Of a DNA stretch of 64,000 bases, positions 1 through 64,000 are shown piece after piece. The position numbers were made by a program, and so were the translations under genes. The DNA comes from Streptomyces sp. DG1A-41. GTDB taxonomy: Bacteria > Actinomycetota > Actinomycetes > Streptomycetales > Streptomycetaceae. Under the pieces are notes generated by a model that did not search any database, had not been told where the DNA came from, and saw only the letters and a program-made list of their open reading frames with translations. The stretch spans positions 2,069,001 through 2,133,000 of the forward strand of contig NZ_CP146350.1 in the NCBI RefSeq assembly GCF_037055355.1. Reading direction: 5' to 3'. The number at the start of each line of letters is the position of its first letter. The first letter of the stretch is position 1.

Positions 1-1
1 G

Positions 2-202
2 GACACCATCGGCGCGGGAGACACGGTGAACGCGGCGCTGCTGCACGGACTCGCGGCACGTGACGCGCTCAGCGTGCAGGCGCTGGCCACGCTGGGGCCC
101 GACGGCTGGACGGGGCTGCTGGGCTTCGCGGCCCGTGCGGCGGCGATCACCTGCTCCCGGGCCGGGGCGGAACCGCCGTACGCGCACGAACTGGAGGGCT
201 GA
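2..202 (+). CDS. PfkB-family carbohydrate kinase, C-terminal fragment
   Basis: Only the last 66 codons lie in the window; the gene enters from the left edge. The translation opens with DTIGAGDTVNAALL, the second PfkB signature. In this family the Asp of GAGD is the catalytic base that activates the sugar hydroxyl, and the glycines form the anion hole for ATP phosphates. A ribokinase or fructokinase-type enzyme is likely, but the N-terminal half that sets substrate choice is missing. It converges on the regulator at 256-1101 with a 53-nt gap and no obvious hairpin terminator. Confidence 0.85.
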   Translation, partial: DTIGAGDTVNAALLHGLAARDALSVQALATLGPDGWTGLLGFAARAAAITCSRAGAEPPYAHELEG

Positions 203-255
203 CACCTCCGGCGGTTCAGGGCGGACGACACGGAACGCGCCCCGGTGCGTGTCGC

Positions 256-1101
256 TCAGCCGGCCTCCCCCACGGCCCGCAGCGCGCCGGGGCGACGGCC
301 GTTGAGGCGGTCCATGGCGGCGGCCGTGGCATCGTCCGCGGGCAGGTGGACGATCAGGCGCTGGCCCTCGTCGGACGCGAACGTCTCGTGCAGCAGTCGC
401 AGCGATCCGGCCTCGGGGTGCTCGATGTGCTGGGAGCCCGTCCGTCGCGGTGCCGTGGCCAGGTCGGCGAAGTCCGCTCCGGCCGCCACCGTCAGCTCGT
501 CGGCCGGCTCGGCGAGGTGCGGGTCCCGCAAGGGGACGCCGTGCCGGAGCCGGGCGACGAGGTCGTCGGCCACCCGGTCCCAGTCGCGGTAGGCGCTGCG
601 GGCCCGCCCGTCGGTGAACAGGTACCTCAGCGGATTGGGGCGCTCGTCGTCGAGCAGGCCGATGGGGCCGACCAGGCGTTCGTAACCGGCCGTGTGGGTC
701 AGGACGTCGCCGACCCAGTTGACCACCAGTGCGGGAGCCGGCTCCAGGTGGTCCAGCACGGCCCGTACGGTGGGGCGCGCCGTGCGGCTGAGCGGCGGGG
801 CCGCCGCGCACAGCAGCGGGTCGCCGCCGTCGGCCTCCTTGGTCAGGCGGCGCAGCAGCATTCGGTCGGCGAGAGACAGGTTGAGAACGTCGGCGAGGGC
901 GCCGAGCACCTGGGCGGAGGGGTTGCGGTCGCGTCCCTGTTCCAGCCGGTTCGACGCTGACGCCAGCGAGCGTGGCCAGTTCGGCACGCCGCAGGCCCGG
1001 GGTGCGGCGCCGGGCGCGGGGCCGGCGGGCAGGCCCGCCTCCGCCGGGGTGACGGCTTCGCGCCAGCTGCGCAGGAACGTGCCCGACTCGTAGCCGCTCA
1101 C
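256..1101 (-). CDS. MmyB-type XRE regulator with frame-scrambled HTH
   Basis: 281 residues. The C-terminal two thirds (about 85-270) match the MmyB-like ligand-binding domain that follows an N-terminal HTH in many Streptomyces regulators (VNWVGDVL, NPLRYLFTD, SDEGQRLIVHLP). The start FLRSWREAVTPAEAGLPAG and the end of the HTH (RLEQGRDRNPSAQVLGALA) are also normal. Residues about 29-50 between them are alien. Reading the same DNA one frame over gives RRRTPGLRRAELATLAGVSV, the usual recognition-helix sequence. Two compensating indels (about -1 near 1017 and about -8 near 953) therefore hide the DNA-binding helix. As written the protein probably cannot bind DNA normally. It is divergent from yceI. 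Confidence 0.75.
   Translation of the reverse strand: MSGYESGTFLRSWREAVTPAEAGLPAGPAPGAAPRACGVPNWPRSLASASNRLEQGRDRNPSAQVLGALADVLNLSLADRMLLRRLTKEADGGDPLLCAAAPPLSRTARPTVRAVLDHLEPAPALVVNWVGDVLTHTAGYERLVGPIGLLDDERPNPLRYLFTDGRARSAYRDWDRVADDLVARLRHGVPLRDPHLAEPADELTVAAGADFADLATAPRRTGSQHIEHPEAGSLRLLHETFASDEGQRLIVHLPADDATAAAMDRLNGRRPGALRAVGEAG
952..1017 (-). other. Out-of-frame HTH segment bounded by two compensating indels
   Basis: Within the MmyB-type regulator. The conserved HTH text lies in the alternative frame here and the main frame resumes at NRLEQGR. A C-run (ggcccc on the minus strand) marks the first shift. The second sits at the gtcgaaccgg junction, where the family normally has about eight more bases (SVEYVNRLEQ type). 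Confidence 0.7.
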
Positions 1102-1202
1102 CCGCCGAACGTTCAGCGCCTGCGGGCGCGGCGGGTAGCCCCTTCACCACCAGGTTCGGGCCGGTCTCCCTCGGAGCGCGCGCGGCCTTCAGGGTGGAGG
1201 GC

Positions 1203-1747
1203 ATGACGAATGACACCGCCACCACCGCACTGCCGCTGGCCCCTGGGCCCTCGACCCGCTCCACTCCGCCGTGGGCTTCACCATCCGTCACCTGGGCATC
1301 GCCAAGGTGCGGGGGCGCTTCGAGCGGCTGGAGGCCGAACTGTTCGTCGGGGAACGCGTCGAGGACGTGCGGGTCTCGGCGACCGTCGACCTGGCCTCGA
1401 TCGACACCGGCAACGCCGACCGGGACGCGCATGTACGCGCCTCCGATCTGCCCGACGTCGAGAAGCGCCCGACGATGACGTACCGCTCGACGCGGGTGTC
1501 GGGTGAGGGGGAGCACTGGACGATGGAGGGCGAGCTGACGATCGGCGAGGTGACTCGCCCGGTGGCGCTCGCCGTGGAGTTCGGCGGGCTGGTCGATGTG
1601 CCCATGGACGGCAGCCGGCAAGCCGGCTTCGAGGCGACGGGCGAGATCCGGCGCAGCGAGTTCGGGCTCGACTTCGCCCCCGGTCTGCTCGGTGAGGTGG
1701 TGAAGATCCAGCTCGACATGCAGTTCGTGGAGCCGGAGAACGCCTGA
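1203..1747 (+). pseudogene. YceI family protein, frameshifted near the start
   Basis: YceI proteins are lipocalin-like isoprenoid-binding beta-barrels of about 180 residues. An ATG at 1203 behind GGTGGAGGGC starts the expected N-terminus (MTNDTATTALPLAP). At 1241-1250 the frame breaks, and the rest (WALDPLHSAVGFTIRHLG through LDMQFVEPENA) continues two frames over to the stop at 1745-1747. The junction is explained by losing 7 nt from a CTGGGCG/CTGGGCC-type direct repeat (inferred from the family sequence, not visible here). A GTG at 1271 could still give a 158-residue product lacking the first strand. It ends 10 nt before a perfect terminator hairpin shared with uvrA. Confidence 0.8.
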
Positions 1748-1756
1748 CCGCACTAC

Positions 1757-1801
1757 GACGCGCCGTGTCCCACAGGGACTCCCTGTGGGACACGGCGCGT
1801 C
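1757..1801. terminator. Bidirectional intrinsic terminator between yceI and uvrA
   Basis: Perfect inverted repeat with 22-nt arms, 1757-1778 and 1780-1801, around a single central base. It lies between the convergent stops of yceI (1747) and uvrA (1819). There is no U tract, as usual for Streptomyces terminators. Confidence 0.85.
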
Positions 1802-1818
1802 GCGTGGGAAGGAGCCGG

Positions 1819-4854
<3,036 letters not shown>

Positions 4855-4910
4855 GCCGGTCCGCACCTTTCTTGAGAGAAGTGACAGGGGCGGGGCCCCC
4901 GTGCTTTCTC

Positions 4911-4933
4911 AGACTAGGGGGAGCCACTGACAA
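4911..4933 (-). promoter_or_regulatory. RecA-independent DNA-damage promoter (PafBC class) of uvrA
   Basis: On the minus strand TTGTCAGTG (4933-4925), 8 nt, then TAGTCT (4916-4911). This matches the actinobacterial RecA-NDp consensus tTGTCRgtg-N8-TAnnnT. Transcription would start near 4904, leaving about 50 nt of leader before the GTG at 4854. Confidence 0.85.
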
Positions 4934-5065
4934 CGCCGGTCGGATTCACGGGTTGCCAACAAACCCCGGCTTTCCAGCATGCCCGACGTCACGTCCGACC
5001 ATATAGCACGCGCTTTCGATTACCGGCAGTGGTTCACCACCTTCACCCGAAGGTGTGGCCGGGGC

Positions 5066-5071
5066 TAGGGT
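5066..5071 (+). promoter_or_regulatory. -10 hexamer of a leaderless promoter
   Basis: TAGGGT lies 7 nt before the ATG at 5079, so the transcript probably begins at the start codon. No Shine-Dalgarno sequence precedes that ATG. This supports ATG 5079 over GTG 5055. Confidence 0.5.
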
Positions 5072-5078
5072 CAGCACC

Positions 5079-5768
5079 ATGATTGATCACGGTCATGACC
5101 TGGCGTCTGTACATGCCGCTACGGAACGGCTGCTCATCGCAGTCGGCAAACTGGACAACGCCTCTGTGACGCAGCCGTCACGGCTACCCGGCTGGACCCG
5201 GGGCCATGTGCTGGCCCACCTCGCCCGCAACGCCGACGCGCTCGTGAACGTCCTGGAAGGCCGTCCCATGTACGTCTCCGGCGACGCCCGGGACGCCGAC
5301 ATCGAGCGGGACGCCCCGCGCTCCCTCGACGTCCAGCTCGCCGACCTGCGCGAGAGCGCGGCCCGCCTCCAGGAGGCCGGGGCCGCTCCGGCGGACTGGT
5401 CGCGCACGGTGGAGCTGCGGGGCGGGGTCACGGACTCCGCGTCCCGGGTGCCGTTCCGGCGGTGGGTGGAGGTGGAGCTGCACCACGTGGACCTGGGGAT
5501 CGGGTACGAGCTGGAGGATCTGCCGGCGGAGTTCACGGAGCGGGAGATCGCCTTCCTGGCCGACCGGTTCGCAGGGCACCCCGACGTACCGCCCACGCGC
5601 CTCACGGACGGCACGCGCGCGTGGAGCACGGGACGGGAGACGGACGACGGGCCCGAGGTGATCGTCACCGGTCCCCCGGCGGACCTGCTGGGCTGGCTCG
5701 CCGGCCGCCGCACCGGAGCCGCGCTGACGGTGGACGGCGCCCGACTTCCGGTACTGCCCCCGCTGTAG
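5079..5768 (+). CDS. Maleylpyruvate isomerase family mycothiol-dependent enzyme
   Basis: 229 residues. The N-terminal half has the MDMPI_N / DinB-like four-helix fold: ATERLLIAVGKLDN, the substrate-pocket motif SRLPGWTRGHVLAHLARN with its metal-ligand His, then RWVEVELHHVDLGIGYE with a further His pair. The C-terminal part (PEVIVTGPPADLLGWLAGR) is the SCP2-like MDMPI_C domain. Members use mycothiol, the actinobacterial thiol, for isomerisation or detoxification; the substrate here is unknown. It is divergent from uvrA. The next gene starts 35 nt downstream with its own -10 box. Confidence 0.85.
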   Translation: MIDHGHDLASVHAATERLLIAVGKLDNASVTQPSRLPGWTRGHVLAHLARNADALVNVLEGRPMYVSGDARDADIERDAPRSLDVQLADLRESAARLQEAGAAPADWSRTVELRGGVTDSASRVPFRRWVEVELHHVDLGIGYELEDLPAEFTEREIAFLADRFAGHPDVPPTRLTDGTRAWSTGRETDDGPEVIVTGPPADLLGWLAGRRTGAALTVDGARLPVLPPL

Positions 5769-5790
5769 GACCCGGGCCGCTCCCCCGCTA

Positions 5791-5796
5791 TAGGCT
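5791..5796 (+). promoter_or_regulatory. -10 hexamer (TAGGCT) for the MBL-fold gene
   Basis: TAGGCT, within the overlapping text TATAGG, sits 7 nt before ATG 5804. This is a leaderless arrangement and fixes the start. Confidence 0.45.
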
Positions 5797-5803
5797 GGCG
5801 GAC

Positions 5804-6460
5804 ATGACGTACAGCGGACAGGTGACGGTCGGCGGACCTGCCGACGTGCACGAGCTCAAGGACCTGATGATCACCAAGATCGCGGTCGGTCCGATGAACA
5901 ACAACGCCTATCTGCTGCGCTGCCGGGCCACGGACGAGCAGTTGCTGATCGACGCCGCGAACGAGGCGGAGACCCTGCTCGGCATGATCGGTGACGACGG
6001 CATCGCGTCCGTCGTCACGACCCACCGGCACGGCGACCACTGGCAGGCGCTCGCCGACGTCGTGGCGGCCACCGGCGCTCGCACGTACGCGGGCCGGGAG
6101 GACGCCGACGGCATCCCGGTGCGGACCGACGTGCTGGTCGACGACGGCGACATCATCCGGGTGGGGCGCGTGGAACTCACCGCGCGCCACCTGGTCGGAC
6201 ACACGCCCGGTTCGATCGCCCTCGTCTACGACGACCCGCACGGGCATCCCCATGTGTTCACCGGGGACTGCCTCTTCCCCGGCGGCGTGGGCAACACCCA
6301 CAAGGACCCCAAGGCGTTCGCCAGTCTCATCCACGATGTGGAGACCAAGATCTTCGACGTCCTCCCGGACGAGACGTGGGTCTACCCGGGGCACGGCGAC
6401 GACACGACGCTGGGCGCGGAACGCCCGCAGTTGCCGGAGTGGCACGCGCGCGGGTGGTGA
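5804..6460 (+). CDS. MBL-fold metallo-hydrolase (glyoxalase II-like)
   Basis: 218 residues. Metallo-beta-lactamase fold with the metal motif THRHGDHW (His74, His76, Asp78, His79), a later His in HLVGHTPGS, TGDCLFPGG (bridging Asp) and a terminal YPGHGDDT His. The order and spacing match hydroxyacylglutathione-hydrolase-like members. In Streptomyces the thiol would be mycothiol rather than glutathione, and the adjacent MDMPI enzyme makes a thioester or detoxification role plausible (inference). A longer upstream reading overlaps the MDMPI gene and is not needed because a -10 box lies just before this ATG. Confidence 0.88.
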   Translation: MTYSGQVTVGGPADVHELKDLMITKIAVGPMNNNAYLLRCRATDEQLLIDAANEAETLLGMIGDDGIASVVTTHRHGDHWQALADVVAATGARTYAGREDADGIPVRTDVLVDDGDIIRVGRVELTARHLVGHTPGSIALVYDDPHGHPHVFTGDCLFPGGVGNTHKDPKAFASLIHDVETKIFDVLPDETWVYPGHGDDTTLGAERPQLPEWHARGW

Positions 6461-6781
6461 GGCCCGCGCGGGGCGCACGCGTGTGGAGCAGAGGGCCGCG
6501 CACGCGCCCCGTGTGAATCGTTCGCACACGCCGGTGTCGTACATACGCTCCCCCTGTACGTAGTTGCGCGGTCAACTGGTAGGAGCCCCGCGCAGGATGA
6601 CGGCTCCTGGGCGGATGGGCCGCCGGTCTGTCGATCCCCGCCCTCGGCCGGCGGCCCCGGCGACTGCCGAACTCGGCGCGCGCCGGGGAGCGTTCACAAG
6701 AACGCAACACCCGCTCCCACGATGTGAGCACGTTCCGTCGTGACCTCGACAAACAGGACCGCCGGCTGTCAATCTCGCGCC
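6461..6781. other. Intergenic region upstream of the amino-acid ABC operon
   Basis: 321 nt without a convincing gene. A less GC-rich patch around 6530-6575 probably holds the ABC operon promoter, but no clean -35/-10 pair was assigned. A 48-codon ATG frame (6597-6743) is Arg/Pro-rich, has poorly spaced SD-like bases and no recognisable motif, so it is not called. Confidence 0.4.
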
Positions 6782-7645
6782 ATGCATCCTGCCCCGCGTG
6801 CCCTGCGCCGCGCTGCCGCCGCCGTCACCGTCGCCCTGCTCGCCACCGCCGTCGGCTGCGCACCGCAGCCGGAGGAGCCCGCGGCCGGACACACGTGCGA
6901 GAAGGGCAAGTTGGCCACCCGGACCTCGGGCAAGCTGACGATCGCCACCGACGAACCCGCCTACGAGCCGTGGTTCAAGGACGACGCCCCGGCCAGCGGC
7001 AAGGGCTTCGAGTCGGCGGTCGCGTACGCCGTCGCCCGGCAGCTCGGCTACGGCAAGGACAAGGTCATCTGGCAGACCGTCCCGTTCAACAAGGCCTTCG
7101 CGCCCGGCGAGAAGACGTTCGACCTCGACATCAACCAGGTGTCCATCAGCGACGAGCGCAAGAAGGCCGTGGACTTCTCGTCCGGCTACTACGACGTGCG
7201 CCAGGCCGTCGTCGCCCTGAAGGGCTCCAAGGCGGCGAAGGCGAAGAGCGTCGCGGACCTGAAGGACGTGAAGCTGGGCGCCCAGGTCGGCACCACCAGC
7301 CTCGACTACATCGACGACGTGGTGCGGCCCACGCGGGCCGCCGCAGTGTTCGGCAAGAACGACCAGGCCAAGTCCGCCCTGAGGAACGGCCAGGTCGACG
7401 CCATCGTCGTGGACCTGCCGACCGCCTTCTACATCACCGGGGCCGAGATCACGGACGCGACGATCGTCGGCCAGTTCGAGAACCAGGGCGGCACGCCGGA
7501 GCAGTTCGGTCTCGTGCTCGACAAGGGCAGCGCGCTCACCTCCTGCGTCTCGCGGGCCGTGGACACGCTGCGCGAGGACGGCACGCTCGCGAGGATCGAG
7601 CAGCAGTGGCTGTCGGACGCCGTCGACGCTCCGGTGCTCAAGTGA
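6782..7645 (+). CDS. ABC transporter substrate-binding lipoprotein (polar amino acid type)
   Basis: 287 residues. A lipoprotein signal peptide ends in the lipobox TAVGC (Cys about residue 27): basic start MHPAPRALRRAAA, hydrophobic core, then Cys. The mature part is an SBP_bac_3 domain: LTIATDEPAYEPWF, a DLDINQVSISDERKKAVDFS motif around the hinge, LGAQVGTTSLDYI and AIVVDLPTAFYI. The family captures glutamine, glutamate, cystine or similar solutes at the outer membrane face. The start is the ATG at 6782. Its TGA overlaps the GTG of the permease (GTGA), so the two genes are translationally coupled. Confidence 0.9.
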   Translation: MHPAPRALRRAAAAVTVALLATAVGCAPQPEEPAAGHTCEKGKLATRTSGKLTIATDEPAYEPWFKDDAPASGKGFESAVAYAVARQLGYGKDKVIWQTVPFNKAFAPGEKTFDLDINQVSISDERKKAVDFSSGYYDVRQAVVALKGSKAAKAKSVADLKDVKLGAQVGTTSLDYIDDVVRPTRAAAVFGKNDQAKSALRNGQVDAIVVDLPTAFYITGAEITDATIVGQFENQGGTPEQFGLVLDKGSALTSCVSRAVDTLREDGTLARIEQQWLSDAVDAPVLK

Positions 7646-9294
7646 CGGTGAACAAGGAGGAGCCGGCGGTGGGCTCCGGCGCGCACGACACGCGGGACGG
7701 CTACGTGCCGTCGCAGCGGCGCCTGGACCGTGAGCGCTACAAGAGCGCCCACGCCCGGCGCGCCACGGCGATCGGCGCGCTCTCGACCCTCGTCACCGGA
7801 GCCGTCCTCTACCTGGTCGTCGTCAACGCCCCGGGCTGGCCGCGCACCAGGGAGACATTCTTCGACTGGGGGTACGCGCGCGAGGCGTTCCCGAAGGTCC
7901 TCGAGGGACTGTGGCTGAACGTCCGGCTGCTGCTGGTCTGCGGGGCGGCGGTGCTCGTCCTCGGCATGCTGATCGCCGTGGCCCGTACGCTGCGCGGGCC
8001 GGTGTTCTTCCCGCTGCGCGTCCTGGCCGCCGCGTACACGGACTTCTTCCGAGGGCTGCCGCTGATCATCAACCTGATGATCGTGGTCCTCGGCGTCCCC
8101 GCACTGCGGCTCCAGGGGGTGACCGTCGATCCGGTGCTCCTCGGCGGCACCGCGCTCACCCTGACGTACTCGGCGTACGTCGCCGAGGTGTTCCGGGCCG
8201 GCATCGAGTCCGTGCACCCCTCGCAGCGCGCCGCGGCCCGCTCGCTCGGGCTGAGCAACCGGCAGGCGCTGCGGTACGTGGTGCTGCCCCAGGCGGTGCG
8301 CCGCCAGGTGCCGCCGCTGCTGAACGACCTGGTGTCGCTCCAGAAGGACACCGGGCTGGTCTCGATCGGCGGTGCGGTGGACGCCGTACGGGCCGCCGAC
8401 ATCATCGTGGGCCGCAGCCTCAACTACACGCCGTACATCGTCGCGGGTCTGGTCTTCGTCGCGCTGACCATCCCGATGACCCGCTTCACGGACTGGGTGA
8501 CGGCACGGATGGACCGCCGGCGGGGCCCAGGGAGGAACCACATGAGCGAGACGCCCGTGCTGCGCATGGAGTCCGTCCGCAAGTCCTTCGGCGGTTCGAT
8601 CGTGCTGCGGGACATCGACCTGGAGGTCGCCCCGCACACGGTCACCGCGCTGATCGGCGCCTCCGGCTCCGGCAAGTCCACGCTGCTGCGGTGCGCGAAC
8701 CTGCTGGAGGAGATCGACGACGGGGCCATCTGGCTGGACGGCGAGGAGATCACCGACCCACGCGTCGACCAGGACACCGTGCGCCGCCGGATCGGCGTGG
8801 TCTTCCAGGCGTACAACCTCTTCCCGCACCTGACGGTCCTGGAGAACATCACGCTCGCGCCCCGTCGCGTGCACGGCGTGCCCCGCGCCGAGGCCGGGGC
8901 ACGCGCGCGTGAGCTGCTGGAGCGGCTGGGGCTGGGCGACAAGGCGGGCGAGTACCCGGACCGGCTGAGCGGCGGACAGCAGCAGCGGGCGGCGATCGTG
9001 CGCGCCCTGGCCGTACGTCCCCGGCTGCTGCTGCTCGACGAGATCACCGCCGCGCTCGATCCCGAGCTGGTGGACGAGGTCCTCACCGTCGTCCGCGGCC
9101 TGAAGGACGAGGGCATGACCATGGTGCTGGCCACACACGAGATGGGCTTCGCGCGGGAGGTCGCCGACCAGGTGTGTTTCCTGGAGGGCGGCGTGGTGCT
9201 GGAACGCGGCACCGCCGAGCAGGTCTTCGGGGAACCGCGGCAGGAGCGCACGCGGCGCTTTCTGCGGCGGATCGTGGAGGCGGGGCGGCTGTAG
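7642..9294 (+). CDS. Amino-acid ABC transporter permease-ATPase in one reading frame
   Basis: 550 residues. Residues about 1-300 are a HisM-type permease: cytoplasmic lead, TM helices, the EAA loop EVFRAGIESVHPSQRAAARSLG and the LPQAVRR coupling helix. No stop follows. The frame runs through DRRRGPGRN into an ATPase beginning MSETPVLRMESV at 8542, with Walker [18 protein letters not shown] signature, LLLDEITAALDP Walker B and the switch His in THE. GGAGG lies 9 nt before the internal ATG 8542, so separate ATPase can also be made. Whether the fusion is real or a stop was lost cannot be decided here. It is coupled to the binding protein. Confidence 0.85.
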   Translation: MTVNKEEPAVGSGAHDTRDGYVPSQRRLDRERYKSAHARRATAIGALSTLVTGAVLYLVVVNAPGWPRTRETFFDWGYAREAFPKVLEGLWLNVRLLLVCGAAVLVLGMLIAVARTLRGPVFFPLRVLAAAYTDFFRGLPLIINLMIVVLGVPALRLQGVTVDPVLLGGTALTLTYSAYVAEVFRAGIESVHPSQRAAARSLGLSNRQALRYVVLPQAVRRQVPPLLNDLVSLQKDTGLVSIGGAVDAVRAADIIVGRSLNYTPYIVAGLVFVALTIPMTRFTDWVTARMDRRRGPGRNHMSETPVLRMESVRKSFGGSIVLRDIDLEVAPHTVTALIGASGSGKSTLLRCANLLEEIDDGAIWLDGEEITDPRVDQDTVRRRIGVVFQAYNLFPHLTVLENITLAPRRVHGVPRAEAGARARELLERLGLGDKAGEYPDRLSGGQQQRAAIVRALAVRPRLLLLDEITAALDPELVDEVLTVVRGLKDEGMTMVLATHEMGFAREVADQVCFLEGGVVLERGTAEQVFGEPRQERTRRFLRRIVEAGRL

Positions 9295-9300
9295 CGGGGC

Positions 9301-9344
9301 GGTTGTAGCCGACGGCTGCAGAGGTTGTAGCCGACGGCTGCAGA
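9301..9344. repeat. Two perfect 22-bp tandem repeats with internal dyad
   Basis: Two identical copies (9301-9322, 9323-9344). Each contains the small dyad AGCCG-A-CGGCT. They fill the gap between the convergent ABC transporter and aroQ stops and may act as tandem terminator hairpins. Confidence 0.8.
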
Positions 9345-9349
9345 AGGGC

Positions 9350-9823
9350 TCAGGCGTCGGCGTGCCCCGCCCCGGCCAGCGCCGCGACCCGCTCCACTCC
9401 GAACACGTACCCCTGCACCCCGCACCCCGCGATGACCCCGTCGGCGCGCAGCGAGACGTACGAGTGGTGCCGGAACGACTCGCGCTTGTGGATGTTGGAG
9501 ATGTGGACCTCCAACACGGGCATGCCGTCACAGGTGTTGAGGGCGTCCAGGATGGCGACGGAGGTATGCGAGTAGGCGCCCGGGTTGATCACGATGCCGC
9601 AGTGGTTCAGCCGGGCCTCGTGGATCCAGTCCACCAGTTCGCCCTCGTGGTTGGACTGGCGGAAGTCGACCGTGCCGCCGTGCGCGGCCGCCGCCTTGGC
9701 GCACAGGGCCTCGACGTCGGCGAGGGTGTCGGAGCCGTAGATTTCCGGCTGGCGCTGGCCGAGCAGGTTCAGGTTGGGGCCGTTGAGGATCATGATCGGG
9801 GCGTTGGCCAGGGTGCGGGGCAC
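9350..9823 (-). CDS. aroQ: Type II 3-dehydroquinate dehydratase AroQ
   Basis: 157 residues, the usual length for the dodecameric type II enzyme, which removes water from 3-dehydroquinate in the shikimate pathway. Key parts: [19 protein letters not shown] (catalytic Tyr29 and the lid arginine), [27 protein letters not shown] (catalytic Asn and substrate loop) and [17 protein letters not shown] (catalytic His). The start is GTG 9823 behind CGGAGGAACC; a longer frame to 9928 would add 35 residues not seen in the family. It is divergent from the S66 peptidase and not clustered with other aro genes here. Confidence 0.95.
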
Positions 9824-9926
9824 GGTTCCTCCGGTCCGTTCGGGGTCGGGCGGCCCGTGGCGGACCGCCGCTCGGACCCGGTTTATCACGGTGCGCCGAC
9901 AGTCAGCCGGGTCGTAGCCTCCCGCC

Positions 9927-10973
9927 ATGACGAGCCTCTCCTACCCGCCCAAGCCGTCCGCCGGTGACCGCATCGCCGTGCTCTCGCCCTCCTCCGGCCT
10001 GCCGGGGCTCTTACCGCTCCCCTACGAGCTCGGCCTGGAGCGGCTGCGCAAGGAGTACGGGCTGGAGCCGGTCGAGTATCCGGCGACCCGCAAGATGGGC
10101 TCCACGCCCCAGGAGCGGGCCGACGACATCCACGCGGCCTTCGCCGACCCGGACATCAAGGCGGTCATCGCGTCGATCGGCGGGAACGACCAGATCACCG
10201 TGCTGCCGCTGCTGGACCGGGAGTTGATCCGGGCCCACCCGAAGCCGTTCTTCGGGATGAGCGACAACACGAACCTGCTCGCCTACCTCCGCAACAGCGG
10301 CGTCGTCGCCTTTCACGGGGCGACTGTGATGTGCGAACTGGGCCGCCCGGGGGCCATGCACCCGCAGACCGCCGAGTCCCTGCGGGCGGCCCTGTTCACC
10401 TCCGGCCCGTACGAGCTGCGGCCCGCCGAGCGGTGGCGTGACATCGACCGGGACTGGGCGGACCCGGCGACCTTCGACGCGGAGCCGGAGACCCGGCCCG
10501 GGACCGGCTGGACCTGGGTCAACGCCGACCGGGTGGTCGAGGGGCGCAGTTGGGGCGGCTGCCTGGAGATCATCGGCTGGCTGCTGATGGCCGACCGCGA
10601 GATCCCGCGCGACCTGTCCGGGTACGACGGCGGCGTGCTGTTCCTGGAGACCTCGGAGGACATGCCGAGCGCCACGGAGGTCTTCAGCACCCTGCGCAAC
10701 ATGGGCGAACGCGGGCTGCTCCAGCGCTTTCCGGCCCTCCTCATGGGCCGCCCGAAGACCTGGTCCTTCGAGCGGCCCAACAGCCCGGAGGAGGCCGCTC
10801 GTCACGCGTCCGACCAGCGTGAGGCCGTCCTGAGCGCCATGCGGACCTACGCCCCCGAGACCACGATCGTCTTCGACGTGGACTTCGGGCACACCGACCC
10901 GCAGATGGTGATCCCGTACGGGGGCACCGTGCGCGTGGACGGACCGGCCCGGCGCATCACGGTCACGTACTGA
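9927..10973 (+). CDS. S66 family peptidase (LD-carboxypeptidase / MccF-like)
   Basis: 348 residues. S66 serine peptidases cleave LD-peptide bonds of peptidoglycan stem peptides or, in MccF-type members, acyl-sulfamoyl adenylates. Visible: [22 protein letters not shown], nucleophile loop [14 protein letters not shown] (Ser112), [16 protein letters not shown] and a C-terminal [14 protein letters not shown] carrying the catalytic His. The length and SIGGND motif favour the MccF-like branch. Leucine 29 is a TTA codon (10011-10013), so translation may depend on the bldA tRNA in development. The ATG sits close to the upstream region of aroQ, with no strong SD. Confidence 0.88.
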
Positions 10974-11034
10974 GTGCCCCGGACCCCTCCGCGCGCCCCC
11001 GTAACCCGCCGTCACGGTGGGTAGTTGACGCGGC

Positions 11035-12342
11035 ATGCACGATGTACGCACCGTAAGGGCCCCCTCCATGCCGCGTCTCGCGGCAGCCTCGCTCGCCGGC
11101 ACGGCCATCGAGTTCTACGACTTCTTCGTCTACGGCACCGCGGCGGCCCTGATCCTGGGGCCGCTGTTCTTCCCGACCTTCTCGCCGTTGGCGGGGACGC
11201 TGGCCGCCTTCGCCACGTTCGGAGTGGGCTTCATCGCGCGGCCGCTGGGTTCGGTGCTGTTCGGGCACATCGGGGACCGGCGGGGGCGGCGACCTGTCCT
11301 CGTCGCCTCCCTCCTGCTGACCGGTGCCTCCACGGTCGCGGTCGGCTGCCTGCCGACGTACGAGACGATCGGCGTGGCCGCCCCTTTGCTGCTCCTGGTG
11401 CTGCGTTTCCTCCAAGGGCTGGGGCTCGGCGGGGAGTGGGGCGGGGCGGTGCTGCTGACGGTGGAGCACGCGCCCGCCGGGCGGCGCGGGCTGTGGTCGA
11501 GCTTCCCGCAGGTCGGGCCCGCGCTGGGGTTTCTGCTCGCCAACGGTGTGGTGCTGGGGCTGTCGGCGACGCTGTCCGAGGCGCAGTTCGCCTCGTGGGG
11601 GTGGCGGGTGCCGTTCTGGGCGGCGGGGGTACTGGCCGTGGTGGGGCTGTGGCTGCGTTCGTCGCTCGCCGAGAGCCCGAGTTTCCTCAAGATCGACGAC
11701 CACGCGCGCATGCCGCTCGTCGAGGTCCTGTGCGACCACTGGCGCCTGCTTCTCCTGACCGGCGGGGCGCTCGCGATCGGCTACGCGATCTTCTACGCCG
11801 TGACGACCTGGTCGCTCGCCTACGGGACGGAACGGCTGGGGGTGAGCCGCAGCGTCATGCTGACCTGCATCATGGGCGCCGTGGTCGTGAAGGGCGCGCT
11901 CACGCCGCTGGTGGCCCTGCTCGGGGACCGGTACGGCCGGCGCCCCCTGTGCCTGGCCGGGTGCGCGGCGGCCGCCCTGTGGATGTTCCCGATGGTCGCG
12001 CTCCTCGCCACCGGCGCGCCGCTGCCGATGTTCCTCGGCTTCCTCGGGGCGATGCTCGCGTTCATCACGATGTTCGCCGTGATCGCCGCGTATCTGCCGG
12101 AGCTGTACGAGCCGCGGGTGCGCTGCACGGGCGCCGCGGTCGGGTACAACCTCGGCGGGGTCCTCGGGGGCGCGCTCACACCGATCGTGGCGACGGCGCT
12201 GGCCGAGCAGGGCGGGCGGGTGCCCTGGGGCGTGGCCGCCTATCTGACGGTGATCGCACTGTTCAGCCTGGGGTGCTTCGCACTGCTGCCGGAGACGCGT
12301 CCGGTGCCGGTGGCGGCGGCTGCGGAGCCTGCTTCGGGGTGA
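11035..12342 (+). CDS. MFS transporter, metabolite:H+ symporter (MHS) type
   Basis: 435 residues, 12 TM helices. N-terminal LAGTAIEFYDFFVYGTAAAL and GHIGDRRGRRPVL (the loop 2-3 motif) are characteristic of the MHS group (ProP, KgtP, ShiA), which imports organic acids, betaines or shikimate with protons. The LQGLGLGGEWGGAVLL motif and central LLGDRYGRRPLCLAG repeat are also visible. Proximity to aroQ makes a shikimate-type substrate tempting, but that is only inference. It ends 21 nt before a strong hairpin and converges on the chaA remnant. Confidence 0.88.
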   Translation: MHDVRTVRAPSMPRLAAASLAGTAIEFYDFFVYGTAAALILGPLFFPTFSPLAGTLAAFATFGVGFIARPLGSVLFGHIGDRRGRRPVLVASLLLTGASTVAVGCLPTYETIGVAAPLLLLVLRFLQGLGLGGEWGGAVLLTVEHAPAGRRGLWSSFPQVGPALGFLLANGVVLGLSATLSEAQFASWGWRVPFWAAGVLAVVGLWLRSSLAESPSFLKIDDHARMPLVEVLCDHWRLLLLTGGALAIGYAIFYAVTTWSLAYGTERLGVSRSVMLTCIMGAVVVKGALTPLVALLGDRYGRRPLCLAGCAAAALWMFPMVALLATGAPLPMFLGFLGAMLAFITMFAVIAAYLPELYEPRVRCTGAAVGYNLGGVLGGALTPIVATALAEQGGRVPWGVAAYLTVIALFSLGCFALLPETRPVPVAAAAEPASG

Positions 12343-12363
12343 AGGGTGACCCTTGGCGGTGGT

Positions 12364-12395
12364 GCGCGTAAACGCTTGCGCGAGCGTTTACGCGC
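12364..12395. terminator. Intrinsic hairpin between MFS gene and chaA remnant
   Basis: Arms GCGCGTAAACGCT (12364-12376) and AGCGTTTACGCGC (12383-12395) around 6 nt, between convergent genes. The core AACGCT...AGCGTT also resembles a LacI-type operator, but its position favours a terminator. Confidence 0.7.
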
Positions 12396-12411
12396 TTCCA
12401 CGGTCGAGCGT

Positions 12412-13023
12412 CTACGGGTTGATCGCCAGCTTCAGATACGCCGCGAACAGCACCAGATGTAACCCGCCCTGGAGCGGCGTAACCCGGCCCGGTCCCACGG
12501 TCAGCGAGGCCACCACCACGGCCAGGGCGCGCAGCACCGTGTGCGTGGCGCCGAGGCCGAGCACCAGCGGGCCGGACAGCCAGACGGACGCGAGCGCGAC
12601 CGCGGGGATGGTCAGGCCGATGCCGGCCATGGCCGAGCCCAGGGCGAGGTCAAGGCTGGTCTGCACGCGGTCGCCGCGGAGCGCAGCGCGGCGATGGTCT
12701 CCGGGAGCAGCACCAGCAAGCGCGATGATCACCCCGACCGACGGCGTGGTGCAGCCCGGCGGCCTCCGCCCCGGACTCGATGGTGGGTGACACGATGGTG
12801 ACGGCCACGGCGAGGACGAGGGATCCGAACGGTTCGCCGACCCGGTGGGCCATCACCTCGGCGTGGTGCACGGCGGCCAGGACGGCTCCCGCGAGCACCA
12901 GGGTCACCGGCGCGACGACCGCGGCCGGCAGATCGCGCCCCGGGTGAGGATCAGCAGCACGGCCGCGAGCAAGGGCACCAGGGTCGTCCACTGCGCCGTG
13001 AGCGGGCTGCGCCGAGCGATCAC
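12412..13023 (-). pseudogene. Ca2+/H+ antiporter (ChaA/CaCA) remnant
   Basis: About 610 nt survive of a gene normally near 1.1 kb. From GTG 13023 an N-terminus LTAQWTTLVPLLAAVLL shifts frame near 12950 into APVTLVLAGAVLAAVHHAE and VGEPFGSLVLAVAVTI. This then jumps directly to VSPTIESGAEAAGL, with about 170 residues of the middle gone. Further indels near 12740 and 12672 move the frame again before DRVQTSLDLALGSAMAGIGLT and the end AAYLKLAINP at 12412. CaCA antiporters export Ca2+ by proton exchange; this one cannot form the paired alpha repeats needed. The mix of a large deletion and several small shifts looks like true decay. Confidence 0.85.
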
Positions 13024-13041
13024 GCGGTGATCGTCGCAGAC

Positions 13042-13082
13042 GTGAAGGGCCCCCGCACTCCGGTCGTGCGGAGTCCCTTCAC
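13042..13082 (-). terminator. Hairpin after the 13079-13486 gene
   Basis: GTGAAGGG (13042-13049) pairs with CCCTTCAC (13075-13082), with an inner CCGCAC/GTGCGG stem. It overlaps the stop codon of the upstream minus-strand gene and precedes the chaA remnant. Confidence 0.55.
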
Positions 13083-13486
13083 ACGTGCCGCGGGGCTACG
13101 CGCGTACGCGTGCGGCGGGGCTCCACGAACTCGCGCTCGTCCAGGAGGTCGCAGTTGGTGTACACCCGCTCGCCGATGCAGAGCGCGCCCAGTTGCTCCG
13201 CCATCCTGCTGGTCTCGGGGTCGTTGCTGTTGCGCATGGCCTCCTGGTAGGAATCGAACTCGATCAGAGCCAGACAGCGGCGCGGATTGTCTCGGTCCTT
13301 CAGAAGCATGCGCTGCGTGGGGCCGCCCGGCCGGTCGGTGAAGCATCTCCTCGCCTCCTCGAACACACGCTCCATCTCGTCCATGCGCTCGGTCTCGAAG
13401 TCGATGCTCTGTACGAACTTCTTGGCACCTCCGGCCGGCCACGGCGTCCCCGGGCCGGAGGACGCGCTCAAGAACCAAGCAAGCAC
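13079..13486 (-). CDS. Conserved hypothetical protein, start codon probably lost
   Basis: Up to 135 residues. The conserved body runs from KKFVQSIDFETERMDEM through RCLALIEFDSYQEAMRNSND to VYTNCDLLDER, an alpha/beta dimeric-barrel-like pattern seen as a short hypothetical protein in actinomycetes (family from memory). No ATG or GTG stands where the body starts; the DNA reads GGAGGT GCCAAGAAG, so the SD is present but the start codon is missing. The only in-frame start (GTG 13486) lies inside the terC terminator hairpin, so the first 20 residues are probably not natural. It may be silent. No function assigned. Confidence 0.5.
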   Translation of the reverse strand: MLAWFLSASSGPGTPWPAGGAKKFVQSIDFETERMDEMERVFEEARRCFTDRPGGPTQRMLLKDRDNPRRCLALIEFDSYQEAMRNSNDPETSRMAEQLGALCIGERVYTNCDLLDEREFVEPRRTRTRVAPRHV

Positions 13487-13532
13487 CGGGGCCGGTGATC
13501 GGCAATTCGCCGACCACCGGCCCCGGTGCTTG
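13480..13532 (-). terminator. Strong intrinsic terminator downstream of terC
   Basis: A 24-bp stem with one mismatch: 13480-13503 pairs with 13509-13532 across a 5-nt AATTC loop. It lies 22 nt past the terC stop. Confidence 0.85.
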
Positions 13533-13553
13533 TTGCTCCTACGTCCGACGTGG

Positions 13554-14555
13554 TCAGACGTCGACGCTGTCCTTCGGGGCGCCTTCGCCCTGCGCCTGCG
13601 CCGCCTCGGCCGCCGCCTGCTTCTTCGAAGCCCGCAGGCTGGTGATCGTGGTGATGATCAGGACGGAGCAGATCACGCCGAGCGAGACCGGAATGCTGAT
13701 CTCGGGCACGTGCACCCCGGACTCGTGCAGCGCGTGCAGCACCAGCTTCACGCCGATGAAGCCCAGGATGATCGACAGGCCGTAGCTGAGGTGGACCAGC
13801 TTCTTCAGCAGGCCGCCGATGAGGAAGTACAGCTGGCGCAGACCCATCAGCGCGAACGCGTTGGCCGTGAAGACGATGTAGGGGTCCTGCGTCAGGCCGA
13901 AGATCGCGGGGATGGAGTCGAGCGCGAACAGCACGTCCGTCGAGCCGATCGCGAGCATCACGACCAGCATCGGGGTCATGACCCGCTTGCCGTTCTCCTG
14001 GATCCACAGCTTGGTGCCGTGGTAGCGGTCGGCCACACCGAAGCGGCGCTCGGCGGCCTTGAGCAGCTTGTTCTCCTCGAACTCCTCGTCCTGCTCGTCC
14101 GCCCGGGCCTCCTGGATGAGCTTCCAGGCGGTCCAGATCAGGAAAGCGCCGAAGAGGTAGAAGACCCAGGAGAAGCTGGCGAGGATCGCCGCGCCCGCGG
14201 CGATGAAGATGGCCCGCAGGACCAGGGCTATGAGGACACCGATCAGAAGTACGCGCTGCTGGTACTGCGAGGGCACCGCGAACTTCGCCATGATCAGGAC
14301 GAAGACGAAGAGATTGTCGACGCTCAGCGACTTCTCGGTGATGAAGCCCGCGAAGAACTCGCCGGCGGGCTGGCCGCCGCCGAAGATGAGGAGGCCGAGC
14401 CCGAAGAGCGCGGCCAGAACGATCCAGACGACCGTCCAGATCCCGGCTTCCTTGATCGACACGTCGTGCGGCTTGCGGCCGATGAAGAAGTCGACCGCGA
14501 TCAGGGCTGCGAGCCCCACGATCGTCAGGACCCATAGGGTCACGGAAACATCCAC
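13554..14555 (-). CDS. TerC family integral membrane protein (Alx/MeeF-like)
   Basis: 333 residues with about nine TM helices. The family motifs are clear: TEKSLSVDNLFVFVLIM in the first half and MLAIGSTDVLFALDSIPAIFG in the second, each with the paired Asp residues lining the transport path. TerC proteins of this type export Mn2+ or load exported metalloproteins, and are linked to tellurite and metal stress. The start is GTG 14555 behind GGAGG; longer upstream frames run through the leader RNA. The leader carries a probable yybP-ykoY manganese riboswitch whose 3' strand can pair with this SD. Terminator at 13480-13532. Confidence 0.92.
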   Translation of the reverse strand: MDVSVTLWVLTIVGLAALIAVDFFIGRKPHDVSIKEAGIWTVVWIVLAALFGLGLLIFGGGQPAGEFFAGFITEKSLSVDNLFVFVLIMAKFAVPSQYQQRVLLIGVLIALVLRAIFIAAGAAILASFSWVFYLFGAFLIWTAWKLIQEARADEQDEEFEENKLLKAAERRFGVADRYHGTKLWIQENGKRVMTPMLVVMLAIGSTDVLFALDSIPAIFGLTQDPYIVFTANAFALMGLRQLYFLIGGLLKKLVHLSYGLSIILGFIGVKLVLHALHESGVHVPEISIPVSLGVICSVLIITTITSLRASKKQAAAEAAQAQGEGAPKDSVDV

Positions 14556-14698
14556 TGCGCCTCCGGCAGTCGTAACGGCAAATGTCAGCGTCGTCGCTGC
14601 CGGAGGTCTCTTCCACCCAAGGATGGGCCGACGCCCCGGGATCTGGCCTGATCCGTATTGACGGGGACGCCGCAGCAGACAGGGAGTACTCCCCTCCG
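14556..14698 (-). ncRNA. Probable yybP-ykoY (Mn2+) riboswitch with translational switch
   Basis: Leader of terC. Aptamer about 14698-14601: P1 CGGAGG (14698-14693) with CCTCCG (14606-14601), the conserved GGGGAGTA segment after the 5' P1 strand, a GTCAATACG segment, and GAGACC just before the 3' P1 strand. These are the signature elements of the Mn2+-sensing yybP-ykoY class, which often precedes terC. The 3' P1 strand belongs to CCTCCGGCAG (14606-14597), an exact complement of CTGCCGGAGG (14569-14560) that contains the terC SD. Metal-bound P1 would free the SD; without metal the SD is masked. Motif match made by eye, not by covariance model. Confidence 0.65.
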
Positions 14699-14777
14699 TG
14701 CCGATAACAGTACCGCAATCACCAAGAAAAGGTAAAGTACTTGGTAAAAGAGAGGCCAAAACGCCTGGTCAGATGCT

Positions 14778-16793
14778 TTACGCACCCTTGGTGCGGGCGA
14801 CCGCGACCTGGGCGAGCACCTGCTGGAGGACCTGGCTGCCCGGCGGCACGAGCGAGGGCTCGTACGTCCAGGCGTGACCGACCCACGGGTCGGCGAGATG
14901 GTCGTCGGGCACCGGTGTCAGTCGCAGCAGCGAACGCCACAACGGGTCGAGCAAAGGCCCGTATCCGGAGGACTCCTCGCGGTCCGCCACCATCATCAGG
15001 TGGACGCCGAAGGCGGGACCCTCGTCGGCGAGGTAGCGCAACTGGTTCACGGCCCGGTCGTCGAAGCCGTGCGGGAAGTCGTTGACGATCAGCAACTGCT
15101 GTGAGGTGTCGAAGCCGGGCGGGAGGGAGTCGGCGGCCCCTCCCCGCACCGCCATCTGCACCAGGTCGACTTGCTGGATGAGCCGGGTCAGCACGTCCGT
15201 CACGCCTGCGGCGCCGAGCGCGGGCGGGGCCGCGAGCACACCGGTCTGCACGAGGGGTGCGAGCGGTTGCGCGCCCGAGCCGGCCGGGTCGATGACGTGG
15301 ACGGTGAACTCCCCCGCCGGGTAGACGGCGAGCAGCCGTGCCGCGTGCGCGACCGCCGTCTCCAGAGCGAGACGCCCCAGGGTGTGCGAGTCCGCGAAGG
15401 AACCGTCGGACGATCCGGTCCGGCCGCTGTCGATCCACAAACCGCGCTCCAGCGGCAGCCGGACCAGCATCGGAATGCGGATCCGGTCGGCCTCGGGGAG
15501 ATGGAGGTCACCCAGGCGCAGGGCCATGGGGATCTCCATCGGTACCCGGTAGTTGTGCCAGACGGGGCTGTCCCAACGGGCATACGCCGGGGGGAGAGCC
15601 GGTTCGACGACCTCGGCCTCGGCCGTGAGCTGGGCGAGGTCCCGGTCGAGGGCCTGGCTGGCCTGGGCGACGAGCTGGGCGTGCCGGGCACGGGCCGCCT
15701 CGCGGGCGGCGTCGCCCTGTCCGCCGATCCGGCCCCGCGGGTCGGAGAGGACCTGTTCGAGCTCCTTGTCCATGCGGGACTCGGCGAAGTCGACGGCGCT
15801 GCGGTATGCGGCGGTGCTGCGGGCCAGGTCCTCGAACATGCCCCACACCTGGTTGTAGAGCCGCTCGTCCATGGACCAGCCGGTCGCGTCGCCGGCGACG
15901 GGCTGTGCGGACTGTCCGGGTGCGGCCGGGGGTGCGGTGGGCGGCGGGGGCGGAGCGGCGTTCTGGCGGCGCGGGTGGCTGTAGTCGACCGGACCGCCCG
16001 CGGTGGGCGGGGACGGCTGGGTGACAGCGTCGGGTTCCGGCGCCGCGCCGGAATACGACGGCTGCCGCGGCGCGGGCTGCCCCGGCCCGCCGGGCGTGTG
16101 ACCGCCGTACGGCGGCATCGGTGATGCCTGGCCCGGCTGAGGAGCGATACCGCCCTGGTCCGGGCCGAGGGCCGGGGCCGCCGCCTGCCGGGAGCGGTCG
16201 CCGTCCGCCGTGCGCGGCGGGGGCGCCTGCACCGAGCGGGCCACCCCTTGGGCCACCGCGTCGTCGATGCTGTCGGCGAGCTGGTGGGCCTGGGGCAGGC
16301 CCTGGTCGGTGAGGAGTTCGGCGAGGCCGCCCGCGTACCCCTGGCCGACGGCACGCACCTTCCAGGCGCCCTGCCTGCGGTAGAGCTCCAGGGCGACGAC
16401 CGCCGACTCGGCCTCCAGGCCGGTGATGGTGTAGCTGGCGATCTCGGCACCGTCGAGGCCGGTGACGGCGACGAACGGGGCGGCCACGGCGCCGAAGCGG
16501 ACCGGGCTCGCCCCGGCGGCGGGCAGGGCGAGCAGCACGCCGACACGGTGGGCGGCCTCCGGCACGGCGTCCAGATCCACCGCGAGGCGATGGTCGGCGG
16601 CGGCCTGCCGGGAGACCTCGAGCCCCGGCTGGGTGGGCGCGCCCGGGTGGGCGACCCACTCCACGCCGTGGATCCGGCCGCTTTCGTCGCTGAACGCGGC
16701 CGCGGCCACGATCGGCGTGCCGGCCGAGATCCGGATCTCGAGACGGGCCTGGGAGAGCGCGTGGTTCTGCCCCCGCACCAGCTCGGCCGTCAT
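14778..16793 (-). CDS. TerD-domain protein with FtsK-like C-terminal domain
   Basis: 671 residues in three parts. Residues about 1-190 are a TerD (TDP) domain: ELVRGQNHAL, VGVLLALPAAG, IASYTITGLEAESAVVALELYRR, VGQGYAGGLAELL. About 190-330 is a Pro/Gly/Gln-rich linker. The rest resembles a FtsK/EccC-type ATPase fold: RIPMLVRLPLERGLWIDSG, AVYPAGEFTVHVIDPAG, Walker B-like QQLLIVNDFPHGF and FGVHLMMVADREE. The usual Walker A lysine is absent (SGRTGSSDGSF instead), so it may be a non-hydrolysing scaffold. The start is ATG 16793 behind GGGGAGAAGG. It follows the 192-residue TerD gene by 76 nt, likely one operon. Confidence 0.8.
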   Translation of the reverse strand: MTAELVRGQNHALSQARLEIRISAGTPIVAAAAFSDESGRIHGVEWVAHPGAPTQPGLEVSRQAAADHRLAVDLDAVPEAAHRVGVLLALPAAGASPVRFGAVAAPFVAVTGLDGAEIASYTITGLEAESAVVALELYRRQGAWKVRAVGQGYAGGLAELLTDQGLPQAHQLADSIDDAVAQGVARSVQAPPPRTADGDRSRQAAAPALGPDQGGIAPQPGQASPMPPYGGHTPGGPGQPAPRQPSYSGAAPEPDAVTQPSPPTAGGPVDYSHPRRQNAAPPPPPTAPPAAPGQSAQPVAGDATGWSMDERLYNQVWGMFEDLARSTAAYRSAVDFAESRMDKELEQVLSDPRGRIGGQGDAAREAARARHAQLVAQASQALDRDLAQLTAEAEVVEPALPPAYARWDSPVWHNYRVPMEIPMALRLGDLHLPEADRIRIPMLVRLPLERGLWIDSGRTGSSDGSFADSHTLGRLALETAVAHAARLLAVYPAGEFTVHVIDPAGSGAQPLAPLVQTGVLAAPPALGAAGVTDVLTRLIQQVDLVQMAVRGGAADSLPPGFDTSQQLLIVNDFPHGFDDRAVNQLRYLADEGPAFGVHLMMVADREESSGYGPLLDPLWRSLLRLTPVPDDHLADPWVGHAWTYEPSLVPPGSQVLQQVLAQVAVARTKGA

Positions 16794-16869
16794 CGCCTTC
16801 TCCCCCTGTGTCGTTGTGTGGTGTCGTGTGCCGCTCACCGGCCCGCCCCGGCCGGTCGCCCCCGGGGCC

Positions 16870-17448
16870 TCAGAGGACGGGCAGGATCGCCGGCATCAGG
16901 TCCTGGAAGGTACGGCCGTTGGCCGGGTTGCCGAGGGCCGTCATCGTCCAGCCCTGGCCCGAGCGGTGCACCTTGGCCATGATCTGGGCCGTGTACTGGC
17001 CGCCGCCGGCCAGGGTGTAGCGGGCGAGCTCCTGGCCGTTGGTCTCGTCGACCAGGCGGCAGAACGCGTTCTGCACCTCCTGGAACGTCTGGCCCGTGAA
17101 GGAGTTCACGGTGAAGACGATCTGGTCGATGTGGACCGGGACGCGTGACAGGTCGACGAGGATCGCCTCGTCGTCGCCGCCCTGGCCGACACCGCCGACG
17201 AGGTTGTCGCCGGTGTGGCGCACCGAGCCGTCGTCGCTCACCAGGTGGCGGAAGAAGACGACGTCGACCGGCTGCTTGTCGGCGAACAGGACGGCCGAGG
17301 CGTCGAGGTCGACCTCTCGCGTACGCGAGCCGAACAGGCCGCGCCGGGGAGCCGCCTGCCAGCCGAGACCCATGCGCACCGCGGTCAGGCTGCCGCCGTC
17401 GTTCTTCTGCAGACTGATGGCCTGACCCTTGGTCATGTTGACGGTCAC
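16870..17448 (-). CDS. TerD family protein
   Basis: 192 residues, a single TerD domain. It starts (GTG 17448) MTVNMTKGQAISLQKND and includes the Ca2+-binding strands VDLDASAVLF, HTGDNLVGG and GDDEAILVDLSRVP, plus IVFTVNSFTGQTFQEV. TerD proteins bind Ca2+ and take part in tellurite resistance, phage inhibition and general stress response. In Streptomyces homologues affect differentiation and Ca2+ signalling. The upstream region holds a near-perfect DNA-damage promoter motif (17503-17525), so this operon may be induced with uvrA and uvrB, a link I infer. The next gene downstream is a larger TerD fusion. Confidence 0.93.
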   Translation of the reverse strand: MTVNMTKGQAISLQKNDGGSLTAVRMGLGWQAAPRRGLFGSRTREVDLDASAVLFADKQPVDVVFFRHLVSDDGSVRHTGDNLVGGVGQGGDDEAILVDLSRVPVHIDQIVFTVNSFTGQTFQEVQNAFCRLVDETNGQELARYTLAGGGQYTAQIMAKVHRSGQGWTMTALGNPANGRTFQDLMPAILPVL

Positions 17449-17502
17449 GCGCTGATCCCCTCTCGGACGTCCCCTGTTGCCGCGCAGTCGCGGTTGTTCA
17501 GA

Positions 17503-17525
17503 ACCCTACGCAGGTGCACTGACAG
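17503..17525 (-). promoter_or_regulatory. RecA-NDp-like damage promoter upstream of terD operon
   Basis: Minus strand CTGTCAGTG (17525-17517), 8 nt, TAGGGT (17508-17503). One mismatch to the TTGTCAGTG box with exact N8 spacing and a TAnnnT -10. Predicted start near 17496, about 48 nt before GTG 17448. Confidence 0.65.
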
Positions 17526-17586
17526 TGACGTACCCCGGTCCGCGCTTTGTGTCGGTCTTGCAACACTGCGCGTACGCGGTCCGCTG

Positions 17587-19731
17587 TCAGGCCAGGCCCG
17601 CCTCCTTCATCTGGCGCAGTTCCTTCTTCATCTCGGAGACCTCGTCGCGCAGCCGGGCCGCGATCTCGAACTGGAGATCCGCGGCGGCGGCCCGCATGCG
17701 TGCGGTGAGTTCCTCGATCTGCTCGCTGAGTTCGGCCGCGGGGCGGTCGGTCGGCACCGTCTCCTTGGCCTTGCCCCTGCCCTTGGCCGGCTTGGCGCCC
17801 TCGGCGGTCCTGCCAAGGGAGGGCACGGGCGACTTGGTGCCACCGCCGTCCTTCTTCGCCTTGCGGTAGCCCGAGCCCAGCAGCTGCTCGGTGTCGATGT
17901 CCTCGCGGGCGATCTGCGCGACGATGTCGTTGATCTTCTTGCGGAGCGGCTGGGGGTCGATGCCCCGCTCCTTGTTGTACGCGACCTGCTTCTCCCGGCG
18001 CCGGTTGGTCTCGTCGATGGCCTTCGCCATCGCCGGGGTGATCTTGTCGGCGAACATGTGGACCTGGCCGGAGACGTTGCGTGCGGCGCGGCCGATGGTC
18101 TGGATCAGGGAGGTGCCGGAGCGCAGGAAGCCTTCCTTGTCGGCGTCCAGGATCGCCACCAGGGACACCTCGGGCAGGTCGAGGCCCTCCCGCAGGAGGT
18201 TGATGCCGACCAGCACGTCGTACTCGCCGGCGCGCAGCTCACGCAGGAGTTCGACGCGGCGCAGGGTGTCGACGTCGCTGTGCAGATAGCGCACCTGGAT
18301 GCCCAACTCCAGGAAGTAGTCCGTGAGGTCCTCGGCCATCTTCTTGGTGAGCGTGGTGACCAGGACGCGCTCGTCCTTCTCGGTGCGCTGCCGGATCTCG
18401 TGCACCAGGTCGTCGATCTGCCCCTCGGTGGGCTTGACGACGACTTCCGGGTCGACGAGGCCGGTGGGGCGGATGATCTGCTCGACGACTCCGTCCGAGC
18501 GGGAGAGCTCGTAGGCTCCCGGGGTCGCCGACAGGTAGACCGTCTGGCCGATGCGCTCCTGGAACTCCTCCCACTTCAGGGGGCGGTTGTCCAGGGCGGA
18601 GGGCAGCCGGAAGCCGTGGTCGACGAGGGTGCGCTTGCGGGAGGCGTCGCCCTCGTACATGGCGCCGATCTGCGGGACCGTGACGTGCGACTCGTCGATG
18701 ACGAGGAGGAAGTCGTCCGGGAAGTAGTCCAGCAGGGTGTTGGGCGGGGAGCCGGGCAGGCGGCCGTCGAAGTGCATCGAGTAGTTCTCCACGCCGGAGC
18801 AGGAGCCGATCTGGCGGAGCATCTCGATGTCGTACGTCGTGCGCATCCTCAGGCGCTGGGCCTCCAGGAGCTTGCCCTGCTTCTCCAGTTCGGCGAGGCG
18901 CTCGCCCAGCTCCTTCTCGATGTCGTTGACGGCCCGCTCCAGGCGCTCGGGCCCTGCGACGTAGTGGGAGGCCGGGAAGACGTACAGCTGCTGGTCGTCG
19001 CTGATGATCTCGCCGGTGACCGGGTGCAGCGTGGACAGCGCCTCGATCTCGTCGCCGAACATCTCGATGCGGACGGCCAGCTCCTCGTAGACCGGGAAGA
19101 TCTCGATGGTGTCGCCGCGGACGCGGAAGGTGCCGCGGGTGAAAGCCATGTCGTTGCGCGTGTACTGGATGTCCACGAAGCGGCGCAGCAGCTCGTCGCG
19201 GTCGTGTTCCTCGCCGACACGGAGGGGGACCATGCGGTCCACGTACTCCTGCGGCGTACCCAGGCCGTAGATGCAGGAGACCGAGGCGACCACGACGACG
19301 TCGCGGCGGGTGAGCAGCGAGTTGGTCGCGGAGTGGCGAAGGCGCTCGACCTCCTCGTTGATCGAGGAGTCCTTCTCGATGTAGGTGTCCGACTGCGGGA
19401 CGTAGGCCTCGGGCTGGTAGTAGTCGTAGTACGAGACGAAGTACTCGACGGCGTTGTTCGGGAGCAGCTCCCGGAACTCGTTCGCCAGCTGGGCGGCAAG
19501 CGTCTTGTTCGGCGCCATCACGAGCGTGGGGCGCTGGAGCTTCTCGATCATCCACGCGGTGGTGGCGGACTTGCCGGTGCCGGTCGCGCCCAGGAGGACG
19601 ACGTCCTTCTCGCCCGCCTGGATGCGTTGGGCGAGCTCGGCGATGGCCGTCGGCTGGTCGCCGCTCGGCTGGTAGGGGCTGACGACCTCGAAGGGCGCCA
19701 CCGTGCGTTCGATGTGGGAAACGGGCCGCAT
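17587..19731 (-). CDS. uvrB: UvrB, excinuclease ABC subunit B
   Basis: 714 residues. UvrB is the helicase-like damage-verifying subunit of nucleotide excision repair. Visible: [16 protein letters not shown] (Q-motif area), Walker A GATGTGKS (48-55), the [19 protein letters not shown] beta-hairpin that probes damage, [11 protein letters not shown]alker B, helicase motifs V-VI ([29 protein letters not shown]) and the C-terminal UvrC-binding segment [20 protein letters not shown]. The start ATG 19731 is chosen because a damage-type promoter puts the transcript start right at this A; GTG 19761 lies inside that promoter. It is the likely partner of uvrA at 1.8-4.9 kb. Confidence 0.98.
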
Positions 19732-19738
19732 GGGTTCC

Positions 19739-19761
19739 ACCGTACGACCCCGCACTGACAA
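19739..19761 (-). promoter_or_regulatory. RecA-independent DNA-damage promoter of uvrB (leaderless)
   Basis: Minus strand TTGTCAGTG (19761-19753), N8, TACGGT (19744-19739). Predicted transcription start at or next to the ATG at 19731. Confidence 0.85.
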
Positions 19762-19771
19762 CGGGCTCCGA

Positions 19772-20638
19772 TCAGCGGTTCTGCGGTGTCCGGGAGCCGC
19801 GGTGCTCCACGGTGCGGCGGGGGCGGAGCCGCAGGCGCTGCGGGTTGTGGGCGGTGTGGGTGTGGGCGGGGATGCCGGGCCTCTGCTCGACGGGAACGAC
19901 CGCGGGCTTGCCCATGACCATCAGCGGGTCGAACATCACCACGACGCCCGCGAGGAGGAGGAAGGCGAGCGGGCCGATCAGCATGGGGGTGAGCAGGGCC
20001 GCGGGCGACTCTCCCGTTGCGGGCTCGGCCGTGCCGTGCAGGTGGACGCTGAGGGCGGCCATGCCGGTGTAGTGCATGCCGCTGACGGCGAGACCCATGA
20101 CGAGGCTGGCGCCCACGCTCCACAGGAAGCCCCGGACCTGGCCGGCCGCCCACAGGGCGGCGGTGGCGGCGGCCATGGCGATCGCGACGGAGATGCCGAC
20201 GGTGAACGTGTTGTACTCCAGCTTCCCGTCCAGGCGCATGCTGGCCATGCCGAGGTAGTGCATCGACGCGATGCCCAGGCCGGTGATGGTGCCGCCTGTG
20301 AACAGGGCCGTTCCGCGGGCTCCCTTGTAGCCGACGATGAAGATCCCGATGCCCACCATCACGATTGCGACGGCCAGGCTCGCGAAGGTCATCGGCTTGT
20401 CGTAGTGGATCGGGGTCCCGCGGACCGTGAACCCCATCATCGCGATGAAGTGCATGGTCCATATGCCGGAGCCGATGGCGGCCGAGCCGAGGACGAGCCA
20501 GCCGGGGCGCCAGGACTGGGCGACGAGCATGGATCTGGTGGTGCAGCGCAGGCCCAGGGCTCCGCCGAGGCAGGCCATGAGGTAGGCCACCAGAGGTGTG
20601 ACCAGGCCGTAGCTGAATCCGTCGACCGTGCCCTGCAT
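19772..20638 (-). CDS. MHYT-domain integral membrane protein
   Basis: 288 residues, about seven TM helices. Three MHYT-type motifs appear: MHFIAMM, MHYLGMA and MHYTGMA. The family is proposed to bind metal through these Met/His pairs and to sense O2, CO or NO. No signalling output domain (GGDEF, EAL, kinase) is attached; the C-terminus is a short basic tail, so it would act through a partner or as a plain sensor. The start ATG 20638 has GGAGGG upstream; longer frames lack an SD. It shares a 286-nt divergent promoter region with the GDPD gene. Confidence 0.9.
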
Positions 20639-20815
20639 GCGCGGCTGCCCTCCCCGCCCTTTGCGTCCCGGAATTCCTGATGTGCGCCCCCTCCCAGGAC
20701 CGCAGGAGCGGTCAGGGTGACGCAGTGAGTATGACCCCCACCGGAATGGTCGAACGGCTTTCCGGCAAAGAAACACGTCCTTGCCCCAGTTGTGCGGTAC
20801 CGGTGAGCGCAGTTG

Positions 20816-20837
20816 GGTCATCTCCATTCAACCTGTG
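20816..20837 (+). promoter_or_regulatory. Possible PHO box (two 11-nt direct repeat units)
   Basis: GGTCATCTCCA and TTCAACCTGTG in tandem resemble the 11-nt direct repeats bound by PhoP in Streptomyces. They lie about 90 nt upstream of the phosphodiesterase start. The match is loose; MHYT, transcribed the other way, could equally be the target. Confidence 0.2.
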
Positions 20838-20924
20838 GCCATCCTGTACCCCTCTTGCGTTGACCCTCTGCTGTCACAGTTGAGCTCTCTGTGATGCCGT
20901 GATCGCTCTACGCGAGGAGTACGT

Positions 20925-21797
20925 ATGCACGCGCGCGCTGTTGCCGCCTCGACCACCGCGCTCCTGGGGACCGCCGCCCTCCTGTTCCCCGTCTCCCCGG
21001 CGCGGGCCGCCGGTGGCGGCGGGTTGCCGCTGGTCATCGCGCACCGAGGGGCCTCCGCGTACGCGCCCGAGAACACGCTGGCCGCCGTGGACAAGGCGGC
21101 CGAGCTGGGCATCCGCTGGGTGGAGAACGACGTGCAGCGGACCAGGGACGGTGAGCTCGTCGTCCTCCACGACGACAGCCTGCGGCGCACCACCGACGTC
21201 GAGGAGGTCTTTCCCGACCGGGCTCCCTGGAAGGTGAAGGACTTCACCGCCGCCGAGATCGCCCGTCTCGACGCGGGCAGCTGGTTCGGCCCCGCGTACG
21301 CGGGCGCGCGCGTGCCGACGCTGGAGCAGTTCGTGAACCGCGTCGAGCGCCATCACCAGAAGCTTCTCCTGGAGATCAAGAAGCCGGAGCTGTACCCGGG
21401 CATCGAGCGGCAGACGCTCAAGGTCCTCAGCAACGAGGGCTGGCTGGACCGGTCGCATCTGGCGGGCCGGCTGATCGTGCAGAGCTTCAGCGCGGACAGC
21501 GTGCGGACGGTGCACGAGCTGAAGCCGGCCGTGAAGACCGGCTTCCTGGGCACGCCGCCCGTGTCGGACCTGCCGCTCCTTGCCGGCTTCGCCGACCAGA
21601 TCAATCCCTCGCACGGCTCGCTCTCCACGGCGTACGTCTCCTCCGTCCAGGCGTTCAGCGGACCCCACGGCAGGCCGCTTGAGGTCTTCACCTGGACGGT
21701 CGACGACGCGGCGACGGCCCAGCGGGTCGCCGGGTACGGGGTCGACGGGATCATCACGAACAAGCCGGATGTGGTCCGGGAGGCCGTGGACGGGTGA
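20925..21797 (+). CDS. Secreted glycerophosphodiester phosphodiesterase
   Basis: 290 residues. A signal peptide (MHARAVAASTTALLGTAALL to about Ala29) is followed by a GDPD TIM barrel: VIAHRGASAYAPENT (catalytic His40 and Arg41, metal-ligand Glu49), ENDVQRTRDGELVVLHD (metal ligands and second catalytic His), LLLEIKKPE and FTWTVDD. It releases sn-glycerol-3-phosphate from glycerophosphodiesters outside the cell, a way to gain phosphate or carbon. Start ATG with GAGGAG 8 nt before. Such genes are often in the Pho regulon; a weak PHO-like element lies upstream. ogt follows in the same direction but has its own promoter. Confidence 0.93.
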   Translation: MHARAVAASTTALLGTAALLFPVSPARAAGGGGLPLVIAHRGASAYAPENTLAAVDKAAELGIRWVENDVQRTRDGELVVLHDDSLRRTTDVEEVFPDRAPWKVKDFTAAEIARLDAGSWFGPAYAGARVPTLEQFVNRVERHHQKLLLEIKKPELYPGIERQTLKVLSNEGWLDRSHLAGRLIVQSFSADSVRTVHELKPAVKTGFLGTPPVSDLPLLAGFADQINPSHGSLSTAYVSSVQAFSGPHGRPLEVFTWTVDDAATAQRVAGYGVDGIITNKPDVVREAVDG

Positions 21798-21841
21798 GGC
21801 AGGCCGGCTGCCGGTGGGCGGTCCGTCCGGTCGGGGCGGCA

Positions 21842-21864
21842 TTGTCAGTGGCGGGTCGTACGGT
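21842..21864 (+). promoter_or_regulatory. RecA-independent DNA-damage promoter of ogt (leaderless)
   Basis: TTGTCAGTG (21842-21850), N8, TACGGT (21859-21864), followed after 6 nt by ATG 21871. Exact match to the RecA-NDp pattern. Confidence 0.85.
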
Positions 21865-21870
21865 GGGCGC

Positions 21871-22425
21871 ATGGACAGCCATGGGCAGGTTGAGCAGCGG
21901 GGCGTGTGGGGCGTCGTCGACAGCGACATCGGCCCGCTGTTGCTGGCGGCGACCCGCGAGGGCCTGGTGAGCGTGGTGTTCCACGCCACGGACGCGGTGC
22001 GGGACCGGGCGGTCGAGCGGCTGGCGTCACGGCTCGGCGCCGAGCCCGTCGAGGCGCCCGGCTCCCCGCTGCTGGCCGACGCTATACGCCAGGTCGCGGC
22101 GTACTTGGCGGGTGGGCGCCGGGACTTCGACCTGCCGCTGGACTGGTCGCTGACCTCCGGTTTCAACCGGGAGGTCCTGCGCGAGCTGGCTTCCGGTGTG
22201 CCGTACGGCACGGTCGTCGGGTACGGCGATCTGGCCCGGCGGGTCGGCCAGCCGGGCGCCGCCCAGGCCGTGGGCATGGCGATGGGCGCCAACCCGCTGC
22301 CGGTGGTGGTGCCCTGTCACCGGGTCGTCGAGAGCGGCGGCGGCATCGGGGGCTTCGGGGGCGGGATGGAGACCAAGCGGAAGCTGCTCGCCCTCGAAGG
22401 GGTGCTGCCCGAGCCGCTGTTCTGA
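21871..22425 (+). CDS. ogt: Methylated-DNA--protein-cysteine methyltransferase (Ogt type)
   Basis: 184 residues. A suicide enzyme that moves the alkyl group of O6-alkylguanine or O4-alkylthymine onto its own cysteine. The active-site motif VPCHRV gives Cys149. Before it come the HTH-like VPYGTVVGYGDLARRVGQPGAAQAVG (with the arginine finger) and after it GGIGGFGGGMETKRKLLALEG. The start ATG 21871 lies 6 nt behind a -10 box, so the mRNA is probably leaderless. The promoter is of the same damage-induced class as uvrA and uvrB, consistent with repair on the same signal. Convergent with the VOC gene. Confidence 0.95.
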   Translation: MDSHGQVEQRGVWGVVDSDIGPLLLAATREGLVSVVFHATDAVRDRAVERLASRLGAEPVEAPGSPLLADAIRQVAAYLAGGRRDFDLPLDWSLTSGFNREVLRELASGVPYGTVVGYGDLARRVGQPGAAQAVGMAMGANPLPVVVPCHRVVESGGGIGGFGGGMETKRKLLALEGVLPEPLF

Positions 22426-22436
22426 GACCGGGCTGG

Positions 22437-22865
22437 TCAGTCGTAGTGCCGCGCCTCGAAGACGTTGCCGTCCGGGTCGCGGAAGTAGAAGCTGCGCGTG
22501 GCCTTGCCCCGGGCTCCGAAGGAGTCGTACGAGAGGTCCGACACCGGTACGGAGCGTTCCTCCAGGCGGCTGAGAAGGGCGTCGAAGTCGCCCCGGTGCA
22601 GTGACAGGCAGACGTGGTTGACGGGGTGCCCCGCGCTGTCGGCGGCGCCGGGCAGCATCGTCATGCGTTCCGCGAAGGTCAGCGGCATGAGGTCGAGGAT
22701 GGTCTCGTCGTTGACGCGTATGGAGGGGAACGGCACCGCACCGGCGGCGAACTCGGTGAGCCGGATCGTCTCCAGGCCGACGGCCTTCTCGTAGAAGTCG
22801 GCGGCGGCGACCGGGTCGCGCACCCAGAGGACGACGTGGTCGAGTCGTGGTGTGTTGTCCGTCAT
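22437..22865 (-). CDS. VOC family protein (glyoxalase/dioxygenase fold)
   Basis: 142 residues. One vicinal-oxygen-chelate module in two beta-alpha-beta-beta-beta halves: LDHVVLWVRDPVAAADFYEKAVGL with the first metal His, HPVNHVCLSLHRGDFDALLSRLEE with the second, and SFYFRDPDGNVFEARHYD ending with the metal-ligand Glu. That set suits a metal-dependent lyase, isomerase or resistance protein; the substrate is not predictable. The start is ATG 22865 (MTDNTPRLDHV); a longer frame to 22901 lacks an SD. It converges on ogt with an 11-nt gap and no hairpin. Confidence 0.85.
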   Translation of the reverse strand: MTDNTPRLDHVVLWVRDPVAAADFYEKAVGLETIRLTEFAAGAVPFPSIRVNDETILDLMPLTFAERMTMLPGAADSAGHPVNHVCLSLHRGDFDALLSRLEERSVPVSDLSYDSFGARGKATRSFYFRDPDGNVFEARHYD

Positions 22866-22964
22866 GCACCCCAGGCTGGTGACGTCGTCGACAGCCCGCA
22901 AGGGTTTGGCCCGGCGCGCCGCCCGCCAGAGATGAGGGAAGACCGACCGACAGGAGGCAGGCGC

Positions 22965-23873
22965 GTGGTGCTGGTGGTGTCAGAAGAAGTGCGGGAGGCG
23001 ATCGACGCACGTCGGCCCGTGGTGGCCCTGGAGTCCACGATCATCGCCCACGGGCTGCCGCGGCCGCGCAATCTCCAGGTGGCGCTGGAGCTGGAGACGG
23101 CCGTGCGGCATGCGGGCGCGGTGCCCGCGACGATCGCCGTGCTCGACGGGCGACCCCATGTCGGGCTGGACAAGGAGCAACTGGAGCGGGTCGCGAACGA
23201 GGACGGCATCCGCAAGCTGGGCCACCGCGACCTGCCGCTCGCGACGGCCTCCGGGGCGAGCGGGGCGACCACGGTGTCGGCGACGGCGCTGCTGGCGGCG
23301 CTGGCGGGCGTGCGCGTGTTCGCCACGGGTGGACTCGGCGGGGTGCACCGGGAGTGGACGGTGACCCAGGACGAGTCGGCCGACCTGGGGCTGCTGGCGC
23401 GGACGCGGATCACCGTGGTGTGCGCCGGGGTGAAGTCGATCCTGGACGTGCCGGCGACCTTGCAGCGGCTGGAGACGCTAGGTGTCGCGGTGGCCGGTTA
23501 CGGCACCGACCGGTTCCCCGGCTTCTATCTGTCCGACTCGGGGCATCCGGCCGACTGGACGCTGCGGACGCCGGAGCAGGTGGCGGGCGTGATGCGGGCC
23601 CAGGACGCCCTCGCCGGGCCGGAGTCGGCGCTGATCGTCGCCAATCCCGTCCCCGAGGCGGAGCAACTCGATCCGGAGTTGCACGCGCGCGTGCTCGCGG
23701 ACGCGCTGCACGCGTGCGAGCAGGAGGGAATCACCGGCCAGGCCGTCACGCCCTTCCTGCTCGACTACCTCGTACGGCACACCGACGGCGCCTCCCTGAG
23801 CGCCAACCTGGCGGCGGTCCGCGGCAACGTACGCCTGGCGGCGCGGATCGCGGCGGCCTGGGCACGGGGATGA
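22965..23873 (+). CDS. psuG: Pseudouridine-5'-phosphate glycosidase
   Basis: 302 residues. PsuG splits pseudouridine 5'-phosphate to uracil and ribose 5-phosphate using Mn2+, by Lys-ribose chemistry. Visible: VVALESTIIAHGLPRPRNLQ (substrate Glu), HVGLDKEQLERVA, the catalytic-Lys block RKLGHRDLPLA, TTVSATALLAA, VFATGGLGGVHR, VCAGVKSILDVP and AVAGYGTDRFPGFY. The start is GTG 22965 with AGGAGG 7 nt before. It overlaps the kinase by ATGA, so psuG-psuK is a coupled pseudouridine-salvage operon. Free uracil would enter pyrimidine salvage. Confidence 0.95.
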   Translation: MVLVVSEEVREAIDARRPVVALESTIIAHGLPRPRNLQVALELETAVRHAGAVPATIAVLDGRPHVGLDKEQLERVANEDGIRKLGHRDLPLATASGASGATTVSATALLAALAGVRVFATGGLGGVHREWTVTQDESADLGLLARTRITVVCAGVKSILDVPATLQRLETLGVAVAGYGTDRFPGFYLSDSGHPADWTLRTPEQVAGVMRAQDALAGPESALIVANPVPEAEQLDPELHARVLADALHACEQEGITGQAVTPFLLDYLVRHTDGASLSANLAAVRGNVRLAARIAAAWARG

Positions 23874-24970
23874 CCGGGGCCGGGGCCGACCGCGGTGCGG
23901 TGGGCAGAGCTGACTCGGCAGGGAGCGGAGCCGGCCCATCGGAGGTGGCAGCGGGCTCGGCGAGGGGCGGGACGCGCTCGGCGGAGAGCGGAGTTGGCCC
24001 GCCGGAGGTCCCAGTGGGCTCGACGGGGATTGGAACCGCCCCGTCGGAAGTCGCTGCGCGCTCGGCGGCGGGCGGCGTGCTGCTGGTCGTCGGGGACGTC
24101 ATCACCGACGTCGTCGCGCGGCACGAGGGGCCGCTCGCGGCCGGTACGGACACGGCTGCCTCGATCCGGACGGTGCCGGGCGGGGCGGGCGCCAACGTGG
24201 CGTGCTGGGCCGCGCACCGGGGCGCGGCGGAGGTGCGGCTGCTCGGGCGCGTGGGTGCGGAGGCCGCAGCCTGGCACGAGCGTGAGCTGGTGGCCCACGG
24301 CGTGCGTCCGCAGCTCGTCGTCGACCCGCGGGCGCCGACCGGCACGGTGATCTGCCTGGTGGACGGGGGTGCTTCGGCGGAGCGGACGTTCCTCACCGAC
24401 AGCGGCGCGTCGTTGCGGCTCGAACCCGCCGACTGGTCGGACGCGCTGCTCGACGGCGTGGCCCGGCTGCACCTGTCTGGCTACCTCCTGTTCTCCGAAC
24501 CGAGTCGCGCCCTGGTGACGGTGGCAATTCAAGCCGCACGCGCACGTGGCGTGCCGGTGAGTCTGGACCCCGCGTCGGCCGGTTTCCTCGGGGAGCTGGG
24601 CGCCGGGCGTTCCCTCGCGATCGTCGAGGGCGTGGACATACTGCTGCCCAGCCGGGACGAGGCGTGTCTGCTGACGGGGCTGACCGACGCGGCCGAGGCG
24701 GCGGCCGAGCTGAGCCTGCGTGTTCCGCTGGTGGTCGCCAAGCAGGGGCACGAAGGGGCGCTCGTGGCCCGCTCGGGGAAGGTGTGCGCCCGTGTCCCCG
24801 CCGTACCGGCGACGCCGCGGGACACCACGGGCGCCGGTGACGCCTTCACCGGCGCGTTCCTCGCCGCCGTGCTCGCGGGTGCCGGGCCGGAGGAGGCGGC
24901 GGCGGAGGGCTGCCGGGCGGGTGCGAGGGCGGTGGAACGGGTGGGCGGCAGACCGCCTCTGCCCCGCTGA
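23870..24970 (+). CDS. PfkB-family kinase, probable pseudouridine kinase
   Basis: 366 residues. From about residue 67 it is a PfkB kinase: VLLVVGDVITDVVARHEG, TVPGGAGANVACWAAHRG, GRVGAEAAAWHERELV, LLPSRDEACLLTG and the C-terminal signature DTTGAGDAFTGAFLA with catalytic Asp. Its overlap with psuG points to phosphorylation of pseudouridine to the PsuG substrate. The first 66 residues are unusual: low-complexity Ser/Gly/Glu text made of imperfect copies of a GPSEVAAGSARGG-like unit, absent from ordinary members. The real start may be later, but ATG 23870 overlapping the psuG TGA is the natural coupled start. Confidence 0.85.
   Translation: MTGAGADRGAVGRADSAGSGAGPSEVAAGSARGGTRSAESGVGPPEVPVGSTGIGTAPSEVAARSAAGGVLLVVGDVITDVVARHEGPLAAGTDTAASIRTVPGGAGANVACWAAHRGAAEVRLLGRVGAEAAAWHERELVAHGVRPQLVVDPRAPTGTVICLVDGGASAERTFLTDSGASLRLEPADWSDALLDGVARLHLSGYLLFSEPSRALVTVAIQAARARGVPVSLDPASAGFLGELGAGRSLAIVEGVDILLPSRDEACLLTGLTDAAEAAAELSLRVPLVVAKQGHEGALVARSGKVCARVPAVPATPRDTTGAGDAFTGAFLAAVLAGAGPEEAAAEGCRAGARAVERVGGRPPLPR
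23915..24068 (+). repeat. Imperfect tandem repeats encoding the kinase N-terminal extension
   Basis: About three imperfect copies of roughly 48-54 nt, each encoding a (G)PSEV-(A/P)-(A)GS-type segment. They read in frame into the PfkB domain. Confidence 0.5.
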
Positions 24971-24995
24971 TGCCCGGCGCCCCGCACCACCCTGG

Positions 24996-25787
24996 CTACT
25001 GCTTGCGCCCCCACGCCGAGATCATCGGAGCCGTCGTCAGATCAAGGGCGCCGGAGGTGACGTTCGCGAGATGCCGGTCGATGTCCTGGTCCGTGGCGAG
25101 GCCCGCGGTGACCAGCTGGTCGCGGATCTGACGAATCGTGACGGACTCCAGGGCGGCGCAGGCCGGCGAGGCGACGGGGAAGTAGGCGTCGGCGTGCACG
25201 CGGGTCAGGCCGGCCTCCCGGAGCAGCCGCGGCAGGGTGCGGCCGCAGGGCAGGCCGGTCCCTCGGTCGGCGAGCAGTCTGCGGAAGCCGTGCCGCAGCC
25301 GGTTCGCGAGCTGCTGCTCGGGGCCGTACTCGTCGGGGCAGAGCAACGGCTGAAGGGCGGGGTCGGCGTCCTCGACCAGGATGCGACCGCCAGGGCGCAG
25401 CGCCTGGACCATGGAGCGCAAAGCCCGTGCCCGGTCGGTCACGTGGCCGAAGGCAAGTCGGGCGTGCACCAGGTCGAAGCCCTCCCCCGGCGGCTCCTGG
25501 GCGCCGAGGTCGTGCACGCGCACCTCGACGGGCGGCCGGGCGGCGGCGAGCCGTGAGGTGTCGGTGTCGGTCGCGACGACGCGTCCGGTCGGGCCGACCT
25601 TCTTCGCCAGCCAGGACACCACGGAGGTGCCGTCGGCACCGACCTCCCAGCACCGCCAGCCGGATCCGATGCCGAGTGCTTCGAGATGCCGGAACGTCGT
25701 GGGGTCGAAGAGAGCGGCGAAGGCGCTGAAGTGCTCTGCCGCCTCGGTCTGCCGGTTGTCGAGGAGGTACCCATCGGTTCGCGTCAT
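24996..25787 (-). CDS. Class I SAM-dependent methyltransferase
   Basis: 263 residues. Rossmann-type methyltransferase: WRCWEVGADGTSVVSWLAKKVG is motif I (in place of the usual VLEVGAGxG), VVATDTDTSRL is the acidic loop end holding the ribose, FDLVHARLAFGHV is motif II/III and LRPGGRILVEDADP is the post-motif. A C-terminal DIDRHLANVTSGALDLTTAPMISAWGRK is typical of small-molecule methyltransferases in Streptomyces; the substrate is unknown. ATG 25787 is taken because it begins the conserved MTRTDGYLLDNRQTEAAEHF. Its upstream region contains a short tandem-repeat patch. Confidence 0.85.
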   Translation of the reverse strand: MTRTDGYLLDNRQTEAAEHFSAFAALFDPTTFRHLEALGIGSGWRCWEVGADGTSVVSWLAKKVGPTGRVVATDTDTSRLAAARPPVEVRVHDLGAQEPPGEGFDLVHARLAFGHVTDRARALRSMVQALRPGGRILVEDADPALQPLLCPDEYGPEQQLANRLRHGFRRLLADRGTGLPCGRTLPRLLREAGLTRVHADAYFPVASPACAALESVTIRQIRDQLVTAGLATDQDIDRHLANVTSGALDLTTAPMISAWGRKQ

Positions 25788-26145
25788 GCCGCGATCATCC
25801 CATTTATACGACTTGTCCGGCACGGTCGACGCTCCGGTACCGAGAGTCGGCCCGGTACCGAGCCGGCCCGGCACGAAGAGTCAACCCGACACGGAGAGTC
25901 GCCCCGGCACGAAGGGTCGACGCTCCCGTACGGAGAACCGCACGGCCCCGGCACGCGTCGACGTCTCGGGGAGGCGGACCCTGCGGCAGCCCTTTTCGGT
26001 CGCGGCCGGGAACGACTTCGTCCACAGCCGGGAACAAAGCGGAACGAGCCGTTTCCACAGGCTTACTCGCAGCTCACGTCGGCCTGGCAGACTGACGAGC
26101 CAAGGCGCGGGAACGGCGCGCGGAGCTCCACGCAAGGAGATGCAG
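25788..26145. other. Intergenic region between methyltransferase and corA
   Basis: 358 nt, divergent promoter area. It holds the 16-19-bp repeat array 25832-25920, then a moderately GC-rich stretch with two DnaA-box-like sequences (around 26018 and 26052) that I do not consider functional. The AAGGAG SD of corA is at 26134-26139. Confidence 0.4.
25832..25920. repeat. Degenerate 16-19-bp tandem repeat array
   Basis: About five units of the form CCCGGCACGAAGAGTCAA; the last three (from 25867) are exactly 18 bp apart. No coding capacity was recognised. Confidence 0.7.
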
Positions 26146-27273
26146 ATGTCCATGGCAGGGAATCTGCGGAAGGTCACGAGCCTCGGTGGGGTCGGCGGCC
26201 TGCGCAAGGTGGCTCGGCTGGCTCGGCGGCGCCCGCGCGTCGACCTGAGTCACCCGGCCCGCTCCCCGCTCGGCTCCTCCGTGGTGAACTGCGTGACGTA
26301 CCGGGACGGTGTCCGCACCGCCGCGCGCGGCGATCTGGTGGACGCCGTGGAGTCGGTACGCAAGAAGGGTGAGGGCTTCGTCTGGCTCGGCCTGCACGAG
26401 CCGACCGACCAGGAGTTCGCGGGCATCGCCGAGCTCTTCGACCTGCACCCCCTGGCCGTGGAGGACGCCGTCGAGGCCCACCAGCGCCCCAAGCTGGAGC
26501 GCTATGGCGAGACGCTCTTCACGGTGTTCAAAACGGTCTGCTACGTCGAGCACGAGGAACTCACGGCCACCAGCGAAGTGGTGAACACCGGCGAGATCAT
26601 GGTCTTCGTCGGCAAGGACTTCGTGATCACGGTGCGGCACGGCCGGCACGGCTCGCTGGGCCCGCTGCGCGAGGAACTGGAGTCCGACCCCGGCCAGCTG
26701 GCCAAGGGCCCGTCCGCGGTGCTGCACGCGATCGCGGACCACGTGGTGGACGACTACCTGACCGTCACGGACTCGGTACAGGCGGACATCGACCAGGTCG
26801 AGACGGACGTGTTCGCGGAGACGGGCGCGCGGGTGGACCCGGGACGCATCTACCAGCTCAAGCGTGAACTCCTCGAGCTGAAGCGGGCAGTGGTGCCGCT
26901 CAGCCGGCCGCTGGAGGATCTCGCCACCCGGCCGATCCGGGCGGTCGACCCGGAGATACAGGCGTACTTCCGCGACGTCTCGGACCACCTGCTGCGGGCG
27001 AAGGAACAGATCGCCGCCTTCGACGAACTGCTCAACTCCATCCTCCAGGCACACCTCGCGCAGGTCACGGTCGCCCAGAACGAGGACATGCGGAAGATCA
27101 CGGCATGGGCCGCGATCATCGCCGTGCCGACGATGGTCTGCGGGGTGTACGGCATGAACTTCGACCACATGCCGGAACTGCACTGGCGATACGGCTACGG
27201 CATGGTCATCGGCGTCATATCCGTCGCGTGCCTGACGCTGTACCGGGGCTTCCGGCGCAGCGGCTGGCTCTGA
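26146..27273 (+). CDS. corA: CorA family magnesium/cobalt transport protein
   Basis: 375 residues. A large cytoplasmic N-terminal funnel (about 1-310) includes FVWLGLHEPTDQEFAGIAELFDLHPLAVEDAVE and HQRPKLERYGETLFTVFKT. A long stalk helix follows, then two TM helices with the CorA signature YGMNF (Gly336, Met337, Asn338) at the pore mouth and loop residues MPELHW. CorA pentamers let Mg2+ (also Co2+ or Ni2+) flow inward and close when internal Mg2+ is high. The ATG at 26146 is preferred because AAGGAG sits 6 nt before it; ATG 26140 or 26152 would be poorly spaced. It converges on the CBS gene with a 42-nt gap. Confidence 0.95.
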   Translation: MSMAGNLRKVTSLGGVGGLRKVARLARRRPRVDLSHPARSPLGSSVVNCVTYRDGVRTAARGDLVDAVESVRKKGEGFVWLGLHEPTDQEFAGIAELFDLHPLAVEDAVEAHQRPKLERYGETLFTVFKTVCYVEHEELTATSEVVNTGEIMVFVGKDFVITVRHGRHGSLGPLREELESDPGQLAKGPSAVLHAIADHVVDDYLTVTDSVQADIDQVETDVFAETGARVDPGRIYQLKRELLELKRAVVPLSRPLEDLATRPIRAVDPEIQAYFRDVSDHLLRAKEQIAAFDELLNSILQAHLAQVTVAQNEDMRKITAWAAIIAVPTMVCGVYGMNFDHMPELHWRYGYGMVIGVISVACLTLYRGFRRSGWL

Positions 27274-27315
27274 CGACGACCGTGACCTGCGGGGGCACGG
27301 TGAGGTGAGGCGCGG

Positions 27316-27744
27316 TCAGCGCGGGCTGGTCCTGGCGTAGACGCTCTCGGCCCAGGAGGCGATCTGGTCGTCCGCCAGATGCCGGGCCAGGTCGGATTCG
27401 CTGATCATGCCGACCAGGCGCTTGTCCTGGATGACGGGCAGCCGACGGATCTGGTGCTCCTGCATCTCGTGGAGCACCTCACCGACATCGGCGTCCGCGT
27501 CGATCCAGCGAGGGGTGCCCTTGGCCATCTCGCCCGCGGTGACCTTGGCGGGATCGCGGCCCAAGGCGACGCAGCCGACGACGATGTCGCGGTCGGTGAG
27601 GATTCCGCAGAGCCGCTCGTTCTCGTCGCTGATGGGCAGGGCGCCGACGTTCAGTTCACGCATGAGCTGGGCCGCGCGGTCGAGGGTTTCGTGGGCGGGG
27701 ATCCACTGGGCGCCGCGGTGCATGATGTCTCGGGCGGTGGTCAT
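27316..27744 (-). CDS. CBS-domain pair protein
   Basis: 142 residues made almost entirely of two CBS motifs: ARDIMHRGAQWIPAHETLDRAA with LCGILTDRDIVVG, and GTPRWIDADADVGEVLHEM with RLVGMISESDLARHL. CBS pairs bind adenosyl ligands (AMP, ATP, NAD, SAM) and act as energy sensors. Stand-alone pairs of this size are common in Streptomyces and are often stress- or hypoxia-linked. Start ATG 27744 with GGGAGG upstream. No partner enzyme is adjacent, so the target is unknown. Confidence 0.92.
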   Translation of the reverse strand: MTTARDIMHRGAQWIPAHETLDRAAQLMRELNVGALPISDENERLCGILTDRDIVVGCVALGRDPAKVTAGEMAKGTPRWIDADADVGEVLHEMQEHQIRRLPVIQDKRLVGMISESDLARHLADDQIASWAESVYARTSPR

Positions 27745-27872
27745 GGAGTACCTCCCGGTGCCGGACGGCCGGCGCGGCGCGGGAGGCACCGCGAGTCCCG
27801 GCGCCTTTCATTCTCGCCGCGCCACCCGGCGCCCGCACACGGGACGGCGCCCCCGGGCCGACCGACAGCGGC

Positions 27873-28514
27873 TCAGCCGCCCCACGCCGGGTGGCGCGGA
27901 TCATCGGCCCGTACCAGGACGCCGGCCGTGCCCGCCGGGTCGGTCTCCTGCTCGTAGCGCTCGAAGGCCGGCAGGGTCCAGTGCTCGGCCTCGGGCGTGC
28001 GGCGGTGCAGGGCGCCCGGGGAGAGCAGGACGTGGACGCTCAGATCGAAGGGGAACCAGTGTCGAAGGAGGAAGGGTCCGTGGAGCAACAGCACACCTCC
28101 GGACGGGAGTTGGACGTAAGAGCTACGGGTTGCCCGGTCGGCGGCCGGGTCCCACAGGTCGGGCAGGACGCGGCCGTCGCCGCCGGCTTCGAGGGGGCCG
28201 AAGACCTCGCGCCACAGGGCGTTGGTGTCGTACCAGCCGCTGTAGTAGGACTCCAGGTCCCGGTGGCCGTACTCCAGTCGCACGGAGGCGGGGCGCAGGA
28301 AGCCCTCCGTGCCCACGACGAGCGAGGAACGGCCGCGTATGCGCAGCGCCTCGGAGACACGCTGGGCGAGGTCTCCCGGGCGGGCGGCCGGGGCGCCGTC
28401 GAAGGCGATGCGCGGCCAGGGACTGCCGTCGGCGGGCTTCAGGTCGAGCAGGCGCTCGGCGAGCAGGTCGCCGAGCCGGTCCCAGGTGATCGCTTCGAGT
28501 CGCACACGGCCCAT
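27873..28514 (-). CDS. Uridine-kinase-like protein lacking a classical P-loop
   Basis: 213 residues. It matches a Streptomyces family usually labelled uridine kinase: LEAITWDRLGDLLAERLLDLKPADG, RIAFDGAPAARPGDLAQRV in the P-loop position, DLESYYSGWYDTNALWREVFGPL and LLLHGPFLLRHWFPFDLSVHVLLS, then RRRTPEAEHWTLPAFERYE. The nucleotide-binding loop is FDGAPAARPGD instead of GxxxxGK[ST], with no Lys, so kinase activity is doubtful. Start ATG 28514 (MGRVRLEAITW). It is divergent from the DUF2293 gene. Confident of the family, not the function. Confidence 0.75.
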   Translation of the reverse strand: MGRVRLEAITWDRLGDLLAERLLDLKPADGSPWPRIAFDGAPAARPGDLAQRVSEALRIRGRSSLVVGTEGFLRPASVRLEYGHRDLESYYSGWYDTNALWREVFGPLEAGGDGRVLPDLWDPAADRATRSSYVQLPSGGVLLLHGPFLLRHWFPFDLSVHVLLSPGALHRRTPEAEHWTLPAFERYEQETDPAGTAGVLVRADDPRHPAWGG

Positions 28515-28658
28515 GATGCGCCAGGCCGCGGCAGGACGTGTCGCGCCCCCGAGCGCAGCAGACACCGGGCAGGGGCGGCAGATCGAAAGGCGCCGTCATC
28601 GCCCGGGGCTCCTCCGGCGGATGCAGTGCGCGCCGCCGTCAGCGGGAATGAACCTCCC

Positions 28659-29435
28659 ATGGTCCATGAACCCCCTGTGGTCCCGGAACCTCGTATGGCC
28701 CCGGAGCATCGGATGGTCCCGGAACCCCGTACGGCCCCGCGCGCGACGCCCCCGCCCCACACCCCCACCGGACTTCTCGTCTTCCAGCCCCTCAAGCGGC
28801 GGCACTGCGCCGAGTGCCGGCGAGGGCCGCTGCCGCTGCTCGTCCTCGAGGACGGTGCCCCGCGCTGCCTCGACTGCGCCGACCTCGGGCATCTGGTGTT
28901 CCTGCCGAGCGGCGACACCGCGCTGACGCGCAGATCGCGGGAGGAGAGCGCCCTGTCGGCGGTGGTCGTGCGGTTCAACCGGCGCAAGAGCCGTTACGAG
29001 CGGCAGGGCGTTCTGGTCGAGGAAGCGGCGCTCGCGAGGGCCGAGCAGCGGTGCCTGGCGGACGCCGAGGCGCGACGGCGGCGCCGGGTGCGGGACGCGC
29101 GGCGGCGGGCGGCTCAGGACGCGCTGTTCGCTCAGGCGTTCGCGGCGGAGATACGGCGGCTGTTTCCCGGATGTCCGGCCGACCGTGCTCGGGCCATCGC
29201 CGCGCACGCCTCGGAGCGGGGCAGCGGGCGGGTGGGCCGCAGCGCGGCCGGGCGGGCGCTGACGGAGGGGGCGGTGGCCTCGGCGGTCGTGGCGTCCGTA
29301 CGGCATCTGGACACGCCGTACGACCGGCTCCTGATGAGCGGGGTGCCGCGGCACGAGGCGCGTCGGCGGATCGCGTCAGCGGTGGAGACGGTGCTGAGGG
29401 GGTGGACCGAGGCGGGGCTCGGGTCCGCCGGGTGA
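28659..29435 (+). CDS. DUF2293 domain-containing protein
   Basis: 258 residues. After a repetitive start (MVHEPPVVPEPRMAPEHR and so on), a small zinc-ribbon-like patch CAEC...CLDC (about 50-75) is followed by a basic helical region (RFNRRKSRYERQGVLVEE, EARRRRRVRDARRRAAQ) and the DUF2293 core EIRRLFPGCPADRARAIAAHASERGSGRVGR with TPYDRLLMSGVPRHEARRRI. The family is uncharacterised. The cysteine pairs and basic helices suggest nucleic-acid binding (inference). The start is uncertain because the N-terminal repeat offers several ATGs (28659, 28695, 28713); the domain itself is certain. Confidence 0.75.
   Translation: MVHEPPVVPEPRMAPEHRMVPEPRTAPRATPPPHTPTGLLVFQPLKRRHCAECRRGPLPLLVLEDGAPRCLDCADLGHLVFLPSGDTALTRRSREESALSAVVVRFNRRKSRYERQGVLVEEAALARAEQRCLADAEARRRRRVRDARRRAAQDALFAQAFAAEIRRLFPGCPADRARAIAAHASERGSGRVGRSAAGRALTEGAVASAVVASVRHLDTPYDRLLMSGVPRHEARRRIASAVETVLRGWTEAGLGSAG
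28660..28740 (+). repeat. 18-bp-period repeats at the 5' end of the DUF2293 gene
   Basis: About four units of the form ATGGTCCCGGAACCCCGT, with ATGGCCCCGGAGCATCGG as a variant. They supply alternative in-frame ATG codons. Confidence 0.65.
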
Positions 29436-29699
29436 CCCGGTCCGGAGCCGGCGTTCGCCGCCGTAGGGCCAGAGTGCGCCTTCACGGCATGCCGCCACGG
29501 CAGCGCGGCCGGTCGGTCATGCGGTGGCGCTCGCGTGCCGAGCGGCCGCCACGCCTGCCCCGGCCCATCGGTGGACCCTGGAGGTTCGCGTATGGCCCCG
29601 CGCGGATCGGCCATGGTCACTGTTCTCGTACGGGATTTCACTTGTGGTGGGGAAGGGTGCCGGGGAAGGATCCCGGCGGGACGGGCGGGAGAGGCTGAC

Positions 29700-30179
29700 A
29701 TGATCGACGGACCGTACTTCGTGCTGACGGTGCTGGGTGTGCTCGGGACCGGCCTGGTGGCCGGGGTGTTCTGTGGCTTCTCGACATTCGTCATGCGGGG
29801 CCTCGCCACGCTGCCGCCCGCGCAGGGGGTCGCCGCGATGAACGCGATCAACGTGGCCGCGGTGACACCGCCCTTCATGGTCGTGTTCCTCGGGTCGGCC
29901 GTGCTGTGCGCGGTGATCGCCGTGGTGACGTTTGTGCTGTGGCCGGACGAGGGGACGGTGGAACTGCTGGTGGGCAGCGCGCTGTACCTGTTCGGCTCGT
30001 TCGGGCTGACCATCGTCGCGAACGTGCCGCGCAACGACGCGCTGGCCAGGCTGGAGCCGGGCAGCTCGGAGGCGGCCGCGTACTGGCCGGCGTATGTGCG
30101 CGAGTGGACGATGTGGAACCACGTCCGCGCGGCCGCCTCGGCCGGGGCGGCCGTGGCGTACGTGCTGGCCCTCACCTGA
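29700..30179 (+). CDS. DUF1772 integral membrane protein
   Basis: 159 residues, four predicted TM helices: the first GPYFVLTVLGVLGTGLVAG, others around ALVPPFMVVFLGS-like, LYLFGSFGLTIVANVP and the C-terminal VRAAASAGAAVAYVLAL. Between them stand VPRNDALARLEP and YWPAYVREWTMWNHVRAAAS, the DUF1772 hallmark (anthrone-oxygenase-related fold). Members near polyketide genes act as oxygenases, but no such cluster is here, so only the family is claimed. Start ATG 29700 after GGGAGAGG. gltD follows 142 nt later, after a repeat and hairpin. Confidence 0.85.
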   Translation: MIDGPYFVLTVLGVLGTGLVAGVFCGFSTFVMRGLATLPPAQGVAAMNAINVAAVTPPFMVVFLGSAVLCAVIAVVTFVLWPDEGTVELLVGSALYLFGSFGLTIVANVPRNDALARLEPGSSEAAAYWPAYVREWTMWNHVRAAASAGAAVAYVLALT

Positions 30180-30180
30180 A

Positions 30181-30226
30181 GACACTCGCAGGCGCCGCCT
30201 GGAGACACCCGCAGGCGCCGCCCCGG
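30181..30226. repeat. Two 23-bp tandem repeat copies
   Basis: Units 30181-30203 and 30204-30226 (GACACYCGCAGGCGCCGCC...). The second copy forms the left arm of the hairpin at 30205-30239. Confidence 0.7.
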
Positions 30227-30239
30227 CCCCTGCGGGTGT
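30205..30239 (+). terminator. Hairpin after the DUF1772 gene
   Basis: ACACCCGCAGG (30205-30215) pairs perfectly with CCTGCGGGTGT (30229-30239). It ends 82 nt before gltD. Confidence 0.6.
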
Positions 30240-30321
30240 GCCGCCGCGGACGTATCGTGGCCGGAAGGAGCGTTGCCCGACGACGCACGGCCTGACACAC
30301 GCGCACGCAAGGAAGACGGCC

Positions 30322-31812
30322 ATGGCCGACCCCAAGGGTTTCATGACCACCCCCCGCCAGGACTGGCCGCGCAGGCCCGTCGAGGAGCGTGTCCGGGACT
30401 GGGACGAGGTCTATGTCCCCCGGGCCCTGCTGCCGATCATCAGCAAGCAGGCCGACCGCTGCATGGACTGCGGCATCCCCTTCTGCCACGAGGCCTGCCC
30501 GCTGGGCAACCTGATCCCCGAGTGGAACGACCTGGTGTCGAGGGAGGACTGGCGGGCGGCCGCCGACCGGCTGCACGCCACGAACAACTTCCCGGAGTTC
30601 ACCGGCCGGTTGTGCCCGGCGCCGTGCGAGGCGGGATGTGTGCTGGCGATCAACCAGCCGGCCGTCACCATCAAGAACGTCGAGTGCGCGATCGCCGACC
30701 GGGCGTGGGAGGAGGGTTTCGCGCCGTCGAGGCCGCCGGAGCGGCTGTCCGGCAAGACGGTCGCGGTGATCGGTTCGGGGCCCACCGGGCTGGCCGCGGC
30801 CCAGCAGCTGACCCGGGCCGGGCACACGGTCGCCGTGTACGAGAGGGACGACCGGCTCGGCGGGCTGATGCGGTACGGCATCCCCGCGTTCAAGATGGAG
30901 AAGCACCATCTGGAGCGGCGGCTGGAGCAGATGCGGGCCGAGGGGACCAAGTTCCGTATGTCGACGGCGGTCGGGCGGGACATCAGGGCCGATGAGCTGC
31001 GGACTCGCTACGACGCCGTGGTGCTCGCCACGGGGGCGACCGCGTGGCGTGAACTCGACGTGCCGGGCCGGGAGCTGACGGGCATTCACCAGGCGATGGA
31101 GTACCTCCCGCTGGCCAACCGGGTGTGCGAAGGCGACCTGGAGACGTCCCCGCTGTCGGCCGCCGGGAAGCACGTCGTCATCGTCGGCGGCGGTGACACC
31201 GGGGCCGACTGCCTGGGCACGGCCGTCCGGGAGGGCGCCGCGTCCGTGACCCAGCTGGACATCTACGCGCTGCCGGACACCGAGCGCGACGAGGACACCG
31301 AGCCCTGGCCGACGTATCCGGTGCGGGTCTACCGGCTGTCCGCCGCGCACGAGGAGGCCCGTGACCTGCGGACGGCCCCGGTGGCCGACGCGGACGCGCG
31401 GCTGTTCGCGGCGTCCACGCTGCGCTTCGACGGGGACGCGGAGGGCCATGTGCGGTCGCTGCACCTGGTCGAGGTGGACGCGCGGCGCCGCCCGGTGGAG
31501 GGCACCGGGCGGACGCTCCCCGCCGACCTCGTGCTGCTCGCCCTCGGCTTCTCCGGGCCCGACCGGAAGGACGGGCTCGTCGACCAGCTGGGGCTGGAAC
31601 TGGAGCCCCGCGGCACGATCGCGCGTGATGCCGGTTTCGCCACGAACGTGCCCGGTGTGTTCGCCGCGGGGGACGCCGCCCGGGGTCAGTCGCTCATCGT
31701 CTGGGCGATCGCCGAGGGGCGGGCCGTGGCGGCGGCGGTCGACCGCCATCTGACGGGCAGTTCGAGACTCCCGTCACCGATCGGGCCGTACGACCGGCCC
31801 ATGGCTGTGTAG
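30322..31812 (+). CDS. gltD: Glutamate synthase small subunit (GltD)
   Basis: 496 residues. The beta subunit of NADPH-GOGAT, which feeds electrons to GltB to make two glutamates from glutamine and 2-oxoglutarate. Visible: [4Fe-4S] cysteines CMDCGIPFCHEACP (C47, C50, C55, C59) and LCPAPCEAGC (C98, C102, C106), FAD motif GSGPTGLAAA (151-160), YGIPAFKM, NADPH motif GGGDTGADCLG and C-terminal ATNVPGVFAAGD-type FAD loop. The start is ATG 30322 behind AAGGAAG. There is no gltB nearby, so this is either a second small subunit or a stand-alone member serving other electron transfers. Confidence 0.95.
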   Translation: MADPKGFMTTPRQDWPRRPVEERVRDWDEVYVPRALLPIISKQADRCMDCGIPFCHEACPLGNLIPEWNDLVSREDWRAAADRLHATNNFPEFTGRLCPAPCEAGCVLAINQPAVTIKNVECAIADRAWEEGFAPSRPPERLSGKTVAVIGSGPTGLAAAQQLTRAGHTVAVYERDDRLGGLMRYGIPAFKMEKHHLERRLEQMRAEGTKFRMSTAVGRDIRADELRTRYDAVVLATGATAWRELDVPGRELTGIHQAMEYLPLANRVCEGDLETSPLSAAGKHVVIVGGGDTGADCLGTAVREGAASVTQLDIYALPDTERDEDTEPWPTYPVRVYRLSAAHEEARDLRTAPVADADARLFAASTLRFDGDAEGHVRSLHLVEVDARRRPVEGTGRTLPADLVLLALGFSGPDRKDGLVDQLGLELEPRGTIARDAGFATNVPGVFAAGDAARGQSLIVWAIAEGRAVAAAVDRHLTGSSRLPSPIGPYDRPMAV

Positions 31813-31825
31813 AAACGCCGCGTCC

Positions 31826-31865
31826 CCCGAGACGCCGGAGGGTTTCCCGAGACGCCGGAGCGTCA
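31826..31865. repeat. 20-bp tandem repeat, two copies
   Basis: CCCGAGACGCCGGAGGGTTT and CCCGAGACGCCGGAGCGTCA, at the convergent end of gltD and the AhpD-like gene (its stop codon lies at the end of the second copy). Confidence 0.7.
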
Positions 31866-32348
31866 CCGCTCGTCCGTCCCCGCCACCTTCCCCGTCGACA
31901 GCGCCACCCGGTTCCAGGTGTTGATCGTGCAGATCAGGGCGAGGACCTGGGCCAGCTCCGGCTCGTCGAAGTGGGCCGCGGCCTGAGCGTAGACCTCGTC
32001 CGGGACACCCGCGTCGGCGACGAGCGTCATCGCCTCCGTGAGGGCGAGAACCGCCTGTTCCCGCTCGGTGAAGAAGTGCCGGGCCTCGCGCCACACGGCG
32101 ACCATGTGCAGCCGGTCCTCGTTCTCTCCGGCCTTGCGGGCGTCGCTGGTGTGCATGTGCAGGCAGTAAGCGCAGTGGTTGAGGTGCGAGGCGCGGATCT
32201 GGATCAGTTCGACGAGGGCCGGGTCGAGGCCCTCGCGCGCGGCGGCGTCGAAGGCGACGAGGGCCCGGAAGGCCTTCGGGGCGGCCTTGGCGAACTCCAG
32301 CCGGGGCGCCTTCACCTGCGTGCTGTTCGTGCTCGTGTGCGTCATCAT
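31863..32348 (-). CDS. Carboxymuconolactone decarboxylase / AhpD-like protein
   Basis: 161 residues. The all-helical CMD fold with the AhpD redox motif: LIQIRASHLNHCAYCLHMHTSDARKAG carries CAYC followed by the His of the proton relay. Family members give alkylhydroperoxidase activity or decarboxylation; the CxxC form fits the peroxidase group. The start ATG 32348 has GAGGG 5 nt upstream; another ATG follows at once. It is divergent from a MocR-type regulator only 47 nt away, so that regulator probably controls it. Confidence 0.9.
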   Translation of the reverse strand: MMTHTSTNSTQVKAPRLEFAKAAPKAFRALVAFDAAAREGLDPALVELIQIRASHLNHCAYCLHMHTSDARKAGENEDRLHMVAVWREARHFFTEREQAVLALTEAMTLVADAGVPDEVYAQAAAHFDEPELAQVLALICTINTWNRVALSTGKVAGTDER

Positions 32349-32395
32349 GTCCCTCAACCTACGATCCGGATAGACCCGCTGTAGGGTTCATTTCC

Positions 32396-33805
32396 ATGGC
32401 GGCTTCGTGGGTCAATTCCGCGGAACGGATCGGGTCGGACCTGCATCTGGAGCTGACCGGGCCGGGCGGCCGGCGCGCGGCGCTGATCCGGGCCCTGCGG
32501 GAGGCCGTGCGCAGCGGGCGGCTCGCTCCGGGCACGCGGCTGCCGCCGTACCGCTCGCTCGCGGCCGATCTCGGCGTCGCCCGCAACACGGTGGCCGACG
32601 CGTACGCGGAACTCGTCGCGGAGGGCTGGCTCACCGCCCGTCAGGGCTCGGGCACCCGGGTCGCGGAGCGGGCCGAGCCGCTGCGGCCCGCCGCCCGCGT
32701 TCCCCGAAAGGCACCGCCACGCGCGCGTGGACCCCGGCACGACCTGACGCAGGGCACGCCGGACACCTCGGCGTTCCCGCGCACCGCGTGGCTCGCCTCC
32801 TACCGGAGGGCTCTCCAGCAGGCGCCCAACGAAGTGTTCGGCCCGGGTGACCCGGCCGGCCGGATCGAATTGCGGGAGGCGCTCACGGAGTACCTGGCAC
32901 GCGCGCGTGGTGTGCGCACCGAGCCGGGCAGGATCGTGATCTGCTCCGGCTTCGCGCACGCGCTGCGGCTGCTGTTCGGAGGAGGCGTCCTGCACGGGCC
33001 CCTGGCGGTGGAGGCGTACGGGCTGGGATTCCACCGGGAGGTCCTCGCGGCGGCCGGTGTGCGGACCGTGCCGCTCCCCCTCGACGAACACGGCGCCCGG
33101 ATCGACCGGTTGAGGCGCGAGCGGACCGTGCTGCTCACGCCGGCGCACCAGTTCCCGACCGGCGGCCCGCTGCACCCCGCGCGCCGGGCCGCCGTGATCG
33201 ACTGGGCACGCGCGCGTGGCGGGCTGGTTCTGGAGGACGACTACGACGGGGAGTTCCGCTACGACCGCAAGCCGGTCGGCGCCGTCCAGGGCCTCGACCC
33301 CGAGCGCGTGATCCACATCGGCTCGGTCAGCAAGAGCCTGTCACCGGCGGTGCGGCTGGGCTGGATGGTGCTCCCGGAGCGGTACGTCGACGCCGTCCTG
33401 GCCGTCAAGGGGGACCGGGAGGCGTGGGCGAGCGTCCTCGACCAGCTGAGCCTCGCGGACTTCGTCGTCTCGGGGGCCTACGACCGTCACGTACGGCGTA
33501 TGCGGCAGCGGTACCGCGACCGCCGGGACCGGCTCGTCGCGGCGCTCGCCGACCACGCGCCGCACATCGAGGCCACCGGCATCGCGGCCGGGCTGCACGC
33601 GGTGCTGCGGCTGCCGCCCGGCACCGAGACGTCCACGGTCAAGGCCGCCACCTGGCAGGGCATCGCCCTCGACGGCCTCGCCGCGTTCTGGCACCCGGAC
33701 ACGGACATGGCGGCGGGCGACGGCCTCGTCGTGGGATACGCGTCTCCCTCCGAGCATGCGTACGGGCCGGCCCTGGAGGCGCTGTGCCGTGCACTGCCGC
33801 CGTGA
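32396..33805 (+). CDS. MocR/PdxR-type regulator (GntR HTH + aminotransferase I fold)
   Basis: 469 residues. A winged HTH (about 25-85: [34 protein letters not shown] and [15 protein letters not shown]) is joined by a linker to a type I aminotransferase domain with [16 protein letters not shown], a PLP-lysine motif [14 protein letters not shown] (Lys313) and a C-terminal [17 protein letters not shown]. Such proteins sense PLP or an amino-donor and often control vitamin B6 or GABA genes; here the divergent AhpD-like gene is the nearest target. The gene contains three copies of the 10-bp palindrome CACGCGCGTG-like text. Confidence 0.92.
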
Positions 33806-33828
33806 CCGGCCCGTGGGCACTCGGCAGG

Positions 33829-34641
33829 CTACGGCCTGCGTCCCACCGCGCCGTACCCCGGAATCACCCCGTCGTCCTGCCCGGTTACGGGCTCGCCCAG
33901 TTCGGGGTGCCAGCGGTGGGGCACCTCGATGCCGGGCTCGACGAGGTCGAGGCCGTCGAAGAAGCCGGTGAACTCCTCGCGGGAGCGCAGGGCCAGGGTG
34001 ACACCGGCGGCGCGGAGCTTCTCGGTGGCCGCCTTCGACTCCTCGGGCGTGAAGTCGGCCGTGGCGTGGGTGATGACCAGGTAGCTGCCGGAGGGCAGTT
34101 CGGCGAGCAGCCGGCGGACCAGGTCGTGCGCGCCGTCCTCGTCGGAGACGAAGTGCAGCAGCGCGATGAGCGACAGCGCGACGGGCCGGGTGAAGTCCAG
34201 CACCTTCCTCGCGCCCTCCAGGACGGCGTCCGGGTCGCGCACGTCGGCCTGGAGGTACTCGGTCGCCCCCTCATCCGTGCCGCGCAGCAGGGCCGCCGCG
34301 TGGGCCAGCACGATCGGGTCGTTGTCGCAGTAGACGACCCGGGCGTCCGGGGCGATCTCCTGGGCGACCTGGTGGAGGTTGGGCTCGGTGGGGATGCCGG
34401 TGCCGATGTCCAGGAACTGCCGTACGCCGTTCCCGGCCAGCCAGCGGGTGGCCCGGTGCATGAACGCGCGGTTGACCCGCGCCATGACCGGCACCCTCGG
34501 ATCGAGGGTGAGCATCTGCCGGCCCATCTCCTCGTCGACCGGGTAGTTGTCCTTGCCGCCGAGGTACCAGTCGTACATCCGCGCGGGATGGGGTCTGGTC
34601 GTGTCGATCCCGACGGCCGACGTGGGGTCCTGCCCGGTCAT
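33829..34641 (-). CDS. SAM-dependent methyltransferase, DUF574 family
   Basis: 270 residues. The DUF574 (Methyltransf_19) core: HPARMYDWYLGGKDNYPVDEE, the invariant start, VRQFLDIGTGIPTEPNLHQVA (motif I), VVYCDNDPIVLAHAAALL, VRDPDAVLEGARKVLDFTRPVAL and VLHFVSDEDGAH-like text. DUF574 proteins are abundant in Streptomyces and sit beside DUF397/XRE regulators, as here. One may influence development, but their substrates are unknown. The start is ATG 34641 behind GGAGCGC. The promoter carries CACTCTGCA at 34729-34721, a motif repeated upstream of the divergent ATPase. Confidence 0.9.
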   Translation of the reverse strand: MTGQDPTSAVGIDTTRPHPARMYDWYLGGKDNYPVDEEMGRQMLTLDPRVPVMARVNRAFMHRATRWLAGNGVRQFLDIGTGIPTEPNLHQVAQEIAPDARVVYCDNDPIVLAHAAALLRGTDEGATEYLQADVRDPDAVLEGARKVLDFTRPVALSLIALLHFVSDEDGAHDLVRRLLAELPSGSYLVITHATADFTPEESKAATEKLRAAGVTLALRSREEFTGFFDGLDLVEPGIEVPHRWHPELGEPVTGQDDGVIPGYGAVGRRP

Positions 34642-34720
34642 GATGCGCTCCATGAGACACAAGGGGTGATCAATTCAGCACCAGCGTAAGGAAGTTGAGC
34701 CACAGATAGCGGCAGAAAGC

Positions 34721-34729
34721 TGCAGAGTG
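34721..34729 (-). promoter_or_regulatory. Motif CACTCTGCA upstream of the DUF574 methyltransferase
   Basis: The same 9-mer begins the palindrome at 36050-36070, and the following TTTC is shared at the same spacing. It may be a second site for the XRE regulator encoded between them. Confidence 0.35.
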
Positions 34730-34739
34730 GGCCATCGCA

Positions 34740-34994
34740 TCAGGACAGCAGGAAGTCCGCTTCCCCTGCCTTCGCCCCTTCGATGAAGGCCGTCATCTCG
34801 TCCGTGGTGTAGATCAGCGCCGGACCGTCCGGGTCGGTGGACTGCCGGACGGCGATCCGGCCGTCGGCGAGCTTCATCGCCTCCAGGCAGTTCCCGCCGT
34901 TCCCGCCGCTCCACGGCTTGTGCCAGCCTTCGCTGCCCAAGTCGCGCGCGGGCATGCCGTTGTAGACGTGTTTGCGCGGCTTGATGCGATCCAT
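34740..34994 (-). CDS. DUF397 domain protein
   Basis: 84 residues. DUF397 core: LGSEGWHKPWSGGNGGNCLEAMKLADGRIAVRQSTDPDGPALIYTTDE, here cited in parts: the pattern W-x(4)-SGGNGGNCLE, then RQSTDPDGPAL and EMTAFIEGAKAGEADFL at the end. Small acidic DUF397 proteins pair with an XRE/DUF5753 partner, possibly as an antitoxin-like or anti-regulator element; the mechanism is unresolved. Its ATG directly follows the TGA of the XRE gene (34995), so they form one translational unit. The next gene downstream is a DUF574 methyltransferase. Confidence 0.9.
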   Translation of the reverse strand: MDRIKPRKHVYNGMPARDLGSEGWHKPWSGGNGGNCLEAMKLADGRIAVRQSTDPDGPALIYTTDEMTAFIEGAKAGEADFLLS

Positions 34995-35855
34995 TCACAA
35001 CTCCTTGCGGAGATCCCTGAGGATCTCCTTCGTGCGATGTACCGTAGCGGCCTGCGCCGCCATGCGGTCCATGACCTCGAGGTGGGTCGCCACCTCGGCG
35101 CGCGCGTCGAGGTAGACGGCGCCGGTCAGGTACTCGCTGTAGACCATGTCCGGCAGTTCGGGCATGGCGAATCGGAACAGCACGAACGGCCCGTACGTGC
35201 CCGGGTGCGGCCCACTGGCGAACGGGGCGACCTGCAACGTCACGTTGGGCAGCTTCGTGGCTGCGAGCAGCCTGTCGATCTGGGCACGCATCACCTCCGG
35301 GCCGCCGACCGGGCGCCGCAGCACGGTCTCGTCCATCACGACCCACAGCCGGGGCGCGTCCTTGCGGGTGAGCAGTTCCTGGCGCTGCATCCGCAGGGCG
35401 ACATGGCGCTCGATGTCGTCGGGCCGGGTCTGTCCGATGGCGCCCGACCGGAGCACTCCGCGCGCATAGTCCTCGGTCTGCAACAGTCCGGGGACGAAAT
35501 GGGGTTCGTAGCTGCGGATGACGCCGGCCGCACCCTCCAGGCTCACGTACATCGAGAACCAGCCGGGCAGGATGTCGTGGAAACGCTGCCACCAGCCGGG
35601 TTTGTTCGCTTCCTCGGCCAGCAGGACGAAGGCGTCGGCCTCCTCGTCGGAGATGCCGTAGGCCTTCAGGAGCAGTTGCAGATACGGGATTTTGAGCGCG
35701 ACGTCGGCCACCTCCATACGGCGGACCGTGGCGGGGGCGACGCGGAGGATGCGGGCGGCCTCCTCGCGCTTCATCCCGGCGCGTTCCCGCAGGTCCAGCA
35801 GGCGCCGGCCGAGGACGACCTGGCCCACAGTCGGCGCGGACCGCGGTTCGCTCAC
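34995..35855 (-). CDS. XRE family regulator with DUF5753 sensor domain
   Basis: 286 residues. An N-terminal HTH_31 (about 10-65: VLGRRLLDLRERAGMKREEAARIL, VAPATVRRMEVAD) is followed by DUF5753 (PHFVPGLLQTEDYARGVLRSG, LWVVMDETVLRRPVGGPEVM, LPNVTLQVAPFASGPHPG). This is the WhiJ-like family, dozens of copies per Streptomyces genome, often tied to development. The start is GTG 35855 after GGAGGTGGAGC; a longer frame to 35960 has no SD. The divergent ATPase at 36111 shares an intergenic region with two palindromes, the probable operators. Confidence 0.93.
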   Translation of the reverse strand: MSEPRSAPTVGQVVLGRRLLDLRERAGMKREEAARILRVAPATVRRMEVADVALKIPYLQLLLKAYGISDEEADAFVLLAEEANKPGWWQRFHDILPGWFSMYVSLEGAAGVIRSYEPHFVPGLLQTEDYARGVLRSGAIGQTRPDDIERHVALRMQRQELLTRKDAPRLWVVMDETVLRRPVGGPEVMRAQIDRLLAATKLPNVTLQVAPFASGPHPGTYGPFVLFRFAMPELPDMVYSEYLTGAVYLDARAEVATHLEVMDRMAAQAATVHRTKEILRDLRKEL

Positions 35856-36049
35856 GCTCCACCTCCACGAAGAGTTCTGACGAGCCGGCCACAAAAAGAA
35901 CGCTGACAGCCCGGCGGCGCCATTCGAAGACCCTTCGAAGAGCCGACTGCCCGAACACACGTTCCGAACAGTTCTTCGACGATCCCAACTGGCGCCGCGC
36001 GAGGTGCTGTTGCGAGCAGTGTGCCACGGCCCTTCAGACCGTCACACAG

Positions 36050-36070
36050 CACTCTGCAATTTTCAGAGTG
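36050..36070. promoter_or_regulatory. Palindrome CACTCTG-N7-CAGAGTG, probable XRE operator
   Basis: Inverted repeat with 7-bp arms in the divergent XRE/ATPase region, 41 nt before GTG 36111. It begins with the CACTCTGCA 9-mer also found upstream of the DUF574 gene. Confidence 0.5.
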
Positions 36071-36085
36071 ACACTTGCCAAGTGT
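36071..36085. promoter_or_regulatory. Palindrome ACACTTG-C-CAAGTGT
   Basis: Perfect 7-bp arms around one base, directly abutting the first palindrome and just upstream of the ATPase -10 region (GATAGT). A second operator or a cooperative site is likely. Confidence 0.5.
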
Positions 36086-36110
36086 TCACGGCGGGGCGAT
36101 AGTGGCAAGC

Positions 36111-36764
36111 GTGATTCCGTCCGCGCCCTTAGGAACAGACGCCGCCGCAGGCCCCTACGGCCTGGGGGCCAGCTCGGAAACGAGCCCCGCCGGGGCCGCT
36201 GCCGAGCGCCGGTTCCGTTTCGAGCTGGCCGCACACCCGGGTTCTCCCGCACAGGCCAGACGCCTGACGCGGGCCCGGCTGACCGGCTGGTCGGTGTGCG
36301 AGGACACGTGCGACAGCGCGGCCCTGGTGGTTTCCGAGCTGGTCACCAACGCCCTCGTGCACACGGCGAGCACCCACATAGTGTGCGAGCTGCACGACGG
36401 CGACGACCTGGTGCGGATAGCCGTGCGTGACGAGGGCTGCGCCCCGGGCCAGCCCCACGCGGCCAGCCGCACCCGGCCCGAGGAGGAGCACGGGAGGGGA
36501 CTGCTTCTCGTCGACGCCCTCTGCGACGCCTGGGGTGCCCATGAGCACGGCCCCGGGCTGCTGGTCTGGGCCGAGCTGCCGCGCACGGCGGACACCCCGC
36601 ACGACCCGGCGGAGCCCCGGAACGACCTGGGCTGGGGCACCCGGCCGAAGCCGGGGCCGTCCGACGACCCGGGCGACGGGGACGAGGCCCACCGGGCGCG
36701 CCATGCGAAGGGCGCTCGAGAAGTCCCCTCTCAGGAGCGACGCCGAGAGCGGGGGCCGGCATGA
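36111..36764 (+). CDS. ATP-binding anti-sigma-factor-like protein (HATPase, RsbW type)
   Basis: 217 residues. A GHKL fold: RRLTRARLTGWSVCEDTCDSAALVVSELVTNALVHT (N-box with Glu and Asn), VRIAVRDEGCAPG (G1-like, DEG), and EEEHGRGLLLVDALCDAWG (G2). Small proteins of this kind act as anti-sigma factors or histidine-kinase relatives and accompany XRE/DUF397 systems. The Pro/Arg-rich tail (about 165-217) is disordered. The start is probably GTG 36111, leaderless after GATAGT at 36096-36101; GTG 36102 is also possible. The next gene overlaps (ATGA). Confidence 0.85.
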   Translation: MIPSAPLGTDAAAGPYGLGASSETSPAGAAAERRFRFELAAHPGSPAQARRLTRARLTGWSVCEDTCDSAALVVSELVTNALVHTASTHIVCELHDGDDLVRIAVRDEGCAPGQPHAASRTRPEEEHGRGLLLVDALCDAWGAHEHGPGLLVWAELPRTADTPHDPAEPRNDLGWGTRPKPGPSDDPGDGDEAHRARHAKGAREVPSQERRRERGPA

Positions 36765-37195
36765 GCCCCGCGCGCGGTGGCCGCGTCCTGAACCTGGACA
36801 CCCTGGCCCGCATGAGGCGCGGGCTGCGGACGGCGGGCCCGGCTCTGCGGCTGCCCGTCCCCGACGGCATGACCGCCCCGCTCGGCTGCGACGCGGTCGC
36901 CGTACCCGCCCGTCTCGGCCGGCTGGTCATGCCCCGGCTGCCCCGCGTGGGCTGCGTCTATGCCGACGAGACGCACTGGTGGTGGCTGGTGCCGTCCGAC
37001 TCCGACCACGCCCTGGAATGGCCCGCCCCGGCGCACTACGCCACCGGCGCGGTCGTCCCGGACGTCCCTGAGCTCCCCGAACTGATCCATCGCCCGGTCG
37101 GCACGCTGCCGTACACCCCGCCGATACCGCTGTACCTGGCCCTGTGCCGCGCGACGGGGACCGCTCCGGCCTGGTCGCGGCCGGTCAGCGCGTAG
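36761..37195 (+). CDS. Conserved hypothetical partner of the anti-sigma-like ATPase
   Basis: 144 residues; its ATG overlaps the ATPase TGA, so both come from one mRNA. Seen: a basic start RGGRVLNLDTLARMRRGLRTA, a hydrophobic middle LPRVGCVYADETHWWWLVPSDSD with three Trp in a row, then GTLPYTPPIPLYLALCRATG. No signal peptide, TM helix or catalytic motif is recognised, and I assign no function. Similar proteins occur next to such ATPases in other streptomycetes (from memory). The three adjoining Trp are reminiscent of a ligand or membrane-contact surface, only an impression. Confidence 0.7.
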   Translation: MSPARGGRVLNLDTLARMRRGLRTAGPALRLPVPDGMTAPLGCDAVAVPARLGRLVMPRLPRVGCVYADETHWWWLVPSDSDHALEWPAPAHYATGAVVPDVPELPELIHRPVGTLPYTPPIPLYLALCRATGTAPAWSRPVSA

Positions 37196-37211
37196 GGCTC
37201 GTCGAACACGG

Positions 37212-37310
37212 CTGACCCGAGGCGTGCGCCACCCCGCGGCTCCGCACCACCCCAGCTCCGCGCCACACCGCAACTCCGCACCACCCCGCGACTCCGCGCC
37301 GTCCCACGCC
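37212..37310. repeat. Degenerate tandem repeat, units of about 18 bp
   Basis: Five units such as GCGCCACACCGCAACTCC and GCACCACCCCGCGACTCC (one is 16 bp), after the 36761 gene. It does not code for a plausible protein. Confidence 0.7.
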
Positions 37311-37438
37311 TCCCCCGGTCGGGTCGTGCGCCCGCGCGCCTCCGGCGCCCCGGGCTGCGCCCTGCCCCCGGCGGGCTCCGCCCCGCGATAGTGACCGTTC
37401 GTCCACGAGCGGGGCACGAACAGGGAGGTCGGTCGACG

Positions 37439-39412
37439 GTGGCGAAGAAGCGGACCGCACCGGAGGTGTCCGAGTCGGAGCGGCTGCTCTTCGGCGGACC
37501 GCTGCGCTACGACATGGGCTGGAACCAGCACGCCGACGCGTTCCTGGAGCTGAACTTCCGCGCCATGATCACCCGTCTGCCGTCCCTGCTGGCGTCCAGC
37601 CTCCGGCTCGCCCGGCAGGCCGACCGGGGCGCCGCGCGGGTCGTGCTGGCCGCCGAGGCGGGCCGGGGCGTGGCGCAGGCCGTGGCGCTGCTCGCGGTCA
37701 ACAGCGTGCTGGCACGGCTGATGGGCGGCGGCCCGATCGAGGACCGGCTGCGCGGCGCCGTCCCCGCGCTGGTCACGGTGGCCGTCGTCATGCTGCTCGC
37801 GGCGCTGCTGCGGGCCGCGAGCACCTACGCCACCGGACGGCTGGAGCCCAAGGTGGAGCGGGTGGCGACCGAGCAGTACCTGGAGCGGGCCGCGGCCGTC
37901 GAACTGGCCGCGATCGAGGACCACGCCTTCCACAAGCTGCTCGACACCGCGCAGTACGGGGCCGCCTCCGCCCGCCGGATGATCATGTACGGGACGCGTG
38001 TGATCAACGCGATGATCTCGCTGGTCGCGGCGGCCGGTGTCCTGACCGTGCTGCACCCGGCGCTCCTGCCGCTGCTGGTGACGATGACGCTGCCGAGCGC
38101 CTGGAGCGCGCTGACCGTGGCCCGGCGGCGCTACGAGTCCTTCCACGCCTGGGTGCAGCACGCCCGTGCGGGCCGGCTGCTCGGCAATCTGCTGATCGAG
38201 CCCGAGGCGGCCCCCGAGATCCGGGTGCACGGGGTGGGCGCTTTCCTGCTGCGGCACTTCCGCGCGATGTCGGAGACTGCAGAGGCCGAGCAGGCCCGAC
38301 TGGCCCGGCTCGCCGCCCGCACCGGCCTGATCGCGGCGGCGTGGACGGGCCTGGCGACGGTGGCGACGTACGCGACGCTCGGCGGGCTGCTGCTGGCGGG
38401 CGCGATGGCCCTGTCGGTGGCGGGTACGGCCGTGATCGCGATCCGGACCGGTTCGCAGAGCCTCGACACGCTCGTCGTGGAGGTCAACGCGCTGCACGAG
38501 GAGGCCCTCTTCGTCGGCGACCTGCAACGGCTGTACACGGAGGCGGCACAGCGGGCCATCCCGGAGGGCGGCCGGCCGCTGCCGGAGAACCCGCGCGAGA
38601 TCCGCTTTGAGAACGTCACGTTCCGTTACCCGGGCGACTCCGCCCGCCCCGCCCTCGACGACGTGTCGCTCGCCCTCCCGCTGGGCCGGATCGTGGCGCT
38701 GGTCGGCGAGAACGGGTCCGGCAAGACGACCCTGGTCAAGCTGCTCGCGGGGCTCTACACGCCGGAGAAGGGGCGGATCCTGTGGGACGGCGTGGACGCG
38801 GCGACAGCCGACCGGCACCGGCTGGCCGAGCGGATCGCGATGGTGGCGCAGGACTTCAAGCGGTGGCCGTTCACGGCCCGGGTGAACGTCGCCCTGGGGC
38901 GCACATCGGCGCCGGTGTGCGAGCAGCGGCTGGCCGCGTCGATCGCCGAGGCCGGGGCGGAGACGGTGATCGCGGACCTGCCGCGCGGGCTGGACACGCT
39001 GCTCGCCCGCAACTTCAGCGGCGGGCACGAACTGTCAGGCGGCCAGTGGCAGCGGCTGGGCATCGCCCGGGCGGCCTACCGCAGGGGCCGCATCCTGATC
39101 GTGGACGAGCCGACGGCGGCCCTGGACGCCCGGGCCGAGCTGGAGGTCTTCGAGCGGATCCGCGCCCTGGCCGACAGCGGCCAGACGGTCGTACTGATCA
39201 CGCACCGGCTGGCGTCCGTACGCCACGCGGATGTGGTGCACGTCCTGGACCAGGGCCGGCTTGTGGAGTCCGGGACTCCGGACGAGCTGCTGGCGACCGG
39301 CGGGCTCTACGCCGAGCTGTACGCCCTCCAGGCGGAACAGTTCGCCACGTCACCCACCACGGTCCAGCCGGTCGCGCCGGTCCCGAAGGTGCCGGCGCCG
39401 AAGGCGGGCTGA
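37439..39412 (+). CDS. ABC transporter, fused permease and ATPase (exporter type)
   Basis: 657 residues. About 60-330 is an ABC_membrane region with TM helices (VAVVMLLAALLRAASTY, MIMYGTRVINAMISLVAAAGVL, AAWTGLATVATYATLGGLLLAG). About 385-630 is the ATPase: IVALVGENGSGKTTLVK (Walker A), MVAQDFKRWPFTAR (Q-loop), ELSGGQWQRLGIARA (signature), RILIVDEPTAALDA (Walker B) and LITHRLASVRHADVV (switch His). Peptide, lipid or lantibiotic exporters use this layout; the cargo is unknown. The likely start is GTG 37439 after GGGAGG (VAKKRTAPE); GTG 37391 gives 16 more residues. The 60-residue gene behind it is on the opposite strand. Confidence 0.9.
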   Translation: MAKKRTAPEVSESERLLFGGPLRYDMGWNQHADAFLELNFRAMITRLPSLLASSLRLARQADRGAARVVLAAEAGRGVAQAVALLAVNSVLARLMGGGPIEDRLRGAVPALVTVAVVMLLAALLRAASTYATGRLEPKVERVATEQYLERAAAVELAAIEDHAFHKLLDTAQYGAASARRMIMYGTRVINAMISLVAAAGVLTVLHPALLPLLVTMTLPSAWSALTVARRRYESFHAWVQHARAGRLLGNLLIEPEAAPEIRVHGVGAFLLRHFRAMSETAEAEQARLARLAARTGLIAAAWTGLATVATYATLGGLLLAGAMALSVAGTAVIAIRTGSQSLDTLVVEVNALHEEALFVGDLQRLYTEAAQRAIPEGGRPLPENPREIRFENVTFRYPGDSARPALDDVSLALPLGRIVALVGENGSGKTTLVKLLAGLYTPEKGRILWDGVDAATADRHRLAERIAMVAQDFKRWPFTARVNVALGRTSAPVCEQRLAASIAEAGAETVIADLPRGLDTLLARNFSGGHELSGGQWQRLGIARAAYRRGRILIVDEPTAALDARAELEVFERIRALADSGQTVVLITHRLASVRHADVVHVLDQGRLVESGTPDELLATGGLYAELYALQAEQFATSPTTVQPVAPVPKVPAPKAG

Positions 39413-39436
39413 GCCACGCCCGACTCGGGACACGCG

Positions 39437-39619
39437 TCAGGCCGCGGCGTCGGCACCGTCCCCGCTGCGCACGATCACCAGGAACATGTCCGTGGCGAGG
39501 TCCATGACGACCTCGGCAGGCAGGCCCTCCAGACGCCGCGCCTGCGCGAACTCCTCCGCCGGCCAGGAGCCACGCGGCCCACCGGCGGGAAAGCTCTCGA
39601 GCACCGTTCGCCCGTTCAC
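39437..39619 (-). CDS. Small conserved protein, 60 residues
   Basis: 60 residues with a strong SD (GGAGGTGCAGG) before GTG 39619. Sequence features: RTVLESFPAGGPRGSWPAEEFAQARR, then LPAEVVMDLATDMFLVIVR, which looks like a short helix-strand unit ending in a hydrophobic strand. No cleavage motif or leader-peptide signature is present, so it is probably not an exported peptide despite the ABC exporter next door. I recognise it only as a short streptomycete hypothetical. The upstream region carries two dyads (39639-39652 and 39707-39736). Confidence 0.65.
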   Translation of the reverse strand: MNGRTVLESFPAGGPRGSWPAEEFAQARRLEGLPAEVVMDLATDMFLVIVRSGDGADAAA

Positions 39620-39638
39620 CCTGCACCTCCATGTCGCG

Positions 39639-39652
39639 CTCTACTCGTAGAG
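39639..39652 (-). promoter_or_regulatory. Dyad CTCTAC-TC-GTAGAG upstream of the 60-residue gene
   Basis: 6-bp arms, about 20 nt upstream of GTG 39619, in the place of a -10 element or operator. Confidence 0.35.
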
Positions 39653-39706
39653 TTAAACGCCAACCATGGGGTGAACGGCTCGCGAAGTGACGGTTCTGAG
39701 ACGTAG

Positions 39707-39736
39707 TTGACACTCGTTCACCGCCGAGTGTGACAA
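39707..39736. promoter_or_regulatory. Dyad ACACTCG-N8-CGAGTGT
   Basis: 7-bp arms. It resembles the ACACTTG/CAAGTGT dyad at 36071-36085 and lies in the less GC-rich region upstream of the 60-residue gene. Confidence 0.35.
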
Positions 39737-39774
39737 ACCTCTCAGCCCTTTGGTCTATCTTTTCACTTTCCGTA

Positions 39775-40464
39775 TCAGTCGCCGTACTCATCGTGATAGC
39801 GGATGGGCCCACTTTCCGCAGGCGCCCCAAGAGCCGAGGCGCGCCCCTTGGGCTCCTCCCACTCCTCCTGCCGGCCCAGTGCCGTGAGGTCCAGCAGGCT
39901 GGTGGTCGAGCCGAGGCCGTCGAGGCCACGCCCGTACGTCGAGTAGGTGTGGAAGACCCGGTCGCGGTCCCGCAGGAAGCAGCTGAGGCCGGGGCGCTCG
40001 ACGAGCTCGCCCTCGCGTTCGAGGGTCACCTCGAAGTCGTGGTTGAAGCCGCTGCCATACGACGAGCACCAGGGCACTGTCCAGCCCATTCGCGCCTTGA
40101 ACGGCAGAATCTTCGGATACGGCGCCCGGGACACGGCCGCGAACGACGTGTCGCGGGCCTTGAGATGGGCGAGATGCCCTATTTGATCCAGGAAGCCGGA
40201 GCAGCTGCGACAGCCGGCGTCCCACTCGGGCGCGAACATGAAGTGGTAGACGACGAGCTGGTGCCGGCCCTCGAACAGGTCGAGCAGGGTGGCCTTGCCG
40301 TCCCCGCCCTCGAACACGTACTCCTCGTCGACCTCCACCATGGGCAGTCCGCGCCGCTCGGCGTTGAGCGCGTCCCGCGCGCGGGTGGCCGCCTTCTCCT
40401 TGACCAGCAGTTCCGCGCGCGCCGCACGCCACTGCTCGCGCGAGACGATCTCCGGAAGCGACAT
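39775..40464 (-). CDS. DUF899 family thioredoxin-like protein
   Basis: 229 residues. DUF899 core: IVSREQWRAARAELLVKEKAATRARDAL, LPMVEVDEEYVFEGGDG, LLDLFEGRHQLVVYHFMFAPEWDAGCRSCSGFLDQIGHL (CRSC in the place of a thioredoxin active site), FAAVSRAPYPKILPFKARMGW and FNHDFEV. The fold is thioredoxin-like; enzymatic action has not been shown. Start ATG 40464 with CAGGAGG 4 nt before. The last residues extend past the usual end of the family with no known meaning. The short AATCTCGGAGAGCCCCT repeats lie upstream. Confidence 0.88.
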   Translation of the reverse strand: MSLPEIVSREQWRAARAELLVKEKAATRARDALNAERRGLPMVEVDEEYVFEGGDGKATLLDLFEGRHQLVVYHFMFAPEWDAGCRSCSGFLDQIGHLAHLKARDTSFAAVSRAPYPKILPFKARMGWTVPWCSSYGSGFNHDFEVTLEREGELVERPGLSCFLRDRDRVFHTYSTYGRGLDGLGSTTSLLDLTALGRQEEWEEPKGRASALGAPAESGPIRYHDEYGD

Positions 40465-40540
40465 GGGCCCTCCTGTGGCAACGGTCCGTCCGGGGTGGTG
40501 ACCGACGGTAGGGGCGGAACTCATCGCTGCCCGGGGGCAA

Positions 40541-40598
40541 AATCTCGGAGAGCCCCTACGAAATCGCAGAGCTCCGGAATCTCGGAGAGCCCCTCCGG
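40541..40598. repeat. Direct repeat AATCTCGGAGAGCCCCT, two copies plus a partial
   Basis: Copies at 40541 and 40578 (37 nt apart) with a degenerate copy between. They lie upstream of the DUF899 gene, between two minus-strand genes. Confidence 0.7.
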
Positions 40599-40601
40599 AT
40601 G

Positions 40602-41966
40602 TCAGGTGTCGTAGTCCTGGATGCGCCGACCGTGGCTGCGGTCGACGAGGGCGGGCAGGCGCTCCTCCAGTTCCCTTACCACCGCCGGCACGTCGATCGT
40701 CAGCAGCGTCCGGTCGCGCATCAGGATCCGTCCGTCGACGATCGTGGTGCGGACGTCGGCGGAGCGGGCGCTGTGCACGAGGGTGGCGGCGAGGTCGTGG
40801 ACGGGCTGGGTGTGCGGTCCGGTCAGGTCGACCAGGACGATGTCCGCCCGGCGCCCCGGCGCGATGCTGCCGACGCTGTCCTCCAGTCCCACGGCACGGG
40901 CGCTCTGGAGGGTGGCGTGGTGCAGGGCCTGGCGGGAGGTCAGCCAGCGGGGGTCGCCCTCGGAGGACTTCTGGACCAGGGAGGTGAGGGCCATCGCCTC
41001 CCACACGTCGAGGGTGTTGTTTGAGGCGGCGCCGTCGGTGGCGAGCCCGACGTCGACGCCGATGTCGCGCAGGGCGCGGACCGGTGTGGTGTCGGGCCAG
41101 GCGAATTTGAGGTAGCCGCGGGGCGCGGTGGCGACGGCCGTACGACCGGCCGCCCGCTCCAGGACGGGCAGGTCGCGGTCGGCGATGCCGGTGCCGTGGG
41201 CGAGGAGGACGTCCGTGTCGAGGACGCCGGTGCGTTCCAGTACCTCGATCGGGGTGACGCCGTGGCGGGCGAGGCTGGTCTCGGTCTGGTCGCGGTTCTC
41301 GGCGGCGTGGAGGTGCAGGGGCAGGCCGTGTTCGCCGGCGAGCCGGGCGATGGCGGCGAGGTCGGCGTCGTCCACCGTGTACGGGGAGTGCGGGGCGAGG
41401 GCCGTGGTGATGCGGCCGCCGGCGGAGCCGCGGTGCCGGAGCGCGAACTCCAGTGACCGCTCCTGGCCTTCGGGGCCTAGTGAGGAGAAGTAGGCCTCCC
41501 CCAGCAGCGCCCGCATGCCGCATTCCGCGACCACTCGCGCCACCGCGTCCATCGCGAAGTAGTGGTCGGCGAAGCAGGTGACGCCGGCGCGGATCATCTC
41601 GGCGCAGGCGAGCCGCGCCCCCAACTCGACGTCCCTTTGCGTGAGGTTGGACTCCACGGGCCAGACGACGTCGTTGAACCACTCCTGCGTGGGCAGGTCC
41701 TCGGCGAGGCCGCGCAGCGCGACCATCGGCGCGTGCGTGTGACAGTTGATCAGACCGGGCAGGGCGACCTGGCCCCTGGCGTCGATGCGCTCGGCCGCGG
41801 GCAGGTCCGCAGCCGCCGCGGTGGTCGTGACCGCCTGGACGATCCCGTTCCGTACGACGATCGCGGCGTCCTCCTCGAACCCGACGCGCTCTTGATCGTC
41901 GTGCACGAGGACCGTACATGCGCTGATGATGAGCTCGGCGGGACTGTCCGCGGCAGAAGGCGTCAT
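40602..41966 (-). CDS. Amidohydrolase (8-oxoguanine/SAH-deaminase-like group)
   Basis: 454 residues. A metal-dependent TIM-barrel amidohydrolase: LINCHTHAP (His76, His78), ADHYFAMD, LHLHAAENRDQTE (third His), LAHGTGI, FAWPDTTPVRALRDIGVDVGLATDGAASNN (the catalytic Asp) and the terminal GSIAPGRRADIVLVD. This matches the ATZ/TRZ-like group that deaminates purines, SAH, MTA or triazines. The exact substrate is not evident. The start is ATG 41966, 6 nt after a TACGTT -10, which suggests a leaderless transcript. It is divergent from the EEP nuclease. Confidence 0.9.
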   Translation of the reverse strand: MTPSAADSPAELIISACTVLVHDDQERVGFEEDAAIVVRNGIVQAVTTTAAAADLPAAERIDARGQVALPGLINCHTHAPMVALRGLAEDLPTQEWFNDVVWPVESNLTQRDVELGARLACAEMIRAGVTCFADHYFAMDAVARVVAECGMRALLGEAYFSSLGPEGQERSLEFALRHRGSAGGRITTALAPHSPYTVDDADLAAIARLAGEHGLPLHLHAAENRDQTETSLARHGVTPIEVLERTGVLDTDVLLAHGTGIADRDLPVLERAAGRTAVATAPRGYLKFAWPDTTPVRALRDIGVDVGLATDGAASNNTLDVWEAMALTSLVQKSSEGDPRWLTSRQALHHATLQSARAVGLEDSVGSIAPGRRADIVLVDLTGPHTQPVHDLAATLVHSARSADVRTTIVDGRILMRDRTLLTIDVPAVVRELEERLPALVDRSHGRRIQDYDT

Positions 41967-42100
41967 CGCGCCAACGTACGACGAGGTCGTAGGGCGGCAT
42001 GAGCCGAACCGCACATCCCGTCGCGGCACTGTCGCGGGGCGGGCCGGGCGAGCACCCTGGCCTCACCACCCCGTCTGTCGGCTGTTGAAAGAGGCCCGGC

Positions 42101-43048
42101 ATGCTCCTCGGCACCTGGAACCTGGAGAACCTCTACCGGCCCGGCGGCCCGTACGGCCCGAAGGACGAGGCCGCGTACGGGGCGAAGCTCGCCGTGCTCG
42201 CCGCCGTGATCACGGAACTCGGCCCGGCCCTGCTCGGCGTGCAGGAGGTCGGAGACCCCGAGGCCCTGAAGGACCTGGCCGGGATGCTCGACGACGACTG
42301 GCATCTCGCCCTGTCCGAGCACGCGGACAGCCGGGGCATACGGGTCGGGTTCCTGAGCCGTACGGCCATGACGGTGCTGGCCGACACCACGGCGTTCCCG
42401 GCGGAGCTGCGTCCCGTGCAGACGGACGACTCGGGGGTGACGGTGGCGCGGGCGGGTCGGGGCTTTCTCGCCGTGGAGGTCGGGGACGAGCCGCTGCGGG
42501 TGGCCGTCTGTCACCTGAAGTCCAAGCTGCTGTCGTACCCGAACGGCCGGTTCCAGCCGCGCGACGAGGGCGAACGCGCCCGGTACGGCGCCTACGCCCT
42601 GTACCGGCGGGCCGCCGAGGCGACGGCCCTGCGCGCCCTCGCGGACGAGCTGCTGGACGGCGACGGGCAGGGCAGGGACGTGGCCGTACTGGGGGACCTC
42701 AACGACGAGGTGCAGGCCGCGACCACACAGATCCTGCTCGGCCCGCCCGGCTCGGAGATCGGCACGCCGGGGTACGAGAAGGCCGACCGGGGCGATGCGA
42801 CCCGGCTGTGGGACGTGGCCCCGCTCATCCCGCCAGGACAGCGCTACTCCCGTGTCAACTCCGGGCGGCGCGAGCTGATCGACCATGTGCTGGTGAGCCA
42901 CCGCCTGGTGCACCGGGTGACGGCGGCGGGCACGGGCCTGCCCGGCGAGGGACCACCCGCCCTGCCGTCGGTCGGCCCCGACCCGGCGGAGCGGCGGGGC
43001 GCGCCCGGGTCGGACCACGCGCCGGTGTGGATACGGGTCGGGGGCTGA
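42101..43048 (+). CDS. Endonuclease/exonuclease/phosphatase family protein
   Basis: 315 residues. EEP fold: GTWNLENLYRPGG (metal-ligand Asn), LLGVQEVGDPE (catalytic Glu), VRVAVCHLKSKLLSYP, VAVLGDLNDE (Asp and Asn), and the final GSDHAPVWIRV with the SDH catalytic dyad. Such proteins act on DNA, RNA, phosphoinositides or nucleotides; the target is not deducible here. Start ATG 42101 with GAGG 6 nt before. The next gene overlaps by 22 nt from an internal GTG, so they are probably coupled. Confidence 0.9.
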   Translation: MLLGTWNLENLYRPGGPYGPKDEAAYGAKLAVLAAVITELGPALLGVQEVGDPEALKDLAGMLDDDWHLALSEHADSRGIRVGFLSRTAMTVLADTTAFPAELRPVQTDDSGVTVARAGRGFLAVEVGDEPLRVAVCHLKSKLLSYPNGRFQPRDEGERARYGAYALYRRAAEATALRALADELLDGDGQGRDVAVLGDLNDEVQAATTQILLGPPGSEIGTPGYEKADRGDATRLWDVAPLIPPGQRYSRVNSGRRELIDHVLVSHRLVHRVTAAGTGLPGEGPPALPSVGPDPAERRGAPGSDHAPVWIRVGG

Positions 43049-43614
43049 GCACGATCGACGCCCCGGAGCGCCTGACCTGGGCGGTGCAGCTTCTCGACCC
43101 GGCACACGACGACCGGGTGCTGGAGATCGGCTGCGGACCAGGGGTCGCCGTCGCGCTGATCCACGACCGCCTCGTCACGGGCACCGTCACCGGCATCGAC
43201 CGCTCCGCCAAGGCCGTCGAGGCGGCACGCCGCCGCAACAGCGGCGCGCTCGCCACCGGAAGGGCCGCCTTCCACGCCCTGTCGCTGGAGGACGCCGACT
43301 TCGCCGCCCGGTCCTTCGACAGGATCCTGGCCGTCAATGTGAACCTCTTCTGGACCCGCGCGGTGGACCGGGAACTGACCGCGGTGAGGCATTGGCTGAC
43401 GCCGGGAGGCCTGCTGTGCCTGTGCTGGGAACCGCCGGACGGGAAGCGGGCCGGGGAGATCGCCGCGAAGGTGGAGCCGGCGGTCGCGGGGCACGGGTTC
43501 GCCACCGAGGTGCGCCGGGCGGCGACCGCGCGGGGTGCCGGACTGGTGGGGGTGTTGGGCACGGCGGTCGTGCCGGGGCGGTTATCCGGCGAGGGGCGTC
43601 CGGGGAGGTCGTAG
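43027..43614 (+). CDS. Class I SAM-dependent methyltransferase
   Basis: 195 residues. Motif I VLEIGCGPGVAVALIHDR, motif II TGIDRSAKAVEAARRRN, FDRILAVNVNLFW and LRHWLTPGGLLCLCWEPP-type post-motif. Small and soluble, substrate unknown. The likely start is GTG 43027, 22 nt inside the nuclease gene; no SD is obvious. Codon 186 is TTA (43582-43584), rare in Streptomyces and dependent on the bldA tRNA. On the opposite strand the same three bases are the TAA stop of the FUSC gene, so two convergent genes overlap by 33 nt. Confidence 0.8.
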   Translation: MDTGRGLSTIDAPERLTWAVQLLDPAHDDRVLEIGCGPGVAVALIHDRLVTGTVTGIDRSAKAVEAARRRNSGALATGRAAFHALSLEDADFAARSFDRILAVNVNLFWTRAVDRELTAVRHWLTPGGLLCLCWEPPDGKRAGEIAAKVEPAVAGHGFATEVRRAATARGAGLVGVLGTAVVPGRLSGEGRPGRS

Positions 43615-45543
43615 CCCCACCCGCTCGGCCGGCCGGGCGAGTTCGTCGAGGAGGGCGGTGAGGCGCTCGGTGTGCTCGGGGCCGAGCCTTCCCGTGTCGT
43701 CGAGGTGGACGGCGCAGGCTGTGGTGGTGTCGACGAGGCGTTCGAGGAGGTCGGCCACCTCGTCGGCGCCCTCGGTGTGCCGGGCGAGGGCGGGCAGTTC
43801 GTGCGCGGACAGGGAGATGGCCGTCCGGGCCTCGGCGAGGGTGCGGTAGGCCTCGCGGCGCAGGGTCCAGCGGGTTGCGCGGTGGTCGGAGGGTGTGACG
43901 CGGTGGTCGGTCGGGGTGAGGGGGCGCTCGGAGGGCGTGCCGGGGCGCTTGGAGGGCGTGCTCGAGGTGCCGATGCGCGGGACGTCGGCCTCGTCGAGGA
44001 CGTGGGTGAGGTAGGCGTACGCGGCCTCGCTCGCCGCGGCGAGCCGGGCGCGCACTCCCCCGCCCCGCTGTCCGGGCATCGGCAGGTGCCCGACGATCAG
44101 CACGATCGCGCAGGCCAGCAGCGTCTCGCCGATCCGTCCCATGGAGGCCTGCGGCTCGCCGCCGACCATGACCAGGGCGAGGACGAGGACGGTGACGACG
44201 GCGGTCTGGGCGGCGAAGTGCCGGGTGGCGACGGGTATGAGCGCTCCGCTGAGGGCGACGAGCGCGATGAGCCCTTCGGGCCGGGGCAGGACGGCGGCGA
44301 ATCCGGCGAAGACGACGGCGCCGAGCACGGTCCCGGCGGCCCGGTTCAGTACCCGCGAGGCCAGCGGTCCCAGGTCGGGCTTGACGAGGAAGACGGCGGT
44401 GGCCGGCAGCCAGTACCAGTGCTCGTGCTGCCCGTACCACTGGCCCTGGTGCAGGGCCTGGGCGGCCGCCGAGCTGGCACCGAAGCAGAGGGCGACACGC
44501 AGTCCGTACTCGCGTCCGGCGCTGCCGAAGGCGGCACGCAGCCGGTCCTTTGGCGTACGGCGCCGGGTGTGCAGATCGCCGCCCCTGCCCTGGTCGAACA
44601 CCTCGGCGGCGTGCAGGAGGGCGTCGTCGAGGGCGCGCAGCGCGGGCGCCGAGCGGGAGGGTGCGGGCAGCGGCCCGGTGTGGGAGTTGCCGCGTACGGC
44701 GGCGGCGAGCCGCCGGGGTCCTTCGGAGGCCCGCTCGGCCACGGCCTCTCCGGCCCAGGCCAACGCGGTGGCGGCCTCGGCGAGGGGGAGGGCGGCGGCG
44801 TACTGCGCGTGCAGCCGCCGCTCGGCGAAGGAGGAGGCGTACCGTCGCAGCCGGGGCCCGGCGAGGGCGTCCTGCGCGTGGTCGAGGGCGGCGGTGAGCG
44901 CGGCCCGGCGGCGGATCGCGTCGGGCCCGCCGACGGCGTCGAGCAGCTCGGCGACGGCGTCGTACACGCCGGCCACGGCCTTCCGCTCCCCGTCGAACCG
45001 GAAGTCCCCGGCGAGGGAGCCGGGCGTGGGCAGCACGAGCCGGAGCACGAGCAGCCACCCGGCGCCCGCGACGTAGGCGAGCGCACGCTCCCACCCCGGC
45101 TCCGGCAGGGGCATCCCGGCCCCGATCGCCGAGGCGACGAGCAGCTGCGTCCCGACGGCGGACGCGACGGGCCCGATCGCACTGACGCTCCCGGCGACGA
45201 GCCCGACGAACGTGAGGATCACGGTCAGCACCACCGCGCCGGTCTGCTGCCCGGCGTACGTCCCGGTCACCAGCCCCAGGGCACCGCCCAGCGCGGGCAC
45301 CCCGATCCGCTTGACCGAGACCCGCCGGCTGCCGGGCCGGTCGTTGATCCCGGCGAGCATGGCGGCGATGGCGGCGACGACCCCGAGCGAGGTCCGCCCG
45401 ACCTGCACGGCCACCAGCAGCAGCGGCCCCGCGGACAGAGCCCCCCGCGTCACCGCGCTCCAGGGCACCGGCCCCCGCTGAGCGCGCAGGGCGTGCGCCA
45501 GCCAGGGCGGCAACTTGGGAAGGACACGGCGGGACCGGGACAC
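43582..45543 (-). CDS. FUSC family integral membrane protein
   Basis: 653 residues in the FUSC/YccS arrangement: an N-terminal TM block (RGALSAGPLLLVAVQVG, LVTGTYAGQQTGAVVLTVILTFVGL), a cytoplasmic helical region, a second TM block (HWYWLPATAVFLVKPDLG, the conserved signature, then LNRAAGTVLGAVVFAGFA and VVTVLVLALVMVGGE), and a helical tail. Family members export aromatic acids or similar compounds. The tail begins with a Ser/Thr/Pro insert encoded by four 21-nt repeats. GTG 45543 is the natural start. Confidence 0.85.
   Translation of the reverse strand: MSRSRRVLPKLPPWLAHALRAQRGPVPWSAVTRGALSAGPLLLVAVQVGRTSLGVVAAIAAMLAGINDRPGSRRVSVKRIGVPALGGALGLVTGTYAGQQTGAVVLTVILTFVGLVAGSVSAIGPVASAVGTQLLVASAIGAGMPLPEPGWERALAYVAGAGWLLVLRLVLPTPGSLAGDFRFDGERKAVAGVYDAVAELLDAVGGPDAIRRRAALTAALDHAQDALAGPRLRRYASSFAERRLHAQYAAALPLAEAATALAWAGEAVAERASEGPRRLAAAVRGNSHTGPLPAPSRSAPALRALDDALLHAAEVFDQGRGGDLHTRRRTPKDRLRAAFGSAGREYGLRVALCFGASSAAAQALHQGQWYGQHEHWYWLPATAVFLVKPDLGPLASRVLNRAAGTVLGAVVFAGFAAVLPRPEGLIALVALSGALIPVATRHFAAQTAVVTVLVLALVMVGGEPQASMGRIGETLLACAIVLIVGHLPMPGQRGGGVRARLAAASEAAYAYLTHVLDEADVPRIGTSSTPSKRPGTPSERPLTPTDHRVTPSDHRATRWTLRREAYRTLAEARTAISLSAHELPALARHTEGADEVADLLERLVDTTTACAVHLDDTGRLGPEHTERLTALLDELARPAERVGLRPPRTPLAG
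43876..43965 (-). repeat. 21-nt (7-codon) repeats in the FUSC gene
   Basis: Four in-frame units encoding variants of T-P-S-[EKD]-[RH]-P/R within a Ser/Thr/Pro/Arg-rich insert. Unit boundaries are approximate. Confidence 0.55.
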
Positions 45544-45715
45544 AGGGCTCCTGTCGACTCGTCGAGGGCAGGGGTGGGCCTTCGGGCGACGGTGGCCGGG
45601 CGGGGGTGTGGCTGCCCACAGTAGGCGGGGTTCCTGGAGGGAAGGTTTCCGGAACGTGACGGGGTCACGGGAAAGCCGGGTTCTTTATGAACGCAATCGG
45701 CGACGGCCGTACCGG

Positions 45716-46492
45716 TCAGCCCTCCGCTGCCTCCACGGCCCGGTTCAGGAGCGTCTCCACGTCGGTGATCCTCTGCTCGAGCTCGTCCGGAGCGCCGGTG
45801 AGGGTGCCCAGGATCGCGTCCACATCCCGCAGACCCGCCCGGGCGACGAGGCCCTTCTCGTTCGTGACCCACTCCCCCCGCGCCGCCAGCACCGCGTGCG
45901 CCGTCTGCGTCGCAGCCAGAGCGATCGCGCCCGCGGTTTGCGTGACCGCGCCCTTGGGCGCGTGGCCCGCCTTCGCGTACGCGAGGGTCGCCGTGGCCAT
46001 GCCGTGCCAGTGGGCCGGGGCACTCTCGCGCAGCGCCGGCGGGTAGGCCGCGGGACGCGGCAGTTCGCCCCGCAGCACCTTGTTGATCGCGAGTTCGGCG
46101 ACGAGCAGGTACGTCGGGATACCCGCCAGGTGGAACATCAGCGGCTCGACCCGGAAGCGGCCCTGCTCCGCCTCCGCCACCTCGTGTGCGACGACGTCGA
46201 GATCGCGGTAGTGCACGTCCACGCGCCGGCCGTCGACGGTCAGCCAGGCGCCGCCGTTGAAGACGCCGCCGCCCCACGCGCCGAGCTCGGAGACCTCGCC
46301 CTCCCAGCCGACAGCCCGGAGGTCGTCCGGGTCGAAGTCGCCTCGGTAGTAGATCGCCAGGTCCCAGTCGCTGTCCGGGCGTTCGGTGCCCTGGGCCCGG
46401 GAGCCGCCGAGGGTGACGGCCCGGACGGTGGGGAGGGCGGCGAGGCGGTCGGCGGTGGTGTCGAGGAAGGTCTGGTCCGGGAGGGTGGGCAC
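45716..46492 (-). CDS. Nucleotidyltransferase domain protein
   Basis: 258 residues. The minimal nucleotidyltransferase fold: VRAVTLGGSRAQGTERPDSDWDLAIYY has the hG[GS]x(9-13)Dh[DE] motif with the two metal Asp, and a third Asp in RRVDVHYRDLD. The rest is helical (LAGIPTYLLVAELAINKVLRGELPRP, TAGAIALAATQTAHAVLAARGEW). It may be a tRNA/antibiotic/protein nucleotidyltransferase or a MNT-like protein; the C-terminal region lacks a HEPN signature. The start is GTG 46492 about 9 nt behind GGAG. It is divergent from RidA. Confidence 0.8.
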   Translation of the reverse strand: MPTLPDQTFLDTTADRLAALPTVRAVTLGGSRAQGTERPDSDWDLAIYYRGDFDPDDLRAVGWEGEVSELGAWGGGVFNGGAWLTVDGRRVDVHYRDLDVVAHEVAEAEQGRFRVEPLMFHLAGIPTYLLVAELAINKVLRGELPRPAAYPPALRESAPAHWHGMATATLAYAKAGHAPKGAVTQTAGAIALAATQTAHAVLAARGEWVTNEKGLVARAGLRDVDAILGTLTGAPDELEQRITDVETLLNRAVEAAEG

Positions 46493-46645
46493 GGGCACGG
46501 CTCCTGGGCGGGCGGGTGGCGGGGTCTGGTGAAGCGTAGAAGGACGGCTCGGTCGAGGTGTACCGAAATACGGGTGCGTCCACGCACCCGGGGGCCGGAT
46601 GATCGGTGGGTTGCCGTCGGCTGCCGCCCGTAGATCGGAGCCCCC

Positions 46646-47059
46646 GTGATCCAGCGAGTCACTGTCCCGAGCCTGTTTCCGCCGCCCACTTACTCCCACG
46701 CCTCCGTCGTGGAGGTGGGCACGAAACTCGCGTTCCTCGCCGGGTCCGTTCCGCTGGACGCCGATGGCGAGCTCGTCGGTCCCGGAGATCCGATGCGGCA
46801 GGCCGAGCGGGTGATCGACAACCTGCACGAGCAACTGCGCGCCCTCGGCAGCGACCTGGCGCACGTCGTGGCGACCGACGTGTACGTCGTAGGCAGTGAG
46901 CCGGCCGTGCTGTCGGCCGTCTGGGACATCGTCGAGGCGTCCGGGCTCAGTGCGGGTCCGCACTCGTCGACGCTCATCGGCGTGGCGTGCCTCGGATACA
47001 CGGGACAGCTGGTGGAGATTACGGCGACAGCCGTGGTTCCCGGCGAGCCGCCGGCCTGA
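46646..47059 (+). CDS. RidA family protein
   Basis: 137 residues. A RidA/YjgF-type trimer subunit: PPPTYSHASVVEVGTKLAFLAGSVPLDADGEL, LRALGSDLAHVVATDVYVV and STLIGVACLGYTGQLVEITATAV with the family Cys/Gly end. RidA members hydrolyse reactive enamine/imine intermediates made by PLP enzymes. The usual active-site Arg (VRxE type) is replaced here by text without Arg (CLGYTGQLVEIT), so the activity may differ. Start GTG 46646 after the divergent promoter region. It is 17 nt upstream of the gamma carbonic anhydrase gene. Confidence 0.87.
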   Translation: MIQRVTVPSLFPPPTYSHASVVEVGTKLAFLAGSVPLDADGELVGPGDPMRQAERVIDNLHEQLRALGSDLAHVVATDVYVVGSEPAVLSAVWDIVEASGLSAGPHSSTLIGVACLGYTGQLVEITATAVVPGEPPA

Positions 47060-47076
47060 GGCCTGAGGAGAGCGCC

Positions 47077-47682
47077 ATGTTGATCGAGCACCGCGGGCGG
47101 CGCCCCGTCGTCCCCGAGTCCGCGTACGTCGCCCCGACGGCCGTCCTGTGCGGGGCCGTCGTCCTCGGTGAGCGCAGCCGGGTGCTGCACGGGGCCGTGC
47201 TCACCGCCGAGGACGGGGAGGTGCGGGTGGGCTCGGACGTCGTCGTCATGGAGAACGCGCTGGTGCGGGGGCGGGCCCGGCACCCCGCGGTGATCGGTGA
47301 CGCCGTGCTGGTCGGCCCGCACGCCCATGTCAACGGGGCGACCCTGGAGGACGAGGTCTTCGTGGCCACCGGCGCCTGCGTCTTCCCGGGCGCCGTCGCG
47401 AGCGCCGGATCCGAGCTGCGGATCCACAGCGTGCTGCACGTCAACTCCGTGCTGCCGCCCGGCACCGTCCTGCCGATCGGCTGGATCGCGGCGGGAGCGC
47501 CCCGGGCCCGGCTCTTCGCCCCCGGCGAGCACGACGAGCTGTGGCAGGTGCAGGAGGCGCTGGACTTCCCCGGCACGGTGTACGGCATCCCGCGCGGCAC
47601 CTCGATGCGGGAGGTGATGGCCCGGCAGGTGCGGTTCTACGGGGCCCATCGCGACGACGTCACGCTCGACGGCCCGTCATGA
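47077..47682 (+). CDS. Gamma carbonic anhydrase-like hexapeptide-repeat protein
   Basis: 201 residues, a left-handed beta-helix of hexapeptide repeats. Zinc histidines appear in VLHGAVLTAE, GPHAHVNGATL and the IHSVLHVNSVLPP region. Related proteins are carbonic anhydrases or transferases; the Gln/Tyr set of true Cam is not obvious, so function is tentative. Start ATG 47077 with GAGGAG 7 nt before. It follows RidA by 17 nt (one operon) and converges on the hydantoin racemase with a 6-nt overlap. Confidence 0.85.
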   Translation: MLIEHRGRRPVVPESAYVAPTAVLCGAVVLGERSRVLHGAVLTAEDGEVRVGSDVVVMENALVRGRARHPAVIGDAVLVGPHAHVNGATLEDEVFVATGACVFPGAVASAGSELRIHSVLHVNSVLPPGTVLPIGWIAAGAPRARLFAPGEHDELWQVQEALDFPGTVYGIPRGTSMREVMARQVRFYGAHRDDVTLDGPS

Positions 47683-48405
47683 GCCAGTGCCGTTCGGGCG
47701 TCCCCACACCCTCCGCTTCGCCAGCGGCTCGGCGTAACTCCCCACCCTGCTCGTCGTCAGCCCCAGCGCCACCAGCGACTCCGCCAGTTTCACCGCCGCG
47801 GCGACCCCGTCCACGACCGGCAGGCCCAGCTTCTCCCCCACCACCCGCTGCAACCCCGTCATGCCGGCGCAGCCCAGCACCAGTACCTCGGCCCCGGCCG
47901 CGCACGCCCGCTCGGCGGCGGCCAGGAACGCCGTCTCGGTGCGCTCGTCGTCGCCGAGGTCGAGCACGTTCAGGCCCGTGCCGACGATCGCGGCGCAGTT
48001 CCGGGCCACGCCCGCCGTCTCCAAACTGTCCTCGATCTGGCCGACCGACCTCTCCAGCGTGGTGACGACGCCGTAGCGGCGGCCCAGCAGACAGGCCAGA
48101 TGTGCCGCCGCCTCGGTGATGTCGACGACCGGTACGTCCACCAGTTCCCGGACGCCCTCGCGCCCGTGCTCCCCGAAGCCGGCGATGACGACGGCGTCGT
48201 ACGGCGGTCCGTCGTACGTGCGCAGAGTGTCCAGGACGGCCGCGGCGGACAGGTAGCTGTCGAGCCAGCCCTCCGCCGACTCCGGCCCCCAGCTGGGGGT
48301 CAGTCCGGTCACGGTGGTGCCCGAACCTGCGGAGGCCCGGGCACCTCGTACGATCTCCTCGGTCATCTCCTGCGTGGTGTTGCAGTTGGTGACGACGATC
48401 CGCAC
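47677..48405 (-). CDS. Hydantoin/aspartate racemase family protein
   Basis: 242 residues. An Asp/Glu/hydantoin racemase fold: VTNCNTTQEMTEEI, DAVVIAGFGEHG (first catalytic-position region, Gly-Phe-Gly instead of Cys), VVTTLERSVGQIEDSLETAG, and VLVLGCAGMTGL (second Cys). Hydantoin racemases pair Cys76 and Cys181; here only the second is plain, so racemase activity is unsure and an Asp/Glu-type or decarboxylase-like role is possible. The start is GTG 48405. It follows the NCS1 transporter by 5 nt, with its SD inside that gene, so both form an operon. Confidence 0.82.
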   Translation of the reverse strand: MRIVVTNCNTTQEMTEEIVRGARASAGSGTTVTGLTPSWGPESAEGWLDSYLSAAAVLDTLRTYDGPPYDAVVIAGFGEHGREGVRELVDVPVVDITEAAAHLACLLGRRYGVVTTLERSVGQIEDSLETAGVARNCAAIVGTGLNVLDLGDDERTETAFLAAAERACAAGAEVLVLGCAGMTGLQRVVGEKLGLPVVDGVAAAVKLAESLVALGLTTSRVGSYAEPLAKRRVWGRPNGTGS

Positions 48406-48410
48406 GTCTC

Positions 48411-49874
48411 TCAGACCTCCACGGCCACGCGCTCGGCGGCACGTTCGCCGCGGCTCAGGACCGCGTACAGCCCGGCCGCGAGGGCCGTGCCGATGAACCA
48501 GGAGTACGGCGCCACGTCGCTGAAGTCCTTCACCAGCGCGAGCACCGCCGCGACACCCGCCGCCGGCAGGAAGGCCCACAGTGCCTTGGGGTTGACGCCC
48601 TTGCGGTAGTGGTAGCGGGAGCCGGGGGTGGCGTCGAAGAGTTCGTCCACGTTCACGCGGCCGCGCTTGACCCAGTAGTAGTCGAGCATGATCACGCCGA
48701 ACAGCGGGCCGAGGAAGGCACCGAGGCCGCCGAGGAAGTAGTTCACGACGGTCGGGTTGGAGAAGAGGTTCCAGGGCGTGACGAGCAGGGCCGCGACCGT
48801 GCTGATCATGCCGCCGACCTTGAAGGTGATCTTCTGCGGCCAGACGTTGGCGAGGTCGTACGCCGGCGAGACGAAGTTGGCGACGATGTTGACGCCCATG
48901 GTGGCGATGGCGAAGGTCAGCGCGCCCAGCACCAGCACCCACGTGTTGCCGATCTCGGCGACGAGGTAGGCCGGGTCGGTGATCTCCTTGCCGAAGACCT
49001 CGAAGGCGCCCGCGGTGACGATGACCGACACGATCACGAAGGCCGTGGAGTTGACGGGCAGGCCCCAGAAGTTGCCGCGCTTGACCGTCCGGTAGTCGGG
49101 CGAGAAGCGGGAGAAGTCGCAGAAGTTGAGCATCAGGGTGCCGTACGTGGCGAGGACCAGCCCGATCGCGCCGAACCACTGGCGCCACTGCTCGCCCACG
49201 GAGACCGGGTGCGGGGTGGAGGTGAGCGAGATGGTCCAGCCGGCCTTGGCGAGGATCCACACGGCCAGCGCGATCATCACGAGCCAGATCGCCGGACCGC
49301 AGAAGTCCTGGAACTTCCGGACCGATTCCATGCCCCGGCTGATGATCGCCGCCTGGACCAGCCACAGCGCGATGAACGACACCCAGCCGAGCGCGTCGAG
49401 CCCCAGGAAGGAGGTGTGCGTCCACGACTTCAGGCCCGGCCAGGCCGCGAGCAGCATCACGTTGACGGCGACGGAGGCCAGGTAGGTCTGGATGCCGTAC
49501 CACATGATGGCGATCACGGCCCTGATCAGCGCCGGGATGTTGGCGCCCCAGACGCCGAAGGCGATCCGGCTGACGACCGGGAAGGGGACGCCGTGGCGCT
49601 GCCCGATCTTCCCCATCCAGTTCATGCCGATATAGATGATCACGAAGCCGACGAGCAGGGACGTGAAGATCTGCCAGACGTTCATGCCCAGGAAGAGCAG
49701 CCCGGCGGCGAAGGTGTAGTTGCCGAGGTTGTGGACGTCGGACATCCACATGGCGAAGAGGTCGAAGACCTTCCAGTTGCGCTTCTTCGCGGGCGCGAGG
49801 TCTTCGTTGGTGAGCCGGGGATCGGGGACGAACGCTGGTGTGCCGGTGGCTTCGGCACGGTCGGCGAGGGACAC
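48411..49874 (-). CDS. NCS1 family nucleobase/hydantoin:cation symporter
   Basis: 487 residues, 12 TM helices. NCS1 core: WKVFDLFAMWMSDVHNLGNYTFAAG, VVSRIAFGVWGANIPALIRAVIAIMWYGIQTYL (the substrate helix), LNFCDFSRFSPDYR, FGPLFGVIMLDYYWVKRG. The family carries cytosine, uracil, allantoin, hydantoins or thiamine precursors with Na+ or H+. The racemase downstream and GntR regulator upstream suggest a hydantoin, allantoin or related nitrogen source. The start is GTG 49874 with GGAGG just upstream. A perfect palindrome (49921-49936) in its promoter is a likely repressor site. Confidence 0.93.
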   Translation of the reverse strand: MSLADRAEATGTPAFVPDPRLTNEDLAPAKKRNWKVFDLFAMWMSDVHNLGNYTFAAGLLFLGMNVWQIFTSLLVGFVIIYIGMNWMGKIGQRHGVPFPVVSRIAFGVWGANIPALIRAVIAIMWYGIQTYLASVAVNVMLLAAWPGLKSWTHTSFLGLDALGWVSFIALWLVQAAIISRGMESVRKFQDFCGPAIWLVMIALAVWILAKAGWTISLTSTPHPVSVGEQWRQWFGAIGLVLATYGTLMLNFCDFSRFSPDYRTVKRGNFWGLPVNSTAFVIVSVIVTAGAFEVFGKEITDPAYLVAEIGNTWVLVLGALTFAIATMGVNIVANFVSPAYDLANVWPQKITFKVGGMISTVAALLVTPWNLFSNPTVVNYFLGGLGAFLGPLFGVIMLDYYWVKRGRVNVDELFDATPGSRYHYRKGVNPKALWAFLPAAGVAAVLALVKDFSDVAPYSWFIGTALAAGLYAVLSRGERAAERVAVEV

Positions 49875-49920
49875 GGGGCCTCCATGAGCAAGGGGACGAA
49901 GGAGGACTGCTCTGCGAGAG

Positions 49921-49936
49921 GTTTGGTATACCAAAC
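49921..49936. promoter_or_regulatory. Perfect palindrome GTTTGGTATACCAAAC, probable GntR operator
   Basis: 16-bp perfect palindrome in the divergent region between the NCS1 transporter (start 49874) and the GntR regulator (start 50029). TTGGTATACCAA is a common core of FadR-type operators. Confidence 0.7.
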
Positions 49937-50028
49937 AGCGCACATGGTCTCCCCGTCAACCGTCCTGACCGATGTCGCTCTTGTTAACGCTGCGTAAAAG
50001 ACACCCCGCGTCGGCGAAGATGGGCTTC

Positions 50029-50685
50029 ATGACGAAGATCGAACCCATCGGAGCGGTGCGCGAACGCGTCACGGCCGACCTGCGGCAGGAGATCATCGCG
50101 GGCAGCCTCCGTCCCGGCGATCGCCTGGTCGAACGCGAGCTGGCGGAGCGTTTCGGAGTCTCGCGCGTCCCGGTCCGCGAGGCGATCCGCGCACTGGTCG
50201 CCGAGGGCTTCGTCCACTTCGAGACACCGCGCCGCACCGTCGTACGCCGTCTCACCCCGAACGACGTCAAGGAACTGTTCGAACTGCGCGAGGCCTTGGA
50301 GGTCTACGCCGCCGGACTCGCCGCGTCCCGCGCGACACCGGGAGACCTGGCCGAGGTCCAGGCGCTCCTCGACCGCGCGGCCGCCGCCACCGAGGCCGGG
50401 GACGCCGAGCTGATCACGGACCTCAACAGCCGCCTGCACGACCGCATCGTGGCGATGGCCGGCAACAGCCTGCTGACCGAGGCCCTGGAACCGGTCGCCG
50501 GCAGGCTGCGCTGGATGACCCGGCGCAACGAGGAGTGGCCCCAGCTCCTCGTGGAGCACCGCGAGCTCTACGAGGCGATCGCCTCGGGCGACCCGGACCG
50601 GGCCCGCGCGCACGCGCTCACACACGTGCGCACCAACTACCGCTCCACGGTGCGGCATCTGTTCGGGGAGGAGGAGACCCCTTAG
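50029..50685 (+). CDS. GntR family regulator, FadR/FCD type
   Basis: 218 residues. A winged HTH (about 8-70: VRERVTADLRQEIIAGSLRPGDRLVERELAERFGVSRVPVREAIRAL) is followed by an FCD domain (LFELREALEVYAAGLAA, DAELITDLNSRLHDRIVAMAGN, HRELYEAIASGDPDRARA) with the metal-type histidines. FCD regulators bind carboxylates or nucleobase products; the probable target is the divergent NCS1 operon. ATG 50029 follows MGF at 50020, so both are possible. It overlaps the stop of the uracil-DNA glycosylase gene. Confidence 0.92.
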   Translation: MTKIEPIGAVRERVTADLRQEIIAGSLRPGDRLVERELAERFGVSRVPVREAIRALVAEGFVHFETPRRTVVRRLTPNDVKELFELREALEVYAAGLAASRATPGDLAEVQALLDRAAAATEAGDAELITDLNSRLHDRIVAMAGNSLLTEALEPVAGRLRWMTRRNEEWPQLLVEHRELYEAIASGDPDRARAHALTHVRTNYRSTVRHLFGEEETP

Positions 50686-51386
50686 GGGGTGGCCGTCGGC
50701 AGTTCCGCCGTCCGCGCGGCCGTCCGCAGGACGTCGCGCAGCATCGCCGGGGTGAGACGGCCGGTGAAGGTGTTGCGCTGGCTGACGTGGAAGCAGCCGA
50801 AGAGCTCCAGGCCGTCCAGGCGGAACCGGGCCCCGTGGCCGAAGGCGGGCCGTGGCCGGGGCACGGACCAGCCCGCCTCGGCGAACGCGGGCAGCGCGGC
50901 CTGCCAGCCGAAGGCGCCGAGCACGACCACGGCCCGCAGCGTCGGACGCAACAGCCGCAGCTCCTGCACGAGCCAGGGACGGCAGGTGTCCCGCTCCTGC
51001 GGGGTGGGCTTGTTCGCGGGCGGGGGGCAGTGCACGGGCGAGGTGACGCGTACGCCGTACAACTCCAGGCCGTCGTGGGCGTGCTCGGCGGTGGGCTGCG
51101 AGGCGAGGCCGACGTCGTACAGCGCCTCGTACAGGACGTCCCCCGAGCGGTCGCCGGTGAACATCCGGCCGGTGCGGTTGCCGCCGTGGGCGGCGGGGGC
51201 GAGCCCGACGATCAGCAGCCGGGCGTCCGCCTGCCCGAACCCGGGCACCGGCCGGCCCCAGTACGTCCAGTCCGCGTAGGCGGCTCGCTTGGCCCGGGCC
51301 ACCTCCTCACGCCAGGAGACCAGCCGCGGGCAGGCCCGGCAGTCCGTGATGCGCCGGTCGAGCAGAGGAAGACCGCTGGCGTCCAT
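50682..51386 (-). CDS. Uracil-DNA glycosylase, UDGb (family 5) type
   Basis: 234 residues. The [4Fe-4S] uracil glycosylase group: DCRACPRLVSWRE gives a cysteine pair; the motif LLIVGLAPAAHGGNRTGRMFTGDRSGDVLYEAL carries GLAPAAHGGNRTG (motif A, with Ala-His in place of the Asp water-activator of family 1), then VTSPVHCPPPANKPTP and CRPWLVQEL (further Cys), and CFHVSQRNTFTGRL (motif B). It removes uracil and other deaminated bases. Start ATG 51386, close behind a -10-like TACGCT; no SD. Unlike uvrA, uvrB and ogt, no RecA-NDp promoter was found here. Confidence 0.9.
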   Translation of the reverse strand: MDASGLPLLDRRITDCRACPRLVSWREEVARAKRAAYADWTYWGRPVPGFGQADARLLIVGLAPAAHGGNRTGRMFTGDRSGDVLYEALYDVGLASQPTAEHAHDGLELYGVRVTSPVHCPPPANKPTPQERDTCRPWLVQELRLLRPTLRAVVVLGAFGWQAALPAFAEAGWSVPRPRPAFGHGARFRLDGLELFGCFHVSQRNTFTGRLTPAMLRDVLRTAARTAELPTATP

Positions 51387-51438
51387 CACTCCAGCGTAGG
51401 TGGTGGTGGGGCCGCCCCCTCACCGGGAGGCAGAAGGC

Positions 51439-52767
51439 TCAGGTCATGCCGGCACGTGAGCCCGGGGTGGTGGTCGTGTCCGGCGCGGACCGTGCCTCGA
51501 CGCGGCGTAGCCAGAGCAGGGCCCCGGACAACAGCGCCGCACCGGTCAGCAACCACGGCAGCGGGCCCGGCCGCAGCGCGCCGACGACGAGGCCGGCGAG
51601 CGCGCCGACCAGTTGCAGGGCGAGGGACTGGACGGACAGGGCGGTGGCGCGGCCGGCGCTGGTGACGCGGCGGTGCAGCAGGTCGTTCTGGTTCGGGGAC
51701 GCGGCGCCGATGCCGAGGTAGAGCAAGCAGAAGCCGACGACGGTGAGGGCCGTGGCGAGCGGGTGCGTGGTGGTTGCGGTGACACCGAGCAGCAGCATGC
51801 CTCCCGCGCCCGTCCCGAGACAGACCAGCACGGCCCGCTCGTCACGGCCCGCGATCCGGGCGGCGAGCGGCGCGAGGTGGCTGCCGACACCGTTGCAGAC
51901 GAAGCCCGCGCAGGCGAGCGCGGCGTACACCATCGCTCCGGAACCGGGCGCTCCGGTCAGCTCGACGGTGCGGCCCGGGATGAGCAGTTCGATGGTGGCC
52001 AGGGCGCTGCCGACGGCCGCGGCGGTGAGCAGGACCCGGCGGACCAGCGCGTCCCGGCCACCCAGCCGCAGCCCGTCCAGGACGGTGACCGGGACGCCGC
52101 GCAGCACCGAACGCAGGGTGGCCGGCTGTCGCGGCGGCTCCCGCAGCGCGGCCAGCACGTAGCAGACGGAGACGCCCCTGACGGCAGCCGCCAGCAGGAT
52201 GGGAACGGACAGGGGCAGTACCGCACCGGATGTCGCCTCGCTCAACCGGCCGCCGAGGTCGGGCCCGAGACCGAGCAGCCAGGGCAGGGCGCCACCGAGC
52301 AGGATGCCGGCCGCGAGCGCGGCGGAGGTCGCGGAGCCGCCCCGGGCCAGGCCCGTCCGCAGCTCGGCGTCGGGGCCGGAGTGCGCCTGGACGGTGTCGA
52401 CGTACCAGGCCTCGGCGGTACCGCTGGCCAGGGCACGGGCCGCGCCCATGAGCACCATGCCGGCGGTGAGTACCCAGGCGGTGGTGCCGAGGCCGACCAG
52501 GGTGAAGGCGACCACGTTGAGCGCACCGGCCATGGCCAGGACCGGCCGGCGCCCGAGGACGTCCGAGAGCCCGCCCGTCGGCAGCTCCAGCGCGGCCACG
52601 GTCAGCGAGTGAGCGGCGAAGAGCCCCGCCACCGCGGCGAGGGACATGCCGCGCTCGCTGAACAGCAGGACCATCGAGGCCAAGCCGAGGCCCGACGGCA
52701 GCCATAAGAGCGCGCAGACGGTGACGTAGCGGCGGCGAACGGTCCGCAGCTCGGTCAGCTCGGTCAC
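51439..52767 (-). CDS. MFS transporter, drug-efflux type
   Basis: 442 residues, 12 TM helices with LPSGLGLASMVLLFSERGMSL, the signature GGLSDVLGRRPVLAMAG and a long series of hydrophobic helices. Leucine 21 is TTA (52707-52705), so expression may need bldA. The start GTG 52767 overlaps the TGA of the ArsR-type regulator (GTGA), so regulator and pump are one operon and the regulator probably responds to the pump substrate. No closer substrate can be given. Confidence 0.88.
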   Translation of the reverse strand: MTELTELRTVRRRYVTVCALLWLPSGLGLASMVLLFSERGMSLAAVAGLFAAHSLTVAALELPTGGLSDVLGRRPVLAMAGALNVVAFTLVGLGTTAWVLTAGMVLMGAARALASGTAEAWYVDTVQAHSGPDAELRTGLARGGSATSAALAAGILLGGALPWLLGLGPDLGGRLSEATSGAVLPLSVPILLAAAVRGVSVCYVLAALREPPRQPATLRSVLRGVPVTVLDGLRLGGRDALVRRVLLTAAAVGSALATIELLIPGRTVELTGAPGSGAMVYAALACAGFVCNGVGSHLAPLAARIAGRDERAVLVCLGTGAGGMLLLGVTATTTHPLATALTVVGFCLLYLGIGAASPNQNDLLHRRVTSAGRATALSVQSLALQLVGALAGLVVGALRPGPLPWLLTGAALLSGALLWLRRVEARSAPDTTTTPGSRAGMT

Positions 52768-53396
52768 GAGGCGTCCTCGCGGTCCGTCTCCTCGCGGCCC
52801 GTGTCCCTGTGGTCGTGCGGGGCGAGCGGCAGCCCGGCGGCGAGGAACAGGACGTTCTCGGCGCGGGGGTCGTCCGCGTCACGGGCCGTCAGCTCCTCCA
52901 GCTTCCGGGTCACGGCGTCCCAGAGCTCGGTGAGCGACTCGGCCGTCAGCCGGGGCATGAGGTCGCTGATCCCGGACGGCTCCACCCACTCCTGGCCGAA
53001 CCGCCCGGCGGCCATGTCGGCCTCGTGCCGGGCGAGGGACGTCTCCAGGTGCTCCAACTGCCGCCGCCGCGCCAGGCTGACGAAGGCACGACCCGCCTCG
53101 GAGGACTCCATCGCCTCGTTGCTCCAGGACGTCACGGTGTGCCGGGTCCGCCAGCGCCGCTCCCGCCCGTCACGGTGCTCGGCCTCGGTGATGAACGCGC
53201 ACTTCGCCAGCACCCGCAGGTGGTAACTGGTCGACGCCGACGACTCCCCCGTCCGCGCGGCGAGCTCACTGGCCGTGGCGGGCCCGTCCTGCCGCAGCAG
53301 CCCGAGCAACTGGATGCGCAGGGGGTGGGTGAGGGCTTTCAGGGCATCGGTGTCGTGCTCGGGGTCGAGAACGCGCTTGTGCTCGTCGCTGTCCAT
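52764..53396 (-). CDS. ArsR-type winged-HTH regulator
   Basis: 210 residues. The HTH_20/ArsR domain covers about 18-85: LKALTHPLRIQLLGLLRQDGPATASELAARTGESSASTSYHLRVLAKCAFI, with the basic recognition helix. The rest is a helical ligand/dimer region. Metal-binding Cys are absent, so it probably senses an organic compound. Upstream lies a perfect 18-bp palindrome (53440-53457), the likely self-operator. It is coupled to the MFS pump downstream. Confidence 0.88.
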   Translation of the reverse strand: MDSDEHKRVLDPEHDTDALKALTHPLRIQLLGLLRQDGPATASELAARTGESSASTSYHLRVLAKCAFITEAEHRDGRERRWRTRHTVTSWSNEAMESSEAGRAFVSLARRRQLEHLETSLARHEADMAAGRFGQEWVEPSGISDLMPRLTAESLTELWDAVTRKLEELTARDADDPRAENVLFLAAGLPLAPHDHRDTGREETDREDAS

Positions 53397-53439
53397 GCCG
53401 GGAGGGTAGGCCGCCGCCGCCACTCACCAAAAGACATTT

Positions 53440-53457
53440 TGCAAAACTAGTTTTGCA
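53440..53457. promoter_or_regulatory. Perfect 18-bp palindrome TGCAAAACTAGTTTTGCA
   Basis: Located 43 nt upstream of the ArsR regulator start (53396). It is AT-rich against a GC-rich background and is the likely operator of that regulator. Confidence 0.7.
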
Positions 53458-53562
53458 GAACTGGGCCGGAGGGCGCTCCCCTGCCCGGACGGCCCGAAAA
53501 CAGGCGACGCGAAGGACTAAGGTCGGGGACATGGCTTCTCAAGGAGCGGAGTACGACGAGGC

Positions 53563-53634
53563 GAGCGACACGAAGGCCGCGGACTCGAAGGCCGCGGGCC
53601 CCAAAGCCGTGGACCCGAAGTCCGTAGACCCTAA
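53563..53634 (+). repeat. 15-nt repeats (Ala-Val-Asp-Pro-Lys) flanking the IS insertion
   Basis: Four or five units such as GCCGCGGACTCGAAG, GCCGTGGACCCGAAG and TCCGTAGACCCTAAG before the IS; three more (GCCGTGGAYCCCAAG) follow at 54538-54582. The element interrupts the array between units. Confidence 0.75.
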
Positions 53635-54534
53635 GGGGTCCTTGCAGAAAGATCTACTTGTGGCACGGTGGAGGTGGACGTGATCCCGTGCTTTGTGGGG
53701 GTGACCATGACACGGCGGAAGCCGTGGGAGGTCAGCGACGAGTTGTGGGCGGTGATCGAGCCGCTGCTGCCGAAGCATGAGCGGCGGTTCCGGTATCCGG
53801 GGCGCAAGCGGATCGATGACCGCAAGACGCTCCAGGGCGTGCTGTTCGTCCTCTACACCGGGATCCAGTGGGAGTACCTGCCGCAGGAGTTGGGGTTCGG
53901 TTCCGGTCCTACCTGTTGGCGGCGGCTGGCCGAATGGCAGCAGGCCGGGGTGTGGGAGGAACTCCAGCGGGTGCTGCTGGACCGGTTGCGGGCGGCGGAC
54001 CGCCTGGACTTCTCCCGCGTCACCGTTGACGCCTCGCACGTGCAGGCCAAGCGGGGGCGAAGCAGCCCAAAAGTCGGTCCGAGTCCGGTTGACCGTGCGC
54101 GGCCGGGCTCGAAGCATCACGTGCTGACCGAGGCGCACGGTATCCCTCTGCGGGTGTCGTTGACGGGTGGGCACCGCAACGACGTCACGCAGCTCCTGCC
54201 GCTGGTCGACGGCGTGCCGCCGGTGCGGGGCAAGCGGGGCAGGCCTAGGCGCAAGCCCCGGGCGTTGTATGCCGACCGCGGGTACGACCACGACAGTTAC
54301 CGCCGCCGACTGCGCGAGCGCGGCATCGTCCCGAAGATCGCCCGGCGCGGACAGCCCCATGGCTCGGGCCTGGGCCGGGTGCGATGGGTCGCTGAGTCCG
54401 CCATCGCCTGGCTCCACGGCCCACGCCGCTTACGGACCCGCTGGGAAACCCGAGACGACATGCACGACGCCTTCCTCCAGCTCGCTCACTGCATGACCCT
54501 CGCCCGCAAGAACCCAGCATTCTGAAAGGACCCC
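53635..54534 (+). mobile_element. IS5-family insertion sequence, complete, 900 bp
   Basis: The ends are imperfect inverted repeats: left GGGGTCCTTGCAGAAAGATC, right (reverse complement) GGGGTCCTTTCAGAATGCTG, with 15 of 20 positions equal. Flanking TAA on both sides (53632-53634 and 54535-54537) is a 3-bp target duplication, the TNA pattern of some IS5 subgroups. A 5-bp CTAAG assignment is also possible because of local symmetry. One transposase gene fills the element. No passenger genes. Confidence 0.9.
53707..54525 (+). CDS. IS5-family transposase
   Basis: 272 residues. N-terminal DUF4096-like domain PWEVSDELWAVIEPLLPKHERRFRYPGRKRIDDRKTLQGVLFVLYTG with WEYLPQELGFGSGPTCWRRLAEW, cited here in parts. 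The DDE catalytic domain follows: Asp in VTVDASHVQAKRG, Asp in LYADRGYDHDSYR, Glu in VRWVAESAIAWLHGPRRL. All three acidic residues appear present, so it could be active. ATG 53707 begins the family-typical MTRRKPWEV; GTG 53668 would add residues with no homology. One TTA codon is present. Confidence 0.92.
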   Translation: MTRRKPWEVSDELWAVIEPLLPKHERRFRYPGRKRIDDRKTLQGVLFVLYTGIQWEYLPQELGFGSGPTCWRRLAEWQQAGVWEELQRVLLDRLRAADRLDFSRVTVDASHVQAKRGRSSPKVGPSPVDRARPGSKHHVLTEAHGIPLRVSLTGGHRNDVTQLLPLVDGVPPVRGKRGRPRRKPRALYADRGYDHDSYRRRLRERGIVPKIARRGQPHGSGLGRVRWVAESAIAWLHGPRRLRTRWETRDDMHDAFLQLAHCMTLARKNPAF

Positions 54535-54541
54535 TAAGGCC

Positions 54542-55063
54542 GTGGACCCCAAGGCCGTGGATCCCAAGGCCGTGGATCCCAAGGTCGCGGCCGCGATCGC
54601 CGCCGCCGAGGCAGCCGGGCCGAAGAGCGGCGAGACCGTCCGCGTGGACAGCTGGATCTGGGCCGTTCGCCTCGTCAAGACCCGTTCCCTGGGCGCCACC
54701 GCCTGCCGGGGCGGACACGTCCGCGTCAACGGCGAGCGCGTGAAGCCCGCCCACGCCGTGCGCATCGGCGACGAGGTGCGCCTGCGGCACGAGGGCCGGG
54801 AGCGGATCGTCGTCGTCACACGGCTGATCCGCAAGCGGGTCGGCGCCCCCGTGGCCGCCCAGTGTTACATCGACAACTCCCCGCCGCCCCCGCCTCGCGA
54901 GGCCGTCGCCCCGGCCGGCATCCGCGACCGCGGCGCGGGCCGCCCGACGAAGCGGGACCGTCGCGAATTGGAACGCCTACGCGGCTTGGCCGGACCCGGT
55001 CCGGGACCGGGAAGCGGCCCCGGCCCCGGCCCCGCTGGACGGTCGGGCAAGCCGAGGCCGTGA
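54542..55063 (+). CDS. S4-domain C-terminal fragment downstream of the IS
   Basis: Up to 173 residues from GTG 54542: MDPKAVDPKAVDPKVAAAIAA, the S4 domain (RVDSWIWAVRLVKTRSLGATACRGGHVRVNGERVKPAHAVRIGDEVRLRHEGRERIVVV in parts), RLIRKRVGAPVAA and a Pro/Gly/Arg tail. The complete RNA-binding module is intact, so a functional protein may still arise if transcribed from the IS or by an internal promoter. No SD precedes the GTG. It is the right half of the split gene at 53531-55063. Confidence 0.7.
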   Translation: MDPKAVDPKAVDPKVAAAIAAAEAAGPKSGETVRVDSWIWAVRLVKTRSLGATACRGGHVRVNGERVKPAHAVRIGDEVRLRHEGRERIVVVTRLIRKRVGAPVAAQCYIDNSPPPPPREAVAPAGIRDRGAGRPTKRDRRELERLRGLAGPGPGPGSGPGPGPAGRSGKPRP

Positions 55064-55088
55064 CCGGCTCACGCCGCGGCACGGTCAC
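55060..55088. terminator. Hairpin between S4 gene and DoxX gene
   Basis: GTGACCG (55060-55066) with CGGTCAC (55082-55088), overlapping both convergent stop codons. Confidence 0.6.
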
Positions 55089-55549
55089 ACCCGGAGCCGC
55101 AGCAGGCGCAGCAGCTCCGCGTTGTGCCCCCGCCGCGCCCAGGCGATGAGGGCGAGCGGCACGATCAGGATGAGCGGCGTCGCCGCGTACTGCCCGTCGA
55201 AGACGGCGATCCGGACGACGAACCCGCCCACCATCAGTGCGCCCAGCGCCATCGCCGCCACCGACTGGAGCACCGGTATCAACAGGGCGACCGCTCCGGC
55301 CAGTTCGAGCGCGCCGATGGTGTACATCCCCGCGCTGCCCCACCCGAGCTGCTCGAACGACTCCGCAGCCGACGGGTGCCCGATCAGCTTGGGCAGGGCG
55401 CTCGCGATCCCGTAGACGAGGGCGAGCAGCACCTGGAGACCGCGCAGCGCGATCCGGGCACGCCGCCCGCGAGCGGTCGCGGACTCGGCGACGACGACAC
55501 CGGCCGGGGCGGAGGAGCCGGCGGTGGCGGGAGCGGTGCTCTCGGACAT
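55085..55549 (-). CDS. DoxX family membrane protein
   Basis: 154 residues, four TM helices: RIALRGLQVLLALVYGIASALPKL, GWGSAGMYTIGALELAGAVALLIP, the middle QSVAAMALGALMVGGFVVRI, and PLILIVPLALIAWAR near the end. DoxX-like proteins take part in thiol and redox membrane complexes (MRC) or remain uncharacterised. The family motif is clear; function is not. The N-terminus before the first helix is a Ser/Ala-rich tail. Start ATG 55549 with CAGGAG upstream. Confidence 0.88.
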   Translation of the reverse strand: MSESTAPATAGSSAPAGVVVAESATARGRRARIALRGLQVLLALVYGIASALPKLIGHPSAAESFEQLGWGSAGMYTIGALELAGAVALLIPVLQSVAAMALGALMVGGFVVRIAVFDGQYAATPLILIVPLALIAWARRGHNAELLRLLRLRV

Positions 55550-55703
55550 GGAGATCTCCTGTGGGAAGCGGTCCGTAGTGATGTCGCGGGGATAGACCGC
55601 CCCTCCCCCTCGAACTCATCGCCGCCCGACGGATTTTCACCCCGCCTCCCTCCGATCGAAGTGAGGGTCGAAATCGAAGTGCGGGTCGAAACAGCGCACC
55701 CCC

Positions 55704-56396
55704 CTAGACCGTCGGCACCGCCCTCACCCAGACCCGATCCTCCGTCAGGTACTGGTCCACCCTCAGGCCCGCTTCCTCCAACGCCTCCTCGAACTGTTCC
55801 CTGGTCAGCGGTCGTGCCCGGAACGTCTGCGTCCAGACCGCGTCCGGGAACTCGTACTCCGCGCGCACCGAGTTGACCCCGTCGCCGACCGGCTCCGACG
55901 ACACGATCCGCACGGTGAAACCGCCGGGGTCCGCCCGCTCGCGCGGCACGTTCGTGTGGTAGTCCTCGCCCTCCCGCTGGATCAGCACGGAGCCGCCCTT
56001 CGCGACATGCCGCACGCACGTGCGCAGCAGGCCCCGCCGCACCTCGGCGTCCCCGGCGTGCACGAGGAACGACGCGAGCAGCACCACGTCGAACTTCTCG
56101 CCCAGGTCCAGGTCCTCGATCGGGCCGCATATCGTCCGGGCCCCGCGTACGCGCTCCAGCATCTCGGCGGACTCGTCCACCGCCGTGACCTTGAACCCGC
56201 GCTCCAGCAGCGCATGGGTCATGCGCCCGACGCCGCTGCCCAGCTCCAGGACGCGCGCGCCCGCCGGCACCGCTGCCGCGATGACGTCCGGTTCGTCCCC
56301 CACGGGCAGCCGCGAGTAGAGCTCTACCGCGCAGCCGTCCGGAGTGATGGCCCCCGGTCCGGTCCCCTCGTGCCCCTCACGCATTTTCAGCTCCAT
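55704..56396 (-). CDS. Class I SAM-dependent methyltransferase
   Basis: 230 residues. ARVLELGSGVGRMTHALLERG (motif I), VTAVDESAEMLERV (motif II), KFDVVLLASFLVHAGDAEVRRGLL and RHVAKGGSVLIQREGEDYH. A C-terminal beta region, AEYEFPDAVWTQTFRARPLTREQF, resembles UbiE-type lids. ATG 56396 (MELKMREGHEG) or ATG 56384, which has GGAG 6 nt upstream, may be used. Substrate unknown. It is divergent from DUF6343. Confidence 0.85.
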   Translation of the reverse strand: MELKMREGHEGTGPGAITPDGCAVELYSRLPVGDEPDVIAAAVPAGARVLELGSGVGRMTHALLERGFKVTAVDESAEMLERVRGARTICGPIEDLDLGEKFDVVLLASFLVHAGDAEVRRGLLRTCVRHVAKGGSVLIQREGEDYHTNVPRERADPGGFTVRIVSSEPVGDGVNSVRAEYEFPDAVWTQTFRARPLTREQFEEALEEAGLRVDQYLTEDRVWVRAVPTV

Positions 56397-56545
56397 GCCC
56401 GCCCAACGGACCACATCTGCACGCCCGTTCCCGTCCCCGGTCGCGTTCACCCGCCCGAGTGAACGATGTGCCTCACCAGCCCGGGCTCCCCCGTTGGTCG
56501 GCATCCGCGGCGAGGAGTACGTTGCAGACAGGAGCGGAGATCGTG

Positions 56546-56809
56546 ATGCGTACGGGCAGTGAACCGAGGACTGCGCGCAGTGCCCTGCGGGCGCGCTTCT
56601 GGCTGAGCGTGTGGGGACTGGTCTGGGCGCTCTTCGGGACGGTCGCGTTCACGCTCGCCGGGCGGACCGGCTGGGCCATCGCCTGCGGCGTGCTGCTGCT
56701 GGTCGTCACGATCGACCTCGTCATCGTCCTCAGGCACATCCGCCAGGGCCCGCACTACCAGCCGGGCCCCGACATCCCGCCCTACCGTCCACCGGACGAT
56801 CACCCTTGA
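56546..56809 (+). CDS. DUF6343 family small membrane protein
   Basis: 87 residues with two TM helices: RFWLSVWGLVWALFGTVAFTLAG and AIACGVLLLVVTIDLVIVLRHI, then a basic/Pro-rich tail QGPHYQPGPDIPPYRPP. This is the short streptomycete DUF6343 family with no known function. ATG 56546 has GGAG 9-10 nt before; GTG 56543 is also in frame. The short cytoplasmic ends do not suggest enzymatic action. Confidence 0.85.
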   Translation: MRTGSEPRTARSALRARFWLSVWGLVWALFGTVAFTLAGRTGWAIACGVLLLVVTIDLVIVLRHIRQGPHYQPGPDIPPYRPPDDHP

Positions 56810-56828
56810 GGCAGACGGGGACGGCCGC

Positions 56829-57209
56829 TCACGAGTCGAAGCGCGCCGCCTTCAAGAACCGCGGGTTCGGGTCCAGCGCGGCGGCCAGGCGGAAGTGGCG
56901 CTTGGCCTGGTCGGGGCGGCCCTGGCGCTCATACGTGCGGGCGAGCGCGAAGTGCGCGAACGCGTTGTCCGGCTCGCGCTCCAGGACGATCGAGAACTCG
57001 AGCTCCGCCGGCCTCAGCTGCGCCGCCGCGAAGAAGGCACGCGCGCGCAGCAACCGCGCGGCGGTGTTCTCCGGGTGTGCGGCGATGACTCCGTCGAGAA
57101 GCTTCACCGCGCCCCGCGGGTCCCGCGCAGCGAGCAGTTGCTCGGCGGCACGGAAATCGATGACGTGCGTCTCCGGAGTACGTCCGGTCGAACCGCTTAT
57201 CTCGGGCAC
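56829..57209 (-). CDS. Tetratricopeptide-repeat protein
   Basis: 126 residues with about three TPR units: FRAAEQLLAARDPRGAVKLLDGVIAAHPENTAARLLRARAFFAAAQL, PAELEFSIVLEREPDNAFAHFALARTYERQGR and AKRHFRLAAALDPNPRFLKAA, cited in parts. TPRs mediate protein-protein contact. Close relatives in Streptomyces sit next to coaE, as here (51-nt gap), suggesting a shared operon and unknown partner. Start GTG 57209 with GGAAGGA upstream. Confidence 0.88.
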   Translation of the reverse strand: MPEISGSTGRTPETHVIDFRAAEQLLAARDPRGAVKLLDGVIAAHPENTAARLLRARAFFAAAQLRPAELEFSIVLEREPDNAFAHFALARTYERQGRPDQAKRHFRLAAALDPNPRFLKAARFDS

Positions 57210-57259
57210 GGCAGAGTCCTTCCCTCACTGCGGGGGTTCAACGCCCCCGTGAGATGCCG

Positions 57260-57880
57260 CTATTCCGGAGGGGACGGCCGGGGCGCGTGCGACCTGCGTG
57301 CCAGCTCGGCCCACACGTCCTTCACGCGGCGCTCCAGGTCCTCCAGCGGGACGTCGTTGTCGATGACGATGTCCGCGATCTCCCGGCGCCGCTCGCGTGT
57401 CGCCTGGGCGGCCATCCGCGCGCGTGCGTCCTCCTCGGTCATGCCGCGCAGCCGTACGAGCCGGTCGAGCTGGGTTTCGGGGCTCGCGTCGACGACGATC
57501 ACGACGTCGTACAGCGGCGCCAGGCCGTTCTCCGTGAGGAGCGGGACGTCGTGCACGACGACCGCGTCCTCGGCGGCGGCCTCCTCGAGCTCGCGAGAGC
57601 GGGCGCCCACGAGGGGGTGCACGATCGAGTTGAGCGTGGCGAGCTTCGCCGGGTCGGCGAAGACGATGGAGCCGAGCCCGGGCCGGTCCAGGCTGCCGTC
57701 GGCCGCGAGGACTTCCTCGCCGAAGGCCTCCACGACCGCGGCGAGCCCCGGGGTCCCCGGTGCGACGACCTCCCGCGCGATGCGGTCCGCGTCGATCAGC
57801 ACGGCTCCGCACGCGACCAGCAGCCGTGACACCTCACTCTTGCCGGCGCCGATCCCGCCGGTCAGGCCCACCTTCAGCAT
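57260..57880 (-). CDS. coaE: Dephospho-CoA kinase CoaE
   Basis: 206 residues. It phosphorylates the 3'-OH of dephospho-CoA, the last step of CoA synthesis. The P-loop is [15 protein letters not shown] (residues 7-21) with the Lys and Ser of the Walker A, then [16 protein letters not shown] (catalytic Asp), [32 protein letters not shown] and the lid [19 protein letters not shown]. Length and order match the family. It follows rpsA and PAC2 in a minus-strand group. Start ATG 57880; its distance to PAC2 is 53 nt. Confidence 0.95.
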
Positions 57881-57933
57881 GAGCCGAGCTTAGGCCCTGC
57901 CAGAAGCAGGGCCCTGTCCAGGTCTCCCGGTGC

Positions 57934-58872
57934 TCAGCTGTCGCCTTCTCTCTCCGCCAGGAACTTCTCGAACTCCCGCCCGATCTCGTCCGCCGACGGG
58001 ATGTCCACCGGCTCGGCGAGCATGTTGCCCCGGGTCTCGGCGCCCGCGACGGCGTCGTACTGGTGCTCCAGGCCCTCCACGAGCGCGGTGAGGTCCTCGT
58101 CGCCCTCGCGGATCTGCCGGTCGATCTCCGTCTGCGTGCGGTGCGCGTCCGAGCGCAGGGCGTGCGCGATACCGGGCAGCACCAGCCCGGTCGCCGCCGT
58201 GATGGCCTCCAGGACCGTCAGGGCCGCGTCCGGGTACGGGGAGCGGGCGATGTAGTGCGGGACGTGGGCAGCCACGCCCAGGACGTCGTGCCCCGCCTGG
58301 AGCAGGCGGTACTCGACGAGCGACTCGGCGCTGCCGGGCACCTGCGCCTCCTCGAACGGGCTGGTGTGGCCCGGGACGAGGTCGGTGCGGTTGCCGTGCG
58401 GGGTCAGGCCGACTGGCCTGGTGTGCGGAACGCCCATGGGGATGCCGTGGAAGTTCACCGACAGGCGGACGCCGAGCCGCTCCACGATCTGCTTCACGGC
58501 CGCGGCGAAGCGCTCCCACTCCACGTCCGGCTCGGGACCGGACAGCAGCAGGAACGGCGCTCCGGTGGCGTCCTGCACCAGCCGCACCTCGATGGCGGGG
58601 TCCTCGTAGTCGCTCCAGCGGTCGCGCTTGAACGTCAGCAGCGGGCGGCGGGCGCGGTAGTCCACGAGCCGGTCGTGGTCGAAGCGGGCGACGACCTGGT
58701 GGGGCAGCGAGTCGAGCAGCCGGTCGACGATCTGGTCGCCCGTCTCGCCGGCGTCGATGTATCCGTCGAAGTGGTAGAGCATGACAAGACCGGCCGACTC
58801 CTGGGCCAACGCCATGTCGACGACGGCCAGGCCCTTCGGCTCCCATGCGTACAAACCCTGCGGATCAAGCAC
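57934..58872 (-). CDS. PAC2 (proteasome assembly chaperone 2-like) family protein
   Basis: 312 residues. PAC2 fold: [51 protein letters not shown] and [54 protein letters not shown] (cited in parts), with acidic C-terminal text. In actinobacteria these proteins are stable homotrimers, role unknown; a link to proteasome/Pup genes is not visible here. The start GTG 58872 follows GAGGAGGAGC. A possible 27-codon leader frame overlaps the start. Confidence 0.88.
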
Positions 58873-58966
58873 AGTGACCGCTCCTCCTCGTGTCCGTACT
58901 GCACAACGTCCTTGCGGGGACCGGCATTCCCCGGAGGAGGAGAATCATGATCTTTCCGGAGGCAGC

Positions 58967-59004
58967 ACTGAGGGGCCGCACCTCGAAAGGTACGGCCCCT
59001 CAGT
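58967..59004 (-). terminator. Terminator hairpin downstream of rpsA
   Basis: ACTGAGGGGCCG (58967-58978) and CGGCCCCTCAGT (58993-59004) flank a central ACCT/AGGT stem closed by a CGAA loop, with one C-A mismatch. It lies 24 nt past the rpsA stop. Confidence 0.85.
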
Positions 59005-59027
59005 CAGGAGCTACTGCTCAGTGGGCG

Positions 59028-60527
59028 TCAGCTCTGGCCGCCGGCCAGCTTCTCGCGAAGCGCGGCGAGCGCCTCGTCCGAGGCCAGCGCGCCGGAGTTG
59101 TCCGGGCCCTCCGAGGAGTAAGAACCGCCACCACCGCCGGACGCGGCCGGAGCGGCGGCCTCGCCACCCTCGGCAGCGGCCTGGGCGTCCGCCTCGCGGG
59201 ACTTGATGACCTGCGCCTGGTGCTGCTCGAAGCGCTGCTGCGCCTCGGCGTACTGGCGCTCCCACTCCTCGCGCTGCTTCTCGTAGCCCTCGAGCCAGTC
59301 GTTGGTCTCGGGGTCGAAGCCCTCGGGGTAGATGTAGTTGCCCTGGTCGTCGTAGGACGCGGCCATGCCGTACAGGGTCGGGTCGAACTCGACCGCGGAC
59401 GGGTCGGCACCGAAGGACTCGTTGGCCTGCTTCAGCGAGAGGCTGATGCGACGGCGCTCGAGGTCGATGTCGATGACCTTGACGAAGATCTCGTCGTTGA
59501 CCTGGACGACCTGCTCCGGGATCTCCACGTGGCGCTCGGCCAGCTCGGAGATGTGGACCAGACCCTCGATGCCCTCGTCCACGCGGACGAACGCACCGAA
59601 CGGAACCAGCTTCGTGACCTTGCCGGGCACGACCTGGCCGATCTGGTGGGTGCGGGCGAACTGCTGCCACGGGTCTTCCTGGGTCGCCTTCAGCGACAGG
59701 GAGACGCGCTCGCGGTCCATGTCGACGTCGAGGACCTCGACGGTGACCTCCTGGCCGACCTCGACAACCTCGGACGGGTGGTCGATGTGCTTCCAGGACA
59801 GCTCGGAGACGTGGACCAGGCCGTCGACGCCACCCAGGTCCACGAAGGCACCGAAGTTGACGATCGAGGAGACGACGCCGGAACGGACCTGACCCTTCTG
59901 GAGGGTCGTGAGGAACGTCTGGCGGACCTCGGACTGGGTCTGCTCCAGCCAGGCACGGCGGGACAGGACCACGTTGTTGCGGTTCTTGTCCAGCTCGATG
60001 ATCTTGGCCTCGAGCTCCTTGCCCACGTAGGGCTGGAGGTCGCGGACGCGGCGCATCTCGACCAGGGAGGCCGGGAGGAAGCCACGGAGGCCGATGTCGA
60101 GGATGAGACCACCCTTGACGACCTCGATGACGGTACCGGTGACGATCCCGTCCTCTTCCTTGATCTTCTCGATGGTGCCCCAGGCACGCTCGTACTGGGC
60201 GCGCTTCTTCGAGAGGATCAGGCGGCCTTCCTTGTCCTCCTTCTGGAGAACAAGGGCCTCGATCTCGTCACCGACGGCGACGACCTCGTTCGGGTCGACG
60301 TCGTGCTTGATCGAGAGCTCGCGGCTCGGGATCACACCTTCGGTCTTGTAACCGATGTCGAGCAGGACCTCGTCCCGGTCGACCTTCACGATGACGCCGT
60401 CGACGATGTCGCCGTCGTTGAAGTACTTGATCGTCTCGTCGATCGCGGCGAGGAAGGCTTCCTCGTTACCGATGTCGTTGACCGCTACCTGCGGGGTGGT
60501 TGCGGTGGTCTCGGTGCTGCTCGTCAT
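59028..60527 (-). CDS. rpsA: 30S ribosomal protein S1
   Basis: 499 residues with four S1 (OB-fold) domains: about 35-100 (GDIVDGVIVKVDRDEVLLDIG), 118-185 (GIVTGTVIEVVKGGLILDIG), 205-275 (GQVRSGVVSSIVNFGAFVDLGGVDGLVHVSEL) and 290-360 (GQVVPGKVTKLVPFGAFVRVDEGIEGLVHISEL), with a Gln/Glu-rich and Gly/Ser tail. S1 binds mRNA leaders at the ribosome and is a known autoregulator in bacteria. The start is ATG 60527 with GGAG about 11 nt upstream. The SD sits in a hairpin (60536-60585) in a long leader, possible translational feedback. Promoter 60723-60751. Confidence 0.97.
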   Translation of the reverse strand: MTSSTETTATTPQVAVNDIGNEEAFLAAIDETIKYFNDGDIVDGVIVKVDRDEVLLDIGYKTEGVIPSRELSIKHDVDPNEVVAVGDEIEALVLQKEDKEGRLILSKKRAQYERAWGTIEKIKEEDGIVTGTVIEVVKGGLILDIGLRGFLPASLVEMRRVRDLQPYVGKELEAKIIELDKNRNNVVLSRRAWLEQTQSEVRQTFLTTLQKGQVRSGVVSSIVNFGAFVDLGGVDGLVHVSELSWKHIDHPSEVVEVGQEVTVEVLDVDMDRERVSLSLKATQEDPWQQFARTHQIGQVVPGKVTKLVPFGAFVRVDEGIEGLVHISELAERHVEIPEQVVQVNDEIFVKVIDIDLERRRISLSLKQANESFGADPSAVEFDPTLYGMAASYDDQGNYIYPEGFDPETNDWLEGYEKQREEWERQYAEAQQRFEQHQAQVIKSREADAQAAAEGGEAAAPAASGGGGGSYSSEGPDNSGALASDEALAALREKLAGGQS

Positions 60528-60535
60528 GTGGGAAA

Positions 60536-60585
60536 GGGCTCCGGTACGGACATTGAAGTCGTAGGTACTGCTACGCCGGGAGCCC
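60536..60585 (-). promoter_or_regulatory. SD-masking hairpin in the rpsA leader
   Basis: GGGCTCC (transcript, 60585-60579) can pair with GGAGCCC (60542-60536), which contains the SD. An inner CGTAG/CTACG stem (60575-60571 with 60564-60560) sits within the loop. Confidence 0.55.
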
Positions 60586-60722
60586 GTTTCGCTCTGCAGA
60601 AGCCGGACAGCCAAGGAAGCGCCACACGAAATTGGTGACGCCTCGACAACCGAGGGGACATACATACAGATGCGAGCGCAGCCTGCTACGTCTGAGGTGC
60701 GCAGGCCCGCAGCGCAACTTGT

Positions 60723-60751
60723 AGCATACGGGGGCAGCCGGGCAGGGTCAA
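60723..60751 (-). promoter_or_regulatory. rpsA promoter: TTGACC-N17-TATGCT
   Basis: Minus strand -35 TTGACC (60751-60746), 17-nt spacer, -10 TATGCT (60728-60723), a good match to the principal sigma factor consensus. Start near 60716, so the leader is about 189 nt. Confidence 0.8.
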
Positions 60752-60889
60752 TGCGCGAAGCCGCCCACCCGGGGCGGATCACCGCATACCCGGCACAAGT
60801 CGTGTCGTCCGAGGCCACGCAGGGCGTGCGACGCCCCTTTCGGGACACCTCCGGGACCGGCTGGACGGAAGAGTACGACGAGGGAGCCG

Positions 60890-61702
60890 ATCATCCAAGA
60901 GCCCGAAGCGTCCGAACCCGAGGCCACCCGGCGTACCGCCGGAGTCACGGAGAGCTCCCGGGCCAACCGGGGCTGGTGGGACCGCAACGCCGACGAGTAC
61001 CAGACCGAGCACGGCACGTTCCTCGGCGACGGCCGCTTCGTGTGGGGCCCCGAGGGTCTGGACGAGGTGGAGGCCGAGCTGCTCGGCCCGCCGGAGGAGC
61101 TGAAGGGCAAGGACGTCCTGGAGATCGGCGCGGGCGCGGCGCAGTGCTCGCGCTGGCTGGCCGGCCAGGGGGCCCGCCCGGTGGCCCTGGACATCTCGCA
61201 CCGGCAGTTGCAGCACGCGCTGCGCATCGGCGGACCCTTCCCCCTGGTGTGCGCCGACGCCTGTGCGCTGCCCTTCGCGGACGGCTCGTTCGACCTGGCC
61301 TGCTCGGCGTACGGGGCGCTGCCCTTCGTCGCCGACCCGCGCCTGGTGCTGCGGGAGGTGCGCCGGGTGCTGCGGCCCGGGGGCCGTCTGGTCTTCTCGG
61401 TGACGCACCCGATCCGTTGGGCCTTCCCGGACGAGCCGGGACCGGAGGGACTGTCGGTGTCGGGTTCGTACTTCGACCGCACGCCCTACGTCGAGCAGGA
61501 CGAGGAGGGCCGCGCGGTCTACGTCGAGCACCACCGCACGCTCGGCGACCGCGTCCGGGACGTGGTGGCCGCGGGCTTCCGGCTGGTGGACCTGGTGGAG
61601 CCTGAGTGGCCGGCCTGGAACACCTCCGAGTGGGGCGGCTGGTCGCCACTGCGCGGGAACCTGATCCCGGGGACGGCGATCTTCGTGTGCGTACGAGACT
61701 GA
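60890..61702 (+). CDS. Class I SAM-dependent methyltransferase, start codon ATC
   Basis: About 270 residues. Motif I DVLEIGAGAAQCSRWLAGQGARPVALDIS, ADACALPFADGSFDLACSAYGALPFVADP, LRPGGRLVFSVTHPIRWAFPD, and the C-terminal VDLVEPEWPAWNTSEWGGWSPLRGNLIPGTAIF, shown in parts. Family proteins begin about 50 residues before GTG 61040, with text such as RANRGWWDRNADEYQTEHGTF. That text is present in frame but no ATG/GTG/TTG/CTG precedes it. The frame reads ATC ATC CAA GAG after GGGAG; a single G-to-C change would restore ATG 60890. It may use ATC, or only the short form from 61040. Coupled to hrpB. Confidence 0.8.
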   Translation: MIQEPEASEPEATRRTAGVTESSRANRGWWDRNADEYQTEHGTFLGDGRFVWGPEGLDEVEAELLGPPEELKGKDVLEIGAGAAQCSRWLAGQGARPVALDISHRQLQHALRIGGPFPLVCADACALPFADGSFDLACSAYGALPFVADPRLVLREVRRVLRPGGRLVFSVTHPIRWAFPDEPGPEGLSVSGSYFDRTPYVEQDEEGRAVYVEHHRTLGDRVRDVVAAGFRLVDLVEPEWPAWNTSEWGGWSPLRGNLIPGTAIFVCVRD

Positions 61703-61706
61703 GTGC

Positions 61707-64000
61707 GTGATCCGTTACGACGCCCTGGACGCCCTGCCCGTACGCGGTGCCCTGCCCGCCCTGGACGACGCCCTGGAGGGGCACGGCACCGCCGTCCTCG
61801 TGGCGCCGCCCGGCACCGGAAAGACGACCCTGGTGCCCCTGGCTCTCGCGGGGTTGCTCGGAAAGGGGCCTCGGCGGCGGGTGATCGTCGCCGAGCCGCG
61901 GCGGATCGCGGCCCGGGCGGCGGCGCGGCGGATGGCGTGGCTGCTGGGCGAGAAGGTGGGCGGGAGCGTCGGCTACACCGTGCGCGGGGAACGCGTCGTC
62001 GGGCGGCACACGCGCGTGGAGGTCGTCACGACCGGTGTGCTGGTGCAGCGGGTGCAGCGGGACCAGGAGCTGGCCGGTGCCGATGTGGTGGTGCTCGACG
62101 AGTGCCACGAGCGGCACCTGGACGCGGACACGGCGGCGGCGTTCCTGTGGGACGTGCGGCAGACGCTGCGCCCGGAGCTGCGGTTGGTGGCCGCCTCGGC
62201 GACGACCGACGCGCAGGGGTGGGCCGCGCTGCTGGGCGGCGCTCCGGTGGTCGAGGCCCAGGGGACGGCGTATCCGGTGGAGGTCGTGTGGGCGCCGCCG
62301 GTGCGGCCCGTACGGCCGCCGCACGGGATGCGTGTCGATCCGGCGCTGCTGACGCATGTGGCGTCGGTGGTGCGCCGGGCGCTGGCCGAGCGGGACGGGG
62401 ACGTGCTGTGTTTCCTGCCGGGTGTGGGCGAGATCGCCCGGGTCGCCGGGCAGCTCGGGGAGCTCGGGGACGTCGAGGTGCTTCAGGTGCACGGGCGGGC
62501 GCCCGCGGCCGTGCAGGACGCCGTGCTGGCCGGCGGGGAACGGCGCCGGGTGGTGCTGGCCACGTCGGTGGCGGAGTCGTCGCTGACGGTTCCCGGTGTG
62601 CGTGTGGTCGTCGACTCCGGGCTGGCGCGGGAGCCTCGCGTCGATCACGCGCGCGGGCTGAGCGCGCTGACGACCGTACGGGCGTCGCAGGCGGCCGGGC
62701 GGCAGCGGGCGGGGCGGGCCGGGCGTGAGGCGCCGGGGGCGGTGTACCGGTGCTGGGCGGAGGCCGAGGATGCGCGTCTGCCGCGTTTTCCCTCGCCGGA
62801 GATCAAGGTGGCCGACCTGACGGCGTTCGGGCTTCAGGTGGCGTGCTGGGGGGATCCGGACGCGTCCGGGCTGGCGTTGCTGGATCTGCCGCCCTCCGGG
62901 GGCATGGCGGCGGCTCGAGAGGTGCTGCGGGCTGTGGGGGCGGTCGACTCCGCCGGTCGTGCCACTGAGCGGGGTGTTGCTCTGGCTCGGTTGGGACTGC
63001 ATCCGCGGTTGGGGCGGGCCCTGGTGGATTCCGTGCCGTTCGTGGGGGCTGAGCGGGCCTCGGAAATCGTCGCCCTGTTGAGCGAGGAGGCTCCTCGGGA
63101 GTACGGGGATGATCTGGCGGGTGCGTTGCGTCGTGCTCGGCGTGGGGATGACGCCTATTCCGGACGCTGGCGGGCGGAGGTTCGGCGACTGCGGGCCGTC
63201 GTTTCAGGCGTTTCCCACCCGCCCGCCCGTGTCTCGCATCCAGCGGCACGGTTCGACGCGTGGGCGAACTCCTCGGAAGAACGCCAGGTCGGGCTCGTCG
63301 CCGCTCTCGCCTTTCCCGAGCGTGTCGCCAAGGTCGACGGCGGGTCGTACCTCATGGCGTCCGGAACCCGTGCCGAGGCCGCGGACGGGAGCACGCTGCG
63401 TGGTTCCCCCTGGATTGCTGTCGCCATGGCCGACCGGCCCGTCGGCAAGGGGCACGCGCGCGTGCGGCTGGGGGCCGTGGTCGACGAAGGGGTCGCCCGG
63501 CTCGCCGCGGTGGCGCTGCTTCAGGAGCGGGACGAGGTGCGCTGGGACGGCGGGGACGTCGTGGCGCGGCGGGTGGAGCGGCTGGGAGCCGTGGAGTTGG
63601 CGGTGCGGCCGCTGAAGGACGCCGATCCCGGGCTCGTACGCGGTGCGCTGCTGGACGGGCTGCGGCGGGAGGGGTTCGGGGTACTGCGGTGGTCGCCGGA
63701 GGCCGGTGTTCTGCGGCAGCGGCTCGCGTTTCTGCGGCTGCATCTCGGTGAACCGTGGCCCGACGTTTCCGACGATGCGCTGCACGCGCGCGTGGAGGAG
63801 TGGCTGGAGCCGGAGCTGAGCCGGGCCCGGCGGCGGGCCGACCTGGCGCGGATCAACGCCGGGGAGGCGCTCGCGCGGCTGCTGCCCTGGACCTCCGGGG
63901 AGGCAGGGCGGCTCGACGAGCTCGCCCCGGAGCGGATCACCGTGCCGAGCGGGTCGAGGATCCGCGTCGACTACTCCCGGCCCGAACAGCCTGTGCTGGC
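61707..64000 (+). CDS. hrpB: HrpB, ATP-dependent DEAH-type helicase, 3' end outside window
   Basis: At least 764 codons, no stop to the edge. DExH helicase: VLVAPPGTGKTTLVPLA (Walker A, 32-40), VIVAEPRRIAARAAARRM (Ia), VVTTGVLVQRVQ (Ic), VVVLDECHERHLDAD (DECH, 131-134), VAASATTDAQG (III), LCFLPGVGEIARV (IV), VVLATSVAESSLTVPGVRVVVDSGLAREPR (V) and SQAAGRQRAGRAGREAPGAVYR (VI), then the helicase-associated and HrpB C-terminal regions. HrpB is an RNA-type helicase of uncertain role. The start is GTG 61707, 5 nt after the methyltransferase stop. Confidence 0.95.
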   Translation, partial: MIRYDALDALPVRGALPALDDALEGHGTAVLVAPPGTGKTTLVPLALAGLLGKGPRRRVIVAEPRRIAARAAARRMAWLLGEKVGGSVGYTVRGERVVGRHTRVEVVTTGVLVQRVQRDQELAGADVVVLDECHERHLDADTAAAFLWDVRQTLRPELRLVAASATTDAQGWAALLGGAPVVEAQGTAYPVEVVWAPPVRPVRPPHGMRVDPALLTHVASVVRRALAERDGDVLCFLPGVGEIARVAGQLGELGDVEVLQVHGRAPAAVQDAVLAGGERRRVVLATSVAESSLTVPGVRVVVDSGLAREPRVDHARGLSALTTVRASQAAGRQRAGRAGREAPGAVYRCWAEAEDARLPRFPSPEIKVADLTAFGLQVACWGDPDASGLALLDLPPSGGMAAAREVLRAVGAVDSAGRATERGVALARLGLHPRLGRALVDSVPFVGAERASEIVALLSEEAPREYGDDLAGALRRARRGDDAYSGRWRAEVRRLRAVVSGVSHPPARVSHPAARFDAWANSSEERQVGLVAALAFPERVAKVDGGSYLMASGTRAEAADGSTLRGSPWIAVAMADRPVGKGHARVRLGAVVDEGVARLAAVALLQERDEVRWDGGDVVARRVERLGAVELAVRPLKDADPGLVRGALLDGLRREGFGVLRWSPEAGVLRQRLAFLRLHLGEPWPDVSDDALHARVEEWLEPELSRARRRADLARINAGEALARLLPWTSGEAGRLDELAPERITVPSGSRIRVDYSRPEQPVL

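Follow-up and report, generated by a model that had tools for sequence, protein, structure and literature searches.

A genus-wide putative activator box and a clade-limited PafBC-type core in the promoter of the uvrB-linked terD gene of Streptomyces

Introduction

The -26 core of PafBC-type promoters has the consensus TGTC[AG]GTG. In mycobacteria, PafBC is activated by single-stranded DNA and lets the housekeeping polymerase use promoters that carry this -26 motif, for which RecA-NDp is the older name (PMC11804915; PMC6789036; PMC8223512), the RecA-NDp promoter class being already known (Gamulin 2004, as cited in PMC6789036). In S. venezuelae, the M. smegmatis PafBC motif does not seem to be conserved, going by an initial search mentioned in a study of LexA; the main text of that paper contains no mention of terD or uvrB (PMC9380542). 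In S. coelicolor, SCO6735 has a RecA-NDp-type promoter and shows a 5-fold rise after UV (PMC5087735). Ter stress proteins are described from Deinococcus radiodurans, in which TerB and TerD go up under UVC/vacuum; this organism belongs to another phylum, and the relevant passages make no mention of a PafBC-type element (PMC5731708).

Here we analyse a terD gene in a window (the whole stretch of DNA under study, 64,000 nucleotides) of Streptomyces sp. DG1A-41. Its promoter resembles that of SCO6735 in that a RecA-NDp-type element precedes a gene outside classical repair, but the SCO6735 element is reported upstream of homologues in several other Streptomyces (PMC5087735), whereas the terD element is clade-limited. 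With the RecA-NDp/PafBC -26 promoters of mycobacteria and other actinobacteria, the terD promoter shares the TGTCAGTG core, the eight-base spacer and the TANNNT hexamer, in a host that likewise encodes PafBC and has repair genes among the candidate targets. It is unlike them in that the core is not kept genus-wide, that the start codon (GTG, 17448) lies 54 nt below the -10 hexamer and that a second conserved box stands upstream. We take SCO1965 to be the S. coelicolor counterpart of this terD, since SCO1966 is presumably uvrB. The SCO1965 protein is lowered in an argR mutant (PMC3293853), and it is listed among the tellurium resistance proteins by which S. coelicolor and S. lividans differ (PMC7244524). 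Our literature search found no report of this terD, or of SCO1965, as damage-induced in Streptomyces.

Results

On the minus strand, the cluster runs in the order uvrB, terD, a gene for a 673-aa TerD-domain protein and a gene for a TerC/Alx-type protein (Table 1). The gap between uvrB and terD measures 138 nt here and holds, from 5' to 3', the box TGTTGCAAGACCGACACAAA, the site CTGTCAGTG-N8-TAGGGT, a Shine-Dalgarno-like GAGAGGGGA and the terD GTG. This site had been picked out in the original prediction as a damage-regulon motif with one mismatch and exact spacing, and its coordinates, mismatch and spacing are all correct: it is a canonical RecA-NDp/PafBC-type element, whose sole mismatch falls on the initial T of TTGTCAGTG and whose 8-base core and N8 spacing to TANNNT are exact. 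Allowing up to three mismatches, the terD site sequence has four matches in the window (itself and those starting at 4911, 19739 and 21842), compared with a mean of 0.70 in shuffled sequence, and none of 100 shuffles reached four. The same prediction had described the 673-aa protein as a TerD-FtsK-like fusion. The TerD domain was indeed found, but the FtsK-like part was not confirmed: the C-terminal 370 aa have no Pfam match at E<=5, and a PDB search yielded two chains of TerD type besides a single weak PadR row (E=0.15), although a distantly related fold is conceivable. The C-terminal part (14778-15890) contains many invariant residues among 23 streptomycete sequences, yet matches no Pfam family. 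A role of the cluster in defence was also considered and set aside, PADLOC giving no match for its three proteins.

Table 1. Features of the uvrB-terD region (positions in the window).
Feature	Position	Strand	Remarks
TerC/Alx-type membrane protein	13554 to about 14759	-	PF03741; TIGR03718, 383 bits, cut-off 246.4; start codon uncertain
673-aa protein with N-terminal TerD domain	14778..16799	-	PF02342, 69.9 bits, cut-off 25.3
terD, TerD domain, 192 aa	16870..17448	-	PF02342, 146.3 bits, cut-off 25.3
-10 hexamer TAGGGT	17503..17508	-	with the preceding TGCG (17509-17512) conserved genus-wide
RecA-NDp/PafBC-type site of terD	17503-17525	-	full site CTGTCAGTGCACCTGCGTAGGGT
PafBC-type -26 core TGTCAGTG	17517..17524	-	exact match; clade-limited conservation
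Box, 20 bp, presumed activator site	17546..17565	-	centre about -59.5
uvrB	17587..19731	-	PF12344 and PF17757; directly upstream of terD
RecA-NDp/PafBC-type site of uvrB	19739..19761	-	TTGTCAGTGCGGGGTCGTACGGT; positive control

The pattern TGTCAGTG-N8-TANNNT has 43 exact matches in the 8.99-Mb genome as against one for the reversed pattern, and 61 Streptomyces genomes, that of the window included, hold 8-62 sites each (median 29, total 1977) with 14 reversed hits in all. The genome-wide count rejects a chance match for the site class as a whole. Both pafB and pafC are present, as adjacent genes for an HTH_PafC+WYL+WCX and a WYL+WCX protein below a Pup-ligase gene, in a cluster that also includes an FKBP gene and tatC. 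When the gene below each of the 43 sites was picked by coding bias and 41 of them were scanned with Pfam (all but sites 17 and 26, below which no convincing gene stood), 15 of the 43 sites were found to precede replication or repair genes, namely those for recA, uvrA, uvrB, ogt, a UDG-family glycosylase, an MgsA/RarA ATPase, two UvrD-type helicases, a RecD2-type protein, a RadA-like protein, the DNA polymerase III tau/gamma subunit, a beta-clamp protein, two DEAD-type helicases and a PD-(D/E)XK nuclease. The remainder include MFS transporters, a MurB-type protein, a proton pyrophosphatase, ribosomal protein S6 and several genes without assignment. Together, the pafB-pafC pair, the 43 sites versus one and their position before repair genes make a PafBC-type regulon in this genome well supported. 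For 23 of the 43 sites (site 26 left out), the distance from the -10 down to the start codon is 6-10 nt, which suggests leaderless messages in this set; terD differs. A search for other TerD-domain genes in the genome gave 13 stretches, and by position only the uvrB-linked cluster lies within 7 kb of any of the 43 sites.

Several other members of the site set may be mentioned. Within the window, the sites at 4911-4933 and 21842-21864 stand upstream of uvrA and of the ogt-type methyltransferase gene. At one locus (L033, G000:C1:5785308-5788584), two adjoining genes have a site each, one encoding a beta-clamp-like protein and the other a sigma factor with an NTF2/SnoaL-like domain. RecA-NDp-type sites also precede a SUKH-4 domain gene (L019) and a DUF4253 gene (L029), neither family being known for repair.

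For the comparison across the genus we assembled 121 uvrB-terD loci, made up of 80 named Streptomyces loci that were best hits, another 40 picked from 150 drawn genomes, mostly because their terD identity was low, and the window; near relatives are over-represented. uvrB lies directly upstream of terD on the same strand in 120 of the 121, at a gap of 57 to 619 nt; the stretch of the remaining locus (L288) contains no uvrB and was dropped, leaving 120. The best conserved parts of the terD promoter are the upstream box and the -10. The box consensus TGTTGCAAGANCGACACAAA is present with at most three mismatches in 113 of the 120 loci and with at most five in 116, a TANNNT hexamer follows 36-38 nt below it in all 116 box-bearing loci, and the exact GCGTAGGGT stands at the -10 in 90 of 120. 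On the tree described below, the mean number of changes per position is only 2.6 for the box and 2.2 for the -10, which reads TGCRTAGGGT and is accompanied by no conserved -35. With a transcription start assumed 7 nt below the hexamer, the box is centred near -59.5. This is the usual place of a class I activator, and the terD promoter further resembles class I activator promoters in the fixed spacing to the -10 and in having no conserved -35; the box does not appear to fit the CRP consensus. An order-wide draw found a loose match to the box in 149 of 197 genomes, every one of them in the genus of the window, and in none of 16 genomes of other genera. Neither box nor core is found in nine paralogous terD promoters of the genus. 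Both are also absent from another genus of the family, the only one checked that has a clear terD, where uvrB is again followed by terD. The box is missing in four of the 120 loci (L292, L295, L296 and L303). In two of these, L296 and L303, uvrB and terD are only 57 and 89 nt apart, and no readable uvrB site is weaker than theirs (two mismatches).

Other readings of the box were considered as well. An inverted repeat or RNA hairpin is disfavoured by relatives that alter one arm alone (CGACAC to CGCCAC); the pattern GTGTYG-N6-CRACAC fits the box here and occurs once in the genome, as against nine times per strand for the reversed pattern. A second promoter, with TTGCAA serving as its -35, was rejected because no conservation is seen at the appropriate distance. 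A part of the 3' end of uvrB is ruled out, because the spacing of the box is fixed to the terD -10 whereas the uvrB-terD gap varies, and an operator of many genes is at odds with the single copy in this genome at up to three mismatches.

The -26 core of terD behaves differently from the uvrB site, which served as control. Compared with TTGTCAGTG-N8-TANNNT, 117 of the 120 uvrB sites show no more than one mismatch and 2 show two, the remaining row (L286, five mismatches) coming from a stretch that ends inside uvrB, with the site (G036:C1:2629815) just outside; the terD site has at most one mismatch in 53 of 120 and at most two in 71. A tree was built from the joined coding sequences (119 tips, L286 being absent), and four of the 119 promoters, which have no readable box, were excluded from the rate tests, leaving 115. 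On this tree, mean changes per core position amount to 1.1 for uvrB and 17.4 for terD, compared with 19.8 for the terD lead and 14.8 for four-fold sites, with the limit that parsimony steps saturate at long distance. Genus-wide, the terD core drifts at about the local background rate. A composition-matched comparison of rates gave P=0.18 (115 promoters) and P=0.08 (the 81 promoters made up of the named loci and the window), but this test is weak because only five four-fold sites have A or T as their commonest base.

In the near relatives the picture is less unfavourable. Of the 85 promoters closest to the window, 51 have the exact terD core, whereas 8-mer lead windows clear of the core are kept in 17-26, and this peak of 51 is in register with the PafBC motif. 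8-mer windows below the -10 are kept in 6-59 of the 85; the best kept of these, CAACCGCG (59 of 85), exceeds the PafBC core. The core as a whole is not significantly slower than the whole flanks in this set (P=0.06), nor are its A/T positions (P=0.25), but its G/C positions are (P=0.004). Conservation of the motif in the terD promoters of other streptomycetes, which the original prediction had named as a check, does not extend to the genus: the tolerant core TGTCRGYG is present at terD in 65 of the 85 nearer and only 3 of the 30 farther promoters, versus all 85 and all 30 at the neighbouring uvrB. In the 30 promoters with a diverged lead, at least seven of the eight core bases are kept in 5, each lead window in 0-1, and sampled windows below the -10 keep seven of eight bases in 1-9; in a few distant promoters (L275, L300) the lead is wholly different and the core still present. 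In a separate survey, 70 of 106 near loci had a terD site with no more than one mismatch (the anchor was absent in 4 of 110), and so did 8 of 51 divergent orthologs when the core was allowed an R.

How quickly other sites of this genome change was calibrated in one set of 30 divergent genomes. The tolerant core is kept at terD in 5 of 30 and at uvrB in 28 of 28 readable loci, and also in 24 of 29 loci of the RecB-type nuclease gene, 12 of 28 of a HAD-type hydrolase gene (a second HAD match in G047 was left out of the count) and 3 of 30 of the MurB-type gene; in this genome, each of the latter three genes starts 7 nt below its site. Judged by this turnover, the terD site behaves like the fast-changing, peripheral and clade-limited members of the set rather than like the repair core. 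Fast turnover of a site, taken alone, does not prove that it lacks a function.

Discussion

The explanation that we consider probable on balance, though by no means secure, is a promoter of two layers, in which a genus-wide putative activator box and the -10 are joined in part of the genus by a PafBC core. We read terD as run mainly by a putative box-binding factor, with PafBC as a likely accessory input in some species, so that damage control of terD would be at most an optional extra. In the genus-wide layer, a putative activator at TGTTGCAAGANCGACACAAA would set terD expression from TGCRTAGGGT in most species of the genus. The second layer is the PafBC core, which this species and many of its near relatives add in the -26 region at exact spacing, and by analogy with mycobacteria we infer that single-stranded DNA would activate PafBC, that PafB would bind and read the -26 core while PafC bridges to the housekeeping sigma factor, and that terD transcription from the presumed start would then rise after damage. 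A further-reaching proposal, which we offer only tentatively and which may well prove wrong, is that a dedicated, so-far-undescribed activator at the single-copy box near -60 governs the uvrB-linked terD cluster across most Streptomyces, that PafBC was recruited in part of the genus and that TerD is an accessory DNA-damage effector.

The most serious alternative, though in our estimate a rather unlikely one, holds that the terD core is a non-functional match, arisen by chance or decaying, beside a conserved -10, and that the box factor alone governs terD. This would account for the background-like substitution rate, for the A/T positions that are not slowed and for the loss of the core in most divergent promoters while box and -10 persist. 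However, since the reversed control predicts about one chance hit in this whole genome, a match at exact spacing within a promoter is not readily attributed to chance, the local peak of conservation in near relatives coincides with the register of the motif, and two other sites of the genome are lost at similar rates in divergent relatives.

It is also conceivable, but improbable, that terD responds to damage solely by read-through from the PafBC-controlled uvrB promoter and not by its own core. uvrB is the upstream neighbour in virtually all loci, its site is strongly kept, and a terminator scan of 13000-20000 gave no minus-strand match, which makes such a damage input possible as far as terminators of the T-run type are concerned. 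Yet the scan sees only that type and also returned no minus-strand promoter-like site, so that it is a weak negative, and terD possesses conserved promoter parts of its own behind a gap of very variable length. Finally, core membership of terD in the streptomycete PafBC regulon, as originally suggested, is very improbable despite the exact core and spacing, the presence of pafBC and the neighbouring uvrB and ogt sites, because core members such as uvrB and the RecB-type nuclease gene keep their site genus-wide and terD does not.

With the two-layer promoter as the preferred reading, the assignment of terD to the DNA-damage regulon stands in part. A canonical RecA-NDp/PafBC-type site, a host with pafBC and 42 further exact sites, many of them before DNA-repair genes, speak for it, but conservation upstream of terD orthologs, weak among near relatives, fails at the level of the genus, and the parts that are conserved there are another box and the -10.

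For the genus, the strong RecA-NDp site set in all 61 Streptomyces genomes searched, among which S. venezuelae is not necessarily included, points the other way from what the initial search reported for that species suggested (PMC9380542). If PafBC drives terD in some species, TerD proteins would have a clear inducer and could be placed next to nucleotide excision repair. The box near -60 offers a concrete handle for finding what may be the main regulator of a conserved stress cluster.
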